NCBI GenBank assembly: GCA_019358975.1
Contig: JAHHIL010000008.1
Location: 62,001 to 126,000 of the forward strand
Source: Trichocoleus desertorum ATA4-8-CV12
Lineage (GTDB): Bacteria > Cyanobacteriota > Cyanobacteriia > FACHB-46
Direction of reading: 5' to 3'
Length of the DNA stretch: 64,000 nt
In this document: piece after piece, positions 1 through 64,000 of the stretch
Layout of the letters: each line of letters starts with the position of its first letter
Position numbering within the stretch: the first letter of the stretch is position 1
The notes under the pieces: generated by a model
The model's database searches: none
What the model saw: only the letters and a program-made list of their open reading frames with translations
What the model was told of the DNA's origin: nothing
Program-made: the position numbers and the translations under genes

Positions 1-283
1 CTGAGGTACGAAAGCTGACGCAGCCTTCGTTAGGCACAGTAGCACCAGGCAGCGATCGCCAGCAAATCAGCTCATTTTCTTGATCCTGGGTAATCTCGGC
101 ATCCCATTCAATCTGGTTGCCTAAGGGAGCTTTGGTGATCCAATGCGATCGCTGAGCATCCAGCATTTGCACCGACTGGAGATGATTCATGAATCGTGGC
201 AAATTCTCAAAGTTACGCCAGAACTGATACAACTCCTGAGGAGAGCGATCAATCCGAATGCTTCTTTCTACATGGATGCTCAT
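1..283 (-). CDS. SRPBCC-family (cyclase/dehydrase-like) protein, C-terminus cut off by window edge
   Basis: Reading the minus strand from an ATG at 283 gives 94 codons that run off the left edge. The product begins MSIHVERSIRIDRSPQELYQ and continues with FWRNFENLPRFMNHL. This is the usual start of START/SRPBCC 'cyclase/dehydrase' proteins: a beta strand, then the P-x-E-L/V-Y-x-F-W signature, then a helix containing FENLPRFM. Such proteins form a helix-grip fold with a hydrophobic pocket; the ligand cannot be told from sequence. A good Shine-Dalgarno (AGGAG, 7 nt upstream) supports the start. It is divergent from the Spy-like gene at 510, so 284-509 must hold two promoters. Confidence 0.75.
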   Translation of the reverse strand, partial: MSIHVERSIRIDRSPQELYQFWRNFENLPRFMNHLQSVQMLDAQRSHWITKAPLGNQIEWDAEITQDQENELICWRSLPGATVPNEGCVSFRTS

Positions 284-509
284 AGAGTGGCTCCTAGCTG
301 AATGACTGGCTGACCTAGTCTGACCTTAGATCCCGATGAGCCAACTTGCACCTACTACAGGAGAGAACTTTACCCCTGAGTCTGGCTGCATCACCCATGA
401 CTTTAGTCACGCCGATCTTCATGACCTTCTCCTCAGGCGAAAGCGAGGTCAACTTTCTATGATTGGGTCATCCACGGTTGACTGAGTTACCTTACAAACG
501 ATTCCTACT

Positions 510-1043
510 ATGAAACTGAAATTGATGCCGCTTTTGGCTGGCGCGATCGCCCTAACTTTAGCAGCTGTTCCCCTCGCCACCCAAATCGTTCAGGCGCAAT
601 CCAACACAGGCACGCCAAGCCAAAATGGCCCCCGGATGATGAAAGGCCTGAAGGGGATGAACGCCTTGAACTTGTCTACGGAACAAAAAGCGCAGATGCA
701 GCAAATTCACCAAGAAACTAAAGCTGCAATTGAGCAGATTTTGACCGCAGAGCAACGGCAACAACTGGAAGCAGCCAAGGCCCAACGGCAAGCTGCTAGA
801 GCTGAAAGACAGGCAACCAGACCTGAAGGGCAAGCTAGACCCCAAGGAGAAGCCAAAGAGCGTGGAGGCCGACTTGCCAACCTCAACCTCTCAGCCGACC
901 AACAAACTCGTATCCGGGAAATTAAGCAAGCCTCCCGTCAACGGATGGAAGCAGTGCTGACCGAGGAACAGCAGCAAAAACTGGATGAGCTGAAACAAGC
1001 AAGACAAACAAGACGCGAGTCCACCCAACCGCAACAACAGTAG
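510..1043 (+). CDS. Spy/CpxP-like periplasmic LTxxQ-type helical protein
   Basis: This 177-residue protein has an N-terminal signal peptide (KLK, a hydrophobic stretch at about 5-25, then an A-x-A-like site near VQAQS). The mature part is almost all helix, rich in Q, K, R and E. It holds two similar blocks of about 43 residues, at about 54-96 and 123-166. Each begins LNLS-x-(E/D)-Q and contains an LT-x-EQ motif followed by QQ-x-L. The LT-x-(E/D)-Q motif is the hallmark of the Spy/CpxP family of ATP-independent periplasmic chaperones and stress sensors. The two blocks are joined by an Arg/Ala/Gln-rich, probably disordered linker. A periplasmic chaperone or metal/stress role follows from the family; the client is unknown. 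Confidence 0.7.
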   Translation: MKLKLMPLLAGAIALTLAAVPLATQIVQAQSNTGTPSQNGPRMMKGLKGMNALNLSTEQKAQMQQIHQETKAAIEQILTAEQRQQLEAAKAQRQAARAERQATRPEGQARPQGEAKERGGRLANLNLSADQQTRIREIKQASRQRMEAVLTEEQQQKLDELKQARQTRRESTQPQQQ

Positions 1044-1104
1044 GGTTTAGGAACTACAGCTCCGAAACTTGGACTGTTAAGCGCTCTGAACCGTTAAAGA
1101 TTCG

Positions 1105-1544
1105 TTGAGGTCGATTTTGACAGGGGCGGCATTGTTCGCCTCTGACCATTCCGCCTTTGAATCATTAAAACTTGCAATGTCTGGAACACAAACCGTCCCA
1201 ACTATCGTGAATTTGGCCTTATCGCGATCGCTCCCTACAGGCACTTTTGGTGGAGCTTGGGCAGATTTTCTAGACCAGAACGGGCGATCGCCACTCACCA
1301 CAGGTTTCCGCCACAAACAACTCCACGACGGCATTCATATCCTGACGGGTTACGGCAGCGACTCACTCGCTGAAGCAGAAGTGCAAGCATTTCTACTTGG
1401 AAAAAATTCAACCAACCCCTCTGGGAAAGGCTGCGGCAAGCCTATCAACGAGGCCAGCGATCGCGTCTTGATCCAGACAAATGGCAACCAGAACTGCTTT
1501 GGCAATTACCCTTAGCTCAAGTGCAAGCCTTATTTAACCTTTAA
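1105..1544 (+). pseudogene. Coq4-family protein gene with a frameshift at an A6 run
   Basis: The first frame (TTG at 1105) encodes LPTGTFGGAWADFLDQNG and then HDGIHILTGYGSDSLAE, which matches the HDxxH-x11-E metal-binding motif of the Coq4 family (a scaffold or enzyme of quinone biosynthesis). After FLLG at 1401 this frame drifts into unrelated sequence and stops at 1515. In the -1 frame, from 1404, the reading continues KFNQPLWERLRQAYQRG and on to ELLWQLPLAQVQALFNL, stopping at 1544. That is a plausible Coq4 C-terminus. The break lies on AAAAAA (1401-1406). The parts join with a single -1 shift or one extra A. It may be a true pseudogene, a sequencing error in a homopolymer, or a recoded gene. 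No ATG start is available; TTG at 1105 is the earliest good candidate. Confidence 0.65.
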
Positions 1545-1550
1545 CCAAAG

Positions 1551-1571
1551 CCCTCCCCGGATGGAGGAGGG
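1551..1571 (+). terminator. Stem-loop downstream of the Coq4-like gene
   Basis: CCCTCC (1551-1556) can pair with GGAGGG (1566-1571) around a 9-nt loop, 7 nt after the Coq4-like stop. No U-tract follows on the plus strand, so it is a weak terminator or one of the short palindromic repeats common in cyanobacteria. Confidence 0.35.
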
Positions 1572-1635
1572 TCTGAGAAAAACTAATTCTCGGCATTAAT
1601 GATCAATGATTGGCTAAAGGAAGCTTCGCGATCGC

Positions 1636-1872
1636 CTACATCTTGCCCTTTTGCATCACTTCTTGCAGGTGTTGACGAATTTCTTGGGCTTGACGCATAT
1701 CTTCTTGTTGCAGCTTTTGGAACAGCTCTGCACAAGGTTGCGATCCAGTCGATTGAGCGTCTTGAATATAGGAATCGTAAGCTTTTACGGCTTCAGACTT
1801 ATTTTGAAGCACCGTCAGCAAATCGTATTCTAAGTTGCTTACTGCCTGCGCTCCACCATTGCTAGTTGCCAT
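1636..1872 (-). CDS. Small conserved helical protein, function unknown
   Basis: The 78-residue product begins MATSNGGAQAVSNLEYDLLT. I chose the ATG at 1872 over a longer reading from 1932 because GGAGG lies 8 nt upstream and because the extra residues look unlike protein. The body is two predicted amphipathic helices: one around LLTVLQNKSEAVKAYDSYIQ, and one, after a Gly/Ser/Cys turn, around ELFQKLQQEDMRQAQEIRQH. This arrangement, with regularly spaced acidic and His residues, looks like half of a four-helix (ferritin-like) bundle, so it may dimerise. No catalytic motif is seen and I do not recognise a named family. It is convergent with the Coq4-like gene. Confidence 0.6.
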   Translation of the reverse strand: MATSNGGAQAVSNLEYDLLTVLQNKSEAVKAYDSYIQDAQSTGSQPCAELFQKLQQEDMRQAQEIRQHLQEVMQKGKM

Positions 1873-2130
1873 AAATCTAACCTCCAACGAACTTCTGAGT
1901 CTAGTGTGGTTCACTCCCTCCAATCCCTTCATCTGTCAAAAAGAGGAGTAAGTCGCTGTGTAATTTTAGTGACTGTTTTTCTCAATCCAGCAGCAAAAAT
2001 CTGATGGGGTGAAGTAGGAAGAGAGGGCAGCTTTTGGCGTATCGTTGATGGAGCAAAGTTCATTGCGATAGGTTAAGCCTTACAGCAAGGTAGCAAAAGT
2101 TAGGCAAGTTAGGGGATTGAGAGTTGGTTT

Positions 2131-3711
2131 ATGGCCTGGTCTAAACAGTTGTCTAAGCGACCTCAGCTTTGGTTTGTGCTTGGCACCGTTGGGATATTCT
2201 TACTAGCGATCGCGTTGCGGTTTTGGGGCCTGAGTCGCTTCAATACCCTCGTTTTTGATGAAGTTTACTTCGCCACATTTGCCAACAACTACCTGATCCA
2301 GCGGCCTTTTTTTGATGGACACCCACCTCTAGGCAAATACCTGATTGCCATTGGCATTTGGCTCGCTAATCAAACCCCGTGGGGCGCAGACGCAGTCAAA
2401 AACTCCCTCACAGGTTCGCTGCTGTCCCCCTTCAGCTATCGCTGGCTCAATGCTCTAGTTGGGTCATTCATCCCGTTGATTGTGATGGGCATAGCCTACC
2501 AGCTCACCCGTCGCCGTAGCTACGCCTTGATCGCAGGTTTACTCTCCACCTTAGATGGCCTGTTTCTGGTCGAATCACGCTACGCCTTGGTGAACGTGTA
2601 CCTGATCAGCTTTGGTTTGTTGGGGCAATGGTTTTTCTTGCGATCGCTAGAGCGACGAGGCGTAAAACGCTGGTGGTGGCTGATTCTAGCAGGGATTAGC
2701 TTTGGAGCTTCTGCTGCCATCAAGTGGAATGGCTTGTGGTTTTTGTTTGGCGCTTATTTGTTGTGGTTCACAGCCTGGGGGATGCGCCTAATCGCTAAAT
2801 TCTGGGGAGGCACACCCGACCCCATCCTTACACCTAGCGGTAAACAATTCATTTCTCCCCTCCGCAAGCTAACTCAACTCAACCTCTTTACCGCCATTAC
2901 AGCATTGGGAATTGTCCCAGTCCTGACCTACAGTTTGAGTTGGATTCCTCACCTGCGACTCAATCCCACTCCCAACTTCTGGGACGTGCAAAAACGAATT
3001 TTGTCATACCACGAGCGAGTTGGCGACGGTCCCAAAATCCACCCCTACTGCTCCGACTGGTACACCTGGCTTTTCATGCAGCGCCCCATCCTGTATTTCT
3101 ACGAAACTGCCCAAACCACCAGCGACATCGTACCTGCCAAGCCTTCCCTCCCGCAGTCAGCCGTCAAACTGGTGTACGACATTCACGCAATGGGCAACCC
3201 AGCCCTCTGGTGGCTATCCACCGCCGGAATTCTCTTAGTGATGTGGATGCTAGGAAAGCGTTTCTACAATTGGGTGCAGCAAACCGACGCTGCCCACGCG
3301 ATCGCCGCAATCCCAAACCAAGCCCCTACCCAAGCGATCGCAGCCCCTACCCTCCCTCAGCCAGCTACTGGATCGTTTACTGGATCATTTACTGGATCAA
3401 TCACTAGCTCAATAGACCTGTGGATTGGCGTTTACCTCGTCGCCAATTATGGAGCCAACTTAATCCCTTGGATGCGAGTCAGCCGCTGCACCTTCCTATA
3501 CCACTACATGGGTGCTTCCGTCTTCTCACTACTCGCGATCGCCTGGCTGATCGATCGTTGGTTGCATAGCCGCCAATACTGGTTCCGAATCGCAGGGGTC
3601 ACAGCCATCTTTCTGATCATCATGGCCTTCATCTTCTGGCTACCCTTCTACCTCGGCCTGCCCCTATCCCCCACAGAGTGGCAACTGCGGCGTTGGTTGC
3701 CGACTTGGTAA
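2131..3711 (+). CDS. PMT-family (GT39) dolichyl/polyprenyl-phosphate mannosyltransferase-like protein
   Basis: This 526-residue polytopic protein begins with a membrane helix (about 13-35), then FDEVYFATFANNYL and FFDGHPPLGKYLIA. These are the family signatures: catalytic Asp-Glu at residues 43-44 in the first periplasmic loop, and the HPPLGK loop. At least eight more hydrophobic segments follow, and the C-terminal part resembles the PMT four-helix C-terminal domain. GT39 enzymes move a sugar from a lipid-phosphate carrier to Ser/Thr of exported proteins, which is the inferred role here. A Gln/Pro/Ala-rich cytoplasmic or periplasmic linker at about 385-430 contains a threefold TGSF/TGSI repeat from a 12-bp DNA duplication. 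No partner gene adjoins. Confidence 0.85.
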   Translation: MAWSKQLSKRPQLWFVLGTVGIFLLAIALRFWGLSRFNTLVFDEVYFATFANNYLIQRPFFDGHPPLGKYLIAIGIWLANQTPWGADAVKNSLTGSLLSPFSYRWLNALVGSFIPLIVMGIAYQLTRRRSYALIAGLLSTLDGLFLVESRYALVNVYLISFGLLGQWFFLRSLERRGVKRWWWLILAGISFGASAAIKWNGLWFLFGAYLLWFTAWGMRLIAKFWGGTPDPILTPSGKQFISPLRKLTQLNLFTAITALGIVPVLTYSLSWIPHLRLNPTPNFWDVQKRILSYHERVGDGPKIHPYCSDWYTWLFMQRPILYFYETAQTTSDIVPAKPSLPQSAVKLVYDIHAMGNPALWWLSTAGILLVMWMLGKRFYNWVQQTDAAHAIAAIPNQAPTQAIAAPTLPQPATGSFTGSFTGSITSSIDLWIGVYLVANYGANLIPWMRVSRCTFLYHYMGASVFSLLAIAWLIDRWLHSRQYWFRIAGVTAIFLIIMAFIFWLPFYLGLPLSPTEWQLRRWLPTW

Positions 3712-3740
3712 AGGATGAAGGAGGAGGGATGAAGGATGAA
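3711..3740 (+). repeat. GA-rich interspersed repeat, also found inverted inside rsmG
   Basis: This 30-bp stretch begins AAGGATGAAGGAGGAGGGAT, directly at the stop codon of the mannosyltransferase gene. Its reverse complement recurs at 59988-60017 with 29 of 30 bases identical. It is followed at 3741-3790 by further GAG/TAGGAGT-type low-complexity sequence, as is common in intergenic DNA of filamentous cyanobacteria. Confidence 0.75.
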
Positions 3741-3904
3741 AAAGTGAGGGGCAAGAAGTGAGGAGTGAGGAGCTAGGAGTCAGAAATTCAAGCCAGTAGC
3801 CAACCCCTGAGAGCCAATATTTGACCCCGTTCAAGACTCGAAACACTCACAGCTAGATTCGTTTGGAGGGGGTCTGGGGGACGCAACCGTCCCTCAGCGG
3901 GGGT

Positions 3905-3924
3905 TTGGGGGCAAGCGCCCCCAA
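3905..3924 (+). repeat. Palindromic hairpin (8-bp stem, 4-nt loop)
   Basis: TTGGGGGC (3905-3912), loop AAGC, GCCCCCAA (3917-3924) forms a perfect hairpin between the mannosyltransferase gene and the convergent trmB. A second G/C palindrome (ACGCAACCGTCCC region, 3879-3894) precedes it. Together they could end transcription from both sides, but no U-tract is obvious, so it is annotated as a repeat. Confidence 0.5.
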
Positions 3925-3946
3925 GGGCTCGGTTCTTCCAAGAACC

Positions 3947-4579
3947 TCAAGACCGCACAAACAAAGCCCGATAAACAGGTTCCCCCCGTTCCAACGTCAT
4001 ACATTCCCGCTCCGTTGGCACAGACAAAGGATTCTCACTCAGCCAACCTTCCCCTTGCCGCTGAAACGCTGTGTGCTCCTCAAAGCGATCGCACATTTCC
4101 ACAGCCACCTCTTGAATATCAGACTGCAAAAACACCATCCCACCAGGCACCAAATAACTCGCCAACTCCCGCACCAACTCCGGTTGCACCACCCGTCGCT
4201 TCTGGTGGCGGCGCTTAAACCAAGGATCAGGGAACTGAATCGTCACCCGCTGCAACACCCCCTTAGGTAACGAGTGCAAAAGCGATCGCGCCGAAGTATT
4301 CGCATTACAAAACAAGTAGTGCAAATTGGTTAAATTTAGCTCATCCCGCTCTTGGTTGGCTTGATCCACCAAAGTAGCTCGAATTTCTAAACCTAGAAAA
4401 TTCCAACTGGGTTCCGTTTGCGCCATACTCAGCACAAAGCGCCCCCTCGCACAGCCAATATCCAAATGCAGCGGCTGGGCTAAATCTGCATACACTCGGC
4501 TCCAGTCCGGTGGTTTGACTGGACTTTGATATTTGCGACTCAGCGGATTAACGTGTTCTCGAACTCGAACCAGTGACAA
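3947..4579 (-). CDS. trmB: tRNA (guanine-N7-)-methyltransferase
   Basis: The 210-residue enzyme uses S-adenosylmethionine to form m7G46 in tRNA. It shows the family's N-terminal [18 protein letters not shown] motif [17 protein letters not shown] at about 38-53, LGLEIR at about 60-65, and [20 protein letters not shown] at about 114-133, which contains the catalytic/tRNA-binding PDPW-K-RH-K-RR signature. The start is TTG at 4579; this matches the N-terminus usual for cyanobacterial homologues and has AGAGGAA about 9 nt upstream. It is convergent with the mannosyltransferase gene and divergent from the phosphoesterase gene. Confidence 0.93.
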
Positions 4580-4760
4580 AGTTGATGCTTCCTCTCGTAA
4601 ATACTTAGCAAGCTGTACCGTAATTTCTCCTTAGGATCATCCTTTAGAAGAAATCTGTTTGCGACAATAAAACCAATTTAATCGATTCTTAATTGGGTTC
4701 TTCACCCTCAGGTTTGGAACCAACTTAATTGCTAGATCACCCACCTTAAAAAATTATCTT

Positions 4761-5879
4761 ATGAGCCTTCAGTGCCGCTTTGCGATCGTTAGCGACTTGC
4801 ACATTGCCCTACCCCACACTATCTGGGAGCATCCCAATCGATTTCATCTGGTTGAGGTCAGTATTCCCGCCCTTGAACTCATTCTGGAGCACCTAGAGCA
4901 GCTAAACCTTGACTTTTTGCTGATCCCTGGCGACCTTACCCAACATGGCGAACCCGAAAATCATACCTGGTTGGCAGAGCGATTGGCTCAGCTCCCTTTT
5001 CCTACCTATGTGGTTCCCGGAAACCACGATTTTCCCAACGCGATCGCCAATGACACTTCGATTAGTTGGGCAGATTTTCCCACTTATTACCACAAGTTCG
5101 GCTACGAAGATATTTCCCAGATGTACTACACCTGCAAACTCTTGCCAGGAGTGCGCTTGATTGGGCTAAACTCCAACCAGTTTGATGCCCAAGGCAAACA
5201 AATAGGTCGTTTGGATGAACCGCAATTGAGCTGGTTGAGACAAGTGCTGAGCGAAGTTGAAGCGCAAGAATTAGTGATGGTGATGGTGCATCACAATGTT
5301 GTAGAACACCTGCCTAGGCAATCGCAACATCCGTTGGGCCGCCGCTACATGTTAGAAAACGCTCCAACCCTGCTGCAAATACTGCAAGATGCTGGAGTGC
5401 AACTGATATTTACCGGGCATCTGCATGTGCAAGATATCGCCCAACACCAAGGCATTTACGAGATCACGACAGGTTCTTTGGTCAGCTATCCTCACCCTTA
5501 CCGAGTTTTGCAGTTTCATAGCGATCGCCAGGGTAGACAATGGCTCCAGGTAGAATCTCATCGCGTCGATGCTGTACCCGATTGGCCGCAACTGCAACAA
5601 GCTTCCCGCCAGTGGATGGGCGATCGCAGCCATCCCTTTATGCTGAAGCTGCTCACTCAGCCGCCGCTTAATTTGCGACCGGAAGCAGCCGAAGCCTTGC
5701 TGCCAAGCCTGCGCTACTTCTGGGCAGACCTTGCCGATGGGGATGCTTTATTTGACTTCTCCCATTTTCCCTTAGCACCACAACGCTACTTTGAGAGCTT
5801 CAGTGCCACCGATCGCCAAAGTCGCCCAGTCCTTATTGACAACCACAGCACCCTACTCCTCCAGAGCAAGCTACCCTAG
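4761..5879 (+). CDS. Calcineurin-like metallophosphoesterase
   Basis: This 372-residue protein has all five metal motifs of the calcineurin-like phosphoesterases: D-x-H (SDLHIALPH, Asp12 and His14), GDLTQHG, VPGNHD, VMVHHN and TGHLHV. Spacing and sequence are closest to the Icc/CpdA (class III cyclic nucleotide phosphodiesterase) group, which binds two metal ions and cleaves phosphodiesters. The real substrate cannot be read from the sequence. A C-terminal extension of about 100 residues (after about 270) carries no known motif. No signal peptide is seen, so it is cytoplasmic. It ends 7 nt from the convergent cheB stop, leaving no room for separate terminators. Confidence 0.85.
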   Translation: MSLQCRFAIVSDLHIALPHTIWEHPNRFHLVEVSIPALELILEHLEQLNLDFLLIPGDLTQHGEPENHTWLAERLAQLPFPTYVVPGNHDFPNAIANDTSISWADFPTYYHKFGYEDISQMYYTCKLLPGVRLIGLNSNQFDAQGKQIGRLDEPQLSWLRQVLSEVEAQELVMVMVHHNVVEHLPRQSQHPLGRRYMLENAPTLLQILQDAGVQLIFTGHLHVQDIAQHQGIYEITTGSLVSYPHPYRVLQFHSDRQGRQWLQVESHRVDAVPDWPQLQQASRQWMGDRSHPFMLKLLTQPPLNLRPEAAEALLPSLRYFWADLADGDALFDFSHFPLAPQRYFESFSATDRQSRPVLIDNHSTLLLQSKLP

Positions 5880-5886
5880 GTCTGAT

Positions 5887-6924
5887 TTAGGCCCGTCTGG
5901 CCCAGCGAGGAATCACTTGTTCCAGACAAGCAGGGGCGATCGCGGGCAGTGGAAGAACTTCTTTGGCAGCCCCCAATTCAACAGCGGCTTTGGGCATGCC
6001 GTAAACCACACAAGTCTCTCGGTTCTGAGCGATCGTATGCCAACCAGTGGCATAGAGAGACTTCAGCCCCATTGCCCCATCTTTGCCCATCCCTGTCAAC
6101 AAAAGTGCCACACCTTTGCGAGGCCAGTGAGCTGCCACACTATTGAAAAAGACATCGACCGAAGGGCGATAAGTTGATTGAGTTGGCTCTGGTGTATAGG
6201 CCAAGCTCAGATCGGCCTGTAGAACTAGATGATTGTTGGTGCTGGCGACACAAACAGTCCCTGCTTGCAGAAATTGACCGTGCTGGGCAATTTTTACGGG
6301 AAGTGTCGTTTGTTGATTGAGCCATTCCGTTAAACCGGGAGCAAATTGAGCATCTACATGCTGAATCACCACCACCGCTGCGGGGAAGCTGATGGGGAAA
6401 TGAGACAGAATCGTGCGTAATGCCTGTGGTCCCCCAGTTGAAGCGCCAATCACGACTAAAGGTGGTGTCGGCTGGGCAAAAGTGACTGGCTTGGCTTGAT
6501 CGAGCGATCGCGACTTTCGGGCAGGAGATTTACCAATCAGCTTGGCAACCATCAAAATTTTAGCCAACAGCTCAGTGCCACTTGCGCCTTGTCCTTGTGG
6601 CCCTAAAATGGGCGTGTTCACCGCATCTAAAGCGCCATACCCCATTGCTTCAAAGACCTTAGCACCGTGACCGCTCACAGTTGCCGTAACTAGCACGATG
6701 GCACAGGGAGATTGAACCATGATTTGACGAGTCGCTCCTACCCCATCCAGTTCTGGCATGAGCAAATCCATCAAGATCAAGTCTGGGGTATCTTGAGCCG
6801 CTTTAGTTACCGCTTCTGTCCCTGTGCGGGCCACCCAAGCGACTTCATATTCAGGAACCGTAGCCACCACACGGCGAAGGGCTTCTACGGCCAGCAGCAT
6901 GTCATTAACGATGGCAATTCTCAT
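5887..6924 (-). CDS. cheB: Chemotaxis response regulator protein-glutamate methylesterase CheB (WspF-like)
   Basis: This 345-residue protein has an N-terminal receiver (acidic residue Asp8, phosphoacceptor Asp53 in LILMDLLMP) and a C-terminal methylesterase domain. Ser162 in IGASTGG, His189 in VIQHVD and Asp282 in GMGKDGAMG form the expected catalytic triad. CheB removes methyl groups from (or deamidates) glutamates of the chemoreceptors encoded upstream, resetting sensitivity when phosphorylated by CheA. The usual first acidic pair is N7-D8 instead of D-D, which may lower Mg2+ affinity. Its ATG overlaps the cheA stop by 4 nt (ATGA), so translation is probably coupled. It is the last gene of the chemosensory cluster. 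Confidence 0.95.
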   Translation of the reverse strand: MRIAIVNDMLLAVEALRRVVATVPEYEVAWVARTGTEAVTKAAQDTPDLILMDLLMPELDGVGATRQIMVQSPCAIVLVTATVSGHGAKVFEAMGYGALDAVNTPILGPQGQGASGTELLAKILMVAKLIGKSPARKSRSLDQAKPVTFAQPTPPLVVIGASTGGPQALRTILSHFPISFPAAVVVIQHVDAQFAPGLTEWLNQQTTLPVKIAQHGQFLQAGTVCVASTNNHLVLQADLSLAYTPEPTQSTYRPSVDVFFNSVAAHWPRKGVALLLTGMGKDGAMGLKSLYATGWHTIAQNRETCVVYGMPKAAVELGAAKEVLPLPAIAPACLEQVIPRWARRA

Positions 6925-9305
6925 GCGATCGCCTCCCCAATCAGATCGCGCACCGCATGTAGGAGCGTGTCATCGTGGAAACTGCTCTTGGTTAGGTAGT
7001 AGTCTGCTCCTACTTCTAACCCTCGCATCCGGTCTTCTTCTCGATCTTTGTAAGACACAATAATCACGGGTAAAGCCTTGAGGGTGGCATGTTGCTTTAG
7101 CTGAGCGATCAATTCAATTCCATTCATCCGGGGCATGTCAATGTCGGTCACAATCAAATCAAAATGACCTGTACGAATCGCATTCCAGCCATCTATTCCA
7201 TTGACTGCAACCTCAACCGCGTACCCTTTATTTTGCAGCAACTTCCGCTCCATTTCGCGCACGGTGATGGAATCGTCAACGACCAAAACCCGCTTTTGAG
7301 CTTTGGTCGCTACCTTTTCAGTTTTGCGGCTAATGTGGCTGAGTTGACCATTGGTTAACAAGTGATCAATCGATCGCACCATGTCTTCTACATCGATCAG
7401 AAGCACTGGGGAACCATCTTCTAAAAGAGCCGCAGCACTGATATTTTTCACTTTGCCCAAACGCGAATCGAGCGGTCTGACGACTAAATCTCGCTCACCC
7501 AGAAATCGATCGACGACCAAGCCATAACAACTGAGGCGATCGCTGATCACGATCACAGGCAGCGCCTTGGCATCGTAGGCAGAGGCAGGTAACTCTAGAA
7601 CTTGCTGGCCCACCACTAGGCCAATATTTTGTCCATCAATGGTGAAGAACTGGCGGTTTTCGGCTACGGCGATCGCCTCTGGTTCCACCATAGCAATGCG
7701 GTCAATGCGAGTCAGCGGTAAGGCATAAGGCTCTCCAGCAATTTCTACCAAGAGCGTGCGAATGACCGATAAAGTCAAGGGCAATTGCAGATAAAAGGTC
7801 ATGCCTTTACCCAGTTTGGAAACCGCTCGCAGGCTCCCCCCAACTTCTTGGATCATGTTCTGCACAATATTCAACCCCACACCCCGTCCCGAAAGCTCGG
7901 TAACAGTGTCGCTGGTGGAAAAACCCGGTAAGAACAGAAATTCAATCAGCTCCGCTTCTGTCAGTTGAGGAGCCATCTCAGGGCTGACCAACTGCTTGCT
8001 GACAATCTTGGTGCGTAAACGCTCAAAATCCATGCCTCGCCCATCGTCCGACACAGTGATCGAGAGCATTCCACCCTGATGTACTGCTTCGAGGCGCACT
8101 AACCCTTCGGCTGGTTTACCCGCTGCTAAACGCTCTGCCATCGGCTCAATGCCGTGATCAACTGCATTGCGTAATAGGTGAGTCAGCGGTGCTTCTAGCT
8201 TTTCCAAAATGTCTCGGTCTACATCCGTGGCTTTGCCCAAGACTTCAAAGCGGATCTGCTTGTCTAACTGTCTACCCAAATCTCGCACCATCCGAGGAAA
8301 TGCCTGAACCCCATCGGCAAAAGGACGCATGTGGCTCGCCAGCACTTCGCGATAGAGGCGATCGGACAAATTGGCAGAACGACGGGCAAATAGTTCTAGT
8401 TCATTCAAGCGATCGCTCAGCATTTCCCGACAACTAGTCGCTTGTTGCCGTACCGCATTCAGATAATTTTCACTGCGCTGGTTTAAGGTCTGCCCAACCA
8501 GCGACCCTTGCAGCTTTTCGATTAATGTAGACAGTTCAGTTTGCTGCCGTCTCAGCTTCAGCAGTGAATCGGCAAAGGGCTGCAACCAGTTCGCTTCGAC
8601 TAGAGACTCTCCGGCTAATCCCATCAAGCGGCTGAGGTTGTCGGCACTGACTCGAACCACCCGATCGGGGCTGTCGGCAATCTGTCCCCCCGCTGAGCCG
8701 AAGGGCATGACTTTAGCTAGATCTACAGTGGGCAGATGAGTCGCGATCGCTTCTGCTTCTAGAATCGGCGCGGGGTTAAATTCCTCAGACGCAACAGCCA
8801 CTACTGGCGTTAACTCTATTGGAACTGTAAGGTCAGAAATTGCTGGTAGTTCGTTAATCTGTGGTAGTTCATTGGCTAGGGGTTGCGGTTGTGGATTTAG
8901 TAAAGTGGCGATCGCAGACAACAACGCTTCAATCCCATCAGCCTGTTCTGCCAGCCAACCCTGAAGCTGGGTTTCTGGGACACAACTCAGTCGTAACAGT
9001 AAATCAACGCCTTGTAGCAACACATCAATTTGTGCCGCCGCCAAGGTCACAACGCCCATCTGAGCACTGGTAAAGCAATCTTCCATGACATGAGCCAGTT
9101 TGACGCCCACCTCTAAATCAATAATTCGTGCGGCTCCTTTGATCGAGTGAGCAGCCCGCATCAGTGATTCCAGCGTCTCAGGCATTCCAGGATTAGTTTC
9201 CAGCTCTAGCAGACCGTGGTTTAAGACCGTGGCTTGGGCTTCCACCTCCATCCGGAACAATTCCAGCATTGAGAAATGGCTAAAATCCTGGTTATCGCTC
9301 CTCAC
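6921..9305 (-). CDS. cheA: Hybrid chemotaxis histidine kinase CheA with C-terminal receiver (WspE-like)
   Basis: This 794-residue kinase contains, in order: an Hpt domain (about 1-110) with His53 in AAHSIKGAARIID; a variable Pro/Glu-rich linker (about 120-210) with no recognisable P2 domain; a dimerisation segment around LRRQQTELSTLIEKLQG; a GHKL ATPase with N-box LLRNAVDHGIEP, G1 VSDDGRGMD and G2 GRGVGLNIV; a CheW-like regulatory domain; and a receiver from about 665 with phosphoacceptor Asp721 in VTDIDMP. The Hpt-ATPase-CheW-REC order is that of WspE/FrzE-type kinases. It starts at GTG 9305, overlapping the upstream cheW stop by 4 nt (GTGA). It should phosphorylate CheB, its own receiver and, by inference, the receiver of the divergent REC-kinase gene. 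Confidence 0.95.
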   Translation of the reverse strand: MRSDNQDFSHFSMLELFRMEVEAQATVLNHGLLELETNPGMPETLESLMRAAHSIKGAARIIDLEVGVKLAHVMEDCFTSAQMGVVTLAAAQIDVLLQGVDLLLRLSCVPETQLQGWLAEQADGIEALLSAIATLLNPQPQPLANELPQINELPAISDLTVPIELTPVVAVASEEFNPAPILEAEAIATHLPTVDLAKVMPFGSAGGQIADSPDRVVRVSADNLSRLMGLAGESLVEANWLQPFADSLLKLRRQQTELSTLIEKLQGSLVGQTLNQRSENYLNAVRQQATSCREMLSDRLNELELFARRSANLSDRLYREVLASHMRPFADGVQAFPRMVRDLGRQLDKQIRFEVLGKATDVDRDILEKLEAPLTHLLRNAVDHGIEPMAERLAAGKPAEGLVRLEAVHQGGMLSITVSDDGRGMDFERLRTKIVSKQLVSPEMAPQLTEAELIEFLFLPGFSTSDTVTELSGRGVGLNIVQNMIQEVGGSLRAVSKLGKGMTFYLQLPLTLSVIRTLLVEIAGEPYALPLTRIDRIAMVEPEAIAVAENRQFFTIDGQNIGLVVGQQVLELPASAYDAKALPVIVISDRLSCYGLVVDRFLGERDLVVRPLDSRLGKVKNISAAALLEDGSPVLLIDVEDMVRSIDHLLTNGQLSHISRKTEKVATKAQKRVLVVDDSITVREMERKLLQNKGYAVEVAVNGIDGWNAIRTGHFDLIVTDIDMPRMNGIELIAQLKQHATLKALPVIIVSYKDREEDRMRGLEVGADYYLTKSSFHDDTLLHAVRDLIGEAIA

Positions 9306-9979
9306 AGAATCCTCCGATTCAGCGTGTAAAACAGCAACTCGTCATCTAGGTAGCTAACACTATGGTTTTGCCAGTTGATAATGCCTTTGGTGTAGGTGTC
9401 TTTAGCATTAGAGAGGGTGGCAGGCAAATTGCGGATTTCGTCTAGGCGGATAGATTGCACCCCATACACTTCATCTGCCGGAAACACCCAACTACTTTTT
9501 TGGCTTTGCACCACCACCATCCGTTGATAAGTAATCTGTTGGTTAGTTGCGTGAGCCGTGGCCTGCTCAATGCCAAGCAAATCTCGGAGTGAAACACACA
9601 ATTGCAGTTCTCCGCGAATGTTTACCAAACCTTGAAAGATCTGATTGCTCCGGTGGGGCAACGTCCGTACAGAAGTAATCGGTGTAATTTCCTGAAATAA
9701 GAGTGCGGGTAGGGCTAACCACTCACGACCCAAGCGAAAGATGACTACTGATAGAGTGCCCGCTGTGGGTTCCGTTTTCTCTTCAGCTAAAGAGCTAGTC
9801 CACTCCAGCAGATAATTAGCTGGAATTTCTCGCTCTAGCAAACTGCGGCCCGCCTGAGCATAGACAGAGCAGTTGCGGCAATGGATCATTTCTAAAAGTT
9901 CTGGACAGGAGCGATCGCCGGAGACACCAATGTTATTCCAGCAACGTTCCGAGGAAGAGGGTAGGTTGGGTTGATTCAT
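9302..9979 (-). CDS. CheW-domain coupling protein with WspD-type N-terminal Cys/His module
   Basis: The 225-residue protein (from ATG 9979) has a C-terminal CheW domain at about 75-225 (SVVIFRLGREWLALPALLFQ, then NIRGELQLCVSLRDLL). Ahead of it is a short module reading CWNNIGVSGDRSCPELLEMI followed by HCRNCSVYAQAGRSLL. This Cys/His-rich module is typical of WspD and similar CheW proteins next to WspE-type kinases. The four Cys and one His could bind metal, but this is not proven. A GTG at 10015 would add 12 residues; neither start has a clear Shine-Dalgarno. Its stop overlaps the cheA start. It should couple receptors to CheA at the membrane-associated array. Confidence 0.88.
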   Translation of the reverse strand: MNQPNLPSSSERCWNNIGVSGDRSCPELLEMIHCRNCSVYAQAGRSLLEREIPANYLLEWTSSLAEEKTEPTAGTLSVVIFRLGREWLALPALLFQEITPITSVRTLPHRSNQIFQGLVNIRGELQLCVSLRDLLGIEQATAHATNQQITYQRMVVVQSQKSSWVFPADEVYGVQSIRLDEIRNLPATLSNAKDTYTKGIINWQNHSVSYLDDELLFYTLNRRIL

Positions 9980-10411
9980 GGGGGCTGAGTTTACAGAAAT
10001 CGCCGTAAAGCCCACATGCTGTCTTCGGTGGGATATAAGGCGGTGAGCTTTTAGCGAACGAATGAACTATGTATTCTGATAAAATTCAGGTAAGTTCTTC
10101 AACATACTTGGGTTTCGGCGGGTTCTGAACAGAAGTTGTTCGGGTAAAGACTCAAACGTACCGTAGGAATGTAGGCTTGGCAGTTTAATTGGAAAACTTG
10201 AATCGCTAGGGGTAAAATCCAGGATAAGCCTTCGGCACGCTTCGCTACGCATTGTCTGTCAGTCCTAAAGAGAGAAAACCAATTCTGGTTGTTTGAGAGC
10301 AGTCCAACTAGGCAGGGCGTTGTCTAGAGCGAGAGAGCAAGTCAGACGGGGTTCGCCTCGCATTGTTCGCCAGTATCGCTGAATCCCACGTGCTTTAGCC
10401 GTGGGAGTGCG
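9980..10411. other. Gene-free gap in the chemosensory cluster, with an IS200/IS605-like end hairpin
   Basis: No credible reading frame is seen. The last part (10345-10411) ends with GAATCCCACGTGCTTTAGCC and GTGGGAGTGCGTCAA. CCCACG (10385-10390) pairs with CGTGGG (10400-10405) around TGCTTTAGC. This closely resembles right ends of cyanobacterial IS200/IS605 (tnpB-type) elements, where the same hairpin closes the element and its omega-RNA. No transposase remains. A TTCGGCACGCTTCGCTACGC repeat lies at 10232-10251. The hairpin abuts the mcp stop codon at 10412. Confidence 0.45.
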
Positions 10412-12028
10412 TCAATAATCGCTGACCTGAAACCGAGCAATTCCTTGATGTAGGCCTTGCGCCACTGCGCCTAGCTGGGCGATCGCTCGATTAACTTCTT
10501 GCAGTGAATCTGCTGTTTGCGTCGATACCTCACTGAGCTGGCTCATCACCTCACTAATTTGTTGTGCCCCTTCCGCCTGAGTTTCCATCCCCTGAGTCAC
10601 GACTAAAAATTGAGGGGTTAGAGTCGTCACTTGCTCAATAATCTGTCCCATCTGCCGACTCATTTCACTGACTTCCTGAACCCCCCGTTTCACTTCCTGG
10701 TTAAACTTATCCATTTCCATCACCCCAGTAGAGACAGAAGCCTGCATCTCTTTAACGGTCTGCTCAATATCTAAAGTTGCCACAGCGGTTTGGTCGGCCA
10801 ATCGACGAATCTCTCTAGCCACCACCGCAAAGCCTAACCCTTGTTCCCCTGCCTTTTCGGCTTCGATCGCGGCGTTTAAGGACAGTAAGTTCGTCTGGTC
10901 AGCCACTTTGGTAATAGTGCTAACCACCTGATTAATACTTTGAGCCTTCTCTCGAATGACTTCTAATCTGGAGGTTATGGAGGCAGTTGATGTCACCAAT
11001 TGATGCATCGTGTTAGCGATCGCAGTGAGATTGGCCTGGCTCACAGTGGCGCTGGTAGCGGTATCTTGCGACTTAGCAGCAACGACTTCCATCGTTTGTA
11101 CCAAGTCTCCAGAAGTCACTGCAATTTGTTTTGCGGTCGCTACCACTTCACGGGTAGAAGCAATTTGTTCAGTAGCCGTCGCCTCTAGTTGCTTCCCAAA
11201 AGCCGTCAGTTTGGTGATTGAAGCCGTCACTTGAATCCCAGATTGTTGAACTTGTCCAATAAATCCACTGAGACCCTGAATCATCCTTTGAAAGGCGAGG
11301 AGAAGCTGACCAATTTCATTGCGATCGCTAATATCAGTTTTTAACTTTACTGTTAAATCACCGACAGAGATTTTCTCAGCAACATCTACAATTTCCGCGA
11401 TTTGAGACTCCACTTGTCGAGAGAGCCAAAGCCCAACAATGAGATTAAAAACAATAGATATAATTACGCCCAAAATAACTGAAATAACAACTAGTCTTTG
11501 GGCAGATTCAGATTCTTGTTCCAGGCGCTGTAACGCAGCCTGCTCTACCTGAAAAATCTGTTGACGGGCTTCGTCAATATCATCCATTCGGAGAGATTGC
11601 ATAAGAGCTTTAGCTTCAACTAATTGCCCTAAGTCAATTAGCTCAAAAATTTGTTGAGAAATTGCTTGATTTTGATTGATCTTGTTCGCAAGATTCGCTA
11701 TTTGCTGCTGGCGTTCCAAACCCTGCGTTTGCTGACTAAGATTTCTATAGGCTTGATTAAATAGTTCCAAACCTTTTTCATAAGACCGGATATAGCTTTT
11801 ATCTTCTGGAAATAACAGATAGCCTCGGACATTTCTGACCATTCTGGCAACACCCAGCACCATTTGGTCAACCTCAACAATAGTGGTCTGAACTATCTTT
11901 TCTTCTGCCTGTCTCTGGAAAGCATTGCTTGTGTTGATATGAACAACTCCACCCAGCCCCACTAAACACAGAATGGGCAGGGAGTATCCTATCAAAATAC
12001 GGTTTCTTAGCCTCTTATGCTTAAACAT
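10412..12028 (-). CDS. Methyl-accepting chemotaxis protein 1 (CHASE3-like sensor)
   Basis: This 538-residue transmembrane receptor has TM1 at about 10-32, a helical periplasmic domain (about 33-180), TM2 around [24 protein letters not shown], and a long cytoplasmic signalling rod. The hairpin tip includes [20 protein letters not shown] and [15 protein letters not shown], the kinase-contacting region. The periplasmic part, with [14 protein letters not shown] and repeated EVDQ/RQQQ helices, resembles CHASE3 domains, whose ligand is generally unknown. ATG 12028 is preferred over TTG 12049. It follows mcp 2 by 22 nt, so the two are cotranscribed. No C-terminal CheR-docking pentapeptide is seen. 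Confidence 0.93.
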
Positions 12029-12050
12029 AGGCTTGATGCATAAACCCAAC

Positions 12051-13694
12051 TCAACTAATTTTGAAGCGCAGAATTTCTTGATTTAATTTTTGAGCTACAT
12101 CTTGCAGTTGCTCGATCGCGTGATTAATTTCCTTAAGAGAATCTGCCGTCTGCTCAGAGGTATCTCGCAGTTGGGTCATGGCTTCGTTGATTTGTTGAGC
12201 GCCTTGAGTCTGCCCCTCCATGCCTTGATTGACCATGATAAATCTGGGTGCTAGAGCCTCTACTTGCTGAATAATTTCTTTCAGTTGGCAACCAATGCCA
12301 TTAACCTCTCCTACGCCACCTTCTACTTCCTTCATAAATTTGTCCATTTCCATGACGCCTGTGGAAACAGCTGACTGCATTTCATGAACGGTCTGTTCAA
12401 TATCTAGGGTAGCCACCGAAGTTTGATCCGCAAGACGGCGGATTTCTCTAGCAACTACGCTGAAACCTCGGCCAGATTCTCCTGCTTTTTCAGCTTCGAT
12501 CGCGGCATTAAGGGAGAGGAGATTGGTTTGATCAGCAACTTTTGTAATCGTGGCAACAACGTTGCTAATGTTATTTGCCTTCTCACTAATTGTTTCTAAC
12601 TTGCCAGAAATCGTAGTGGTAGCATTGACCAATTGCCGCATTGTAGTTGCCATCTGGGTCAAGCTCATTTGGCTTTTGGCCGCAGCACCTGTAGTAGTCT
12701 GCGACATGGCAGCAACTTCTTCCATTGTGTGAGTCAAGGTGCGAGAAGTTGAGGCAATTTCTTGGGTAGTCGCGACCACTTCACTCGTAGCTGCAATTTG
12801 CTCGATGACAGTGGATTCTAATTGTTTGCCAGAAACGGCGATCTGGGTGGCTGAAGTTGCGATCTGCAAGCCAGAGTTTTGTACCTGACGTACCAAGGCG
12901 TTTAAGCTTTGGGTCATGCTCTCTAAGGCAGCTAGAAACTGGCCAATTTCACCTTGGCGGTCTGTACCTTCAGCGATTTGAACTGTTAAATCACCTGTAG
13001 CGATTTCTTCTGTGACACCTACAAGATTCTTGATGGTCAAAATGTATCGCATGAGCATGCGTAACACACTGCCCCAGAGCAGCAACAGCAGCAGCAAAGC
13101 AATAATAATGATTGCTGTAGCCCAAAGAGATTGCTGAGCTTGAGCTTGAAGAGAACGCTTCACAAATTGCTGCATCGCCGTAGTTAGTTCTTGCAGTCCT
13201 TGCGCATAAATTTGCTTTTGGCGTTCGTATTCTGGGCTAAACAGCAGAGCCGCAGCGGCGGGTGATTTGCCTTGGCGGACTAGATTCAGGGCTTGGTCTT
13301 CTATTTGGCTCAACTGAGCATTGGCAGTCGTGGCTTTTGTCACCGCTTCAGTGTCAAATAACTTAGGCAGAAGCTGCATCGTCTCTTGCAAATTAGCTGC
13401 TAAGGTTGGCTCAAACTGCCGATAGCGTTCTTCCCAACGGACATCGCCTGTGGTGGTGGCCAGACGAGCAGACATGGTTAGAACTTCATCTAAATAGATC
13501 ATGCCGCCACTCAGCTCTTGCACTCGTTGATTGAGAACTCTAGTTTTTTGAGCGCTCTGAGCAGAGAACCAAACGTACCAGCCGATACCTCCTAACAACG
13601 TAATCGTCGTGCATAGGAGAACAATCCAATTTTTGAGATGAGAAACTCCCTCAGTTTGGGCTTTGCGGGGGTTGATGTGGGTAATTGGAGTCAT
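12051..13694 (-). CDS. Methyl-accepting chemotaxis protein 2
   Basis: This 547-residue receptor has a short basic N-terminus, TM1 at about 22-44, a periplasmic helical domain (about 45-190) with [20 protein letters not shown] and [18 protein letters not shown]2 around [24 protein letters not shown] and the signalling domain with [20 protein letters not shown]. The sensor region differs fully from its neighbours while the tip is nearly the same, so the three receptors should feed one kinase with different inputs. The periplasmic segment has the heptad pattern of four-helix-bundle sensors, with a methyl-accepting rod of QT/ES-rich heptads in the cytoplasmic part. It lies between mcp 1 (22-nt gap) and a mobile-element remnant. 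Confidence 0.93.
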
Positions 13695-13726
13695 GGCTGG
13701 ACAAAACTTTCTATTTAGCTAGCGAC

Positions 13727-14252
13727 GGAAGCCCCGCACTGTACTTGAAAAGACAGCGTCGGGATAGGGAGTCCGGCGATGAGGAGTCTCACCCCGAACG
13801 ATGCCATGGGCGGGTGGAGTAGGTGAGCGACGAATCGCCAACCTATCGAGCAAATAAAAAGCTTGAAATCTTTCATGGCAAGGGTTTCAGGGTATAATAC
13901 AGATGGTTTAACAACCCACCTGACCGCATCGAACAGACAGGCAAACTTCAAAGTAGAGGTTCGACCCTTGCCGCAGACAGATCGGTAGCTCAGGGAAGCT
14001 GTTTTCTCCAACTGGTCGCCATGGCGTAAATCCAAGAGAAGCAAAAGCAAAAGTTATCAACCTGCGGAAGGCGGGTTGCTGCCTGGGTGGTAGGCAACTA
14101 TCACGGGAGTCAGTGGGATGTGCTGCGAATGCAGGCATGACCAAAACCTCCAGAAGCTGCGTCAGACCAATACTTTGCTTGCAAGGTGGAGGCAGCGGCT
14201 GTTGAAACAGGAAGCCCGTGCTGTATTGCTTGCAATCAGCGTCGGGTACTTC
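13727..14252. mobile_element. Non-autonomous or decayed IS200/IS605-like element
   Basis: A gap of about 570 bp between mcp 2 and mcp 3 carries two similar imperfect hairpins in the same orientation. The left is GGAAGCCCCGCACTGT with ACAGCGTCGGG (13728-13762); the right is GGAAGCCCGTGCTGT with CAGCGTCGGG (14210-14246, inner stem ATTG/CAAT). The GAAGCCC...CAGCGTCGGG hairpin followed by TTCAC is a familiar end of cyanobacterial IS200/IS605-type elements. No transposase or tnpB reading frame is left between them. A TATAAT box lies at 13893. The middle may hold omega-RNA-like sequence; this is inference. Exact ends are not defined. Confidence 0.5.
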
Positions 14253-14264
14253 ACTAGCTATAGA

Positions 14265-15974
14265 TTAGTAGCTATAGAGCGGTTGTGGTTCCAAGGCGAT
14301 CGCCCCTACCTTAAAGCGAGAAATTTCTTGGCGCAAGCCTTGAGCTGCTTGGTTTAACTGATCGATCGCTCGGTTGATTTCCTGCAAAGCGTCAGCCGTC
14401 TGCACGGAGGTTTCACTTAACTGCACCATTGCTTCGCTGATTTGTTGTGCTCCCTGAGATTGAGCTTCCATTCCTTGATTTACCACCGAAAATCGGGGAG
14501 ATAGCGCTTGCACTTGCTCAATAATTTCTCCTAACTGCTCACTAATATTGCCCACATCTTCCATACCTCGGCCTACCTCCTTGGTAAACTTATCCATCTC
14601 CATGACTCCGGTGGAGACTGAAGATTGCATCTCTTTTACCATCTGCTCAATGTCGAGGGTAGCCACAGCGGTTTGGTCAGCTAAGCGTCGGATTTCTCTC
14701 GCTACCACCGCAAAGCCCAACCCGTATTCTCCTGCTTTTTCAGCTTCGATCGCGGCATTGAGTGACAGGAGGTTCGTCTGGTCTGCCACCTTCGTAATGG
14801 TATTGACCACACTATTAATGTTGTTGGCTTTCTCGCTAATGACTTCCAGCTTGGCAGAAATGGAGTTGGTCGCTGCCACTAGCTGGCGCATGGTTGTTGC
14901 CATCCGGATCAAATCTTCTTGATTGGCAGCTGCCGCTACAGTCGTTTCTTGAGACATGGTCGCGACTTCTTCCATCGTGTTGGCAAGTTCTCCAGAAGTA
15001 GCCGCAATTTCCTTTGCAGTCACAACAACTTCATTAGTGGCAGCGACCTGTTCTGTCACCGTGGCTTCCAATTGCTTCCCAGAGGCCGCAATTTTCGTCG
15101 CAGAAGTTGTGACTTGAATGCCAGATTGTTGCACCTGACGAATTAAAGAGTTGAGATTGTGAGTCATGGCCTGAAAAGCCATAAGTAGCTTGTCAACCTC
15201 ATCATTACTGTTAGTCCCAGCCTCAACTTGAGTGGTTAAGTCTCCGGCTGAAATCTGCTCTGCCACAACTACGACATTGGCAACTTTTGTACCTAAAGGC
15301 TTCGCGATCGTGCGGCTTAGGTAAGTTCCTAAAGCGATCGCCACCGTAGGACCCGCAATCAATGCAAAGAGCACCCAAAAAGATGCCTGACTACTATCTT
15401 GAGCTGCTGCAACCTGAGCAACTCTAGCAACTTCAGCATTGATATCTAAAATTCTCAACAAATCTTCTGTAGCTATATCAAATGACTGACGTTCTTCAAA
15501 AGCTAGAAATTGGTTAAGATTTTTGACCTCAGCTTCAGTTAAACTATTTTGCCTTGCAGCCTCGTAAAGTTGAAGGAACTTTTCATGATCTTGCTTCCAA
15601 TCATCCCAATGAGGTTTAAACTGACCTTTATAGAGAACTGCCTCCTCAGATGTTTGGGGAGCTGACTCATATTCTTTAAACCCATCATCAATTTGCTTCC
15701 ACGCACTCTTGATGCGGGTCATTTCAGTTTGTTTATTTTCTTCACTAATCTCTGGATTGACTAAAGCTCGCATGGAGGACTGAACCTGAGTCTGCCCCTC
15801 ATTAACTTTCCAAATGCCAGCAACGCTAGGAAGGCTAGTTTTACTCAAGGTATCAATGTGTTTACTCAGCCGAGAGATGCCCATCCATCCGACTGAGGAC
15901 GCTACTAGAACAATGACACTCATTAGACCAAAGGAGCCAATCAGTCTACTCTGCAATGACATGTTTTTAAGCAT
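14265..15974 (-). CDS. Methyl-accepting chemotaxis protein 3 (4HB_MCP-like sensor)
   Basis: This 569-residue receptor begins [20 protein letters not shown] with TM1 at about 9-31. A four-helix-bundle-type periplasmic domain (about 32-185) includes [20 protein letters not shown], the conserved helix-1 pattern of 4HB_MCP domains. TM2 is around [20 protein letters not shown], followed by HAMP and a signalling domain with [24 protein letters not shown] 8 nt before the ATG supports the start. The last residues ([13 protein letters not shown]) extend past the usual end, and the stop lies in a TAGCTATAG direct repeat next to the mobile-element remnant, so the tail may have been changed by insertion. 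Confidence 0.92.
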
Positions 15975-16320
15975 TTAGTTCTCCAAGACAAGAATTAAAA
16001 TAGCCTCTTACAATCTCTTGCGATCGCACTCAGTCAAAGATGCTGGCAAGAAATAGATAACTTATGTTTCCCAACTTCAGCTCAAACTCACTAACTTTTC
16101 ATGGCTAATAGAGGTTGTTTTCAAAGATAAATAATCTCTTCAACCAACCTCTACAAGAAAGATCACATTAGGTTTTAATAGTCCTAAATTCAGCAGTTGT
16201 AAACTTGTAATATTTCTGAGTACATGGTCTTTGTAGATGTCACTCAAAATGACTACTCTTGTACCGCTACTCCAATTTTCAATTACAGTTTTTCAGGCAG
16301 AATTTAAGATGAGTTGAGGC
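15975..16320. other. Gene-free spacer, probable promoter region for the mcp genes
   Basis: This stretch of 346 bp between cheR and mcp 3 has no credible reading frame. It is AT-rich with several TAATA/TTGTAA-like words and could hold a promoter for the receptor genes. No confident promoter boxes, riboswitch or terminator can be named. Confidence 0.4.
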
Positions 16321-17688
16321 TCAGCCTTGAGAAACATGAATTCGTTGTAACCGCTGCCGTAGAACCTTTGCGCTTGCTACATCCCCTGACTGTTCTTTTA
16401 ATAAAGCTAGATGTAACAACGCTTCTTCGTGTTGAGGTTGCAAGTAAACCGCTTTACGAAAACATTGCTCAGCGGCTGTTTCTTGCTCTACTGCCTGGTA
16501 AAGCTGTCCCAAAAGACAATAGGCTTCCGCACAACTCCGATTGTGGTTGAGGTAAACTTCACAAGCAGCCACAGCCTCAGTCAACTGACCTTTATCTGCT
16601 AATGCTTTGGCAGCTTTTAGAGAAGATTTTACAAAAGACTTTTGAGCAGTAGGTTTAGCGATAACCTGCGAACTGGTTGCGTTTGATGCCACCTTGGAAA
16701 CGATCGTCTCAGGACTCGCTGGCAGTAGCTCCGGAGACTTACGAATTAAGGTAGAGGTTCTGCCTAGACGGGGCTGAGCTGCTTGACTGCGTTTTTGGCT
16801 AGATGGACTGTAGGTTTTTAAAGGTTGAGCTTGATCTGGAGGGCAATGGTCCAGCTTACGGAAAGCAAAGGCGAGTGAATGTCGGACTGGGCTAAATCGA
16901 GAGGAAGGTAGTTGCCCCATTTCAGAATGGCCGACAAAGAATAACCCCTGCTTTACCAGCAATTGATCTAAGCGACAAACGGTTTGTTCTCTAGCAGCCT
17001 GATCGAGATAAATCAGCAAGTTGCGGCAAAACACCACATTATAGATTGATTGGCCCCCTAAAGTCTGAGATTCTAAAACATTTCCCTGAATAAAATTAAC
17101 TGTTTTCCGCACCGATTCATGGAGTTGGTAGCCATCTGTAAGGCGCTGAAAGTATTGCTCTTTGAGAAAACTGTTTTTTTCATTTCCCTGAGCTTGAGTC
17201 CCTGTTTTTCTACCGATCGCAGCATTACCTCGAAACGAGTACTCGTCGTAAACAGCTTTTTGCGCTTTTTGCAGTGCTTTTTGGCTGATATCTACTGCAT
17301 CAATCCGAAATTGTGGAGCTGTCAACCCTGCTTCCAGCAACGCGATCGCGATCGAATAGGGCTCTTCCCCTGTAGAACAAGGCGCACTCAAAATTCTCAG
17401 GACTTGGTTAGGGTGAGCAGGCAACCACTCGGACATCACATAGTGAGCCAAGAGCACAAAGGGTTCGCGATCGCGGAAAAACCAAGTTTCGGGCACCACA
17501 ATGGTTTCAATCAGTGCTTCTAGTTCTGCCGCTGAGGTCTGTAATTGGGTGAGATAAGTTGCAATATCGTCTAGGGCACACTTAGTCATGCGATGTCTTA
17601 CGGCTCTAGCGATCGTATTAGAGCCAATGGCAGCTGCATTCAACCCAATTTTTTGTCTGAGTAAATTCTCGATTGCAGCCTGGATCAT
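16321..17688 (-). CDS. cheR: CheR-type protein-glutamate O-methyltransferase with C-terminal TPRs (WspC-like)
   Basis: This 455-residue protein has an all-helical N-terminus (about 1-70), then the CheR SAM domain: ETWFFRDREPF, LRILSAPCSTGEEPYSIAI (motif I), IDAVDISQKALQKA, FCRNLLIYLDQAAR and LFFVGHSE. It methylates receptor glutamates, opposing CheB. After a Ser/Pro/Lys-rich linker (about 270-355), at least two tetratricopeptide repeats follow (AVAACEVYLNHNRSCAEAYC; AAEQCFRKAVYLQPQHEEAL), as in Pseudomonas WspC. TPRs may replace pentapeptide tethering, consistent with receptors that lack the docking tail. An extra loop of about 25 residues sits after YDEYSFRG. It begins 11 nt after the cheW stop. 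Confidence 0.93.
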   Translation of the reverse strand: MIQAAIENLLRQKIGLNAAAIGSNTIARAVRHRMTKCALDDIATYLTQLQTSAAELEALIETIVVPETWFFRDREPFVLLAHYVMSEWLPAHPNQVLRILSAPCSTGEEPYSIAIALLEAGLTAPQFRIDAVDISQKALQKAQKAVYDEYSFRGNAAIGRKTGTQAQGNEKNSFLKEQYFQRLTDGYQLHESVRKTVNFIQGNVLESQTLGGQSIYNVVFCRNLLIYLDQAAREQTVCRLDQLLVKQGLFFVGHSEMGQLPSSRFSPVRHSLAFAFRKLDHCPPDQAQPLKTYSPSSQKRSQAAQPRLGRTSTLIRKSPELLPASPETIVSKVASNATSSQVIAKPTAQKSFVKSSLKAAKALADKGQLTEAVAACEVYLNHNRSCAEAYCLLGQLYQAVEQETAAEQCFRKAVYLQPQHEEALLHLALLKEQSGDVASAKVLRQRLQRIHVSQG

Positions 17689-17699
17689 TCTCAGCTACC

Positions 17700-18152
17700 T
17701 TATTGCACGACTGGCAGACTAGCTCGTTGTTCTGGAGACAACAAATGTTCTACGTGAAGACACTGGATGATGCCTTGAGCATCTAAAACTCTATTCCCTA
17801 AATAAGCCGCTGTATCTACAACCATTCCGATCGGGATCGGCGTGGCATCTGCGGCATCAAAGGTCTGAGTGACTCTCTCTGCCAGTAAACCCAAGACTTG
17901 GGTCTGGTGATCTGAGGTAAGAAAGCGAGCCACAATAATCCGGGTACTTAAGAAGGAGCGGCAAGGACGGCCCCGAATCAGTTGGCATATATCAACAACA
18001 GGAATCATAGAGCCTCGATAGTGTAGGAAGCCAGAAACACAAGGGGGCGCTTGATGCGGTTTGGTCAGGCTCACCAAGGGCAGCACCTCTACTACCTGCT
18101 GACCCTCCAAGGCATAACGCTCATCATCAATTGCAAAGAGCAGCATTAACAT
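17700..18152 (-). CDS. CheW-domain protein (WspB-like)
   Basis: The 150-residue single-domain protein reads MLMLLFAIDDERYALEGQQV, then VVEVLPLVSL and GFLHYRGSMIPVVDICQLI. These are the beta strands and receptor/kinase contact surface of CheW proteins. It should bridge receptors to CheA. ATG 18152 is chosen; a TTG at 18173 and an ATG at 18146 are alternatives, and none has a strong Shine-Dalgarno. It is the first gene of the minus-strand chemosensory cluster and lies 11 nt from cheR. The second, larger coupling protein at 9302 carries the extra Cys/His module, as for the WspB/WspD pair. Confidence 0.85.
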   Translation of the reverse strand: MLMLLFAIDDERYALEGQQVVEVLPLVSLTKPHQAPPCVSGFLHYRGSMIPVVDICQLIRGRPCRSFLSTRIIVARFLTSDHQTQVLGLLAERVTQTFDAADATPIPIGMVVDTAAYLGNRVLDAQGIIQCLHVEHLLSPEQRASLPVVQ

Positions 18153-18592
18153 AGGGGAGGCTAACGAGATCAAATAGAATTTCAGGCATCTCAGCCAGTG
18201 ACCGGGGGCGATCGCTGAGAATTACTTCTAGAATGACCAAACTAGAGCAAAATTTATCCAGTCACTTGATGGAAGAAGATTAGCCAAAATACGGATTAGG
18301 GAACTATAGCGTATAGGCTAAACTATCAAATTATAACTTTCACTACTTAGCATTGCTAATCAACCAATTCCTGATCGCCAACTTTGCCACCTCTAGAGTG
18401 GACTCGAATGCAATCTCCTAACAAATTAGAAGCGATTGAATCCTAAGGTTGAATCCTAAAATTTAGTCACTTAAACGGTTCAACGGGTTATCAAAGTCAC
18501 CCCACAATCTAGATTCTTTAATCCTTCACTTCCAGCCTTTATATTTACACAGATTCATGCATTAAACCCTAGCCATCTCATCAACCTGGCTT
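18153..18592. other. Divergent promoter region of the chemosensory cluster and the receiver-kinase gene
   Basis: These 440 bp separate two divergent starts and must hold promoters for both. The sequence is AT-rich in its middle (18270-18490). The segment 18440-18465 repeats GAATCCTAA twice (GATTGAATCCTAAGGTTGAATCCTAAAATTT). No clear regulator site can be named and no reading frame is credible. Confidence 0.45.
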
Positions 18593-19924
18593 ATGCTCTC
18601 AATGTCACAAGAAATTGCTACTGACAATCTAGAATGCTTGAGTGAGCCGACCTCACTTGCCATAGCTCATCAGATTGTAGTTCTACTAATTGATGATCAA
18701 ATTATTATCGGGGAAGCCATTCGACGCATGCTGGCTTCTGAACCAGACATTGTCTTTCATTACTGTAATGATCCTGGGCAAGCTATTCAATTGGCTAAAG
18801 AAATTGCGCCTACGGTAATTTTGCAAGACTTGGTTATGCCTAACATTGACGGGTTAATGTTAGTGCGGCATTTTCGCTCTAATCCCATTACCCTTAATAT
18901 TCCGCTCATTGTACTTTCAACTAAAGATGAGCCGAAGGTGAAAGCAGAAGCCTTTGCTTTAGGGATTAACGATTATTTAGTGAAGTTGCCTGACAAAATT
19001 GAACTCGTAGCTCGGTTGCGATATCACTCCAGAGCTTATCTAAATCATCAAGCTCAAACGGCTGCTCTCACTGCTCAAGCACAAGCTCAAAAATTAGAGC
19101 AAACTTTGCAAGAGCTACGTAAAACCCAATCTCAGCTAATCCAAACCGAGAAGATGTCGAGTTTGGGTCAGATGGTGGCAGGGGTAGCGCACGAAATCAA
19201 TAATCCTGTTAATTTTATCTACGGCAACCTTAAACATATTGAAAGCTATATTCAAGAACTATTAGACCTAGTTAATCTTTATCAAGAGCAGTATCCTGAA
19301 CCAGGACCAAAAATTCAAAATTATATAGAAACCATTGACCTAGATTTTGTTACCGACGATCTACCTAAGACATTGTCTTCCATGAAAATAGGGACCGATC
19401 GCATTCGGCAGATTGTGCTGTCGTTACGCAACTTTTCTCGGCTGGACCAAGCTGAAATGAAGCCAGTCAATTTACACGAAGGGATTGACAGCACGTTATT
19501 GATTTTGAATCATCGGATTAAGCAAGGTATTACCATCATTAAGGAATATCAAGATTTACCTCTGGTGGAGTGTTATCCTGCTCAGCTGAATCAAGTATTC
19601 ATGAATATTCTGAACAATGCGATGGATGCGTTGCTAGAAGACTCGGAAAAACCTAATAAGGAAATTAAGATTCAGACAGAGTTGCTGAATCCACATCAAG
19701 TGCAAGTGCGAATTCAAGATAATGGTTTGGGGATTCCGTTAGAAATTCGAAGTAAGTTGTTCGATCCATTTTTCACCACGAAGCCTGTGGGTCAGGGGAC
19801 AGGGCTAGGACTGTCTATCTGCTATCAAATTATTGAAAAGCACCAAGGCGAAATCGAAGTTGGTTGTACTCCAGACGGGGGAGCAGAGTTTATCATTCGA
19901 TTACCTGTGCAACACTTTTCGTAA
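18593..19924 (+). CDS. Response regulator-histidine kinase with a WspR-type receiver
   Basis: The 443-residue protein starts with a receiver (about 27-150): VVLLIDDQIIIGEAIRRMLA, phosphoacceptor Asp79 in LQDLVMPNIDG, Lys131 in DYLVKLPDKIELVARLRYHS. The words DDQ-xx-IGEA-xRR, HxCxDPxQAI-like, VILQDLVMP and NDYLVKLPD-xIELVARxRYHSR are those of the WspR receiver. A coiled linker (about 153-185) leads to a HisKA domain (His200 in GVAHEINNP) and an HATPase (NILNNAMDALLED; DNGLGIP; GTGLGLSICYQIIEK). There is no GGDEF domain. By position and receiver type it is the likely phosphorylation target of the CheA above, passing the signal to an unknown regulator. It is divergent from cheW and convergent, 2 nt away, with the polysaccharide operon. 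Confidence 0.93.
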   Translation: MLSMSQEIATDNLECLSEPTSLAIAHQIVVLLIDDQIIIGEAIRRMLASEPDIVFHYCNDPGQAIQLAKEIAPTVILQDLVMPNIDGLMLVRHFRSNPITLNIPLIVLSTKDEPKVKAEAFALGINDYLVKLPDKIELVARLRYHSRAYLNHQAQTAALTAQAQAQKLEQTLQELRKTQSQLIQTEKMSSLGQMVAGVAHEINNPVNFIYGNLKHIESYIQELLDLVNLYQEQYPEPGPKIQNYIETIDLDFVTDDLPKTLSSMKIGTDRIRQIVLSLRNFSRLDQAEMKPVNLHEGIDSTLLILNHRIKQGITIIKEYQDLPLVECYPAQLNQVFMNILNNAMDALLEDSEKPNKEIKIQTELLNPHQVQVRIQDNGLGIPLEIRSKLFDPFFTTKPVGQGTGLGLSICYQIIEKHQGEIEVGCTPDGGAEFIIRLPVQHFS

Positions 19925-19926
19925 AG

Positions 19927-21117
19927 CTATTTTTCTCCTGGTAACGGCTGCTTCTGTAAAATAGCGGTGTAAGCAGCTGCCAATTGCTGAGCGATCGCAT
20001 CCCAAGAATAATGAGACTGGGCAAATCGACGACCATTTTCTCCCAGTTGCTGTCGTAATTCTGGCGAGTTGAGAAGTTGGGCGATCGCCGCTGATAAGGT
20101 TTCGACTTCACCTTCAACAACCAGCCCTGCTTTAGCCCTCGCAATGTCTGGGGCAATTTGGATATCGGGTGTAATGATGACAGGTAGCCCTGCGGCCATT
20201 GCTTCCGCCACTGCCACCCCAAAGTTTTCGGAGAAAGACGGCAGGACAAAAATATCGGAACCTTGTAGGAGTATCTCTTTATCTCGGCCAGCTACAAATC
20301 CAGTTAAGGAAGTTTGAGCGGTTAGCCCTAAGGAAGCAATAAGAGTTTGTAGATGTTTGAGGTAATTTGGCTCTCCAGCACCAGCTAGGCATAGATGGAA
20401 AGGATGCCCTGCTTTGGCAAGGAAGCTGAGAGATTGCAGGAGCAAGTCTGGGCGCTTTTTGTAATGTAGGCGAGACAGAAACAAGACGATAGGGACATCA
20501 GGGCTAATCCCGTATTTTTCACCTAGCACTTTTCGCGCTTCGGGGCATGAGTTTGGTATTTCAACTCCTAAGGGAAGGGTGATGGTAGGAGTGTGAATGC
20601 CAAATTTTCGGACATCTTCAGCTTCACCAGGAGCAGTACAGTGAATTGCTGAAGCTTGTTGGAGATTACGCTGTTCAATTAACTGAGTATAGAGCCGTTT
20701 TTTGGTGCTGCTTTGAGCCAGTGCCCAGGGAGATAGCTGGCCCATTGTACGCACTGTGTAGGGGATTTTATGTTGACGGGCGATCGCACCTGCACAGGTT
20801 GAGGCGTAAGAAAACAAATAGTGAGTCTCTAAGGTGTCATACTTAGCAAGATTTTGCCACAACCAACGGGTTAATTCAGCTGAGAAGAGAAACTCCTTCA
20901 TTCGCAGTGGAAAGCGAGGAAAGAACCAAATAGGTACTTGCTGATACTCAGTTCTCTGCTGGAGCGGCACATCTAGAGTGGTGTCGCCATTATCATTAGT
21001 TGTCGCGATCTCAGCTTCTATCCCTAAATCTCTCAAAGCTTTGACTAGATGCAACACTACATGAGTGGGACCACCTAACAAGGGACTGACAGATGGAAGC
21101 ACATGTAGAACCTTCAT
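19927..21117 (-). CDS. Glycosyltransferase family 4 protein
   Basis: The 396-residue enzyme has a GT-B fold. The N-terminal domain begins MKVLHVLPSVSPLLGGPTHV (donor-side glycine loop GGPTH). The C-terminal domain includes SRLHYKKRPDLLL and SENFGVAVAEAMAAGLPVI, the E-x7-E motif of retaining GT4 enzymes. It transfers a nucleotide-activated sugar to a growing glycan; donor and acceptor are unknown. ATG 21117 is preferred over an upstream reading at 21132 because GGGAGG lies 8 nt before it and the start then overlaps the stop of the preceding gene by 4 nt. It is the last gene of the polysaccharide operon. Confidence 0.9.
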   Translation of the reverse strand: MKVLHVLPSVSPLLGGPTHVVLHLVKALRDLGIEAEIATTNDNGDTTLDVPLQQRTEYQQVPIWFFPRFPLRMKEFLFSAELTRWLWQNLAKYDTLETHYLFSYASTCAGAIARQHKIPYTVRTMGQLSPWALAQSSTKKRLYTQLIEQRNLQQASAIHCTAPGEAEDVRKFGIHTPTITLPLGVEIPNSCPEARKVLGEKYGISPDVPIVLFLSRLHYKKRPDLLLQSLSFLAKAGHPFHLCLAGAGEPNYLKHLQTLIASLGLTAQTSLTGFVAGRDKEILLQGSDIFVLPSFSENFGVAVAEAMAAGLPVIITPDIQIAPDIARAKAGLVVEGEVETLSAAIAQLLNSPELRQQLGENGRRFAQSHYSWDAIAQQLAAAYTAILQKQPLPGEK

Positions 21118-22277
21118 CTGGAAGCCTCCCAAATATGAGTTGCGATTAAACTAGTGAGTCTTTGTTGAAAAGGTTCAATTCCATAGATATTGATTACTCG
21201 CTGTCGCAAAGTTTCTGACTGGTACAGGAGGGGGTTAGGGTAAGTCTGCTCCAGGAGTTGAACAATGGTATGGGCAATTTGAACTGCATCATCTGGATCA
21301 ACTAGAGCTCCTAATTCGCCTTGGCAGAGCGCATCAATGGCTCCATCTTGATTTCCTCCCAGCGTGGGTTTACCACATGCCAGGGCTTCTAGGTACACAA
21401 TGCCAAAGCCTTCCCCTTTGCTGGGCATGGCAAACACGTCACAGAGATTGTAATGATCGCAAAGTTCCTGATCGGAAACGAAGCCTGTTAAGGTTACACA
21501 GTCTTGTAGGCCAAGCTGCGTAATTAATTTTTCAACCCGTGGGCGATCGTCTCCTTTACCTACTAAAACATAATGAACGTTAGGGATACTTTGACGGATG
21601 ATAGGCAGTGCTTCCAGGATCTTGTCGTATCCTTTGTAGCGCTCAGCTCGTGATAGGCGGGCTACGGTGAGGATAGTGGGCTGTGTTGGCGCGAGATTGT
21701 ATCGCCTGAGTAAATAGTCAGGTTTAGAAGCTGGTTGGAAGCGATGAGCATCGAATGTGACGGGTAATAGGGAAAATTGGTTGGGGTCTAGATGTTGTTC
21801 ATCAATGAGGCGATCGCGAGTGTAGTGGCTAATTGAGATGATTTTTGCGGCAGCTTGAAGGGCTCTTTTTTTCGTTGAATTTTTGATTTCCCAAGCATCA
21901 ACGCCATAAACCAAGATCCAATAGGGAATACCTGTAAAACGGTTTAGCCAGTAAGCAACGGGAGCAAAGTTAAGATGACCACAGAGAACTAACTTTGGTC
22001 TTTGTTTTAATGCACTTATGGCAATACCCAAAGCAAAGTGCAGGGTTTTCAGTCGATTGGGTTGATTGCCATACATGACAAAGGAAACGGGATGTTGTTG
22101 CCAATCTTGAGTAGGGTAAGAGCGATCTAACTTGTCGTGAACCGTAATGTTGAGTGTGGGGAAGGCTTTTGTTAAGGCTTGGAGCAGATCGCCTAGATAA
22201 ACCTGAATGCCACCTTTGAACTCAAACAGATTCGGAAACCAGAGATGTAGCGAATTTGGTTCTGAAGATTGAGACAT
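21114..22277 (-). CDS. Glycosyltransferase family 4 protein
   Basis: The 387-residue GT-B enzyme has FEFKGGIQVYLGDLL in its N-terminal domain, then TVARLSRAERYKGYDKIL and GEGFGIVYLEALACGKPTLG, with the E-x7-E signature. This points to a retaining sugar transferase using a nucleotide sugar at the cytoplasmic face. The WxxxxFEFKGGIQ start is common in cyanobacterial exopolysaccharide clusters. Its stop is coupled to the next gene (19927-21117) by a 4-nt overlap, and 29 nt separate it from the upstream GT4 gene. Sugar specificity cannot be predicted. Confidence 0.9.
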   Translation of the reverse strand: MSQSSEPNSLHLWFPNLFEFKGGIQVYLGDLLQALTKAFPTLNITVHDKLDRSYPTQDWQQHPVSFVMYGNQPNRLKTLHFALGIAISALKQRPKLVLCGHLNFAPVAYWLNRFTGIPYWILVYGVDAWEIKNSTKKRALQAAAKIISISHYTRDRLIDEQHLDPNQFSLLPVTFDAHRFQPASKPDYLLRRYNLAPTQPTILTVARLSRAERYKGYDKILEALPIIRQSIPNVHYVLVGKGDDRPRVEKLITQLGLQDCVTLTGFVSDQELCDHYNLCDVFAMPSKGEGFGIVYLEALACGKPTLGGNQDGAIDALCQGELGALVDPDDAVQIAHTIVQLLEQTYPNPLLYQSETLRQRVINIYGIEPFQQRLTSLIATHIWEASR

Positions 22278-22306
22278 AGGTAGCTGAGTTGGGAGGATAT
22301 TAATAT

Positions 22307-23563
22307 TTAGGAATTATGCAGGAGCGATCGCACTTGGTTGGCTAAGCGCTGACGATATAACTCCCAAGTGAGTTGCTCGGCTTTGCAACGAGCGGCTTGG
22401 CCCATTTCAGCTAACTCTTGGGGATGACGGTAGCACCAATCTAGTTTTTCCTGCAATGCTTCTACATTCCGGATAGGGATAATAAAACCTTCAACACCAT
22501 CGGTGAGGATGTCAAGACCAGCGGTGTTGGGAGTGGTGATCACTGGAATGCCACAAGCCATTGCCTCTAGAAGGACCAATCCAAAACCTTCGACCAAGGA
22601 GGGAAAGACTAAGACATTGGCGGAACTATAGTATTGGTTGAGCGCTGTGTGCGGTACGGAAGGAACATGACGGCAGATATCTTGATATTGCGTTAGCCAG
22701 CCTGAGGGGAACTCGTTGACACCTACTAACAGTAGCTCTGCATCGGGCAAGTTTAATGCTTGCCAAGCTTGTAAAAGATAGTGAACGCCTTTACGCGGCC
22801 CAACTCGACCCACAAACAACGCACGAAACCTAGAGTCTGGTTTTGGTTGAGGTTGAAAATATTCTATGGGCGCACCGTAGGGGATTACACTAATCCGCTC
22901 TGCTGGGACACCAATATCTAGGAGCGATCGCTGAGTCATGGAAGAAGCGACAAAGATATGATCTGCTAGTTCTATTTCTTGGTGCTTGCGCTCAATTTTC
23001 CAGGTAGGTTCGTGAGCTGCTTGCAGCGCTGGGGCTAGTTCTGGAAACTTCTGAGCCTCCTCTAGCTGAATCTGGCGACTCGTCTTATAAAAGGGAATAG
23101 GTAAATCGTATAAACACAAAATGCCCTGCTGTTTTGCCGTTTCAAATGTGGTTGCTGCTCCATCTTCATAGGCATAAATAGCATTCAGGTTTTGTAGATG
23201 ATGCTGAGCCACATGGCGATCGAGACTTTTGTATACCCAAGCAATCGGACCTTGAGCACCGAGTCCTAGGGATTGGCTTAGCTTCGTCTTCACCAACAGC
23301 ATCCGTAATGTTTCTTGCCAAGGATGGGCTTGCAGTGTAGTTCCTTGGGGTGGAACCCAAGTTCGCCTTGCCAGCTCAGTAGTAATAGTTTGCTTAACCT
23401 TGCTAGGTAACGCTTGTAAATACCAGGGTAAAGAATTAGTTGGATTGTAGGCCGCTGTTGTAATAACTTCATGCAGCACCCCTGCCTCTGCTAGCGCGGT
23501 AGCGGCATTGCGAGAAAACGGGCTACTGGTGGGATGAACCAGGGAGGTAAGGGGATGGAGCAT
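22307..23563 (-). CDS. Glycosyltransferase family 4 protein
   Basis: The 418-residue protein has the C-terminal GT4 domain FVGRVGPRKGVHYLLQAW, then VFPSLVEGFGLVLLEAMACG with E-x7-E. Its N-terminal domain is less usual: it begins MLHPLTSLVHPTSSPFSRNA and lacks the G-G-x-x-x loop, with NAATALAEAGVLHEVIT taking that place. A similar N-terminus occurs in GT4 proteins that act on large acceptors, but this is inference. The gene overlaps the polymerase-like gene upstream by 41 nt (23523-23563), so either coupling is tight or the start is a few codons later; no in-frame ATG follows early. Confidence 0.87.
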   Translation of the reverse strand: MLHPLTSLVHPTSSPFSRNAATALAEAGVLHEVITTAAYNPTNSLPWYLQALPSKVKQTITTELARRTWVPPQGTTLQAHPWQETLRMLLVKTKLSQSLGLGAQGPIAWVYKSLDRHVAQHHLQNLNAIYAYEDGAATTFETAKQQGILCLYDLPIPFYKTSRQIQLEEAQKFPELAPALQAAHEPTWKIERKHQEIELADHIFVASSMTQRSLLDIGVPAERISVIPYGAPIEYFQPQPKPDSRFRALFVGRVGPRKGVHYLLQAWQALNLPDAELLLVGVNEFPSGWLTQYQDICRHVPSVPHTALNQYYSSANVLVFPSLVEGFGLVLLEAMACGIPVITTPNTAGLDILTDGVEGFIIPIRNVEALQEKLDWCYRHPQELAEMGQAARCKAEQLTWELYRQRLANQVRSLLHNS

Positions 23564-24920
23564 GGTATCTCATCACTCGTTCAGCACGATATCGGTTTTC
23601 AAGTTGTTCTAATCGGGGTAACAGAAATACGAAGCTGCTGAAAAACCAATAGTAGACCGAAAAAGTATGGTGAAAGACGAGGAAACTTGTAATCTGAATC
23701 GCTTGAATGAGAGAAGCGGCTAAGGCTAGGTCACGTAGTAAAGGGCTTTTTAAGCGCCAAAAGACCCGCCATAGCGCCCAAAGAATACTCAATCGTAGCC
23801 CATACCAAAGTAGAGAACCGAAAGGGCCTAGCTCTAGAGCCACTCTGCCAACTTCTCCTTCGTAGTAAGTAGGAATAGACTCTCCAGCGGGTAGGTCGAA
23901 GGCTCGACGTAGTGAAGGCGTTGCTTGGTGAGTAGCACCCGGCCCATAACCATCCAGCTCCTTATACGCCGAAAACTGAATAGGCTCCGCTAGAGTGCTA
24001 ACTACACGACTAGATAGATCTTGGTTGGATGTGGTGCGTAGCCAAAAAGCATCAATCGCTGGCTGAAACCAGAGCGTGGCAACAGTTATTGCGATGATGG
24101 TGGGTGGAAGAAATTGCTTGAATAAGCGCAGGGTAGTTTGAGGTTGAGTGAGTACTTTGATGCTTAAATATCCGAGTAGAAATAGTACTTCAAAAATTAT
24201 CAACCCACGCGCACCTGTCATCAAAGAATTAACAGATACTAAGCAAAGTTCAAAGATTAGGATCAGTTTCCATGCGTAAGACTGCCTATTAGACAGCAGC
24301 GGGATTAAACAGCCAAAACAAATTAGTAGGTAGATAGTGTATCCACTAATATATGAAAAAGTTCCTGTAACTCGAACAATATTAGCTACCCCAAAGGTTG
24401 CGACTGCTAAATCCCCAGGAGTATAGATATTAAGGGGGCTGGAAGGAGGGCTGAAAAATTGGGCAATTCCTAGTAAACCTACTGGAATAGTTAGTAGCAA
24501 GTGCGATCGCAAAAACTTGTGTAAAGATTCCTGTGATTGGAAAAGGATTGGAACAATCCACATTAAAGGAATATAAAGAAGGTATCCTCTCAGGCCAAAC
24601 AAACCAACTAGAGGCGAGCCTAGGCTGGGATTAAATATCTGAAATATACACCAACCAGCAAGAAGCAAAACTAGGGTATTGATCACTGAAAGCTTGAATA
24701 CCAATCTTCTACGTTCCGATACAAGGAAGTTAGTATAAGCAGCGATTAAAACAAAGTCTTTCAGGAAATACATTAGATCACTCGCTTGAGGAAGCACCCA
24801 TTTTCGGAGAGCACCTTCAATCACAAGTAGAACAAACACTAGTTGTATACTACGACGCCAACTAAAGCATGAAATACCAAAGAAACCTATAACTGCCAGT
24901 AAACCAAGTAGTAGCTTCAC
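23523..24920 (-). CDS. O-antigen polymerase/ligase-like membrane protein (Wzy/WaaL-like)
   Basis: This 465-residue protein has about ten to twelve hydrophobic helices, starting from MKLLLGLLAVIGFFGISCF. A large periplasmic loop near the C-terminal half (about 290-365) carries TSNQDLSSRVVSTL and GYGPGATHQATPSLRR. Helix number and a late large loop with an Arg/His pattern fit Wzy/WaaL proteins, which polymerise lipid-linked repeat units or ligate them to an acceptor. Sequence alone cannot separate the two. The start is GTG 24920, overlapping the upstream GT4 stop by 4 nt (GTGA). With the flippase at 34104 it suggests a Wzx/Wzy-type pathway, although no Wza/Wzc genes lie in view. Confidence 0.75.
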   Translation of the reverse strand: MKLLLGLLAVIGFFGISCFSWRRSIQLVFVLLVIEGALRKWVLPQASDLMYFLKDFVLIAAYTNFLVSERRRLVFKLSVINTLVLLLAGWCIFQIFNPSLGSPLVGLFGLRGYLLYIPLMWIVPILFQSQESLHKFLRSHLLLTIPVGLLGIAQFFSPPSSPLNIYTPGDLAVATFGVANIVRVTGTFSYISGYTIYLLICFGCLIPLLSNRQSYAWKLILIFELCLVSVNSLMTGARGLIIFEVLFLLGYLSIKVLTQPQTTLRLFKQFLPPTIIAITVATLWFQPAIDAFWLRTTSNQDLSSRVVSTLAEPIQFSAYKELDGYGPGATHQATPSLRRAFDLPAGESIPTYYEGEVGRVALELGPFGSLLWYGLRLSILWALWRVFWRLKSPLLRDLALAASLIQAIQITSFLVFHHTFSVYYWFFSSFVFLLPRLEQLENRYRAERVMRYHAPSPYLPGSSHQ

Positions 24921-25927
24921 TGAAGAGCCCTCTCAAAAACCTTTAGATATGCTTTGGCAACTTCTGCCTTTTGATGTCGTACTAGGTGTTGCTTTGCGTT
25001 TTCTCGATACGTGGACAATTTACCGGGATGATTCAACAAATCAGCTAATATTTTTGTTAAAGATTTGACATCGCTGTTGGGGAAGGTGACTCCACAAGGC
25101 CCAATCGCATCTTTTAATCCGCCTCCTTCCGAGCCAACTACAACACAACCACAGGCAATACCCTCTAGAGCCACAACTCCAAATGGCTCTTGCCAACGGG
25201 ATGGAACTACTAAAATTTGGTGTGCATTGAGTAAGCGGTTGAGTTCTATTTCAATCTTTGCACCAACAAATTCCACCTGTGTTTCAATACCTAACTCAAT
25301 TGCCTGTTGCCGTAGTTTGCTTTCTTCTGGGCCATTTCCAACAATGGTTAGGCTTGGTGTTAATCCCTTAGCTTTAAGCTGGGAAAGAGCCTCTAGCAGT
25401 AAATCTACTCCTTTATCAGGGACGAGCCGCCCTAGAAAGATTAGTTCGCGATCGCGAATAATTTCTGGGATCAGATAAAAAGTTTCTTCTTGATAGGGAT
25501 TAGGAATCACTGTAGAGGTAGCTGATAAGTGTGCAGCAACAGCAGAGCTAGCTGAGATATTAGTGGCAAAATGAGTAACAAACTGCTTTAAATAGTCTTG
25601 CCAGCCAGGTCTTCCATTAGAGCGGAGATACCAAGTCTGATGAGTAACAAATAGTGGTTTAGGAACCATTAGCAAAGGAAAAATTCCTTTTAAGCTGATA
25701 CAGCCCTGAAAAAAAATATCGCACCAAGAAGTTAGGTATAGAAGATTTTTAAGATTGGGCTTACGAATAACTTCAAACGGAAAATCTTTAATATCTTTGG
25801 TTGGGGTTTGTGAAACTAATTTGACTTCGTGTCCTTGTGCAACTAACTCATAAGCAAGGATGGATACTACAGTTTCCAAACCACCAATTCTTGGATAAAA
25901 ATAAGGGGAGTAAATGAGAATCTTCAT
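24917..25927 (-). CDS. Glycosyltransferase family 4 protein
   Basis: The 336-residue GT-B enzyme starts MKILIYSPYFYPRIGGLETV, with the donor-loop IGG. It has FLGRLVPDKGVDLLLEAL and RWQEPFGVVALEGIACGCVV with E-x7-E in the C-terminal half. It is a compact retaining transferase. It lies 52 nt downstream of an FkbM methyltransferase gene, and its stop overlaps the GTG of the polymerase-like gene. Donor and acceptor are unknown. Confidence 0.9.
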   Translation of the reverse strand: MKILIYSPYFYPRIGGLETVVSILAYELVAQGHEVKLVSQTPTKDIKDFPFEVIRKPNLKNLLYLTSWCDIFFQGCISLKGIFPLLMVPKPLFVTHQTWYLRSNGRPGWQDYLKQFVTHFATNISASSAVAAHLSATSTVIPNPYQEETFYLIPEIIRDRELIFLGRLVPDKGVDLLLEALSQLKAKGLTPSLTIVGNGPEESKLRQQAIELGIETQVEFVGAKIEIELNRLLNAHQILVVPSRWQEPFGVVALEGIACGCVVVGSEGGGLKDAIGPCGVTFPNSDVKSLTKILADLLNHPGKLSTYRENAKQHLVRHQKAEVAKAYLKVFERALQ

Positions 25928-25979
25928 CTCAATAGAGCTCTACTTAATTTGTAGAGAATACTTAAAACGCCTTGTCAGC

Positions 25980-26891
25980 CTAGGATGTACGGCAAGATCT
26001 CCATCCCCAGGTGCTAAGTAACTGCAACGCACGATTTGGATTAACCGTCGCAAGGTAATTAGGTGGTTCCCAGGGATGATGCCATTGTTGTTTCGGGGAC
26101 GTTAATAAGGGCTTACAGAAGCCTTTGCGAATTCTAAAAATTCTATAGCCATGAGATTCCAAATACTTGGTGACTTTGGTGGGATACTGACCGTGTTCTT
26201 CAAAAACAATGTCACGAATTCTTTTGCCAGAAATCCACTCTCCTGCACCCTCTAAAACTTCAAATTCATGGCCCTCAACATCAACTTTAAGTAGATCGAT
26301 TCGGGAAACTTTTACAGATTCATCCAATCTGGTTTTAGGGACTGAATACATCTGCAAAAGACCTTGGGCACTTAGCTTGTGAGAGTCATCTTTCGATATA
26401 AGGGAAGCTTCTCCTGAGTTGTTTTGAGGGATTACCAATAAGCCTTCTCCAGACTGATTAGAAAGAGCAAGCTGTAGTAGCTCAATTTGACTCCATCCTT
26501 GCTCGTGCCGCCAAGTATCGAGAGTTTCGCAAAATTCCCGATAGACTTTGGGATTAGGTTCAAAAGATATAACCTTACCGGACTTGCCAACTTTGCTGGC
26601 CATCAGGCTTGTAACATATCCAATATTCGCCCCTATATCCAGTGCTGTCTCTCCATGCGTTAATAAACGCCAAATTACTTCTGTTAGGCTTAAGTCATAC
26701 ATACCCTGCAACCATATAGAGTAAGCAACTTTATCATCAGGATTTGAGCCTACTCTAACTTTCACGCCCCAAGGCAATAAAACATCCTTAGGATTGCTCT
26801 CTATTTTCTGTAGCGAGAGTAAGGCGCGATGATAGATTTGTTTAGGTCTAAAAAGATATTCGGGGCGATTTAGATAATGAATGACTTTCAT
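25980..26891 (-). CDS. FkbM-family SAM-dependent methyltransferase
   Basis: The 303-residue protein has the FkbM core: TALDIGANIGYVTSLMASKV (SAM motif I, about 82-101), VISFEPNPKVYREF (acidic motif II), and IDLLKVDVEGHEFEVLEGAG, with the family's DVEG-x-E. FkbM-type enzymes O-methylate sugars and other hydroxyl groups; here the glycan made by the operon is the likely substrate. A basic N-terminal segment of about 80 residues (including YHRALLSLQKIESNPKDVLL) precedes the core. The C-terminal part, rich in Trp/Pro (QQWHHPWEPPNYLAT), is unusual and may contact the acceptor. Confidence 0.88.
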   Translation of the reverse strand: MKVIHYLNRPEYLFRPKQIYHRALLSLQKIESNPKDVLLPWGVKVRVGSNPDDKVAYSIWLQGMYDLSLTEVIWRLLTHGETALDIGANIGYVTSLMASKVGKSGKVISFEPNPKVYREFCETLDTWRHEQGWSQIELLQLALSNQSGEGLLVIPQNNSGEASLISKDDSHKLSAQGLLQMYSVPKTRLDESVKVSRIDLLKVDVEGHEFEVLEGAGEWISGKRIRDIVFEEHGQYPTKVTKYLESHGYRIFRIRKGFCKPLLTSPKQQWHHPWEPPNYLATVNPNRALQLLSTWGWRSCRTS

Positions 26892-26906
26892 AACTATACT
26901 TTGGCG

Positions 26907-27599
26907 TTACTGACTTAACTTTTGAGCCATAACTAGTACATTGTCACTAAAACGAACTCCTTTTAAGAAATTACCTGATATACTTTGCCACGAGATGCCA
27001 GGTAGTTTAGGAATACCTCCTGAGTCTGTGAACCTAAATTCCAGTTTTTTAAAACCTACTTCTTGCAAGATGCGTTCAATATCTTTTTGTAAAAGAGCAG
27101 TGATATGTGCTGGATAACATGTATCACTAAAGGCAACAAAATGACCTTGTAAAATCAGGGCTAGTAAAGCTCTCCAGCTTTCATTATTGGGGGTACTGAA
27201 AAGTAATCGTCCCTGAGGACGGAGTAGACGGAACCACTCTCTTACTACTGCCCTTGGGTTTTCTAAATGCTCAATGATTTCTGCTGCAATAATTACATCA
27301 AATGATTGGTCAGGAAAGTTTGTACTTTCATTGAGATCCCAACTAATCCATTTAATCACCTCCTCTAATTCGGAGGGACGAGGGAATAGATCGATTGCGG
27401 TAATTGAATTAAATAAATTGCTAGATTTCAATCTACAAGTTAAGCTGCCTGTTCCAGCTCCAAAATCTAAGACATCACCTTTAAGCTCTAATTCTTTTAT
27501 TGTTTGCTCAAAAGTTGCGTAGATTACACCACTACTAGTACCTCTACTTGCCTTAGAAGCAATTTGTCGTCGAGTTTTAAGAGACTGTAAGGTATTCAA
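26907..27599 (-). CDS. Class I SAM-dependent methyltransferase (UbiE/Methyltransf_11-like)
   Basis: The 230-residue protein contains VLDFGAGTGSLTCRLKSS (motif I), TAIDLFPRP (motif II), DVIIAAEIIEHLENPRAVV and WFRLLRPQGRLLFSTPN, the normal class I methyltransferase series. The DxIIAAEIIEHLENP pattern is typical of enzymes in sugar-modification and lipid gene clusters. The only start is TTG 27599, which overlaps the stop of the upstream gene by 4 nt (TTGA), in keeping with coupling elsewhere in this operon. The substrate is unknown. Confidence 0.85.
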   Translation of the reverse strand: MNTLQSLKTRRQIASKASRGTSSGVIYATFEQTIKELELKGDVLDFGAGTGSLTCRLKSSNLFNSITAIDLFPRPSELEEVIKWISWDLNESTNFPDQSFDVIIAAEIIEHLENPRAVVREWFRLLRPQGRLLFSTPNNESWRALLALILQGHFVAFSDTCYPAHITALLQKDIERILQEVGFKKLEFRFTDSGGIPKLPGISWQSISGNFLKGVRFSDNVLVMAQKLSQ

Positions 27600-28717
27600 T
27601 GTCTATCTCCAGAAGACAACTCTGGGTTGGCTATGCATAGATCTGCAAAGACTTTAGCTTGCGCCTTTAGATTGTGGGCTTGATACCAATTGTAGGCGTT
27701 ATCTGCGATCGCTTGCATTGCTGTTAAGTCTTTCAGAGCAGCGTTAGGCATATCAGGAGCCCAGTAATATTTTCCAGCTTCTATACCATCTGCTGAGTGA
27801 CCTTTTTTGGCGGAATTTATAGTGAGGATTCCATGTGCACAGTAGGCTGCAAAGATAGTTGATTTGGCTAGAAAGCCAGGGGAGTAGTTGAGAAAGCCTG
27901 CTAGAGAGTGGGACAGGATATGGCTAATTTCTGCTGCTGGTAATGCACCTCTCTCAATGACTGCAACTTCTTTAATAAAGGATAGATTTAAACCTGTGGG
28001 TGGTCCTATATCTAAGATTTTCTTAATGCCTAAGCTTTGACAAACTTTTATTAAGGTATCGGCTGAGTCTTGATACACTCGCATTCTAGAAGCACGACCA
28101 CCAAATACTACTAATTGTGGCGATCGCTCTGGCAATGGTAAAACTTGCCTTGGTTCCCCTACTGTAGAGAAAACAGGTAGAACTGGGATTTCTGAGTAGC
28201 TTTTAGGGTTTAACTCCTGGAGTAAATCTGCATAGAGCTGTTTGCTAGTAATGCAGCGATCGCTCAGTTTTGCTAGTCGAGTTGCTAAATTTCTTTGTAG
28301 AGGTGAAAGCCAGAAAGTACTAGTCCAAGGAGGTCCAGAAGCGTAAACCTCATGAAACATCGTGACTAATCGTACACCCGGATTCTTAGCTTTCCAGTTT
28401 TCCAATCCTTCTATCAACCATATAGGGCAACCCCGCTTAGCATAACCATAACCAACGTAGTGTAGGAAAACTGTTGAACTACAATCTTTCGATAGCAAGG
28501 CAAAAAGATCACTAGCTGAATTTATGGTTAATCGAGTAACACAAAATTCATTAAGCTGTCTACTTGCCATCCAATTCGGATCAGTAACAATAAAGTGGGT
28601 TTCTATGCCAAAACTGCTGCGTAGGTAAAGAGCTAGATGCAAAGCGTAATCTCCTACACCATCAACTGCCGGGGGGATACGAGGAACAATACAGGTAACG
28701 GATAGAGGGCTCTTCAT
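27596..28717 (-). CDS. Glycosyltransferase-like (GT-B) protein, divergent
   Basis: The 373-residue protein begins MKSPLSVTCIVPRIPPAVDG, then VGDYALHLALYL, as in GT-B transferases with the P-x-x-x-G-V-G-D-Y loop. A late domain has LVVFGGRASRMRVYQDSADT and IAEISHILSHSLAGFLNYSP-like segments. The classical E-x7-E motif is absent; FLAKSTIFAAYCAHGILTI stands in its place. It is therefore a divergent GT4-related or non-GT4 glycosyltransferase, or an inactive relative. Both ends are coupled to neighbours by 4-nt overlaps (28714-28717 and 27596-27599), tying it firmly into the operon. Confidence 0.7.
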   Translation of the reverse strand: MKSPLSVTCIVPRIPPAVDGVGDYALHLALYLRSSFGIETHFIVTDPNWMASRQLNEFCVTRLTINSASDLFALLSKDCSSTVFLHYVGYGYAKRGCPIWLIEGLENWKAKNPGVRLVTMFHEVYASGPPWTSTFWLSPLQRNLATRLAKLSDRCITSKQLYADLLQELNPKSYSEIPVLPVFSTVGEPRQVLPLPERSPQLVVFGGRASRMRVYQDSADTLIKVCQSLGIKKILDIGPPTGLNLSFIKEVAVIERGALPAAEISHILSHSLAGFLNYSPGFLAKSTIFAAYCAHGILTINSAKKGHSADGIEAGKYYWAPDMPNAALKDLTAMQAIADNAYNWYQAHNLKAQAKVFADLCIANPELSSGDRH

Positions 28718-29685
28718 TTCAAGTGAGCATGATGTTTAACTTGATACCCTAGCTGATATAGTTGGCAACCTGCAAAAGATGGTAGTGATGTACAAAGGGC
28801 CTGTAGCCACCCCATAGGACGTACACGTTTTGCATAGGGATAATACTTGCTTGCAAAAAGTCGTCTAGCTTGGTAGTGTTCCTTCTGCAACAAACACTGA
28901 CTGACAGCATTAACCATGAATGAGGATAGTAGTTCTTCCTTATAAGGTTCGATCGTAGGGTGTACTGGAATAGTTAATAAATAACTGACAAGCTTTTCGA
29001 TCCGTAACCCAGCCCTTGTAGCTGACCGCTCGTGGACACGGTACTCAGATACATAATGAGGGACAAAGGCAAAACGTCCTCCCGCCTGAGCCAAACGAAT
29101 AAACAGCTCAATTTCAGGAGTATTGAGATCCTCTTTAAACCGTAGTTTTTGCACGTCTTGCGTACGGATTAGAGAAGCAGACATTGGTATAGAATTTTGC
29201 CATATTAGGACTTCGGGGTACTGCACCTCACCTGGAAGTAAAACATCACGATGATAGTGCTGAGTGTACTGATAGCTTTCGGATTCTAGACGAACTCCTT
29301 GGCTATTAATGATGTAATGATTGGCGAAAGCTAGATTTATATCAGAATTTATCGCATTTACCATAAGCTCGGTAAAGTTTGGCAAAAGGCGGTCATCATC
29401 CCCAGGAATCACTAAATACTCACCTTCAGCAGCATCAGCGAGAGCATTCCAATTGCCTGCCAAACCTAAATTATATGTATTAAATCGATAACGAACTTTA
29501 GAGTTTTGATTGGCTAGGGCCTCACTCCAAGTGTTTATAGACTCATCTAAGCCATCAGGACGAGGATCTTGACTAATAAGAACTTCAACATTTGAGTATG
29601 TTTGTGCGAGAGCCGAGGCTACTGCTTCCTTTAAATAACTGAGACGGCTATAGGTAGGAATAGCAATTGTTACTAACGGACCCAT
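28714..29685 (-). CDS. Glycosyltransferase family 2 protein
   Basis: The 323-residue GT-A enzyme has VTIAIPTYSRLSYLKEAVAS and SALAQTYSNVEVLISQD (nucleotide-sugar-binding strand), then GEYLVIPGDDDRLLPNFTEL, where GDDD supplies the D-x-D metal site. It is an inverting transferase working at the cytoplasmic side of the membrane. The C-terminal part (FMVNAVSQCLLQKEHYQARR) is helical and without membrane spans. The gene begins 10 nt after the upstream methyltransferase stop and its own stop overlaps the next start by 4 nt. Confidence 0.88.
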   Translation of the reverse strand: MGPLVTIAIPTYSRLSYLKEAVASALAQTYSNVEVLISQDPRPDGLDESINTWSEALANQNSKVRYRFNTYNLGLAGNWNALADAAEGEYLVIPGDDDRLLPNFTELMVNAINSDINLAFANHYIINSQGVRLESESYQYTQHYHRDVLLPGEVQYPEVLIWQNSIPMSASLIRTQDVQKLRFKEDLNTPEIELFIRLAQAGGRFAFVPHYVSEYRVHERSATRAGLRIEKLVSYLLTIPVHPTIEPYKEELLSSFMVNAVSQCLLQKEHYQARRLFASKYYPYAKRVRPMGWLQALCTSLPSFAGCQLYQLGYQVKHHAHLK

Positions 29686-29695
29686 TTGAATAGTC

Positions 29696-30337
29696 TTATT
29701 TTAGACGACAGCAAAAAATAAACTGAAAACCAAATAATCCTGGAAACATGCGGACAGTAGTTCGGTCAAGTAAAGAGCTGATTGAGTGAGGTAAAAATCT
29801 ACGGATTACTGGCAAAGGGAAATTACCATCAGCTTCAGCTTCAATAACTTTGTAACCATTTTGCTCCAAAAGCTCTTGACCTGTTTGCCAATCAAAAAAA
29901 CGAAAATGGGTTTTATCCATTAGGCCTCCATCGGTATATCTGAATCTACCTGTCAAAAATTCCCAACGCTGCTTCCAATACAAAACATTTGGCAAAGCAA
30001 CAATCAAAACTCCATCGACAGTCAAATTACCATGCAATTGACTTAACAATAAGTGAGGGGAATGAAGGTGTTCTAAAATATGACTACAAACAATACAATC
30101 GAATTGTTTTAGATTTTCTAAGGAGAGGTTGTTTAAGTCATCTACTATTACCTGATCTAAATGAGTAGAAGCTACTTCTGCTTCCGTGTTCGAGTAGGTG
30201 ACTCCTACAACTCTACAATCAAAAACTTGCTTGATTTGCTTACCGAGAGATCCAGAACCACAGCCAAGATCCAAAAGATGTTTAGTCGTCTTTGGAATCT
30301 TCTTCAAAACTGGATAATTTACTGCTTCATATAACAT
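29696..30337 (-). CDS. Class I SAM-dependent methyltransferase
   Basis: The 213-residue protein has HLLDLGCGSGSLGKQIKQVF (motif I), VVGVTYSNTEAEVAS (motif II region), FDCIVCSHILEHLHSPHLLL and VDGVLIVALPNVLYWKQRW. The last segment, with RWEFLTGRFRYTDGGLMDKT and HFRFFDW, is a familiar C-terminal pattern of Methyltransf_23-type enzymes in polysaccharide clusters. The target is probably a sugar or lipid intermediate of this operon. It sits 17 nt downstream of the GT2 gene at 30355. Confidence 0.87.
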   Translation of the reverse strand: MLYEAVNYPVLKKIPKTTKHLLDLGCGSGSLGKQIKQVFDCRVVGVTYSNTEAEVASTHLDQVIVDDLNNLSLENLKQFDCIVCSHILEHLHSPHLLLSQLHGNLTVDGVLIVALPNVLYWKQRWEFLTGRFRYTDGGLMDKTHFRFFDWQTGQELLEQNGYKVIEAEADGNFPLPVIRRFLPHSISSLLDRTTVRMFPGLFGFQFIFCCRLK

Positions 30338-30354
30338 AATTAGGATTTGTGAAT

Positions 30355-31209
30355 TTACTCTAATTTAGTTTCAAGGGGATACTTTTGATACCAGTAACTT
30401 AATTTTCGTAAGACATAAAGTATCTCAAGCATCAAGGAAGCAACCGCTATCACAGAGTCCCAAGACAAAGAAAAGCGAAGAATTGTTCTTACACGTACTT
30501 TAATAAGCTGAAACAGAAAAAGGCTCTTTCTGAATTTTTGCTTTCTCTTTCGATGCCAATAATAGATTTCACATTCATGTAGCTTTCCAATTTTATTATT
30601 CAACAAAAATTTCTTGACTGGATGTTCAACCACAGCATTCTCAATAAAATTGAACATATAGCCAGCAAGCTGAATTCTATCTCTTAAATCAACATCCTCC
30701 ATGTGAGGATGAGGAAAATTTTCGTCAAAACCATTCAACTCTTGAAACAATTTTGTTTGGACCATCATATTACATGACCAAAGATAGCCACCTGTAAGAT
30801 TAATAGGTGCATGCTCTAAAGGCGAGTGTATGCCAGCCTCACATATAGTTCTACCTTCATAAACATAAGTATCTGGAACGATCGCGGCTGCAAAACTTGA
30901 GAGCCATCCTGAATTGGGTAAACAATCATCATCTGTAAAGACAAGCCAGCTACCTTGGGCGTATCTAGCACCATTATTTCGATTTGCCGCTGGACCCTTG
31001 CGAGGACCCATCACCCACCTTACCCAGTGATAGCCCTCTAAAATCATCTGCTCTGCTGTTGTTGTAGAGCCATCATCTGTAACAATCACTTCGTATTGAT
31101 TGGCTGGCAGAATTTGAACTTCAGGAGCAAGACAATCTAGGCATTTCGCTAGAAGATTGTTGCGATGGTAAGTAGGAACAATGACAGAAAAAAGTATGCT
31201 GTCGCTCAT
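30355..31209 (-). CDS. Glycosyltransferase family 2 protein
   Basis: The 284-residue GT-A enzyme has FSVIVPTYHRNNLLAKCLDC, then YEVIVTDDGSTTTAEQM and SWLVFTDDDCLPNSGWLSSF (D-x-D site). PHMEDVDLRDRIQLAGYMFN follows and is like the galactosyltransferase-type C-terminal acceptor motif (ED-x-D/E-L-xx-R). A basic, amphipathic C-terminus (HRKRKQKFRKSLFLFQLIKV) and a late hydrophobic stretch suggest membrane attachment. Donor sugar unknown. Confidence 0.88.
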   Translation of the reverse strand: MSDSILFSVIVPTYHRNNLLAKCLDCLAPEVQILPANQYEVIVTDDGSTTTAEQMILEGYHWVRWVMGPRKGPAANRNNGARYAQGSWLVFTDDDCLPNSGWLSSFAAAIVPDTYVYEGRTICEAGIHSPLEHAPINLTGGYLWSCNMMVQTKLFQELNGFDENFPHPHMEDVDLRDRIQLAGYMFNFIENAVVEHPVKKFLLNNKIGKLHECEIYYWHRKRKQKFRKSLFLFQLIKVRVRTILRFSLSWDSVIAVASLMLEILYVLRKLSYWYQKYPLETKLE

Positions 31210-31278
31210 TTTCTAACCTCCACGCCAACAAATGTAAATTAGAGCTTAGTAACAGAAAATTCGCTTTAATACAATAGT

Positions 31279-32364
31279 TTACTTTCTTTTTAAGACCTTA
31301 TCAAATATATCCATCACCGCATTAGAAAAAGATAGTGAATTCATGTAAGTGTCAGCAATTTTCCTGGCTCGCTTACCCATTACTATTGCCTGTTCAGGAT
31401 TGTCTTCGAAAAACTGAATTGCTTTGCGCCAGCCATCAACATCACCTACATTTACCCAAATCCCAATTTCTTCTACTTCAATATCCAAGTCAATAAAAGG
31501 CTGTTTAGTCATAATTACAGGTTTACCCATTCCTAGAGCATCCATCAAGCTAGTAAGCCCTGATAAACTGTTACCTCCAGATAACGGAATTGCTATTACT
31601 CTTGCTTTTGCATAAATTTCTAGCAGTTCGGGGTACATCATGTGTTGCTCATCTGATTGCACTATGACTTTTACATTCCCTCGAAAGGCTTGGAATTCCT
31701 TTCTAAAATCACTTTGTAGACAGATAATCTTAGTCGGCACTTCTGTCAAAGATGCTGCTTTGCCAAAAGTAGAAAAATCTCTACCTGTTCTTCCTGCTGC
31801 TACTATTCCCGTTCCCAACTCTGAAGTTTGAGGATAATAGCCTGGATCAGGCCCCCAAGACAGGATCTCAGACTGGCAAGAAGTATCACTTAATTGCAAT
31901 ATTTGTTCACTAACCTTTGCACTCAAGCTTGGAAATGCATCAGTGCCTTGAATTTGAAGTTTAAAGAATGGAGCCCGAAATTTGTCTAGCCTACCACCAC
32001 GATCTAAAGGATGGTGTGCTACACAAACTATTGGAACTTTAATAAGTCCTAAAGCTCGGAAATAGGTAAGTAAATGGGTTTGCGTTTGGCAAGGTGCATA
32101 GATCAGATCTGCCTGAGCTAGACGCTTCAAGCAAGCCCACTGCTGATCGAGGCAACCAAGAGGTACGAGTGATGGGAGTTTTCCAAGAGACTTATCTACA
32201 AATTGGAAAAATGGCAAATTTTTAAATGGAATCAATTTAACTTCATAACCTCTCAAGTGGAAGTAGTTAATTCCATAAAGATGATGGTTGGGTTTCTCCC
32301 CACGTCTTACTTGTTCCCAAACATATTCGAGAGAATAGTTGTTAACGACAAATACCTGGGGCAT
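31279..32364 (-). CDS. Putative GT-B glycosyltransferase
   Basis: From ATG 32364 the product has 361 residues and begins MPQVFVVNNYSLEYVWEQVR. It shows IVCVAHHPLDRGG, GTGIVAAGRTGRDFSTFGKA, VKVIVQSDEQHMMYPELLEI and IPLSGGNSLSGLTSLMDALG-MGKPVIMT, the last being the sugar-nucleotide-binding end of a GT-B fold. The E-x7-E motif is not conserved. A TTG at 32376 is an alternative that would overlap the upstream gene. It follows that gene's stop by 1 nt. I read it as a glycosyltransferase with unknown specificity. Confidence 0.75.
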   Translation of the reverse strand: MPQVFVVNNYSLEYVWEQVRRGEKPNHHLYGINYFHLRGYEVKLIPFKNLPFFQFVDKSLGKLPSLVPLGCLDQQWACLKRLAQADLIYAPCQTQTHLLTYFRALGLIKVPIVCVAHHPLDRGGRLDKFRAPFFKLQIQGTDAFPSLSAKVSEQILQLSDTSCQSEILSWGPDPGYYPQTSELGTGIVAAGRTGRDFSTFGKAASLTEVPTKIICLQSDFRKEFQAFRGNVKVIVQSDEQHMMYPELLEIYAKARVIAIPLSGGNSLSGLTSLMDALGMGKPVIMTKQPFIDLDIEVEEIGIWVNVGDVDGWRKAIQFFEDNPEQAIVMGKRARKIADTYMNSLSFSNAVMDIFDKVLKRK

Positions 32365-32365
32365 T

Positions 32366-33151
32366 TCAGTTTTCAACGTTTGGAAAAATTACTTGGCTCG
32401 AATAGCGAATTGCTCCTATACCTAAGCCATCCTGAGCGGAATCTTCAACAAACTCATAACAAGAGTAGAAACATTTGATCTCATCCCAGAATTTGGGGAC
32501 GCCTCCAACCCATCTATTAGTTTTCGTACCATAGCGAGTGAGATAATCCGGTACAATGTCGTGGAATACAATAATTCCTTCCTCACGTACGAAGTGCCTA
32601 TATTTTAGAAAATCCTGTTTGACTCCCTCATAATGATGGTCACCATCAATAAATAGTAAATCTAGTTTGCGATCGCCAAGAATCTGCTTCACTTTGTCTA
32701 CAGTATTCTGTTCATAAGACGAGCCGCTCACAAATTCAATCTCCTGTGAAGGCTTAGAAAAGTAACAGAGTTTAAATTGATTCCTGACAAACAAATCTAT
32801 GCCAACCATCAAGCGTACAGAGGGTAGAGCTTGGCTTAGCAAAAAATTTGTTCCTCCATCGGCTGTTCCAATTTCACATACGTATTTTGGGCTTTCGTTC
32901 TTTGCAAATTCTAAAAAGCTAATAATTTCAGATTTAATTTGATGAGGGCCAAACTCCTTAGAGGAAAATTCAAAAAATTCTTCTAGAGTAGAGCATCTAG
33001 CAAAGCAGCCATTTTTTCGCTGCTTATCTTTCGTCTGAGTCCTAAATAAAAATTCTTTTCGTCTCTCTTCCACTACCCAAGATAATTCCTTAATTAGCGG
33101 AAAACGCAAAAATCTACGCCGCGCTCGACCAATAACCACAATTAGCTCCAC
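32366..33151 (-). CDS. CmcI/Methyltransf_24-like class I methyltransferase
   Basis: The 261-residue protein contains YVCEIGTADGGTNFLLSQAL (SAM motif I), RLMVGIDLFVRNQ (motif II), DLLFIDGDHHYEGVKQDFLK (metal-binding D-G-D-H-x-Y-E) and EGIIVFHDIVPDY. The D-G-D-H-x-Y motif places it with CmcI/TylF-related enzymes, some of which O-methylate sugars or antibiotics. The start is GTG 33151. Its N-terminal 50 residues are very basic (RARRRFLRFPL), perhaps for membrane or glycan contact. It is one of five methyltransferases in the operon. Confidence 0.83.
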   Translation of the reverse strand: MELIVVIGRARRRFLRFPLIKELSWVVEERRKEFLFRTQTKDKQRKNGCFARCSTLEEFFEFSSKEFGPHQIKSEIISFLEFAKNESPKYVCEIGTADGGTNFLLSQALPSVRLMVGIDLFVRNQFKLCYFSKPSQEIEFVSGSSYEQNTVDKVKQILGDRKLDLLFIDGDHHYEGVKQDFLKYRHFVREEGIIVFHDIVPDYLTRYGTKTNRWVGGVPKFWDEIKCFYSCYEFVEDSAQDGLGIGAIRYSSQVIFPNVEN

Positions 33152-33342
33152 TTCAAATTAGTGTTGTTTTTTATATAAAACTTAAATCTATAGCCATAGA
33201 GTATGAATTCGCCAATTACGCTTACTTGCAAAAGTAAAACTTTAAAGTTATCTACTGTCAGCATTTTTTGCTCAAACCTAACCAACTCCTTGAATTTTTC
33301 CAAAAACACAAAACAATCTATTTTATCCTCAGCTCTATTCAT
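33142..33342 (-). CDS. Possible small protein linking two methyltransferase genes, unknown
   Basis: The 66-residue frame begins MNRAEDKIDCFVFLEKFKEL and fills the gap between the two methyltransferase genes. It overlaps the upstream stop by 8 nt and the downstream start by 10 nt, so it could be translated by coupling. The sequence is basic and hydrophobic and has no known motif. It may be real, or only a leftover of a gene lost from this AT-rich region; confidence is low. Confidence 0.35.
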   Translation of the reverse strand: MNRAEDKIDCFVFLEKFKELVRFEQKMLTVDNFKVLLLQVSVIGEFILYGYRFKFYIKNNTNLKWS

Positions 33343-34057
33343 TTATAGAGAGGTAATCTTTTTGAACTAAAATAATGGAGAAGCCAGACTTAGTCACAAA
33401 TTCATATCCGAACTGCTCTAAGTATTTTACGATACTGCTGTTGATAGCATCTTGAAAAGATACTTTATGTTTTTCAAAAACAAGTATTTTAGGCTTAAAT
33501 AAGTCCCAATCATTAGACATCAAGACTATTTCATCCATTCCCTCAACATCAATACTCATAAAGTCAATTTCAGTATCTTTAGGCAGGTATCGTTTTAAAA
33601 CACTCTTTAAAGTTAGAGTTTTTAGCTTACAGCTGGAAACTAGTTTTACGCTTCCTGAGGAAATTAGTTGTTCTGCCGTTTCCTGATTGCATGTATCAAA
33701 AGGTGATTGTTCGAAAGTGAAGAAACTAACATCTTCCTCCTTATCGGATATACAAAGCTCCAAATTAATATCTCTTGGCCTTAAAACTTTAAACAAATCC
33801 ATACTGCCAGCTCTTGCATCAACATTAATACCTTGCCATCCCTTGCAATAAAAATGATAAGTATTGGAGAGAAGAACAGGATGGAAAGCCCCAATATCTA
33901 CATAGAACCCTTTGTTCTTATCATGAGTGAGGAATCTAACAATCATGTCCTCAGCAAACTGTGAATGAGAATAATAAAAGCTAGGGTATATATTTGCCTT
34001 GAACTTTGCCCACACCCTAAACCTTATTAGTTGTTTTATAACTTGTAGTATGTTCAC
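33335..34057 (-). CDS. FkbM-family SAM-dependent methyltransferase
   Basis: The 240-residue protein shows GFYVDIGAFHPVLLSNTYHF (motif I), GWQGINVDARAGSMDLFK, and IDFMSIDVEGMDEIVLMSND with the family's DVEG. The N-terminal SQFAEDMIVRFL is typical of FkbM proteins found in exopolysaccharide clusters. It starts at GTG 34057. The two FkbM enzymes of the operon (this and 25980-26891) are only distantly alike, so they probably methylate different positions. It lies 46 nt downstream of the flippase-like gene. Confidence 0.87.
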   Translation of the reverse strand: MNILQVIKQLIRFRVWAKFKANIYPSFYYSHSQFAEDMIVRFLTHDKNKGFYVDIGAFHPVLLSNTYHFYCKGWQGINVDARAGSMDLFKVLRPRDINLELCISDKEEDVSFFTFEQSPFDTCNQETAEQLISSGSVKLVSSCKLKTLTLKSVLKRYLPKDTEIDFMSIDVEGMDEIVLMSNDWDLFKPKILVFEKHKVSFQDAINSSIVKYLEQFGYEFVTKSGFSIILVQKDYLSINE

Positions 34058-34103
34058 GATTCTATTTTCAAAAATTACAGTTATAGATAGGTAGTCTAAA
34101 GCG

Positions 34104-35342
34104 TTATTCTAATTTAATTTTTAAGCCTTGGTTAGCTATCCACCCCATCAGAAATACAGATGGAATAGCAGAAAAAATACCAAATACAAGTACTCCTTGA
34201 GTTGAGGATACGTCTAGCGATAACAAAAGAATTATCTGAATGCCAATTTTTAGTGGTATATCCATCCACATATTTTCTATCCATCCCCTTGCGCAGCACA
34301 GCCCCCAAATCACACCTCCTACATTTGTCAAAGAACCTAATATCACTGCTAATACCAATTCGCCTTTTAAGTCATAATATTTGCTCCCAATCACCCATAA
34401 TATCTGAGTAGCAAATAACAAAGAAAATGCAGTTAATAAACAAGCAAAAGCTAAGTTACCAACAACAATTCCCCAATAGCGTCGTCTCAATAAATCTACA
34501 TCTTGACAACGAGAAAAAGCAGGATAAACAATTGAGGCCATCACAGAATTAATTAGCGAGAATATGATAGAGAAACGACCTAATGCTCCAATTTCAGCAA
34601 CATTTTGAGTGCTTCCAAAGATACTGATCAAAAGAATAAATATTTGTCCTTGAATAATAGAATAAATAGTATTTGGAAAATATTTTTTTACTATGTTGAA
34701 TATGTATTGCCGATGTACAAGGCTAACTTCTGCTTTGGCGTCTATCTTTCCATGTATAGCTCTTCTTAACAGAAAGGATTTTAAGCATGATGCAACAGTA
34801 GATATAAACGCTGCTACAGCAGCATTTAAGTAAATTAGGTAAGCAGTACCAAGAAGCGTAAGACGAGATATAGCAATGAATAGATCTAGACTTTGAAGGA
34901 GAGTAATATTAGATTGGAAGCGAGGAATAGTTCCTAGAACTGCAATCTCCAAATAGAAATGCAGTTCAATCAAAATTGCCACAACAATAAGGATAGTGTA
35001 GGTAATTGATGCGTGGTTACTTATCAGCATCCAAAACATAATTGGAGTAATAATAATAGTTGCTGCTAGAGCAAACCACTGCCGCAATTGCATAGCGGTA
35101 TTAATCAACTGTCCGAATTGATATTGATCTTGCCAGACTTTGCCACCAATTGCCGATAAACCAATACTTACTCCACTGTCAGCTAAACCGTTTATTGCTC
35201 CTTGCATCGAGTTAGCAATCGTAAAATAGGCATAATCTTCTTTATTAAGTGTTCTTATCAGAATTAATCCACTTACAGTGCTCAGAATTTGAACTAATAT
35301 CTGTATTGATACGAAATGGCTAAGCTTTTTTATCCAATACAT
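34104..35342 (-). CDS. Wzx-like polysaccharide flippase (MOP/MVF superfamily)
   Basis: The 412-residue protein has about twelve hydrophobic helices spread evenly, beginning MYWIKKLSHFVSIQILVQIL, with RTLNKEDYAYFTIANSMQGA close behind. This N-terminal pattern (LxxEDYAxF) is common in Wzx/RfbX-type exporters, which turn lipid-linked oligosaccharides to the periplasmic face. The C-terminal helices end with Lys residues. As the first gene of the polysaccharide operon on the minus strand it should lie just after the operon promoter in 35343-35828. Codon use is strongly AT-biased compared with the flanks. Confidence 0.82.
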   Translation of the reverse strand: MYWIKKLSHFVSIQILVQILSTVSGLILIRTLNKEDYAYFTIANSMQGAINGLADSGVSIGLSAIGGKVWQDQYQFGQLINTAMQLRQWFALAATIIITPIMFWMLISNHASITYTILIVVAILIELHFYLEIAVLGTIPRFQSNITLLQSLDLFIAISRLTLLGTAYLIYLNAAVAAFISTVASCLKSFLLRRAIHGKIDAKAEVSLVHRQYIFNIVKKYFPNTIYSIIQGQIFILLISIFGSTQNVAEIGALGRFSIIFSLINSVMASIVYPAFSRCQDVDLLRRRYWGIVVGNLAFACLLTAFSLLFATQILWVIGSKYYDLKGELVLAVILGSLTNVGGVIWGLCCARGWIENMWMDIPLKIGIQIILLLSLDVSSTQGVLVFGIFSAIPSVFLMGWIANQGLKIKLE

Positions 35343-35828
35343 ACTTTAAGAATATACAAAACTTTTTATCTTTTTTAGATTGCTGACTTTTTAAGTTTAT
35401 TTGATGCTCTTTTGTGTAGGTTCTATAATTTAACTTACTCTCTTGCATAGCATCACCGTCTAAGCTCAGTTTCTGTTTGCTCTTAATAGTCTTCCGATCC
35501 CGCCAGAGACACCCGGAAATTAAGCATTAATTAATCTAAATTCACGCTTTAAAACCTTCTCTCAAAGAATAGTCATAGAAGCGATTTAAGCTAGAGGGAG
35601 ACAGCCCTGTTCAGTTCTCCTTTCGGCCTGGGCTAGCATCTCCCGGCACATCTCCCCATAGCCCCAAATAGAGGCAGCCAAGACTCCGCTCAACATACAG
35701 ACACCAGCCTCCGTAGCATCCCCCAAGCCAATCAACAGAACCCTAATCAATCAGCAATTCTGCCCTGACAAATCTGCGATCGCCCTCCTTATCCTGTGGA
35801 GAGTTACAGATCTCAAAACTCAGCCATC
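35343..35828. other. Divergent promoter region of the polysaccharide operon and the thioredoxin-like gene
   Basis: This stretch of 486 bp has no credible gene. Composition changes sharply inside it: the 5' part (35343-35570) is AT-rich like the operon, and the 3' part is GC-richer like the rest of the genome, with a HIP1 site at 35777. This looks like the edge of the acquired segment. No promoter boxes can be called with confidence. Confidence 0.45.
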
Positions 35829-36248
35829 ATGTTTAGCAAACTCTCTGGGGTAGGAATCGCGATCGCCCTTTCCACCATCACCCTCAACTCACACACCCGC
35901 CCAGCTCAGGCAGTCACCTTAGTAAGTTCATCCTTCAGCCCTACCGCCACACCTCCAGATTCATTAGCCAAGACAACCCTCGCCAGCTACCTCACCCAAG
36001 CCAACATAAAAGTGTATGGTGCCTACAATTGTCCATTTACGCTGATGCAGCGGCAACTGTTTGGTGAAGAGGCATTTAAGCAGGTTCACTACATTGAATG
36101 TCACGCCAACGGCAAAAATGCCCAACCCAACCTCTGTCAATCTTTACAGATCAAACAAACGCCTACCTGGGAAATCAACGGACATTTTTACTCTGGCGTG
36201 CGCTCTTTAGAACAACTAGCCCGGATCTCTAAATATCGCCGTACCTAG
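35829..36248 (+). CDS. Exported thioredoxin-like protein related to the VKOR-associated domain, CxxC degraded
   Basis: From ATG 35829 the product has 139 residues. A signal peptide (GVGIAIALSTITLNSHTRPA-QA) leads to a domain with VYGAYNCPFTLMQRQLFGEE, HYIECHANGKNA, and IKQTPTWEINGHFYSGVRSL. This matches the thioredoxin-like domain often fused to cyanobacterial VKOR (a disulfide-bond-forming membrane enzyme), where the first motif is usually WCPHC. Here it is N-C-P-F-T, so the second active-site Cys is missing, and the cis-Pro loop TPTW is kept. Two other Cys (IECH, NLCQ) remain. It may have lost oxidoreductase activity or act as a one-Cys thiol protein. A GTG at 35796 would add 11 residues. 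Confidence 0.75.
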   Translation: MFSKLSGVGIAIALSTITLNSHTRPAQAVTLVSSSFSPTATPPDSLAKTTLASYLTQANIKVYGAYNCPFTLMQRQLFGEEAFKQVHYIECHANGKNAQPNLCQSLQIKQTPTWEINGHFYSGVRSLEQLARISKYRRT

Positions 36249-36285
36249 CCCCCCTTCCCTGGCAGACAAGGGGTCGGGGGTTAGG
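36244..36285 (+). terminator. GC-rich inverted repeat after the thioredoxin-like gene
   Basis: CCTAGCCCCCC and CGGGGGTTAGG form a long imperfect stem, with CCCCTT/AAGGGG inside. It overlaps the stop codon at 36246-36248 and lies between two convergent genes, so it may end both transcripts. The same CCCCCTTCCC...AAGGGG motif is a common dispersed repeat in cyanobacteria. Confidence 0.5.
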
Positions 36286-36305
36286 TCTCATGGAAACGGG
36301 CTTTA

Positions 36306-37028
36306 CTAGCACTTGGGGTTACTAGCAGTGTTGTCAGATTTAAGCTGGGATTGCTGCTGGCTCGTCGTGGCTCCATAAGGACAAGCCAAGTGTCCCCCAG
36401 CCCGCACCAAAAAGTCGTCAAAGTCGCGGTCTTGAGCATTGGGCTTCACGATCACAGAACCCGTATCGTCCCAAATAATCGTGATCCCTTGGTCAGCCAG
36501 ATTCCCTAACCCTCCTTCAAATCTCACCAATCTGCTGCCATTGGTTTGGTTTTGGAAATTGGTGGAATAAAGCACGCCAGCGGGTCGTCCCTGAAAACTA
36601 GACTCCAAATAGAAGGCATAGCGAGTATTGGCCTGAAACTCAAACTCGGCCAAAGGCTCAGGCACCGTATTTCCTGGAGTTCCTAAAAAGTCATCATTAT
36701 CGTTAGTACCAAGATCAGAGCTGTAATCGGAGGGTTCCATCAACGCTTGAGGATTATCAGAAGATTTCACTTCCGTAAACAGCGGTGTTCTTTCCCCCGT
36801 TTCCAAATTCACTATCCCAAAAACAGACTGGTATGCCCCATTCGATTCAATAAACTCAAACTCTACAATCGTATTGGCATCAAAGCGAATCCCCTCAGCC
36901 CCAAAGATTTCCTGAGCCTGAACTGGAGCCGCCAAACCTCCTAACAGGAAACCACTGGCGATCGCCCCCAGCCACCACGGCAAATTTCTCGCGTTCTTAC
37001 TATCCTTTCGCTTCGCTCGCATCACCAT
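36306..37028 (-). CDS. Secreted protein of unknown function (DUF4114-like)
   Basis: The 240-residue protein (ATG 37028, GAGGAGGAA 6 nt upstream) has a basic N-terminus and a hydrophobic segment (WWLGAIASGFLLGGLAAPVQ) ending in AQA, a signal peptide. The mature part is beta-rich: NTIVEFEFIESNGAYQSVFG, VNLETGERTPLF, FEFQANTRYAFYLESSFQGR, IIWDDTGSVIVKPN and DRDFDDFLVRAGG. The last segments (WDD-x-D/T-G-S... DRDFDDF) resemble DUF4114-type extracellular domains and may bind Ca2+. A C-terminal Cys pair is present. GTG 37043 is a longer alternative. It is in tandem with two more exported proteins. Confidence 0.65.
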   Translation of the reverse strand: MVMRAKRKDSKNARNLPWWLGAIASGFLLGGLAAPVQAQEIFGAEGIRFDANTIVEFEFIESNGAYQSVFGIVNLETGERTPLFTEVKSSDNPQALMEPSDYSSDLGTNDNDDFLGTPGNTVPEPLAEFEFQANTRYAFYLESSFQGRPAGVLYSTNFQNQTNGSRLVRFEGGLGNLADQGITIIWDDTGSVIVKPNAQDRDFDDFLVRAGGHLACPYGATTSQQQSQLKSDNTASNPKC

Positions 37029-37089
37029 AGCGTTCCTCCTCACTTAGACCACTGCTACTAAACCACTGCCCTAACCGACTGCAAAAGCA

Positions 37090-37500
37090 CTACCAGATCT
37101 TTAAGTTAGAAGTCCTTCTCAGTTGTTCCACTTGAGCACTACTTAAACCACTGAGAAATTCTTCCGAAGCCCTAATCGCCTCATTCAAACGTGACAGAGC
37201 TGGATTGACACAATCTCCACCAGGGCCACGAGCAAAACGTCGAGGGACCCGCGTCGCCTCCTGCTCAGTCGTGGTATAAGCATTGCGAGCATTGGTTAAT
37301 TCTTGAGATAGACGAGTTGCCGTTGCCAAGGTGTCAGGACTCAAACCAGGTGTAGGGAACCGAGGAGCAGTATTGTTAAACACATTAGTCCCACTCGTAT
37401 CCGACTGATTATTGATTTGGGCGTGAGCTGAGCCTGCAAAACAACTCCCTCCCACTAAAGCAACGCCAACGATCCAACTAGCCCACCGCTTACTACGCAT
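37090..37500 (-). CDS. Small exported protein, unknown
   Basis: The 136-residue protein begins MRSKRWASWIVGVALVGGSC with a signal peptide ending near SAHAQ. GGAGTAA lies 6 nt before the ATG. The mature part has an Asn/Thr/Ser-rich start, a helical centre (LATATRLSQELTNARNAYTT) and a C-terminal helix with LNEAIRASEEFLSGLSSAQV. The helical part could be a coiled coil. No known domain is seen. It lies between the SLH protein gene and the DUF4114-like gene in the same orientation, and may be part of a surface-protein unit. Confidence 0.6.
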   Translation of the reverse strand: MRSKRWASWIVGVALVGGSCFAGSAHAQINNQSDTSGTNVFNNTAPRFPTPGLSPDTLATATRLSQELTNARNAYTTTEQEATRVPRRFARGPGGDCVNPALSRLNEAIRASEEFLSGLSSAQVEQLRRTSNLKIW

Positions 37501-37594
37501 AAAGTTACTCCTGACTCCATCATCAAATTTTGGGGTTCAAAAGAAGGTAAAAAATGGGTAGCTCCTCATCTTCAGCCTTCTCGGATTTGAGAGA

Positions 37595-39688
37595 CTAAAA
37601 CTTCCAGGAATATCCCACTCCTAATACAAAGCGAGTTCCATCCCCTGCACCCGCAATGTCCCGCAGCGCTGGAGTGATCACCAAGCTTTGGTTTCTAAAG
37701 GGCACAATCGAAAGACCTGCCGCTAAATCTTCCCCTGTCCATTCCACCAAGGCACTGACAGGCCGAGCAACTCTAACAGCCACACTACCGAAGACGTTGA
37801 AATTATCTTCATCCTCAAACACATCGTCTTCAGTCCGGAAACGACCATTGCCGATCCCTCCGGTCAGGGCCACTCGGCTCAGTGGCGTATTCAAGTCTGG
37901 TCGAGTCCGAAAGATTTTGGTTGCGACTCCATAAATCGAGTCTTTGAAGTCATCATTGAACTCGTCGCCAATCGTGATGAAGCCATCCCAGCCTAAAGCC
38001 ACAGCGAAGTCTTCAGAGAAAGCACGGTGAAGTTTCACATTAAATCCACCCGTACCAAAGTCTCTGTTGCCCCCAAAGCTAGCCAGTGTATAGGACAACT
38101 CCACGCCGACATTTCTCCGGGCATCTCCCAAACCAACCCCGAATGCCACTGCCGCATCATCTTTGTTGCTGTAGCGAGTGCGTTCTTGATAGGTAGCACT
38201 GATAAAACCAGTGCCATTGTCGGCACCAAAACCCACGGGATTGGCGATGCTGAGAGCGGGCGATCCTTCAAAAACATTGCCAAAGTTTTCTGCCTCGGTT
38301 TCCAGAGCTTGCAAGCGAGTCTGCAAGTCTTGAATCGTCTCCTCAGAAGGAGCTGCTGCCGTGGTGGGTGTGGTTGGCAATGTCTCTGTAGGCGAGGTCG
38401 TAGGGGTCTGAGCCGTAACAGTGGGGCCAGCAATATACTGAGAGGCGATCGCACTAGCATCCAGAGCCGAGACTTCCCCACTTTGCACCAAAGCTTGGTA
38501 AATAGAAGCTGCTACTTCTGCTCTCGTCGCCAGTTGGCTAGGGTTCAACGACCTCACATTTGGGTAACTCACCACCAATCGATTCTCGGTAGCGATCGCC
38601 AAATCATTGCGTTCGGCGGCTGCTACTTGGGCCGCATCTTGGAAATAAGTTTCCAAAATGTCGGTGCTGTTGGACTCAGAAGCTAGCTGCAAGCCATTAA
38701 CTAAACCAACTAGCACCTGATTGCGGGAGATGCCTTGGTCTGGACGAAACAGATTGTTGCTGGACTCAGAGACAAACCCAGAACGGTACGCTTCATCAAT
38801 AGCGCTAGATGCCCAATAATTAGCCGATACATCTGAGAATCGTACCGAAGTCCGCACGGGTTGCACTTGGAAGGCTTGCCGCACGATCGCCGCAAATTGG
38901 GCTTTGGTCACTGTCACATCAGGCCGAAAGGTGCCATCGGGGAAACCGCGCACCACATCTCTCGCTGCCAATGCTTCAACCACACTTTGCGCCCAGTGGC
39001 CTTGAATATCCGAAAACGAACTGACTTGAGCCAATTGATACTCAGATTTAGGCAGAGCTAAAGGTGCGATCGCAGGTTCGGCCTCACGATTGCTCACGGC
39101 AAATTCAGGCTCTACAGCTTCCGGTGCAGTTGCCAGTCCTGTTGCGGCTGATGCGCTAGGTGTGAGTTGCTTGGGCTGTGCTGCCACAACCTGAGCTTTG
39201 GAGCGATCTGAATCAGAGGCAACCGCAGTGGGTTGAGGGTCGGAGGCTAGCACAGCCTGATCAGTCGTACCCAGTTCGTTAGCAGCGACTTCTGGAGCCA
39301 AGTCATTGCCTGTTACCGTTGACTCCACTAAAACAGGCGACCAATCCCGCTGAAGAGCTGGGAGGGAGGTGGCTGTAAACTCTACTGCTAAAGAACTTTC
39401 TGGAGGCGCGATCGCGGGAGTGCTTGTCAGGTCAGCCGCGCTGGTTGAAACCACGGAACTACCAGGTTCTGGCACCGATGCCACCGGAACAACTACATCC
39501 GCCTTCGCCTCTGACGTTAAGCTACCTGCCACTAGGGTTAATAAAGTGCAGGCCGCTGCCGTGCGGACATAGGTCAGCGTTTCTTTTCTCATCCAATGTT
39601 GCCAAACAGTCCGCCACAACATTCGCTTGTGATCTTGTGTGGTGATGCTATTCGGGCTGTGAAGAAGCCTGCGATCGCTCGGTATCAT
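37595..39688 (-). CDS. SLH-domain outer-membrane protein
   Basis: From ATG 39688 the product has 697 residues. After a cytoplasmic leader and signal-anchor-like stretch (VRTAAACTLLTLVAGSLTSE) comes a low-complexity Ser/Ala/Pro region (about 75-220). Three SLH repeats follow: SFSDIQGHWAQSVVEALAA, RFSDVSANYWASSAIDEAYR and YFQDAAQVAAAERNDLAIAT. A short coiled coil (TIQDLQTRLQALETEAENFG) leads to a beta-rich C-terminus ending FVLGVGYSWKF, with terminal Phe as in outer-membrane barrels. SLH domains bind peptidoglycan-linked polysaccharide, so the protein probably ties the outer membrane to the wall. An ATG at MRKETLT (about residue 33) is a possible start. Confidence 0.82.
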   Translation of the reverse strand: MIPSDRRLLHSPNSITTQDHKRMLWRTVWQHWMRKETLTYVRTAAACTLLTLVAGSLTSEAKADVVVPVASVPEPGSSVVSTSAADLTSTPAIAPPESSLAVEFTATSLPALQRDWSPVLVESTVTGNDLAPEVAANELGTTDQAVLASDPQPTAVASDSDRSKAQVVAAQPKQLTPSASAATGLATAPEAVEPEFAVSNREAEPAIAPLALPKSEYQLAQVSSFSDIQGHWAQSVVEALAARDVVRGFPDGTFRPDVTVTKAQFAAIVRQAFQVQPVRTSVRFSDVSANYWASSAIDEAYRSGFVSESSNNLFRPDQGISRNQVLVGLVNGLQLASESNSTDILETYFQDAAQVAAAERNDLAIATENRLVVSYPNVRSLNPSQLATRAEVAASIYQALVQSGEVSALDASAIASQYIAGPTVTAQTPTTSPTETLPTTPTTAAAPSEETIQDLQTRLQALETEAENFGNVFEGSPALSIANPVGFGADNGTGFISATYQERTRYSNKDDAAVAFGVGLGDARRNVGVELSYTLASFGGNRDFGTGGFNVKLHRAFSEDFAVALGWDGFITIGDEFNDDFKDSIYGVATKIFRTRPDLNTPLSRVALTGGIGNGRFRTEDDVFEDEDNFNVFGSVAVRVARPVSALVEWTGEDLAAGLSIVPFRNQSLVITPALRDIAGAGDGTRFVLGVGYSWKF

Positions 39689-39974
39689 GACTGAACCACT
39701 CCTACTACCCACCAGAAAATCTCTTATCTACCGTGAACATTGCTTAGGCAACATTTACATGTTTTGCCAACTGGCAACCAGCAACCGAATGTCTAATCTC
39801 GCTTACAGGCTGTCAGGTTGAGTATCCGCATAAAACAGGCTCAACTGGCAAAAAAGCTAAAAAACTTCTCCTAATCATGAGCGAGGCAGAATACTATGGC
39901 AAGATTTTTCGGAAATATTAAAGATCCTGGGTGGAGTCGGGAAAATAGCAGCGTTGTACCTTGTCAATCAAGTA

Positions 39975-41132
39975 TTACAGACTGATTTGCCGCCGATAGA
40001 AGGGCCGTTTCACCACCTCTCCCAGATAGAGTTTGCCACGGATCTCTATGTCAAGTTGCTGCCCCACTTTGCTTAGAGTGGTAGGGACATAAGCCAGGGC
40101 GATCGCCTGCTCTAAAGTTGGCGACCAACTGCCACTCGTGACCTCACCCACCATTTGCTCCTCATACAGGACTGGGTAGCCATGCCGCGCAATATTACGT
40201 CCTGCCATCTTCAGCCCCACTAAACGCCGTTGCACGCCTGCTTGCTTCTGTTGCTCTAACACCGATCGCCCGATAAAGTCACCTTTAGTGTCTAGATGTA
40301 CGAGCCAGCCCAGACCTGCTTCTAAAGGTGTGGTTGTTTCGTCAATTTCTTGGCCATACAAGGCCATTGCTGCCTCTAAACGTAGGGTATCCCGACAACC
40401 CAAACCGCAAGGTGTCACCCCAGCCACCAGCAGCGATCGCCACAGTTCTGCACCTGCCTCAGCATCTACCATGACTTCAAAGCCATCTTCTCCGGTGTAG
40501 CCTGTCCGTGCTAAGAAACCGAGTTGACCCAAAACAGGAGCCACCAAATGCCCAAACGGTTTTACTATGCTCAAGTTTGCCTCGACTAAAGGCTGTAAAC
40601 AGGCGATCGCTTGTGGCCCCTGCACTGCAATCAGGGCTTTGTCGGTTGAAATATCTTGAAAGTCAATCTGGTTTAGCCCAAGATGCTCGGTCAACCAAGT
40701 TTTGTCTTTTAGCGTCGTGCCCGCGTTGACAATTAGCACCACCGTGGGTTGTCCTGCCGCATCTTCTCCCTGGTAATACACAATCAAATCATCCACAATG
40801 CCCGCTTCCGGTGTGAGCAAAACGGTGTATTGAGCGGCCCCAGGTTGAAGACGGCTTAAATCTGAAGGCACTAAACGCTGGAGCTGCTCGATCACCTGCT
40901 GGCCCTTTAGCACAAACTTGCCCATGTGAGAAATGTCAAACATGCCTGCTTGCTGCCGCACCGCTTGGTGTTCTTGAGCAATGCCGACGTACTGCACAGG
41001 CATTTCCCAGCCAGAAAATGCAGTCATGCGAGCTTTCAGAGCGACTGCATGCTCAAACAGGGGAGTTCGGGCAAGGGGCAGGGGAGTTGCAGCATTGTTT
41101 GCATCACTTTTTGCATCGCTTAATGAGGCCAC
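39975..41132 (-). CDS. gcvT: Glycine cleavage system aminomethyltransferase (T protein)
   Basis: The 385-residue enzyme transfers the methylene group from lipoyl-H protein to tetrahydrofolate, releasing ammonia. It shows the family's N-terminal TPLFEHAVALKARMTAFSGW, EMPVQYVGIAQEHQAVR, GMFDISHMGKF, and TGYTGEDGFEVMVDAEAG (folate-binding region, about 210-230), with CRDTLRLEAAMALYG. The start is GTG 41132; no closer ATG is suitable. It supports photorespiratory glycine use, though gcvH and gcvP are not nearby. It is divergent from the beta-helix/OmpA gene. Confidence 0.95.
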   Translation of the reverse strand: MASLSDAKSDANNAATPLPLARTPLFEHAVALKARMTAFSGWEMPVQYVGIAQEHQAVRQQAGMFDISHMGKFVLKGQQVIEQLQRLVPSDLSRLQPGAAQYTVLLTPEAGIVDDLIVYYQGEDAAGQPTVVLIVNAGTTLKDKTWLTEHLGLNQIDFQDISTDKALIAVQGPQAIACLQPLVEANLSIVKPFGHLVAPVLGQLGFLARTGYTGEDGFEVMVDAEAGAELWRSLLVAGVTPCGLGCRDTLRLEAAMALYGQEIDETTTPLEAGLGWLVHLDTKGDFIGRSVLEQQKQAGVQRRLVGLKMAGRNIARHGYPVLYEEQMVGEVTSGSWSPTLEQAIALAYVPTTLSKVGQQLDIEIRGKLYLGEVVKRPFYRRQISL

Positions 41133-41225
41133 AGCTTTATAGTTCCGTTTGTTTGAGTGAAACTGTTTTGATCCTACGGGAAACTACTACCCGTTGCGTT
41201 ACCCGTTGAGGTGCCTGTTTTAGAT

Positions 41226-41265
41226 AAGCTCCTGAGAATCAAGGTAAGCTCTTGAGAATCAAGGT
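41226..41265 (+). repeat. 20-bp tandem repeat in the gcvT/OmpA-like intergenic region
   Basis: AAGCTCCTGAGAATCAAGGT is followed directly by AAGCTCTTGAGAATCAAGGT, with 19 of 20 bases identical, and then a shorter degenerate third copy (AAACTCTGAATCA). It lies between the divergent gcvT and OmpA-like genes and may be a recent slippage product or an operator array. Confidence 0.8.
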
Positions 41266-41337
41266 AAACTCTGAATCACTCTGTTGCTCGTTACCTTTGC
41301 TCGTCGCCTGCCAATCGTCACTTTCCATCGCTTGACT

Positions 41338-43566
41338 ATGCCTGCATCCTACCGCTTCAAATCGGCTATCCTCCTGGGACTTTGGGTTGGACTCACAGAA
41401 ATCGCGATCGCCACTAGCGTCACGGCAGCTCCCAATCCTACCAACCGGGCTGCAAATCAGACTCCGCCTGCGCCAAGCCTACAGGTAGTGGTCAACAGCA
41501 ACCAAGATGGGCCGATCCAACCAGATGCAGCGCTGACCCTGCGAGAAGCGATCGCCCTGACCAGTGGCACTCTGGAGCGCGATCGCTTAAGTGCCGAGGA
41601 ACAAGCTCAAGTGACTCCGCTCAGCGCTGATGCCCCTTCTCGTATCGAGTTCAGCTTACCTGCCGAGCAAACAACGATTCGCCTCACCTCAGTCTTGCCC
41701 CCGCTGGATCGCCCTGGCTTAGTCCTAGATGGCACCACACAACCTGGATACGATGCGGAAAAATCGGCCACGGCTGAAATTAGCATCCCGATCCCAGTCG
41801 TTGCCATCACCCCTGCTGAAGGACAGGAAGTGTTTCGTGGTCTAACTGTAGTCGCGGATAATGTGACGATTCGGGGTCTCAGTCTCTACGGATTTAACTC
41901 CCGTCGTCAAGTGCCAGCCAGCACTCCTCCGGCTGATATTTTTATTGCTCACCGTCTACCACCTCCAGACACCAGCCAGCAGCAACCGCCCAATGCCAAC
42001 TTCCCATTTGGCGCTGAGGACAAACCGCCGCAGAACGTCACGATCGAGAACAACTGGCTAGGTCTAACCACCAATGAACAGATGCCTGCTAATCCATCGG
42101 CGTTTGGGGTGTCTGTGTTTAATGGAGTCGGCACCGTGATTCAGCGCAACCGAATTGCCAACCACGAAGGCAGCGGCATTATTACTGCGGTTCGAGCAGA
42201 GAACACACGGATCACAGAAAACATTATTGTCGGCAACGGCATTGCAGGGATGCCAGATGCGATTCGGCTCGAAGGTGTGATCGATCGCTCCCAAATTACG
42301 GCTAATTTGATTTGCGGCAACGATGGCAGCGGCATTTATTTGTTTAAACCTGATGGGGCAGTGCAGATTCAAGCCAACCAAATCAAATTGAATGGACGGC
42401 GGTTGCGGCGAGCCGCAGTCTATTTGATGGGCAATCAGCATCAGGTAACCCAAAACCAGATCAGTGATCAAACTGGGCCTGGAGTCGTGGTCACGTCCTA
42501 CCCCAAAAGCGATCGCAACTTGATTCAAGACAACCAATTTGCTGCCTTAGAAGGACTCAGCATTGACCTGAATACTCAGCAAAATGTGGGCGTGCAAGAC
42601 TACCAGCGCGGCGATGGCCCCAACCCCCCCCGCAATTCAGGCAATCGGCGCTTGGATACTGGCAACTCAGCCATTAATGCTCCTAAATGGCTCAGTTCAG
42701 AGTTTATCCTGCTCAACAATCAAGTCAATGTAGATGGCAAAGCCGATCCGGGTGCTCAAGTGGAGATTTATCGAGTTGAGGGTAGGGGTCAGGAGATAGG
42801 AGCCAGGAGACTGGAGACTGGAAGCAGGAGTAAAGCCGTTGAGTTATTTCCGGGTTATGCGCCTTTAAGTCAAGCGATCGCTACCACAACAGCCAACGAC
42901 GCAGGCCAATTTAGCGCCACCTTGACCAATTTGCAGCCCGGAGAACAAGTTAGCGCGATCGCCACCGATCCCCGTTATGGCACCTCCGAGCCAGCGGCCA
43001 ATGCCATCATCCGCACCACTCAAGGGCCTGCTACAGATCCCTCAGCCCCCGCCCCAGCGCCCAACCCAGTCACAGAAGTGCCTCGTTGTACCACGCCGCC
43101 TGTGGCTCAGGTTCCGCCCACGCCTCCCGTTGAACCCATCCCCACCCCACCTCCGATTCGGCTGCGAGTGCCGAGAAACATCCACTTTGCCCTCGACAAA
43201 GACATCGTTAGCCCAGAGAGCGCGGCGGTGCTCGACCAAATCGCTGAAGTGTTGCGGGAATATCCTTTCATCGTGGTCGATATTCAAGGTCACACCGACC
43301 CTCGTGCTAGCGATGCCTACAACTTAGATTTAGGCCGTCGCCGCGCCTTAGCCGCTAGAAACTATCTGCTCCGCCAAGGTGTAGCACCAGAACGCTTAAC
43401 AATTCGTTCTTTGGGCGAAACCCAACGTAGAACCACTGGGGCCAGTCGCGTGGATTATGCCCGCGATCGCCGAGCCGAATTTACCTTCCGAGATGTACGG
43501 GGTGTAGACATCATCTTCGAGGCTCAAGAAGAAGACTTGCAAATTGAACCTGCGGGTAGCAGGTAA
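41338..43566 (+). CDS. Beta-helix (CSLREAI-like) repeat protein fused to an OmpA C-terminal domain
   Basis: The 742-residue protein (ATG 41338) has a signal peptide, then LQVVVNSNQDGPIQPDAALT-LREAI, the LREAI word of CSLREAI-type exported proteins. A long right-handed beta helix follows (about 100-420), marked by N-x-I/V repeats such as NVTIENNWLG, QRNRIANHEGSGIITAVR and ITENIIVGNGIAG. After a Pro-rich linker comes an OmpA domain (about 615-720): RNIHFALDKDIVSPESAAVL, VDIQGHTDPRASDAYNLDLG, RRRALAARNYL and RRAEF. OmpA domains bind peptidoglycan. Helix and OmpA together form an unusual wall-anchored surface protein. A GA-rich DNA repeat adds GRGQEIGARRLETGSRSKAV in frame. Confidence 0.82.
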   Translation: MPASYRFKSAILLGLWVGLTEIAIATSVTAAPNPTNRAANQTPPAPSLQVVVNSNQDGPIQPDAALTLREAIALTSGTLERDRLSAEEQAQVTPLSADAPSRIEFSLPAEQTTIRLTSVLPPLDRPGLVLDGTTQPGYDAEKSATAEISIPIPVVAITPAEGQEVFRGLTVVADNVTIRGLSLYGFNSRRQVPASTPPADIFIAHRLPPPDTSQQQPPNANFPFGAEDKPPQNVTIENNWLGLTTNEQMPANPSAFGVSVFNGVGTVIQRNRIANHEGSGIITAVRAENTRITENIIVGNGIAGMPDAIRLEGVIDRSQITANLICGNDGSGIYLFKPDGAVQIQANQIKLNGRRLRRAAVYLMGNQHQVTQNQISDQTGPGVVVTSYPKSDRNLIQDNQFAALEGLSIDLNTQQNVGVQDYQRGDGPNPPRNSGNRRLDTGNSAINAPKWLSSEFILLNNQVNVDGKADPGAQVEIYRVEGRGQEIGARRLETGSRSKAVELFPGYAPLSQAIATTTANDAGQFSATLTNLQPGEQVSAIATDPRYGTSEPAANAIIRTTQGPATDPSAPAPAPNPVTEVPRCTTPPVAQVPPTPPVEPIPTPPPIRLRVPRNIHFALDKDIVSPESAAVLDQIAEVLREYPFIVVDIQGHTDPRASDAYNLDLGRRRALAARNYLLRQGVAPERLTIRSLGETQRRTTGASRVDYARDRRAEFTFRDVRGVDIIFEAQEEDLQIEPAGSR

Positions 43567-43791
43567 GTTACATCCGCAAAATCTGTCAAATTTCTAGGAA
43601 TAATGAAGAAAATTTTGCTGGCGAGATCCGTGTGAATGCTAGTTAACTTTCCATGCGTTCCAGGCAAAGTGAAGGCTATGCGATTTGCTAGCCATTGTCG
43701 CTAGGTATTATCACTAGCTCTGAGAGAATCGCGCTTTGGTGTGAAATAGGGTGTCCCCCTCGGTCCTATATCCAATTGAACAAATCAACGC

Positions 43792-44430
43792 ATGACTATC
43801 CCTTTCTCAAATCGCCGTCCCCTGCAATTTCTACTGACTGCATCATTAACTGTGGGTAGTTTAGCCATCGGATTGCGAACCCCGGCGATCGCGACTCCCC
43901 AAAACTACAGGATTCAAGTTACCACCTCCAACTCAGCCCCTGGATTGATCAGACTGATTCAAGTAGCAGTGCCAAGCCCTCCCATCGCGACCTACAGCTC
44001 ATCCAGCTCGAACCACAATTTTGCTTGGCCCACAGACTCCTCCATCCAGGCAGGGTATATTTGGCCTGTCAAAGGCGTAGTCACCTCCGGATTTGGCCCG
44101 CGTTGGGGTCGCATGCACAATGGCATTGATATTGCAGGTCCCGTGGGTACACCCATCCAAGCCGCAGCAGCTGGAGTCGTGATTAGTTCTGGTTGGAACG
44201 AAGGAGGCTACGGCAACCTAGTCAAAATTCAACACCCTAATGGCAGCGTCACGCTCTATGCCCACAACCAGAAAAATTTAGTCCGATCAGGCCAACAGGT
44301 ACAACAAGGTCAAATCATTGCTGAGCTAGGCAGTACAGGTAACAGCACTGGCCCTCACTGCCATTTCGAGATCCGTCCGCAAGGACAAACCGCAGTCAAC
44401 CCGATCGTCCTACTGAGCAAATCCTACTGA
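43792..44430 (+). CDS. M23-family (LytM) metallopeptidase
   Basis: The 212-residue protein has a signal peptide and a beta-rich region, then the LytM core: VKGVVTSGFGPRWGRMHNGI-DIAG (H-x3-D zinc site), NLVKIQHPNGSVTLYAHN (general-base His), and TGPHCHFEIRPQGQ. In the last, HxH is kept but the usual PHLHFE reads PHCHFE. M23 enzymes cut peptide cross-links in peptidoglycan; LytM-type members often regulate septal or division-site hydrolysis. The Leu-to-Cys change next to the zinc His is unusual. The gene stands alone. Confidence 0.87.
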   Translation: MTIPFSNRRPLQFLLTASLTVGSLAIGLRTPAIATPQNYRIQVTTSNSAPGLIRLIQVAVPSPPIATYSSSSSNHNFAWPTDSSIQAGYIWPVKGVVTSGFGPRWGRMHNGIDIAGPVGTPIQAAAAGVVISSGWNEGGYGNLVKIQHPNGSVTLYAHNQKNLVRSGQQVQQGQIIAELGSTGNSTGPHCHFEIRPQGQTAVNPIVLLSKSY

Positions 44431-44491
44431 GCAAAACAGCGGCTCAACAACCCATTCGCTGACTTTTGGTACTTAAAGGCGCTTAAATAAA

Positions 44492-44531
44492 AGTATCTAC
44501 TCAAAAGTTGGATACTATTCCAAAAGATACT
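44492..44531 (+). promoter_or_regulatory. Putative HxlR operator: three AGTATC/GATACT half-sites
   Basis: AGTATC (44492-44497) faces GATACT (44511-44516), giving an inverted repeat with a 13-nt spacer, and a third GATACT (44526-44531) abuts the ATG at 44532. HxlR-family dimers are known to bind TAC/GTA-type inverted repeats, often at their own promoter, so autoregulation is likely. Confidence 0.45.
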
Positions 44532-44879
44532 ATGGAGCCTCAAGCCGAGAACCACGATCGCGCCACTTGTGCAGTGGAAACCACTCTAGCTGTGATCGGG
44601 GGCCGCTGGAAAGTTCTGATTATCCGCGAACTATTTCCTGGCGTAAAACGTTTCGGGGAGTTACACCGCGCCTTACAAGGCATCACCCAAAAAATGCTGA
44701 CTCAGCAATTGCGAGAAATGGAGCAAGATGGCTTAGTTTATCGCCAAGTTTACCTGCAAGTCCCCCCTAAAGTGGAATACTCCCTGACTCCTTTAGGCGA
44801 AACCCTGAAGCCAATTCTGAACTCCATGCACGAATGGGGAATTGAATTTTTAGAGGGCCAGGAGTCAGCTCAACCTTAG
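44532..44879 (+). CDS. HxlR-family winged-helix transcriptional regulator
   Basis: The 115-residue protein has the standard HxlR fold: CAVETTLAVIGGRWKVLIIR with the first conserved Cys near the N-terminus, RFGELHRALQGITQKMLTQQ (recognition helix), LREMEQDGLVYRQVYLQVPP and VEYSLTPLGETLKPIL. Members of this family often sense reactive quinones, aldehydes or oxidants through that Cys, and regulate a neighbouring oxidoreductase. No such partner adjoins here. ATG 44532 is chosen; TTG 44508 would add eight residues and would run through the putative operator. Confidence 0.88.
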   Translation: MEPQAENHDRATCAVETTLAVIGGRWKVLIIRELFPGVKRFGELHRALQGITQKMLTQQLREMEQDGLVYRQVYLQVPPKVEYSLTPLGETLKPILNSMHEWGIEFLEGQESAQP

Positions 44880-44894
44880 CATTAGCTTTGCGAT

Positions 44895-44948
44895 CGCCAT
44901 AACGCCATACGCCATAACGCCATACGCCATAACGCCATACGCCATAAC
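44895..44948 (+). repeat. 15-bp minisatellite, about 3.6 copies
   Basis: The unit CGCCATAACGCCATA is repeated in tandem from 44895 with no spacers, ending in a partial copy. It sits between the HxlR gene and the prk terminator. Direct contact of copies without spacers excludes a CRISPR array. Confidence 0.85.
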
Positions 44949-44955
44949 ACCACAG

Positions 44956-44982
44956 AAAAAGCGCGAGACCTCAGCCTCGCGC
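44956..44982 (-). terminator. Intrinsic terminator of prk
   Basis: On the minus strand GCGCGAG pairs with CTCGCGC around an 8-nt loop (44968-44975), followed by five U residues (44956-44960). It lies 35 nt after the prk stop, a textbook rho-independent terminator. Confidence 0.85.
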
Positions 44983-45017
44983 CCCAGTAATACAGCCGGT
45001 GATGGAAACAAAAAGCT

Positions 45018-46028
45018 TTAGACGTTAGCTGCTACTTTGGTCTTAGCTTCTTTAGCCGTCAAACGCTCGTAAGTCGCCCGCATCTTCAAACCCGTTAGCA
45101 CTTGGAACAAGCCAGTGCCATTGTTCGAACCAGGATACTCACGGTGCTGCAACAACAGATGAGTCACTTCACCTTCGTACTTAGCGGAAGTCTTGCTGAG
45201 GTGCTTCTCAATGTAGATTACTTCCTCTAGCTCGTCGAACTGACCATCCACTTCCAGGACGGAAACGCTGTGATCGTAGTAGGTATCAGGACCGTAGAAC
45301 ATCTTGATACCGGGGTAGGAGCAAGTCAGCTTACGGCCACAAGGAGTCCAGTCGATGGTAGAGCCTTCATCAAATAGATAAGCAGGCTCAAATCCTTCAA
45401 TCCCATCTCTCTGCACCATGCGAACGCGCAGAACTTTGCGTTCCTTGTCATCTTTAATCAGGTTCGTGGGTAGTACCTGAATCACAACGTCAGCGTGCCC
45501 TTTTTGGGGATCAATGTAAGCTTCGAAGTCGGGACGACGAGCATTGATGGCCGCCATGACATCGTCATAGGTGTGACCACGCTCAGCCATATCTCGCTGG
45601 ACCTTCCAAGCGATCTTCACTTCGTCACTGATGTCGAGGTAAACGCTGAAGTCGAGCAGCGATCGCACTCGCTCATCATGGAGAGGATGCAAGCCTTCAA
45701 TCACAATAATGTGGTTAGGATCGATCCGCTCTGCGGGGTCGAGTGTCCCCGTTTCATGGTTGTAGATAGGCTTATCAATAGACTGGCCGTTCTTCAGAGC
45801 TTTGACCTGCTCGTACATCAAGTCAAAGTTGTTAGCACGGGGATCAAGGGCGGTAATCCCAGTCTCCTTACGTTGCTTCCGGTCCAGACTGTGGTAGTCG
45901 TCGAGGCAGATTACGGTAACAAAATCTTCCCCAAACAAATCTGTCAATCGGCGCAAAAATGTAGATTTACCGCACCCTGAGTCTCCGGCAACGCCAATTA
46001 AAACCACGCGGTCTGGCTTACTGGTCAT
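45018..46028 (-). CDS. prk: Phosphoribulokinase
   Basis: The 336-residue enzyme phosphorylates ribulose 5-phosphate in the Calvin cycle. It has the P-loop GVAGDSGCGKST with the redox Cys19 inside it, the partner Cys41 in VICLDDYHS, and a C-terminal CGRKLTC Cys pair (about 230-236). These are the positions through which thioredoxin and the CP12/GAPDH complex switch off the enzyme in the dark. IIVIEGLHPLHDERVR and the RRPDFEAYIDPQKGHADVVI region are also typical. The gene is single, with its own terminator downstream, and shares a long upstream region with petH. Confidence 0.98.
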   Translation of the reverse strand: MTSKPDRVVLIGVAGDSGCGKSTFLRRLTDLFGEDFVTVICLDDYHSLDRKQRKETGITALDPRANNFDLMYEQVKALKNGQSIDKPIYNHETGTLDPAERIDPNHIIVIEGLHPLHDERVRSLLDFSVYLDISDEVKIAWKVQRDMAERGHTYDDVMAAINARRPDFEAYIDPQKGHADVVIQVLPTNLIKDDKERKVLRVRMVQRDGIEGFEPAYLFDEGSTIDWTPCGRKLTCSYPGIKMFYGPDTYYDHSVSVLEVDGQFDELEEVIYIEKHLSKTSAKYEGEVTHLLLQHREYPGSNNGTGLFQVLTGLKMRATYERLTAKEAKTKVAANV

Positions 46029-47864
<1,836 letters not shown>

Positions 47865-48035
47865 GCTGCGATCGCCTCTCTCAATGACTCCTCTGAGCTG
47901 AAGTCTCAGAATGTCAACAGTTACAGTTACACTAGCCCTAGAGTCTGGATCTGCGGGGAAGCTTTTCTTCCTGAAGATTCAAACCCTAGGGCTTATTCGT
48001 TTGTCAGAACTTATTGGAATTTGGGATTAACGGTT

Positions 48036-49358
48036 GTGACCTTCAAAGTCGGTTTGCTAGGACTGGGAACAGTAGGAACGGGTACCGCACAGATTTTGCT
48101 CGATCCCACGCAGCGCCACCCCCTCTTAAAAGCGCTAGAAATCCATCGAGTGGGGGTGCGATCGCTCGATAAATCTCGTGAAATCGACCTACCAAGTCAC
48201 CTACTGACCACAGACTTAGAATCGATTGTGACTGACCCAGACATCGATATTGTGGTTGAGGTCATGGGCGGTTTGGAGCCCGCGCGATCGCTGATTCTTC
48301 AAGCCATTGCTCATGGCAAGCATGTCGTCACAGCCAATAAAGCCGCGATCGCCCGTTACGGCGCTGAGATTTTTACCGCTGCCAACGAAGCCGGGGTGTA
48401 CGTACTGCTAGAAGCGGCAGTAGGTGGGGGTATTCCAGTCATTCAACCCCTGAAGCAATCTCTTGGAGGCAATCGCATCCACACGGTTATGGGCATTGTG
48501 AATGGCACTACCAACTACATCCTGACCCGGATGCAAAACGAAGGTGCTGACTTCGCTGAGGTGCTAGCGGATGCTCAACGGCTGGGCTATGCCGAAGCTG
48601 ATCCCACGGCTGATGTGGACGGACTGGATGCGGCTGACAAAATTGCGATTTTAGCTTCACTTGCCTTTGGGGGACGAATCAAGTTAGCCGAAGTGTACTG
48701 TGAAGGCATTCGTCAGGTCAGTGCTGCCGATATTGCCTACGCTGAAAACCTCGGTTTTGTGATTAAGCTGCTGGCGATCGCTAAGCGCAACACAGTTTCT
48801 ACTGACAGCGAACCAGAACAGCTCCAAATTCGGGTACACCCAACTCTAGTTCCCAAATCTCACCCCCTCGCTAGCGTCAACGATGTCTACAACGCCATCC
48901 TGGTAGAAGGCGACCCGATCGGGCAGGTGATGTTCTTTGGTCGCGGTGCAGGTGCAGGGCCAACCGCTAGTGCAGTGGTGTCAGATGTTCTCAACATTGC
49001 TGCTGTGCTGCAAGCTAATTTAGCCCCACCCACACAGCAACCTCAAGCCGCACATCCCCTGCTAGCCTGCTCTCACCAACACTACAGCGCGATCGCGCCA
49101 ATGGCAGACTTAGTAACCCGCTTCTACGCTCGCTTCCTCACCCAAGACTACCCTGGCGTGATTGGCAAATTGGGCACCTGTTTCGGCAACCATCAAGTCA
49201 GCTTGGAATCAGTGGTCCAAATTGGCATTCAAGACGGCTTGGCAGAAATCGTAGTCGTTACGCACGACGTCTCAGAAGGAAATTTTCGCCAAGCTTTAGA
49301 AGAAATTCGTGGCTTGTCATCGATCAGTAACGTTTCTAGCGTGCTACGAGTGCTTTAA
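48036..49358 (+). CDS. hom: Homoserine dehydrogenase
   Basis: The 440-residue enzyme reduces aspartate semialdehyde to homoserine, for threonine, isoleucine and methionine synthesis. It starts at GTG 48036 (TFKVGLLGLGTVGTGTAQIL), the NAD(P)-binding loop. GKHVVTANKAAIARYGAEIF, EAAVGGGIPVIQPLKQSLGG, GIVNGTTNYILTRM and GYAEADPTADVDGLDAADKI are family signatures with catalytic Lys/Asp. The C-terminal part (about 355-440) is an ACT-type domain (YPGVIGKLGTCFGNHQVSLE), for feedback control by threonine. The earlier TTG 48021 is less likely. A strong hairpin follows the stop. Confidence 0.96.
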   Translation: MTFKVGLLGLGTVGTGTAQILLDPTQRHPLLKALEIHRVGVRSLDKSREIDLPSHLLTTDLESIVTDPDIDIVVEVMGGLEPARSLILQAIAHGKHVVTANKAAIARYGAEIFTAANEAGVYVLLEAAVGGGIPVIQPLKQSLGGNRIHTVMGIVNGTTNYILTRMQNEGADFAEVLADAQRLGYAEADPTADVDGLDAADKIAILASLAFGGRIKLAEVYCEGIRQVSAADIAYAENLGFVIKLLAIAKRNTVSTDSEPEQLQIRVHPTLVPKSHPLASVNDVYNAILVEGDPIGQVMFFGRGAGAGPTASAVVSDVLNIAAVLQANLAPPTQQPQAAHPLLACSHQHYSAIAPMADLVTRFYARFLTQDYPGVIGKLGTCFGNHQVSLESVVQIGIQDGLAEIVVVTHDVSEGNFRQALEEIRGLSSISNVSSVLRVL

Positions 49359-49372
49359 CTGCCTACGATAAA

Positions 49373-49411
49373 ATCCAGCTCTAAGAGAAGCTTGATCACT
49401 TAGAGCTGGAT
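49373..49411 (+). terminator. Strong hairpin terminator after hom
   Basis: ATCCAGCTCTAAG (49373-49385) and CTTAGAGCTGGAT (49399-49411) form a perfect 13-bp stem around a 13-nt loop. The following sequence (AGTTCAAATTTT) is only moderately U-rich. It lies between the convergent hom and the secreted-repeat-protein gene. Confidence 0.75.
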
Positions 49412-49491
49412 AGTTCAAATTTTAGGGTCTTGGTATGAGTTTGAAACGCTAAAACTCAGGGGTCTTAATTTTACTGGGAACCTGACAGCAT

Positions 49492-50127
49492 TTAAGGGGT
49501 GACTGGATCTGAGCTAGGCTCAGCCTCAGGAGCCGTTGAACCATCTGGGGCCGTGCCGGGGTCAGCCTCAGGAGTCATAGAACCATCTGGAGCCATGCCG
49601 GGGTCAGCCTCAGGAGTCATAGAACCATCTGGAGCCATGCCGGGGTCAGCCTCAGGAGTCATAGAACCATCTGGGGTCATGCTGGGGTCAGCCTCAGGAG
49701 TCATAGAACCATCTGGGGTCATGCCGGGGTCAGTCATAGTGCCAGAATCATCTGGGCTAGCAGGATCTACTTCAGGTACAGTACCGCTATCAGGGCTACC
49801 TGGAGAACTGGGTGGACCCGCAGGCCGAGTTGTATCTGTTTCGGTTGTGTCTGTGGTGGTATCAGCAGGCTGAGTCGTATCGTCAAGCTCTCCAGGGCTA
49901 GTTGGAGCAGCAGTTGGACTCGTAGGGCTACCGCCAGGGCAGCGAGAGTTTAGGGGGAAGATTTCACACAGAATCCTAAAGCCTTCTGGGGAAAGCTTGA
50001 TTTCTGCAGCAGAGGGGGCAGTGGTGCCACTTGATTGGGCAACAGCAGCACCACCCGTGAGAGTCAGGGCTAGGGCTGTCCCAAAGAGGGTAACGTATTT
50101 AGCCTTCACAAGACTTAACCTCAACAA
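49492..50127 (-). CDS. Secreted low-complexity protein with 14-residue tandem repeats
   Basis: The 211-residue protein has a signal peptide (LFGTALALTLTGGAAVAQSS), then a small domain with FRILCEIFPLNSRCPGG, whose two Cys are probably disulfide-bonded. The rest is disordered and very acidic (Asp/Glu/Pro/Thr/Ser). Residues 139-208 consist of five copies of a 14-residue unit, DGSMTPEADPGMAP, of which copies 2 and 3 are identical and the rest slightly changed. The C-terminal repeats look like a recent 42-bp tandem expansion and may act as an extended spacer or bind cations. The function is unknown. The gene is the only one on this strand until gatC. Confidence 0.68.
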   Translation of the reverse strand: MLRLSLVKAKYVTLFGTALALTLTGGAAVAQSSGTTAPSAAEIKLSPEGFRILCEIFPLNSRCPGGSPTSPTAAPTSPGELDDTTQPADTTTDTTETDTTRPAGPPSSPGSPDSGTVPEVDPASPDDSGTMTDPGMTPDGSMTPEADPSMTPDGSMTPEADPGMAPDGSMTPEADPGMAPDGSMTPEADPGTAPDGSTAPEAEPSSDPVTP

Positions 50128-50320
50128 AGGACTCTGCCAATTAAATCAGAAGGTCATTTTTTAGAAATCTGCCTTAGTGGTGGTGTAAATATCTTCCTAC
50201 AGAGAGTAGACCATTTTGCACCCAGCTCTGTAGCATCCATCCACAGATAGACTAGCGCTGAATGTCAGAGTTTACTGACCTTTTCCTGGGCTTACAAGCA
50301 CTCATTACATCCATGAATTG

Positions 50321-50346
50321 AAAAAGGGACGCAAATCTACATCCCT
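50321..50346 (-). terminator. Intrinsic terminator of gatC
   Basis: On the minus strand AGGGATGT and GCGTCCCT fold into an 8-bp stem (with U-G pairs) and a 6-nt loop, followed by five U residues. It lies 45 nt after the gatC stop and fits a rho-independent terminator. Confidence 0.75.
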
Positions 50347-50391
50347 CCTCTAGCGCTCTCTGATTAAAACTATTAATTTTTCGATGGGTGA

Positions 50392-50682
50392 CTAATCGGC
50401 ATTAATAATTTTAGGCACTCTAAAAAAGTTGTCATCCCGCTCAGGCGCACCCTCTAGAATGGTTTCGCGATCGCCATAAGGCTGCAACCGATCCGATCGC
50501 GTCACATTACTCAAATCGATCGCCCGTGTCGTTGGTTCTACATTACTTGTGTCTAGCTCACTGAGCTGCTCAAAGTAGTCCAAAATACTGCTTAGTTGGG
50601 TGGCAAATTTTTCTTCCTCTTCAACCGCTAATTCTAGACGGGCAAGGTGAGCCACTTTATGAACTTGATCGCGATCCAGCAT
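50392..50682 (-). CDS. gatC: Asp-tRNA(Asn)/Glu-tRNA(Gln) amidotransferase subunit C
   Basis: The 96-residue small subunit of GatCAB helps place GatA and GatB, which amidate misacylated Glu-tRNA(Gln) and Asp-tRNA(Asn). It has the full family pattern: [73 protein letters not shown] and FFRVPKII. Cyanobacteria lack GlnRS, so the pathway is essential. gatA and gatB are not adjacent. It is followed by a clear terminator and preceded by ycf3, 91 nt away on the same strand. Confidence 0.95.
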
Positions 50683-50773
50683 GGGTCAGTAACTCAGCAC
50701 TAAAGGTTGGAAAAAGCACAGCTAACAGTAACAAACTATTAGCTGCTGAAAACTAATTCACTCAGACTATCAA

Positions 50774-51295
50774 CTAGAAGTACACATCAATTTGTGAACG
50801 GCCTGTGGTTTTGAGCCAGTTTTGCGCCTCAATATAGTTGTTAGGAGCCATCCGAATGGCGCTTTTCCAATATTGAGCAGCTTGGTCAAACAAGGCTTCA
50901 GCGGCCTCATGATTACCCGCTTCTTTTTCCTGCTCACCTCGATAGTGGTAAATCACTGCCACATTATTGAGGGCTTGAGGTAAACGAGGGTTTAGTTCGA
51001 TCGCTTCTAAGTAGTTCTTTAAGGCTTCTTCGTGTTCACCATTGTTGGTACGAATTAAGCCAATGTTGTAAAGAACATAACTGCGATCGTAAGGATCTTC
51101 TTCCAGCTTCAGGGCTTCGAAATAGTTTTCGAGGGCTTCCGCATACTCGCCATCAGCCTGAGCAGACATGCCATCCCGGTAGTAAGCAAATGCTTCCTTT
51201 TCCTTTTTGGTGGCTGGCAGGACTTTCAGAATCATGTCTGCCATGACGGTGAAGCTTTTATCGATGAAGTTGTCGTTTCTTTGAAATCTTGGCAT
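50774..51295 (-). CDS. ycf3: Photosystem I assembly protein Ycf3
   Basis: The 173-residue protein, the usual Ycf3 length, starts at ATG 51295 with [20 protein letters not shown]. It has three tetratricopeptide repeats: [40 protein letters not shown] and [20 protein letters not shown]. The end is [21 protein letters not shown]-like. Ycf3 is a chaperone at the thylakoid membrane for photosystem I assembly. A longer reading from 51367 gives an N-terminal extension not seen in the family and is not used. Confidence 0.96.
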
Positions 51296-51467
51296 GGTCG
51301 CCTCTGCGAATGGGGGCCAGTGGCTCAGGTTAACCGCTGGGCAGGTCACTGCTAAACGCTTATTCAACTAATTTAGCGCCGATTGGTCACTTCCTGAGAG
51401 TTGAGTAGGATGCAAATAGATAAATAGTTTCAGTAAAACTTTAGTTAGAATCAGTCGCGATCGCTTA

Positions 51468-52184
51468 CTACTCGCCTACTCCTGAAAATTCCCCGAGTGG
51501 GGTAAAAATTGGCATCAGTCGCTCTAGGTCTAAATTAGCTGCCACTTGAGTTAACTTTGCCAAATCTGTTACATCGCTCAAGTAAGGAATAACGCCCAAA
51601 ACTGGCACGTTAGTTAAAGACTGAATTAAATCTGTAGGTGCCCAATCCTCTATTTCTTGTTGTGTCCGAGGTTGAGTGCAATTCAACACAATCCCTTTAA
51701 GGTGTACCCGCGTTTGGCGTGCTAAAGCGACATTGGCTACCGCTTGGGCGATCGCTCCTAAGCGCACAGGCACCACTAGTACAGTCGGCAGTCGCCAATC
51801 CCAAGCTAAATCTGCCACAGTGGTTTCGTGAGTTACGGGAGAACCCAAACCGCCCAAAGATTCTACTAACACCCAATCCCGTTGCTGTCGCAGCGATTCT
51901 AAGCCTTTCCAAGCCAGTTCTAGCTCAATGCGACGACCTTCTCGATCCGCAGCCAGGGGTGGCGCTAGAGGAGCTTGAAAGTAGAGCGGGGTAATTTCGT
52001 CAGCCGATTGATTGAGGTTGAAGAGGCGGATATAGAGTTCGCGATCGCCCACACCCGATTGAATCGGTTTCATGATCCCTAAACTGCGTGAAGTGCAGTA
52101 AGTCTGCCAATAAGCAGCAAGGGCACTGGTCAGGACAGTTTTACCTGCGTCAGTATCAGTTCCAGCAATAAGTAGTGCGTTCAA
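51468..52184 (-). CDS. bioD: Dethiobiotin synthetase
   Basis: The 238-residue ATP-dependent carboxylase closes the ureido ring of dethiobiotin in biotin synthesis. The P-loop is [20 protein letters not shown] (about 3-22); [11 protein letters not shown] (about 36-46), [20 protein letters not shown] (about 105-124) and [18 protein letters not shown] follow as the family expects. E-G-A-G of many BioD proteins reads E-S-L-G-G-L-G here, which is a known cyanobacterial variant. The only start is TTG 52184. Other bio genes are not nearby. Confidence 0.9.
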
Positions 52185-52300
52185 GGGAAGTGAAATAGTA
52201 TCTCTATTAATTACAAAGTCAACGGCAGTCTCAAACTATACTTTACCGCCCCTCCCTACAGACAGTTAGTTTGCGCCAAACCTCGTCATCTCGACAACAG

Positions 52301-54328
52301 CTAGGGCGATGGTTCCGCATTCTGGGCACTGACAGCGAGCGTAAAGTTAGTATCACGAGCGGCGATCACATCAATTTGGTAATCCCCATCGGTCGAAAGC
52401 TGAGATTGCCAGGAAACAATGCCAGAAGCGTCCTCTACCAATCGGCCATCCGGGTAGCGAATGTCGAGTGTAGCTGCACCATCGACAATTTCTACATTGA
52501 GTACTTGTCCTGCTTGAGCTGTGACTAAATAGCGCTTGATTGTCGTGGGATTAGTCTGGCCCGACACTTGTGTCGCTGTTGCACCTGCCGGAAAACTGAC
52601 TCGTTCCACGTCAACAGTGGCAGGAGTAGGACTGGGGGTAGGGCTAGGAGTAGGACTGGGAGTTGGTGTCGGCTCAGCCGGGTTACTTATGTTTAACTCC
52701 AACTCATAATCGGCCTGAGCAATACCTCGCACTGGGCTCAGTTGAATGTAGTAGTCTCCGGTATAAGGCAGCGTTCCTTCCCACGCCGAAACCCGTCTGG
52801 CGCGATTATTAACTGGATTCTGATTTGGGCCTAACACGCTCATCAAAATCCCTTCACCCCCTAAATAAGCACTGAGGGTCTGATTTTGCTGCCCTGGCAC
52901 GATGTAGCTAATGGTTTCGTTGGCTTTCAATCCACCTTGAACCGTGTTCTGTTCGCCAGGAGTAACATTTAACCGTTGGCTGAACTGTACGGGGCTAGGG
53001 GTGGGCGTAGGGCTAGGCGTAGGGCTAGGCGTAGGGGTGGGCGTGGTAGGCGTGAGGCTAGGCGTGGGACTAGGGCTAATGGCAACGGTAGGAGTTGGGG
53101 AAACCGGATCTTCAGGAGAACGAAGTAGAGAAGTGACTAGAGCCCAAGACCCTAGCCCTGCTGCCAAAGCTAAAGCTGTTCCAACTGCTGCAATCGCCCA
53201 GGGATTTTCCCAAGACGGACCACTCGAAGGAACTGGAATTACAGGATTGGTCCGGCTGGGATCACTATTGGGATTGATGGCATTAGGATTGACCGGATCT
53301 GGTCTCCGACCCACTGCCACCGTTGCCACCTGAGACAGGTTGGGATTCACTGGCGGTGGCGGTGTTTGAGGAGGTGATTGGGTAGGAGGATTAGCAGGCG
53401 GCGGTGCTTGGATTGGGGGTGGAGGTGGGGGAGATGGGGGCTGTCCCGGATAGGGAGGGGGCGGGGCAGGCGGCGAGACAACCGTGGGCTGAGTCAAAGC
53501 TTGTAGTGCTTGAACCACCTCAGCTACAGATTGATAGCGATCGCCCGGTTTATAGCTCAGCATTTGGTTCAAGATCTGAGCCAAGCCAGGGCTAACCTTG
53601 GTCAAATCTTGCCAGTGCCAAGTCAGAGTACTTTCGTTATAAAGTTCTTGTGGCTCCTTCCCCGTCTGCAAAACTATAGCTAGTACCGCCAAAGAATAGA
53701 GGTCACTGCTGGGGTAAGCCCGCCCCGTCTGCATCTGTTCGCTGGGGGCATAGCCAAACTTGCCAACCGTAGTTGCTTGTGGCACCGTCTCTGGAGATTG
53801 AATCCGAGTCGCCAGGTCTTTCACCACCCCAAAATCAATCAAGACTGGCAGGTGGTCACTTTCGCGCAAAATCAAATTATCAGGCGCAATATCTCGGTGA
53901 ATAATCCCCTTGCTGTGAATGTGAGCCAAGACAGGCAAAATTTGTCGCAGTAATTGGATTACCTCTGATTCCGAAAAAGGATAACCTTGGGCTGTCCGCT
54001 CCTGGACTAGCGTGCCATAAGTCTTGCCTTCAACATAGTCCTGAACCAAGAAGAGACGCTGATCTTGCTCAAACGTCGCTCGAAACTGCGGCACCTGCGG
54101 ATGCTGAATTTGATATAGAATTGCTGCTTCTCGCTGAAACAATTCCTTAGATTTCTCTAAAGCATACGGACTAGACTGAGCCGGAATAAACTCCTTTAAG
54201 GCACAGCGCTCATTAAAACGCCCTTGATCTTCTGCCAAATAAGTTCGGCCAAATCCACCCTGGCCCAGAATGCTAATCAAGCGGTAACGGTTTTGTAGAA
54301 TAGTCCCGATTGGAATTGGCGGTTGCAT
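52301..54328 (-). CDS. Membrane-bound Ser/Thr protein kinase with Pro-rich linker and C-terminal domains
   Basis: The 675-residue protein has an N-terminal Hanks-type kinase (about 10-275): LISILGQGGFGRTYLAED (P-loop), CALKEFIP (Lys), GIIHRDIAPDNLILRE (catalytic loop), LIDFGVVKDLA (DFG) and YAPSEQMQTGRAYPSSDLYS. After PPP-rich linkers (about 285-360), a membrane span near 380-400 (AIAAVGTALALAAGLGSWAL) leads to a P-T-P-S-rich stretch and two beta-rich regions with NETISYIVPGQQNQTLSAYL and TGDYYIQLSPVRGIAQADYE. These resemble pre-peptidase C-terminal type domains and are probably periplasmic sensors. Signals and targets are unknown. Confidence 0.87.
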   Translation of the reverse strand: MQPPIPIGTILQNRYRLISILGQGGFGRTYLAEDQGRFNERCALKEFIPAQSSPYALEKSKELFQREAAILYQIQHPQVPQFRATFEQDQRLFLVQDYVEGKTYGTLVQERTAQGYPFSESEVIQLLRQILPVLAHIHSKGIIHRDIAPDNLILRESDHLPVLIDFGVVKDLATRIQSPETVPQATTVGKFGYAPSEQMQTGRAYPSSDLYSLAVLAIVLQTGKEPQELYNESTLTWHWQDLTKVSPGLAQILNQMLSYKPGDRYQSVAEVVQALQALTQPTVVSPPAPPPPYPGQPPSPPPPPPIQAPPPANPPTQSPPQTPPPPVNPNLSQVATVAVGRRPDPVNPNAINPNSDPSRTNPVIPVPSSGPSWENPWAIAAVGTALALAAGLGSWALVTSLLRSPEDPVSPTPTVAISPSPTPSLTPTTPTPTPSPTPSPTPTPSPVQFSQRLNVTPGEQNTVQGGLKANETISYIVPGQQNQTLSAYLGGEGILMSVLGPNQNPVNNRARRVSAWEGTLPYTGDYYIQLSPVRGIAQADYELELNISNPAEPTPTPSPTPSPTPSPTPATVDVERVSFPAGATATQVSGQTNPTTIKRYLVTAQAGQVLNVEIVDGAATLDIRYPDGRLVEDASGIVSWQSQLSTDGDYQIDVIAARDTNFTLAVSAQNAEPSP

Positions 54329-54445
54329 AGCAGGTTAGATGGCCTTGAATTGATTGCAGCAGAGACACCACACGCTCACCCTAGCACCCAGCTGTTATTG
54401 ACTGTAAATAAACCAAACCGTAGTCCATTGTGATAAACCGATCCA

Positions 54446-54524
54446 TTGTGACAAACAGCGTGTAGTAGGGTGGTGGCTAAGCTGACAACTTTAACTGTAG
54501 CCAAGGTCAGCTTTATTGTCACAA
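54446..54524. repeat. Nested inverted repeats between yqeY and the kinase gene
   Basis: TTGTGACAA (54446-54454) is the reverse complement of TTGTCACAA (54516-54524). Inside, AGCTGAC (54480-54486) pairs with GTCAGCT (54506-54512). TGGCTA (54474-54479) could also pair with TAGCCA (54498-54503) as an alternative. A second TTGTGA word at 54429 is in a 14-bp direct repeat with the first. This may be an operator cluster or a large hairpin. Confidence 0.55.
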
Positions 54525-54531
54525 CAGCCTA

Positions 54532-54987
54532 TCAATTCAACTTCGCTTTCACTAGCTCTTGAATCTTCTTGCCATCTGCTTGGCCTTTGAGTCGTTGCAT
54601 AGCGGCCCCCATAACTTTACCGAGATCTTTCGGTGAAGTTGCTCCTACCTCTGTAATAATTTCATCAATGGCCTGACTTAACTCATCATCCGAGAGTTGG
54701 GTCGGCAAGTAAGTTTCTAGAATTGCCAGTTCTTGCGCTTCCTGCTCAGCTAGGTCAGTGCGTCCCGCTTGCTGGTATTGTTCGATCGAATCACGGCGTT
54801 GTTTGGCTTGTTGTAGCACTAACTCCATTTCTTGGGCTTCTGTCAACTCTGTCTGCCCAGTAGGTCTCAGACTGACTTCCTTTTCTAACAATGCCTTTTT
54901 AATACTGCGAATCGTTTCTAAGCGAACTTTCTCCTTAGATTTCATTGCCGCTTTAATATCTTCACCAATGCGATCTTTCAAGCTCAT
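54532..54987 (-). CDS. GatB/YqeY domain-containing protein
   Basis: The 151-residue protein has the YqeY pattern: LKDRIGEDIKAAMKSKEKVR, LETIRSIKKALLEKEV, QAKQRRDSIEQYQQAGRTDL, AQEELAILETYLPTQLSDDE-like and SPKDLGKVMGAAMQRLKGQA. The YqeY fold is the tRNA-binding helical domain also found at the GatB C-terminus; the free-standing protein's precise role is not established. AAGGTGA 6 nt upstream supports ATG 54987. The 203 bp that follow carry nested inverted repeats. Confidence 0.93.
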   Translation of the reverse strand: MSLKDRIGEDIKAAMKSKEKVRLETIRSIKKALLEKEVSLRPTGQTELTEAQEMELVLQQAKQRRDSIEQYQQAGRTDLAEQEAQELAILETYLPTQLSDDELSQAIDEIITEVGATSPKDLGKVMGAAMQRLKGQADGKKIQELVKAKLN

Positions 54988-55359
54988 AACGTCACCTTTA
55001 GAAGAAATTTTTCGCCCTACTTAAAGTAGAGCGGTTTGCCCCTGTTTCCTCAACAAACTCGACGGAATTTTTCCTGCAAGTATGAATGAAGAATGTGCCT
55101 ACACCAGCTAGGTGATCAATTTTAGCTTGCTCACTGGCTATTCCGCTGGGAAGTGAACGCAGCTATTGACTTCTACCAATCTGCAAGTTTCTCTGAAATT
55201 CTCATTGATCTGCAGATTCTTCAGCCAAAAATCGCTAGTTTCCTTCTCCACTCTTGTGCGACAATTCCTAGTCAGATTCCGCAAAAATTGCTCTCCATTG
55301 CTACACCTAATTCAGGGAATTTTTGGAGGCTGATTTTGGATCGGAATGATAATATTGCG

Positions 55360-56376
55360 ATGAATGCGCTTCGGGGGCCTGTTGTGATCCGTTCTGCAAC
55401 TTTGACTCTTCACCCAACTCTGCCGACTATTTCTGACAATAGTCGTCTGCGGTTGTTTTCTGGCTCTGCTAATGTACCGCTCTCTCAAGAAGTTGCTCGC
55501 TACTTAGGCATGGACCTAGGACCCATGGTCCGTAAACGGTTTGCCGATGGAGAACTTTATATCCAAATTCAGGAATCGATTCGAGGGTGTGATGTCTATC
55601 TAATTCAGCCAACATGCCAACCGGTTAACGATAACCTGATGGAGTTACTGATCATGGTGGACGCTTGCCGACGAGCTTCGGCTCGGCAAATTACCGCTGT
55701 GATTCCTTACTATGGATATGCTAGAGCAGACCGTAAAACTGCGGGGCGAGAGTCCATTACAGCCAAGCTTGTGGCTAACTTAATTACTCAAGCTGGCGCG
55801 AATCGAATTTTAGCGATGGATCTGCACTCAGCCCAAATTCAAGGTTATTTCGATATTCCCTGCGATCATGTCTATGGTTCGCCAGTGGTGTTTGATTATT
55901 TAGCGAGTAAGAATTTATCAGATGTTGTGGTCGTTTCGCCAGATGTCGGTGGAGTGGCACGGGCTAGAGCTTTTGCTAAAAAGCTTAATGATGCTCCCCT
56001 CGCCATTATTGATAAGCGTCGTCAAGCTCATAATGTTGCAGAAGTGATGAATGTAGTTGGAGACGTTGCTGGTAAGACTGCCATTTTGGTGGATGACATG
56101 ATCGATACTGCGGGCACGATCTGTGAGGGAGCCCGTCTCCTGCGCAAGGAAGGGGCGCGTCAAGTTTATGCTTGCGCTACCCATGCTGTTTTTTCACCCC
56201 CAGCGATCGAGCGGCTCTCTAGTGGCTTGTTTGAGGAGATAATTGTCACCAATACCATCCCAGTGCCTGACACCAGTCGTTTTGATCAACTGACGGTACT
56301 CTCGGTGGCCAATATCTTAGGTGAGGCAATTTGGAGAATTCACGAAGACAGCTCACTTAGTAGTATGTTTCGCTAA
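55360..56376 (+). CDS. prs: Ribose-phosphate pyrophosphokinase (PRPP synthetase)
   Basis: From ATG 55360 the product has 338 residues. It makes PRPP from ribose 5-phosphate and ATP, for nucleotides, His, Trp and NAD. It has LRLFSGSANVPLSQEVARYL, GPMVRKRFADGELYIQIQES, YYGYARADRKTAGRESITAK (flexible loop), ILAMDLHSAQIQGYFDIPCD, VVVSPDVGGVARARAFAKKL and the PRPP loop AILVDDMIDTAGTICEGA. A reading from GTG 55153 adds 69 residues with no counterpart in the family, so ATG 55360 is chosen. A weak terminator follows at 56434. Confidence 0.95.
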   Translation: MNALRGPVVIRSATLTLHPTLPTISDNSRLRLFSGSANVPLSQEVARYLGMDLGPMVRKRFADGELYIQIQESIRGCDVYLIQPTCQPVNDNLMELLIMVDACRRASARQITAVIPYYGYARADRKTAGRESITAKLVANLITQAGANRILAMDLHSAQIQGYFDIPCDHVYGSPVVFDYLASKNLSDVVVVSPDVGGVARARAFAKKLNDAPLAIIDKRRQAHNVAEVMNVVGDVAGKTAILVDDMIDTAGTICEGARLLRKEGARQVYACATHAVFSPPAIERLSSGLFEEIIVTNTIPVPDTSRFDQLTVLSVANILGEAIWRIHEDSSLSSMFR

Positions 56377-56433
56377 TCTACTGCTTTTCTAGCTTTCTAG
56401 TTTTATGGGTTAAAGCTACGCCTAACCTGGCAG

Positions 56434-56454
56434 GGGCACCTCTTGTGGGTGCCC
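56434..56454 (+). terminator. Possible terminator after prs
   Basis: GGGCACC (56434-56440) pairs with GGTGCCC (56448-56454) around a 7-nt loop, 58 nt after the prs stop. Only a short, interrupted U-rich tract (TTGATATTTT) follows. It may also serve the convergent NUDIX gene. Confidence 0.55.
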
Positions 56455-56489
56455 TTGATATTTTGGGAGTTTAGGGGTGAGTTGGAGGG

Positions 56490-56942
56490 TTAGAGATAAT
56501 CAAAAAACTGCTCTGGAACCAGGGTTAGTTCCCCAGATTTGAAGCGATCGCTCTCGACCCAAAGAGCCTTTTTCTGGCGATCGCCTTCCACAAAAATCAG
56601 TTCATCCAACTCGTAGAACTTGGGATCAGCAAAGTCACACTTGTAGAGTTGAATCAGCTCATGACCTGATCGGCCATCGAACACAAATAAGTTTTCTAGA
56701 CACCCTAAGTAACGAATATTGGCCAGCTCTGCTTGGATTTCTTCTTGAAATTCTCGCTGCAAAGCGATCAGGCTGGTTTCGCCAAAGTCTACGCCGCCTC
56801 CTAAAGCTCGATAGAAAGTTTTTTGCTTGACTGGGTCGTATCCTTCTGAGACGAAGATGCGATCGCCTTTCTCAGCCGCAGCAGCCTGACGGTCTTGAAT
56901 CAGCCCTAAAGCTAACACGCGAATTTGATTGACTCCGTACAT
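56490..56942 (-). CDS. NUDIX hydrolase
   Basis: The 150-residue protein has the complete Nudix box GGGVDFGETSLIALQREFQE-E (G-x5-E-x7-R-E-x2-E-E), whose Glu side chains hold Mg2+. Such enzymes cleave nucleoside diphosphates linked to another group X. Near the N-terminus RVLALGLIQDRQAAAAEKGD is the first strand, and FYELDELIFVEGDRQKKALW is near the C-terminus. The substrate cannot be told. A weak inverted repeat separates it from the convergent prs. Confidence 0.9.
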   Translation of the reverse strand: MYGVNQIRVLALGLIQDRQAAAAEKGDRIFVSEGYDPVKQKTFYRALGGGVDFGETSLIALQREFQEEIQAELANIRYLGCLENLFVFDGRSGHELIQLYKCDFADPKFYELDELIFVEGDRQKKALWVESDRFKSGELTLVPEQFFDYL

Positions 56943-57022
56943 AATTCCTAGAGATGGGGATGCAAAAGCGATGCCAAACTAGCTGGCCTGTGTATCACTA
57001 ATCACAGAGCCTATTTAGCTGA

Positions 57023-57478
57023 TCAATTATCGTCGTATTCTGAGTACTCCCGCTTCCGACTTTCGGGGATGGGCCAGTCTTCATTCTCCCCGCCAATAAT
57101 CAGGGTTTTGATTTCTACGTAGTCTTTGCTGAATTGTCTCAAGGAGTTCACTAAAATATCTAGGGCGATCGCATCACTGGTGCCTAGGTCGAACCAGCAG
57201 CGTGCCCAGTTGCTTTCGTATTCCACTTCTCCGACGTTGTGCATCAAGGCCATGAAGCTATCTTCAGCCGCATCCTGGTTGTAGTTCATGTAGCTGATTT
57301 CTAAACCAACGTCTTGCACCTGGAGGTTTTCGGCATTAAACCCGCCTAACTTCCCCAGAAAAAACCAGGAGTTGATGATTTCCTCTACGTACTGTTTTTC
57401 CATTTCGGAGGGGTTGAGGCTAAACTCTAACCAAATCCAGACATTAAAGGGATCGAACTCGCGAAACTGTACCTGCAT
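57023..57478 (-). CDS. DUF3531-like conserved protein
   Basis: The 151-residue acidic protein reads MQVQFREFDPFNVWIWLEFS, LNPSEMEKQYVEEIINSWFF and LGKLGGFNAENLQVQDVGLE, ending EYDDN. This pattern, with DPFNxWxWxE and an F-x-G-K-L-G-GFN-x-x-N loop, belongs to a conserved cyanobacterial and plastid family (DUF3531 as far as I can tell). The function is unknown; conservation among photosynthetic organisms suggests a role tied to plastid or photosynthetic biology. It lies 80 nt upstream of the NUDIX gene on the same strand, possibly cotranscribed. Confidence 0.72.
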   Translation of the reverse strand: MQVQFREFDPFNVWIWLEFSLNPSEMEKQYVEEIINSWFFLGKLGGFNAENLQVQDVGLEISYMNYNQDAAEDSFMALMHNVGEVEYESNWARCWFDLGTSDAIALDILVNSLRQFSKDYVEIKTLIIGGENEDWPIPESRKREYSEYDDN

Positions 57479-57607
57479 TTTGTTTCAAAATCGAGTGAAT
57501 GGGGCGTGGCTTAAGCGATCGCTATCTGCAAGCTAAGCCATTCCAGAATACCGCAGCAAGTTTAGCCCCCTGTATTGAGGGCAGCCATTTCCAGAGCAAC
57601 CAGGCCA

Positions 57608-57632
57608 CAAAAAAGGTGCCACAGTGGCACCT
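57608..57632 (-). terminator. Intrinsic terminator of the TPR protein gene
   Basis: On the minus strand AGGTGCCAC and GTGGCACCT form a 9-bp palindrome (8 bp with a 3-nt loop in RNA), followed by six U residues (57608-57613). It is 49 nt beyond the stop codon at 57682. Confidence 0.85.
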
Positions 57633-57681
57633 GAGAAGTTTTGTTGAGTGATTTATTGGGTAAGTATTGAGCGATCGCGCC

Positions 57682-58665
57682 TTATTTTTTTAGTTCGGCA
57701 TCGCAAGGGCGCGCTTTTTGGTCAATGCGGAACTCAGTGCGACAGCGCTCATAGGCAATTTGGTTGCGCAGTTGGCGAGGTAGTTGAGCGTTTTTATCCA
57801 AGGCTTTTTGGAAGAATCCTAGGCTTTCCTGATTTTTGCCCTGCTTAACTAGAACTTGAGCTTTGAGGTAGTACAGATCTGGGTTGTTAGGGGTCAACTT
57901 TAGGGCTTGGTCCACAAACTCTAGAGCTTTCGTCTGTTGGTTCAAATCTCGGTAGCCGATGGCAATTCCCCGGTAAGCTAAGTAGCGAGGCTGAGCGTAT
58001 TTGTTTAATCGCTCCACGGCATCGGCTGGATTAGCAAAGGGGAGGTTAACCGCCAACATCAAATCCATGAACCCTTTGACTAAGTTAAGCTCTGGGTCTT
58101 GAGAGTTGACCTTTTCTGCCGCATTCAACGACTGAAAAACTCGTTGTAGCTTGTTTAGGGCTTGAGGGGTGCCTCGCACTGTGCCTTCACGAGAGACGAT
58201 ATAAGCGCCTTCCATAAATTCGCCCACTGCGACATACAAGTTGCCGCGTAGGGGATCAGTTTTACGCAACTGCTCAGCGGTTTCACGAGTCTTGGTCGCG
58301 TTGGTTTGCAAGGCATTCCAATCTTTTTCCATGTAGGCTAAAGACGCTTTCATGGCATAGCTGAGTGGCTCATTGGCTTCAGCTTGGGAAAGATATTTTT
58401 TGGCCCGTTGGTAATCGCCCTGCTCAAAAATTGCTTTAAAGGCTGCTTCCGTATTCTTGCCAATTGCATGTGGGTTAGTGGTACGGAAGGGATCGCCTGC
58501 AAAGGCAGGATTGCCCCATAGGCTAAGGGCGATCGCCGCAGTACCCGCAATGGCAGAAACGATCTGCCGGGAAGCAGAAACAGGGCGGCTTTGGCATTGC
58601 ATCCTAGAGGGACAGGGTTGGACAGGAGTCCCAACACTCCTAGAAGCAATCGGCATATTCGTCAT
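57682..58665 (-). CDS. Sll0314/Alr1548-family TPR protein, exported
   Basis: From ATG 58665 the product has 327 residues. A signal peptide (SAIAGTAAIALSLWGNPAFA) leads to GDPFRTTNPHAIGKNTEAAF, the family start, then helical TPR-like repeats. The repeats include QGDYQRAKKYLSQAEANEPL, AYRGIAIGYRDLNQQTKALE and NPDLYYLKAQVLVKQGKNQE, ending near LRNQIAYERCRTEFRIDQ. Only cyanobacteria carry this family, and its function is unknown; TPRs bind partner proteins, here in the periplasm or thylakoid lumen. GAGAGG before the ATG supports the start; a longer reading from 58770 is less likely. A clean terminator follows. Confidence 0.85.
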   Translation of the reverse strand: MTNMPIASRSVGTPVQPCPSRMQCQSRPVSASRQIVSAIAGTAAIALSLWGNPAFAGDPFRTTNPHAIGKNTEAAFKAIFEQGDYQRAKKYLSQAEANEPLSYAMKASLAYMEKDWNALQTNATKTRETAEQLRKTDPLRGNLYVAVGEFMEGAYIVSREGTVRGTPQALNKLQRVFQSLNAAEKVNSQDPELNLVKGFMDLMLAVNLPFANPADAVERLNKYAQPRYLAYRGIAIGYRDLNQQTKALEFVDQALKLTPNNPDLYYLKAQVLVKQGKNQESLGFFQKALDKNAQLPRQLRNQIAYERCRTEFRIDQKARPCDAELKK

Positions 58666-59009
58666 AATGGAGCCTCTCAAAACGTTCCTCAAATTCGTTC
58701 TGCTTGCAAATGCTCTAAAGCCTAGGATGGCTACCAATGAGTCAAAATCGCTCATGGCAGTTGATCCCAAGGATTTAGAAGCGCCCTGTTCAGGTGCGAT
58801 CGCCTACCGCTTAAGGGTTCAGCTAGCTGCATAAACTTGACGCAGTCATTTGGTTTGGGTTCCAGTTAGACTGGTCGGTGGGCAGGCTGAATTTGCCACA
58901 TTTGCCACAGTTGAAACAGAATTACGACTGCCTCACTACAGTCCAAGTCTGGCGTTTGCAACTTCCCTTCTAGCACGATTGACTTTGCTCTTTGCTGGTA
59001 AAACCGTTA

Positions 59010-59690
59010 ATGCTCTATCTCAAAAACCTGCTCTATCATCCGACTGCTACCCCTACAGCCATCCTCAAATCAATCAACTTGGAGCTAGCACCCCAGCAAA
59101 TGGGCTTGATCATCGGCCCCAGTGGTTCGGGAAAAAGTACACTTCTAGAAATTTTGGCGGGGTTAGCGGAAAAAACTTCAGGGGACATCCTGTGGCGAGA
59201 GCAGGAACTAACGCCAGCGCATCTGCAACAACTAGGTGGCCTTGTCTTCCAGTTTCCAGAACGGCATTTTTGTGGAGCCACCATTTTAGAAGAACTGCGT
59301 CTCGGTCATCCAGAGCTAGGGACAGAAAAGGTGAATCAGGCTTTGTCAGAGGTGGGTTTGGGGCACTTGCCGTTACACACATCGCCTCATTCGCTGAGTG
59401 GTGGACAACAGCGACGCCTAGCCCTAGCTGTGCAATTAATTCGGCAACCTTACTTATTATTGCTAGATGAACCGACGGCTGGGCTAGATTGGTCCATGCG
59501 ACGGCAGTTAGTCAATTTATTGGCACGTCTCAAAGACCATTGGAGTCTATTGATCGTGACCCACGATGCGGGTGACTTGCTGGCGATCGCTGACCGCTGT
59601 TGGACCCTCAACCACGGCGAATTGCAACCTGCGGATCGCCAAGTGCTAGAAATGAAAGCAAAGCCACCTCAATCCGTCGTACAAAATTAA
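59010..59690 (+). CDS. ECF-type ABC transporter ATPase
   Basis: The 226-residue ATPase has Walker A GPSGSGKSTLLEIL (about 37-50), Q-loop LVFQFPERHFCGATILEEL, signature LSGGQQRRLALAVQLI, Walker B YLLLLDEPTAGLD and switch His IVTHDAGD. The FQFPExxxFxxTIxEEL Q-loop region is typical of energy-coupling-factor (EcfA/CbiO) ATPases for vitamins and metal ions. No EcfT or substrate-binding (S) gene is next to it, so its membrane partner is encoded elsewhere. rsmG follows 4 nt later. ATG 59010 is preferred over TTG 58992. Confidence 0.88.
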   Translation: MLYLKNLLYHPTATPTAILKSINLELAPQQMGLIIGPSGSGKSTLLEILAGLAEKTSGDILWREQELTPAHLQQLGGLVFQFPERHFCGATILEELRLGHPELGTEKVNQALSEVGLGHLPLHTSPHSLSGGQQRRLALAVQLIRQPYLLLLDEPTAGLDWSMRRQLVNLLARLKDHWSLLIVTHDAGDLLAIADRCWTLNHGELQPADRQVLEMKAKPPQSVVQN

Positions 59691-59694
59691 TTTA

Positions 59695-60534
59695 ATGTTG
59701 GGTCTTGAATTGGATCTTGAAACCGTGAATTTGCCGGAAATGGCCGCTGTTTGGCAAGAAACTCTCCATTGGCAGCCCACCTCTCAGCAGCAGCAGCAGT
59801 TACAACAGCTTTACAACCTCATCCTAGACGGCAACCGCCAGTTAAACCTCACCCGCATTACCGAGCCAACCGAGTTTTGGGAAAAGCACTTATGGGACTC
59901 GTTACGCGGCCTAGCACCCTTTTTGAAGGATGAAAACGGAAGGATGTTCGCGCAGCATTCCGAAGGAAAGGATGAAGAAGAGCCAAATTCATCCCTCATC
60001 CCTCCTCCTTCATCCTTCCGTGCTTCCTCCTTTCGTGTAATTGACATCGGCACTGGCGGCGGGTTTCCTGGTATTCCAGCGGCGATCGCTCGTCCCGATT
60101 GGCAAGTGACCCTGTTGGATTCAACTCAGAAGAAAGTTACTTTTCTGCAAACGCTGGCAACGACGTTGGGGCTGGGAAATATTACAACTTTAGTAGACCG
60201 AGCAGAACAGGTAGGGCAGTTGCCTGAGCACCGGGAAGCTTATGATTTGGCGCTGATTCGGGCGGTGGGGTCAGTTTCTGTTTGTGCTGAGTACGCCTTG
60301 CCCTTGTTGAAATTAGAAGGACAAGCGGTGCTCTATCGCGGTCAGTGGACTGTTGAGGAAACTGAAGCATTGCGCCCAGCGGTGGCTCAGTTAGGGGGAG
60401 CGATCGCGGCGATCGAGGAATGCAACACCCCGGTCAGCCATAGCATGCGGCACTGCCTCTACTTACGCAAAGTGGCTCAAACGCCTAGTGAATTTCCAAG
60501 GGCAATTGGGGTGCCAGCGAAGCAGCCACTGTAG
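59695..60534 (+). CDS. rsmG: 16S rRNA (guanine527-N7)-methyltransferase, with a repeat-derived insertion
   Basis: The 279-residue enzyme (usually about 210-250) shows LNLTRITEPTEFWEKHLWDS, VIDIGTGGGFPGIPAAIARP (SAM motif), VTLLDSTQKKVTFLQTLATT and DLALIRAVGSV, all typical of RsmG. It methylates G527 of 16S rRNA. Between LAPFLKD (about 79) and FRVIDIG (about 114) there is an insertion of about 35 residues, GRMFAQHSEGKDEEEPNSSL then IPPPSSFRASSFR. This is encoded by a GA/CT-rich DNA repeat with inverted ends, and a 30-bp part recurs at 3711-3740. It keeps the frame and lies before the SAM motif, so activity is probably kept. Confidence 0.92.
   Translation: MLGLELDLETVNLPEMAAVWQETLHWQPTSQQQQQLQQLYNLILDGNRQLNLTRITEPTEFWEKHLWDSLRGLAPFLKDENGRMFAQHSEGKDEEEPNSSLIPPPSSFRASSFRVIDIGTGGGFPGIPAAIARPDWQVTLLDSTQKKVTFLQTLATTLGLGNITTLVDRAEQVGQLPEHREAYDLALIRAVGSVSVCAEYALPLLKLEGQAVLYRGQWTVEETEALRPAVAQLGGAIAAIEECNTPVSHSMRHCLYLRKVAQTPSEFPRAIGVPAKQPL
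59927..60036 (+). repeat. Inverted-end repeat element inserted in frame in rsmG
   Basis: CGGAAGGATG (59937-59946) and its reverse complement CATCCTTCCG (60011-60020) mark inverted ends of a low-complexity segment. Its right part (59988-60017) is the 30-bp repeat at 3711-3740 in the opposite orientation, with one mismatch. It carries no stop codon in the rsmG frame. Confidence 0.7.
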
Positions 60535-60831
60535 GCTTAAGCAGACAGACTGGATTGCTCTCCAGGTGGCGATCGAGGCTGCAATTCATTGCAGTTGATC
60601 CCAGATTTTGGTATTCTGCCAGACTGCAAGGTGCATTACTTTCTAGAGCAAGTTGAAAGAGTCGGCTTGCGTCAACTGAGTTTCATCTCTGAGCCATTGG
60701 GTTGTCACAAGTAAACGCTACATTCAATAGGGCGTTAGAGCCTTGACCTACAAGGCAAAGCTGAGGTGAGTGAGGTTTACTGTGCATCAGGGTGACCATC
60801 GGAATGAACAACTCCTGGGAGTGAAGTTTGC

Positions 60832-61911
60832 ATGATTGAAGTTGAACAGTTGAGCAAGGTTTACGGCTCAACCCCTGCGATTCAAGATGTGACATTTGCG
60901 GTAGAACCGGGAGAAATCTTGGGTTTTCTGGGGCCAAACGGGGCTGGAAAGACCACCACCATGCGGATTCTGACTGGCTACCTACCTGCAACGAGTGGGA
61001 GTGCGCGAGTCGCGGGCTACGATGTCTACGAAGATTCGATGGCGGTGAGACAACGCATTGGCTATCTGCCTGAAACTCCCCCGCTCTATCCAGAAATGAC
61101 GGTGGAGGGGTTCCTCTATTTTGTAGCTCGGATTAAGGGAGTGAGTGCTGGCGATCGCTCTCGGCAAGTCCAATCGGCTCTGGAACGTTGCAGCCTGGTT
61201 GAGAAACGCAAAACCTTAATTCGCAAGCTGTCTAAAGGCTTTCGTCAACGAGTTGGCATTGCCCAGGCGATCGTTCATGACCCTCCAGCGATTATTTTGG
61301 ATGAGCCAACGGTAGGCTTAGACCCTCGCCAAATTATTGAAGTGCGTAATTTAATCAAGAACTTAGCAGGGACTCATACAGTAATTCTCTCCACGCATAT
61401 CTTGCCTGAGGTCAGCATGACCTGTAATCGCGTCGCCATTATTAATCGAGGGCGAGTTGTAGCAACGAACAGTCCAGAAAACCTGATGGCGCAGCTCAAT
61501 GCTGGATCCGGGTATGAGCTGGAGGTGAATGGTAACGTAGACATTTTGCAACAACTGGTACAACCAATTTCCGGCGTGCGCTTGGTGGAACCGATCCAAA
61601 TCGAAGACGTAGCAGACCAGGCACCAACACCTCAGCGCTGTCGGGTGCGAGTGGTTGCTGAAGCCGATAGCGATCCGGGTCGCGATATTGCTGCTGTGAT
61701 CGTAGGGGCAGGTTTAGGTCTTTACGAAATGCGACGGACTAAGGCCAGCCTAGAGGATGTGTTCTTGCAGCTAACGATGACCGAAGACAAAGCGCTGGAA
61801 CCGAGCGCAGAAGAATTTGAATCTCAGCCAGAGGCAGAGCCAGTCATTGAGGACGCACCTGTGGTATCTAGTGCTGTCGTGCCTGAGCCAGCAGAATCGG
61901 AGGAAGCGTAA
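60832..61911 (+). CDS. ABC transporter ATPase, GldA-like
   Basis: The 359-residue protein has Walker A GFLGPNGAGKTTTMRIL (about 30-46), signature LSKGFRQRVGIAQAI, Walker B AIILDEPTVGLDPRQI and switch His LSTHILPEV. Its core matches GldA/NodI/CcmA-type exporters (ABC-2 class). Beyond about 230 it has an unusual C-terminal part ending in an acidic Glu/Pro/Val-rich tail. It overlaps the permease gene by 1 nt (TAATG). With the two following genes it forms a GldA-GldF-GldG-like set. In Bacteroidetes such proteins support gliding; in cyanobacteria the cargo is unknown. Confidence 0.9.
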   Translation: MIEVEQLSKVYGSTPAIQDVTFAVEPGEILGFLGPNGAGKTTTMRILTGYLPATSGSARVAGYDVYEDSMAVRQRIGYLPETPPLYPEMTVEGFLYFVARIKGVSAGDRSRQVQSALERCSLVEKRKTLIRKLSKGFRQRVGIAQAIVHDPPAIILDEPTVGLDPRQIIEVRNLIKNLAGTHTVILSTHILPEVSMTCNRVAIINRGRVVATNSPENLMAQLNAGSGYELEVNGNVDILQQLVQPISGVRLVEPIQIEDVADQAPTPQRCRVRVVAEADSDPGRDIAAVIVGAGLGLYEMRRTKASLEDVFLQLTMTEDKALEPSAEEFESQPEAEPVIEDAPVVSSAVVPEPAESEEA

Positions 61912-62693
61912 TGCGGGTCATTCTTAGCAATATTGTGGCGATTTACCGCAAGGAGTTGCAGGGGTACTTTGCCTCTCCCTTGGCTTATGCGATCGCGGGC
62001 ATCTTTTGGCTCTTATCAGGCTTTTTCTTTGTGATTGCCTTGCAAGACACTTTGCAAACTGCCGCCGCTGCGGATCAAATTGGGCAACCCTTTGATGCGG
62101 CTTATGCCTTGATTCAAGCTTTTTTAGGCTTGATGGGAGTTTTGTCTCTGTTCATTTTGCCAATTTTGTCGATGGGGCTTTACGCCGAGGAACGCAAGCG
62201 AGGCACATTAGAGCTGCTGGCTACCTCTCCCGTCACAAATTGGGTGGTTTCTCTAGGCAAGCTGCTGGGGGTTCTGACTTTTTTCATTACCTTAGTGCTG
62301 CCCTTACTAGTTTACGAAGCGATTACTTTGAGTGCCGCAAATCCTCCCGTAAACCCGACCCTATTGTTGACGGGATTCGGCGGCTTAATTCTGATGGCAG
62401 CGGCAGTGTTGTCTTTAGGTATGTTTCTATCTTCGTTGACCGAAAGTAGTATTTTGGCTGCCGTTCTGACATTTGCGCTGGTTTTGTTTCTCTGGTCGAT
62501 CCAAGCGATCGCCACTGGCATAGGTGGCCCTGTCGGTGAGGCGATCGGTCATTTATCGTTGCTGAAGCACTACGGGGATTTAGTTCGCGGCGTAGTTAAC
62601 ACTAGCGGCTTAATTTTATTTGTCAGCTACATTATTTTGGGACTCTTTTTGACCGCCCAGTCTATTGAAGCGTTAAGATTTCAGCGCTCTTAA
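61911..62693 (+). CDS. ABC-2-type permease, GldF-like
   Basis: The 260-residue protein has six hydrophobic helices and begins MRVILSNIVAIYRKELQGYF, then FASPLAYAIAGIFWLLSGFF, the usual opening of ABC-2 permeases of the GldF/CcmB-related group. SMGLYAEERKRGTLELLATS, close to the middle, is the coupling motif (EE-x-x-x-G-T-L-E-L) that touches the ATPase. It is the membrane partner of the preceding ATPase, and a GldG-like protein follows 90 nt later. Confidence 0.9.
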   Translation: MRVILSNIVAIYRKELQGYFASPLAYAIAGIFWLLSGFFFVIALQDTLQTAAAADQIGQPFDAAYALIQAFLGLMGVLSLFILPILSMGLYAEERKRGTLELLATSPVTNWVVSLGKLLGVLTFFITLVLPLLVYEAITLSAANPPVNPTLLLTGFGGLILMAAAVLSLGMFLSSLTESSILAAVLTFALVLFLWSIQAIATGIGGPVGEAIGHLSLLKHYGDLVRGVVNTSGLILFVSYIILGLFLTAQSIEALRFQRS

Positions 62694-62783
62694 TCCAGCC
62701 ATTGCACCTGCATCTCCGTTGAGTAGGGCGCTGGCTAAGGCCACTTGCAAGTACTATCCCTGTTAAGGGTTGAGTAGAATTCG

Positions 62784-64000
62784 ATGAAACAAATTCCTAC
62801 CACCTGGAAATCGTTCAAGCAATCTTGGCAATGGCTCTTCTGGGCTGGGCCAGTACTGGTAGTTATAGGCTTATCAGCCGGAGCTGTGTCTGGAAATTGG
62901 GGTGCTGTGCCTGTCGGTCTGACGATCGCTGGCATCGTGTTGATTGGTGTATGGTTAGTGCTACAAAGCCAACCAGGTTCTGGGTTTTGGGGCAGACGCT
63001 CGACTCAAGCCAGTACCAATGCACTCCTCTCAACTTTGGCAGTTGTGGTCATCCTCGGTTTGATTAATTTCCTAGGAGTCCGCTATGCCAACCAGATTGA
63101 TCTGACTGAAAACCAACTTTATACCCTCGCTCCCCAGTCACAGGCGATCTTGAGACGCTTGCCCCAACCTGTGAAAGTTTGGGTATTTATGGACCCGAAC
63201 AGTCCTAATCCGAACTCTGGGCCAACTCAAGCTTTGCTAGATCAATATAAGCGTCAATCCAGACAATTTAATTTCGAGCTGGTTGATCCGCAAGCCCAAC
63301 CAGGATTAGCGCAATCTTTTGGCATTCAGGATGTGGGCGATGTTTATCTTGAGGCAGGCCAAAAACGTCAGTTTCTGCAAAACCTCAAGAGCGAGCGTTT
63401 GGTGGAAGGGCGGCTCACTAATGCGATTGAGCAGATCACGAGCGATCGCCAAGCGAAAATTTATTTCTTGCAAGGTCATGGGGAGTCTCCCTTAGAGGGG
63501 AGCCAAGGGGGTTTAGCTCAAGCCAAGGCTTTGTTGCAGGAGAAAAACTTTGTTAGTGAACCCCTGAACTTGGTGGAACAACTGACTGTGCCTGAGGATG
63601 CGGCAGCTGTGGTCGTGGCTGGCCCTAAGCAAGCTTTGTTTGACAAAGAAGTCAGAGAGCTGAACGCTTATTTGCAACAGGGGGGTAGTGTCTTGCTGAT
63701 GATTGACCCCAATGTAGATCCGAAGCTAGACAGCTTGCTGAAAAATTGGGGCGTGACGCTAGACAACCGACTTGCGATCAATGCTTCGGCTCAGCAAACG
63801 GTTGAGTTTGGCCCAGCGGCTCCTGTGGTGAACCAGTATGGCGATCACCCGATTACTAAAGATTTTGGCAATCGCTATTCGATTTATCCGATCGCAAGAC
63901 CCATTCAAATGACTCCGATTCCTGGGGTGCAGGAAACTCCTTTGTTGGTGACGAGTCCTGAGAGTTGGGCAGAGAGTGAGCCTAAAAATCAAAACTTGGA
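62784..64000 (+). CDS. GldG-family ABC transporter accessory protein (3' end beyond the window)
   Basis: From ATG 62784 the frame is open to the window end (405 codons). It starts MKQIPTTWKSFKQSWQWLFW, with three hydrophobic segments in the first 110 residues (LVVIGLSAGAVSGNWGAVPV; TIAGIVLIGVWLV; ALLSTLAVVVILGLINFLGV). A periplasmic domain follows with NQIDLTENQLYTLAPQSQAI, PQPVKVWVFMD, AKIYFLQGHGESPLEG and YLQQGGSVLLMIDPNVDPKL. LTENQLYTLxxQS is the hallmark of GldG/ABC-type uncharacterised transport proteins (DUF4350-like). It is the third gene of the Gld-like set, and the final stop is not seen. Confidence 0.88.
   Translation, partial: MKQIPTTWKSFKQSWQWLFWAGPVLVVIGLSAGAVSGNWGAVPVGLTIAGIVLIGVWLVLQSQPGSGFWGRRSTQASTNALLSTLAVVVILGLINFLGVRYANQIDLTENQLYTLAPQSQAILRRLPQPVKVWVFMDPNSPNPNSGPTQALLDQYKRQSRQFNFELVDPQAQPGLAQSFGIQDVGDVYLEAGQKRQFLQNLKSERLVEGRLTNAIEQITSDRQAKIYFLQGHGESPLEGSQGGLAQAKALLQEKNFVSEPLNLVEQLTVPEDAAAVVVAGPKQALFDKEVRELNAYLQQGGSVLLMIDPNVDPKLDSLLKNWGVTLDNRLAINASAQQTVEFGPAAPVVNQYGDHPITKDFGNRYSIYPIARPIQMTPIPGVQETPLLVTSPESWAESEPKNQNL

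Follow-up and report, generated by a model that had tools for sequence, protein, structure and literature searches.

Hairpin-forming heptanucleotide repeats (STRR) are known in filamentous cyanobacteria, where copies have been described in promoters and between the hup genes (PMC2670836; earlier STRR literature, Mazel 1990 and Vioque 1997). The repeats analyzed here share with STRR their 7-bp units, high-copy dispersal, hairpin formation, and patchy occurrence across strains. STRR are described as intergenic or in functional RNAs, which is their usual location and not a strict definition, whereas the copies here occur in frame in a dozen conserved genes (at least 13 proteins carry them). The small dispersed repeat (SDR) elements of Nostoc, reportedly described by Elhai et al. 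2008, are said to be 21–27 nt long and often embedded in tandem heptamers. Our locus holds a similar 21-nt repeat nested in heptamers, itself dispersed (13 sites at ≤3 mismatches vs 0 in the control); the likeness is to that general description, and the copy here differs in lying in a coding region with the frame kept.

For insertions into proteins, the closest known case is the Rickettsia palindromic elements (RPEs), palindromic repeats found in frame in many unrelated, mostly metabolic genes (PMC10969869). By description, as opposed to sequence, the repeats here are likewise palindromic elements in frame in multiple unrelated genes. RPEs measure about 100–150 bp, have conserved ends, and encode a conserved peptide, whereas the elements here, among the matches listed, run from 14 to about 190 bp with any number of heptamers and no constant ends, encode 11–68 residues, contain nested repeats, and turn over continually in length. 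MITEs and REP/REPIN elements, too, are high-copy inverted repeats that are short and non-autonomous, but we found no fixed terminal inverted repeats, target duplication, or Y1-transposase association here. STRR heptamers with nested SDRs are otherwise the closest known system. The combination of heptamer repeats in core protein genes, recurrent at one linker, was not found described in the papers searched, nor did we find a literature report of HPSSF peptides in cyanobacteria.

The repeat lies in rsmG, within a window (the whole stretch of DNA analyzed, 64,000 nt) from one cyanobacterial genome (G000). The gene product is an RsmG equivalog by profile search (TIGR00138, 158.7 bits vs a cut-off of 99.5, E 1e-46), also matches Pfam GidB, and in an AlphaFold model has the RsmG/GidB structures 1xdz and 3g8b as its best folds (1xdz TM 0.91 by target length). 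Codons 78–113 (59926–60033, 36 aa) stand between motif FWEKHLWDSLRG and SAM motif I, in the linker between the N-terminal helices and the SAM motif, and alignment places the insert at the same residues, 78–113. The FWEKH-to-DIG spacing is 56 residues in G000, while the shortest in other genera is 24–27.

Table 1. Coordinates of rsmG, its heptanucleotide repeat, and the intergenic copy, numbered from the first base of the window
Feature	Position	Strand	Remarks
rsmG (16S rRNA m7G527 methyltransferase)	59695-60534	+	intact ORF, 279 aa
Heptanucleotide-repeat hairpin, in frame (codons 78-113 plus edges)	59925-60035	+	7-nt periodicity z 4.3; RNA fold z -2.9
5' purine arm GAAGGATGAAAACGGAAGGATG	59925-59946	+	inverted repeat with 59997-60018
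Nested second repeat TTCGCGCAGCATTCCGAAGGA, 21 nt	59947-59967	+	lacking in both congeners; related copies nested in heptamers of other genes
Purine heptamer AAGGATGAA, resuming after the nested repeat	59968-59976	+	
3' pyrimidine arm, TTCATCC-type heptamers	59988-60034	+	59988-60017 is the 30-mer in reverse
SAM-binding motif I VIDIGTGGGFPG	60037-60072	+	directly after the linker
Intergenic copy AAGGATGAAGGAGGAGGGATGAAGGATGAA	3711-3740	+	starts at the upstream ORF's TAA stop

Degenerate heptanucleotide repeats make up the insert, a purine-rich GGATGAR arm being followed by a pyrimidine-rich TTCATCC arm. With the 21-nt repeat nested inside, the insert encodes the peptide KDEGGGMKDE...HPSSFILHPSS. 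An earlier note on this DNA had seen in it a mobile-looking repeat with inverted ends. These ends were confirmed and extend a little further than first claimed: ACGGAAGGATG (59936–59946) and CATCCTTCCGT (60011–60021) are 11 nt long and 100% complementary, and sit within a 22-nt pair that is 82% complementary. The reported match to an intergenic repeat in opposite orientation also held, with one mismatch (29/30) between 3711–3740 (+) and 59988–60017 (−) and no such match in 100 shuffles. The insert contains no stop codon and lies upstream of SAM motif I, as first described. What did not stand was the implied single mobile element: the dispersed inverted repeat proved to be compounded of heptamers, with another small repeat lodged among them.

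Across the genome the family unit was a heptamer (GGATGAA, GGATGAG, or GGAGGAR; GGATGAR on one strand and YTCATCC on the other) and not one fixed element. The 13-mer GGATGAAGGATGA had 64 exact sites in the 6.06-Mb genome vs 0 for the reversed control. The earlier note's proposal that the extra RsmG residues derive from a dispersed inverted repeat, with copies also between genes, is supported. The 20-mer GGATGAAGGAGGAGGGATGA had 212 sites at ≤3 mismatches (3 in the control) and GGAKGAGGGATGA had 126 (0 in the control); heptamer copies were catalogued among the matches listed for these two words. With the 13-mer and 20-mer counts marking degenerate dispersed copies, 7-bp tandem units (z 4.3–5.4 in the RsmG linkers of three congeners), and hairpin formation, the family shows the traits of STRR. 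Copy size ran from two units to long arrays, including a simple tandem array of about 21 units (C27:45520–45672). Among the matches listed, heptamer clusters lay mostly outside long ORFs, and wherever opposite arrays adjoined, the purine-rich one came first (14/14). The complete form is therefore a hairpin with fixed polarity. The four best copies of TTCGCGCAGCATTCCGAAGGA (≤2 mismatches) were all nested in heptamer elements within genes, namely those for an HPP protein, a U32 peptidase (twice), and RsmG. Exact heptamer-repeat sites were present in 73 of the 194 genomes of the class, with high copy numbers scattered among them (195 in G179, 79 in G170, 64 in G000, 62 in G083, and 45 in G033).

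Further repeats occur in the window. A second purine-rich, GTGAGGAGTGAGGAG-like repeat (3744–3775) directly adjoins the intergenic copy, and the MetH linker of one congener (G002) is full of units like it. At 10229–10248 (−), GTAGCGAAGCGTGCCGAAGG is three mismatches from the nested repeat, and six further G000 sites hold the related word TTCGCGTAGCGTGCCGCAGG. A 42-bp tandem repeat of 5.1 copies (94% match) lies at 49520–49733, and a further array of 7/8-bp tandem units (CGCCATA/CGCCATAA, about 7 copies) at 44895–44952.

RsmG was one of at least 13 conserved G000 proteins with in-frame copies. The others, at least 12, included AnmK, MiaA, Mfd, a U32 peptidase, MetH, an SNF2 helicase, CobK, an NRPS adenylation domain, an AMP-binding enzyme, ThiL, an HPP-family protein, and a HemN-like radical-SAM protein. 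We aligned ten of them with relatives. MiaA had a 66-residue segment missing in both congeners; the G002 site reads AAAGG/CATCC and could be a deletion scar. The U32 peptidase had 68 residues vs 8 in relatives. CobK and Mfd had a short KDEGG core in the congeners and a longer, nested form in G000, and the SNF2 helicase insert was common to the genus. We rejected the MetH, AnmK, ThiL, NRPS, and AMP-binding copies as clean insertions, because relatives hold native variable linkers there, with other, often likewise repetitive, sequence. Judged from these alignments, the five cases are linker remodelling and not pairs of empty and full sites. A clean insertion caught in real time was seen at none of the compared sites. 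In-frame copies lay mostly in loops whose length varies among relatives, and the repeats therefore gather where changes of loop length are already tolerated.

Within the genus (three species: G000, G001, and G002), a heptamer hairpin occupied the same place in rsmG in all three, with differing lengths. The FWEKH-to-DIG spacing was 52 residues in G001 and 44 in G002, and the indels of 21, 9, and 15 nt among the congeners all kept the frame. Lag-7 identity was high throughout (z 4.3–5.4) and seven was the best lag. Nested inserts differed between two of the species: G000 had TTCGCGCAGCATTCCGAAGGA in its 5' arm, and G001 had in its 3' arm CCCTACGGAAGTGGCGAGGGCGTACATCC, a reversed copy of a related nested repeat that the NRPS and U32 genes also hold. 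With the repeat common to all three species, we infer an empty ancestor from other families, whose protein identity is at most 66%.

Elsewhere in cyanobacteria the RsmG linker was hypervariable, from 24 to over 100 residues, and usually not heptameric. The earlier note had reasoned that an insert shared by relatives at many distances would be ancestral; the three congeners have it and most of the more than 50 other cyanobacterial RsmG examined do not, a pattern that does not amount to such sharing. Two other lineages carried GGATGA-type heptamers at this linker. TCATCCC heptamers were present in the Leptolyngbyaceae MAGs RM1_406_9 and SM1_4_3 and missing in a relative nested among them (G065), and the RU_5_0 linker holds GGATGAAGGATGAA. 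By parsimony on a tree of the RsmG core, with the linker excluded, the GGATGA label needs four changes; well-supported branches force only two changes and deep nodes are poorly supported. Recurrent colonization of the linker by the GGATGA repeat is therefore likely, and one very old origin followed by many losses less so. A third genus (g54) had unrelated heptamers in the same place. In G141 these were AAGTCAG and CTCAAAA with a nested TTCGCGTAGCGT (z 8.0), and in its sister species G083 they were different again (z 7.2), so that two sister species hold different heptamer families in one linker (L287 and L281). This suggests that one heptamer type was quickly replaced by another. The word CTCAAAACTCAAAACT had 305 sites in G141; for this word the reversed-pattern control says nothing, as the array itself also contains the reversed word.

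The earlier note had called the repeat domesticated, which our results do not bear out. Across the three congeners the RsmG core had a dN/dS of 0.05–0.07 and is under strong purifying selection. The linker value, about 0.6–1.0 from only 16–20 synonymous sites, points to near-neutral, drifting evolution. An AlphaFold model (28 sequences) had pLDDT mostly 85–97 in the core and <50 at residues 80–103 and 106–109, so the linker is predicted to be disordered. No gain of function is indicated, and the loop appears to be tolerated and not useful or selected.

We therefore propose that the rsmG insert is, very probably, a copy of a dispersed, degenerate heptanucleotide family, a purine-first hairpin lying in frame in a hypervariable, solvent-exposed linker as tolerated padding. 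It would have entered rsmG ahead of the divergence of the three congeners and been remodelled since by loss and gain of heptamers, and the two small nested repeats would have entered separately, the 21-nt one in the 5' arm of G000 and its reversed relative in the G001 3' arm. Genes would retain only copies with a length that is a multiple of three and without TGA stops; the GGAGGAG variant unit drops these stops and the pyrimidine strand is stop-free, which makes this easy. The family recurs likewise in loops of many other core enzymes. As to how it spreads, we lean slightly towards copying and expansion at short purine-run/pyrimidine-run seeds, through slippage during replication and either template switching at hairpins or gene conversion. 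In the congeners, the sites often consist of a short purine run with a pyrimidine run after it, which would seed slippage or hairpin template switching. We rank spread by a transposase acting on fixed ends below this, as rather unlikely.

The strongest rival holds that a mobile element of MITE or RPE type, its ends defined and moved by a transposase in trans, jumped once into rsmG and was then domesticated. Inverted repeats with dispersed copies, the fixed purine-first polarity, in-frame copies across many unrelated genes, and composite copies with a common nested repeat would all fit such an element. Its ends and length would not be expected to vary as they do here, and simple tandem heptamer arrays such as that on C27 exist too. 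Comparison of full and empty MiaA sites showed no target-site duplication or fixed ends, with few sites resolved, and no heptamers lay within about 1.5 kb of 12 Y1_Tnp hits (the Y1-transposase family only). A TTCGCG.AGCG match near three Y1 genes was rejected as a nested repeat, being part of the end of that insertion sequence. We consider a single jump improbable. Still less probable is that the mRNA hairpin is the selected feature, acting in transcript stability or translational pausing between the two domains with the peptide as a by-product. Predicted RNA hairpins were stable in G000 (z −2.9) and in the compact hairpin of G002 (z −4.0), and STRR hairpins have been proposed to stabilize transcripts or couple translation (PMC2670836), but the G001 fold was below significance (z −1.8), the hairpin differs in each relative, and most families have none. 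Finally, the linker could be ordinary fast-evolving disordered coding sequence, purine/pyrimidine-rich by chance and expanded by slippage, with its likeness to the intergenic repeat due to convergence; linker length and content are hypervariable in all cyanobacteria and slippage alone can create heptamers, yet we rejected this reading as barely credible given the 29/30 match to a second locus (none in the shuffles) and the nested repeat shared with other genes, together with the two arms in inverted orientation and the same units in a dozen unrelated G000 genes.

In GTDB contigs, 67 stretches held exact copies of the 20-mer. They belong to Cyanobacteria, Chloroflexota, Planctomycetota, Verrucomicrobiota, Bacteroidota, and others, where about 0.5 matches would be expected in 257 Gb under uniform base composition. 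Further in-phase heptamers accompanied 45 of the 67 (mean 1.48 vs 0.057 in the other six phases). In-frame copies were found in clear equivalogs, namely ObgE (Verrucomicrobia), QueG (Brevefilum), MutS (Oscillochloris), and FolC (Leptolyngbyaceae). Many of these stretches are from MAGs, in which mis-binning is possible for single cases, and the copies may reflect transfer or convergence. In one Verrucomicrobia MAG (L244), ObgE has KDEGGGMKDE...LILHPSSF in frame inside the N-terminal Obg domain. In MutS of the Oscillochloris MAG LJ_bin-2023 (L215), the heptamer family forms five in-frame tandem 21-nt units (FIPPPSSFIPPPSSF...), and a second KDE/PPPS stretch lies towards the C-terminus. Tentatively, heptanucleotide hairpin repeats could be a general, phylum-spanning generator of protein loops, with the GGATGAR unit spreading between and within genomes of at least 10 phyla, copying without a dedicated transposase, and landing repeatedly in frame in core enzymes (RsmG on several independent occasions, ObgE, MutS, QueG, FolC, and MiaA); this is a possibility to which we give somewhat less than even weight.

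RPEs have so far been the standard example of repeats invading protein genes. Repeats of seven bases do likewise in free-living cyanobacteria and apparently also in Chloroflexota, Verrucomicrobiota, and others, and the phenomenon reaches beyond rsmG. With their full, partial, and empty sites, the three congeners open the mechanism to direct testing. Runs of KDEGGGMKDE or HPSSFILHPSS in alignments and annotations should be taken as marks of repeat DNA and not of conserved domains. Heptamer hairpin repeats are a recurrent, little-noticed source of protein loops, less often in other phyla, and offer a datable, recurrent origin for disordered loops in core enzymes.
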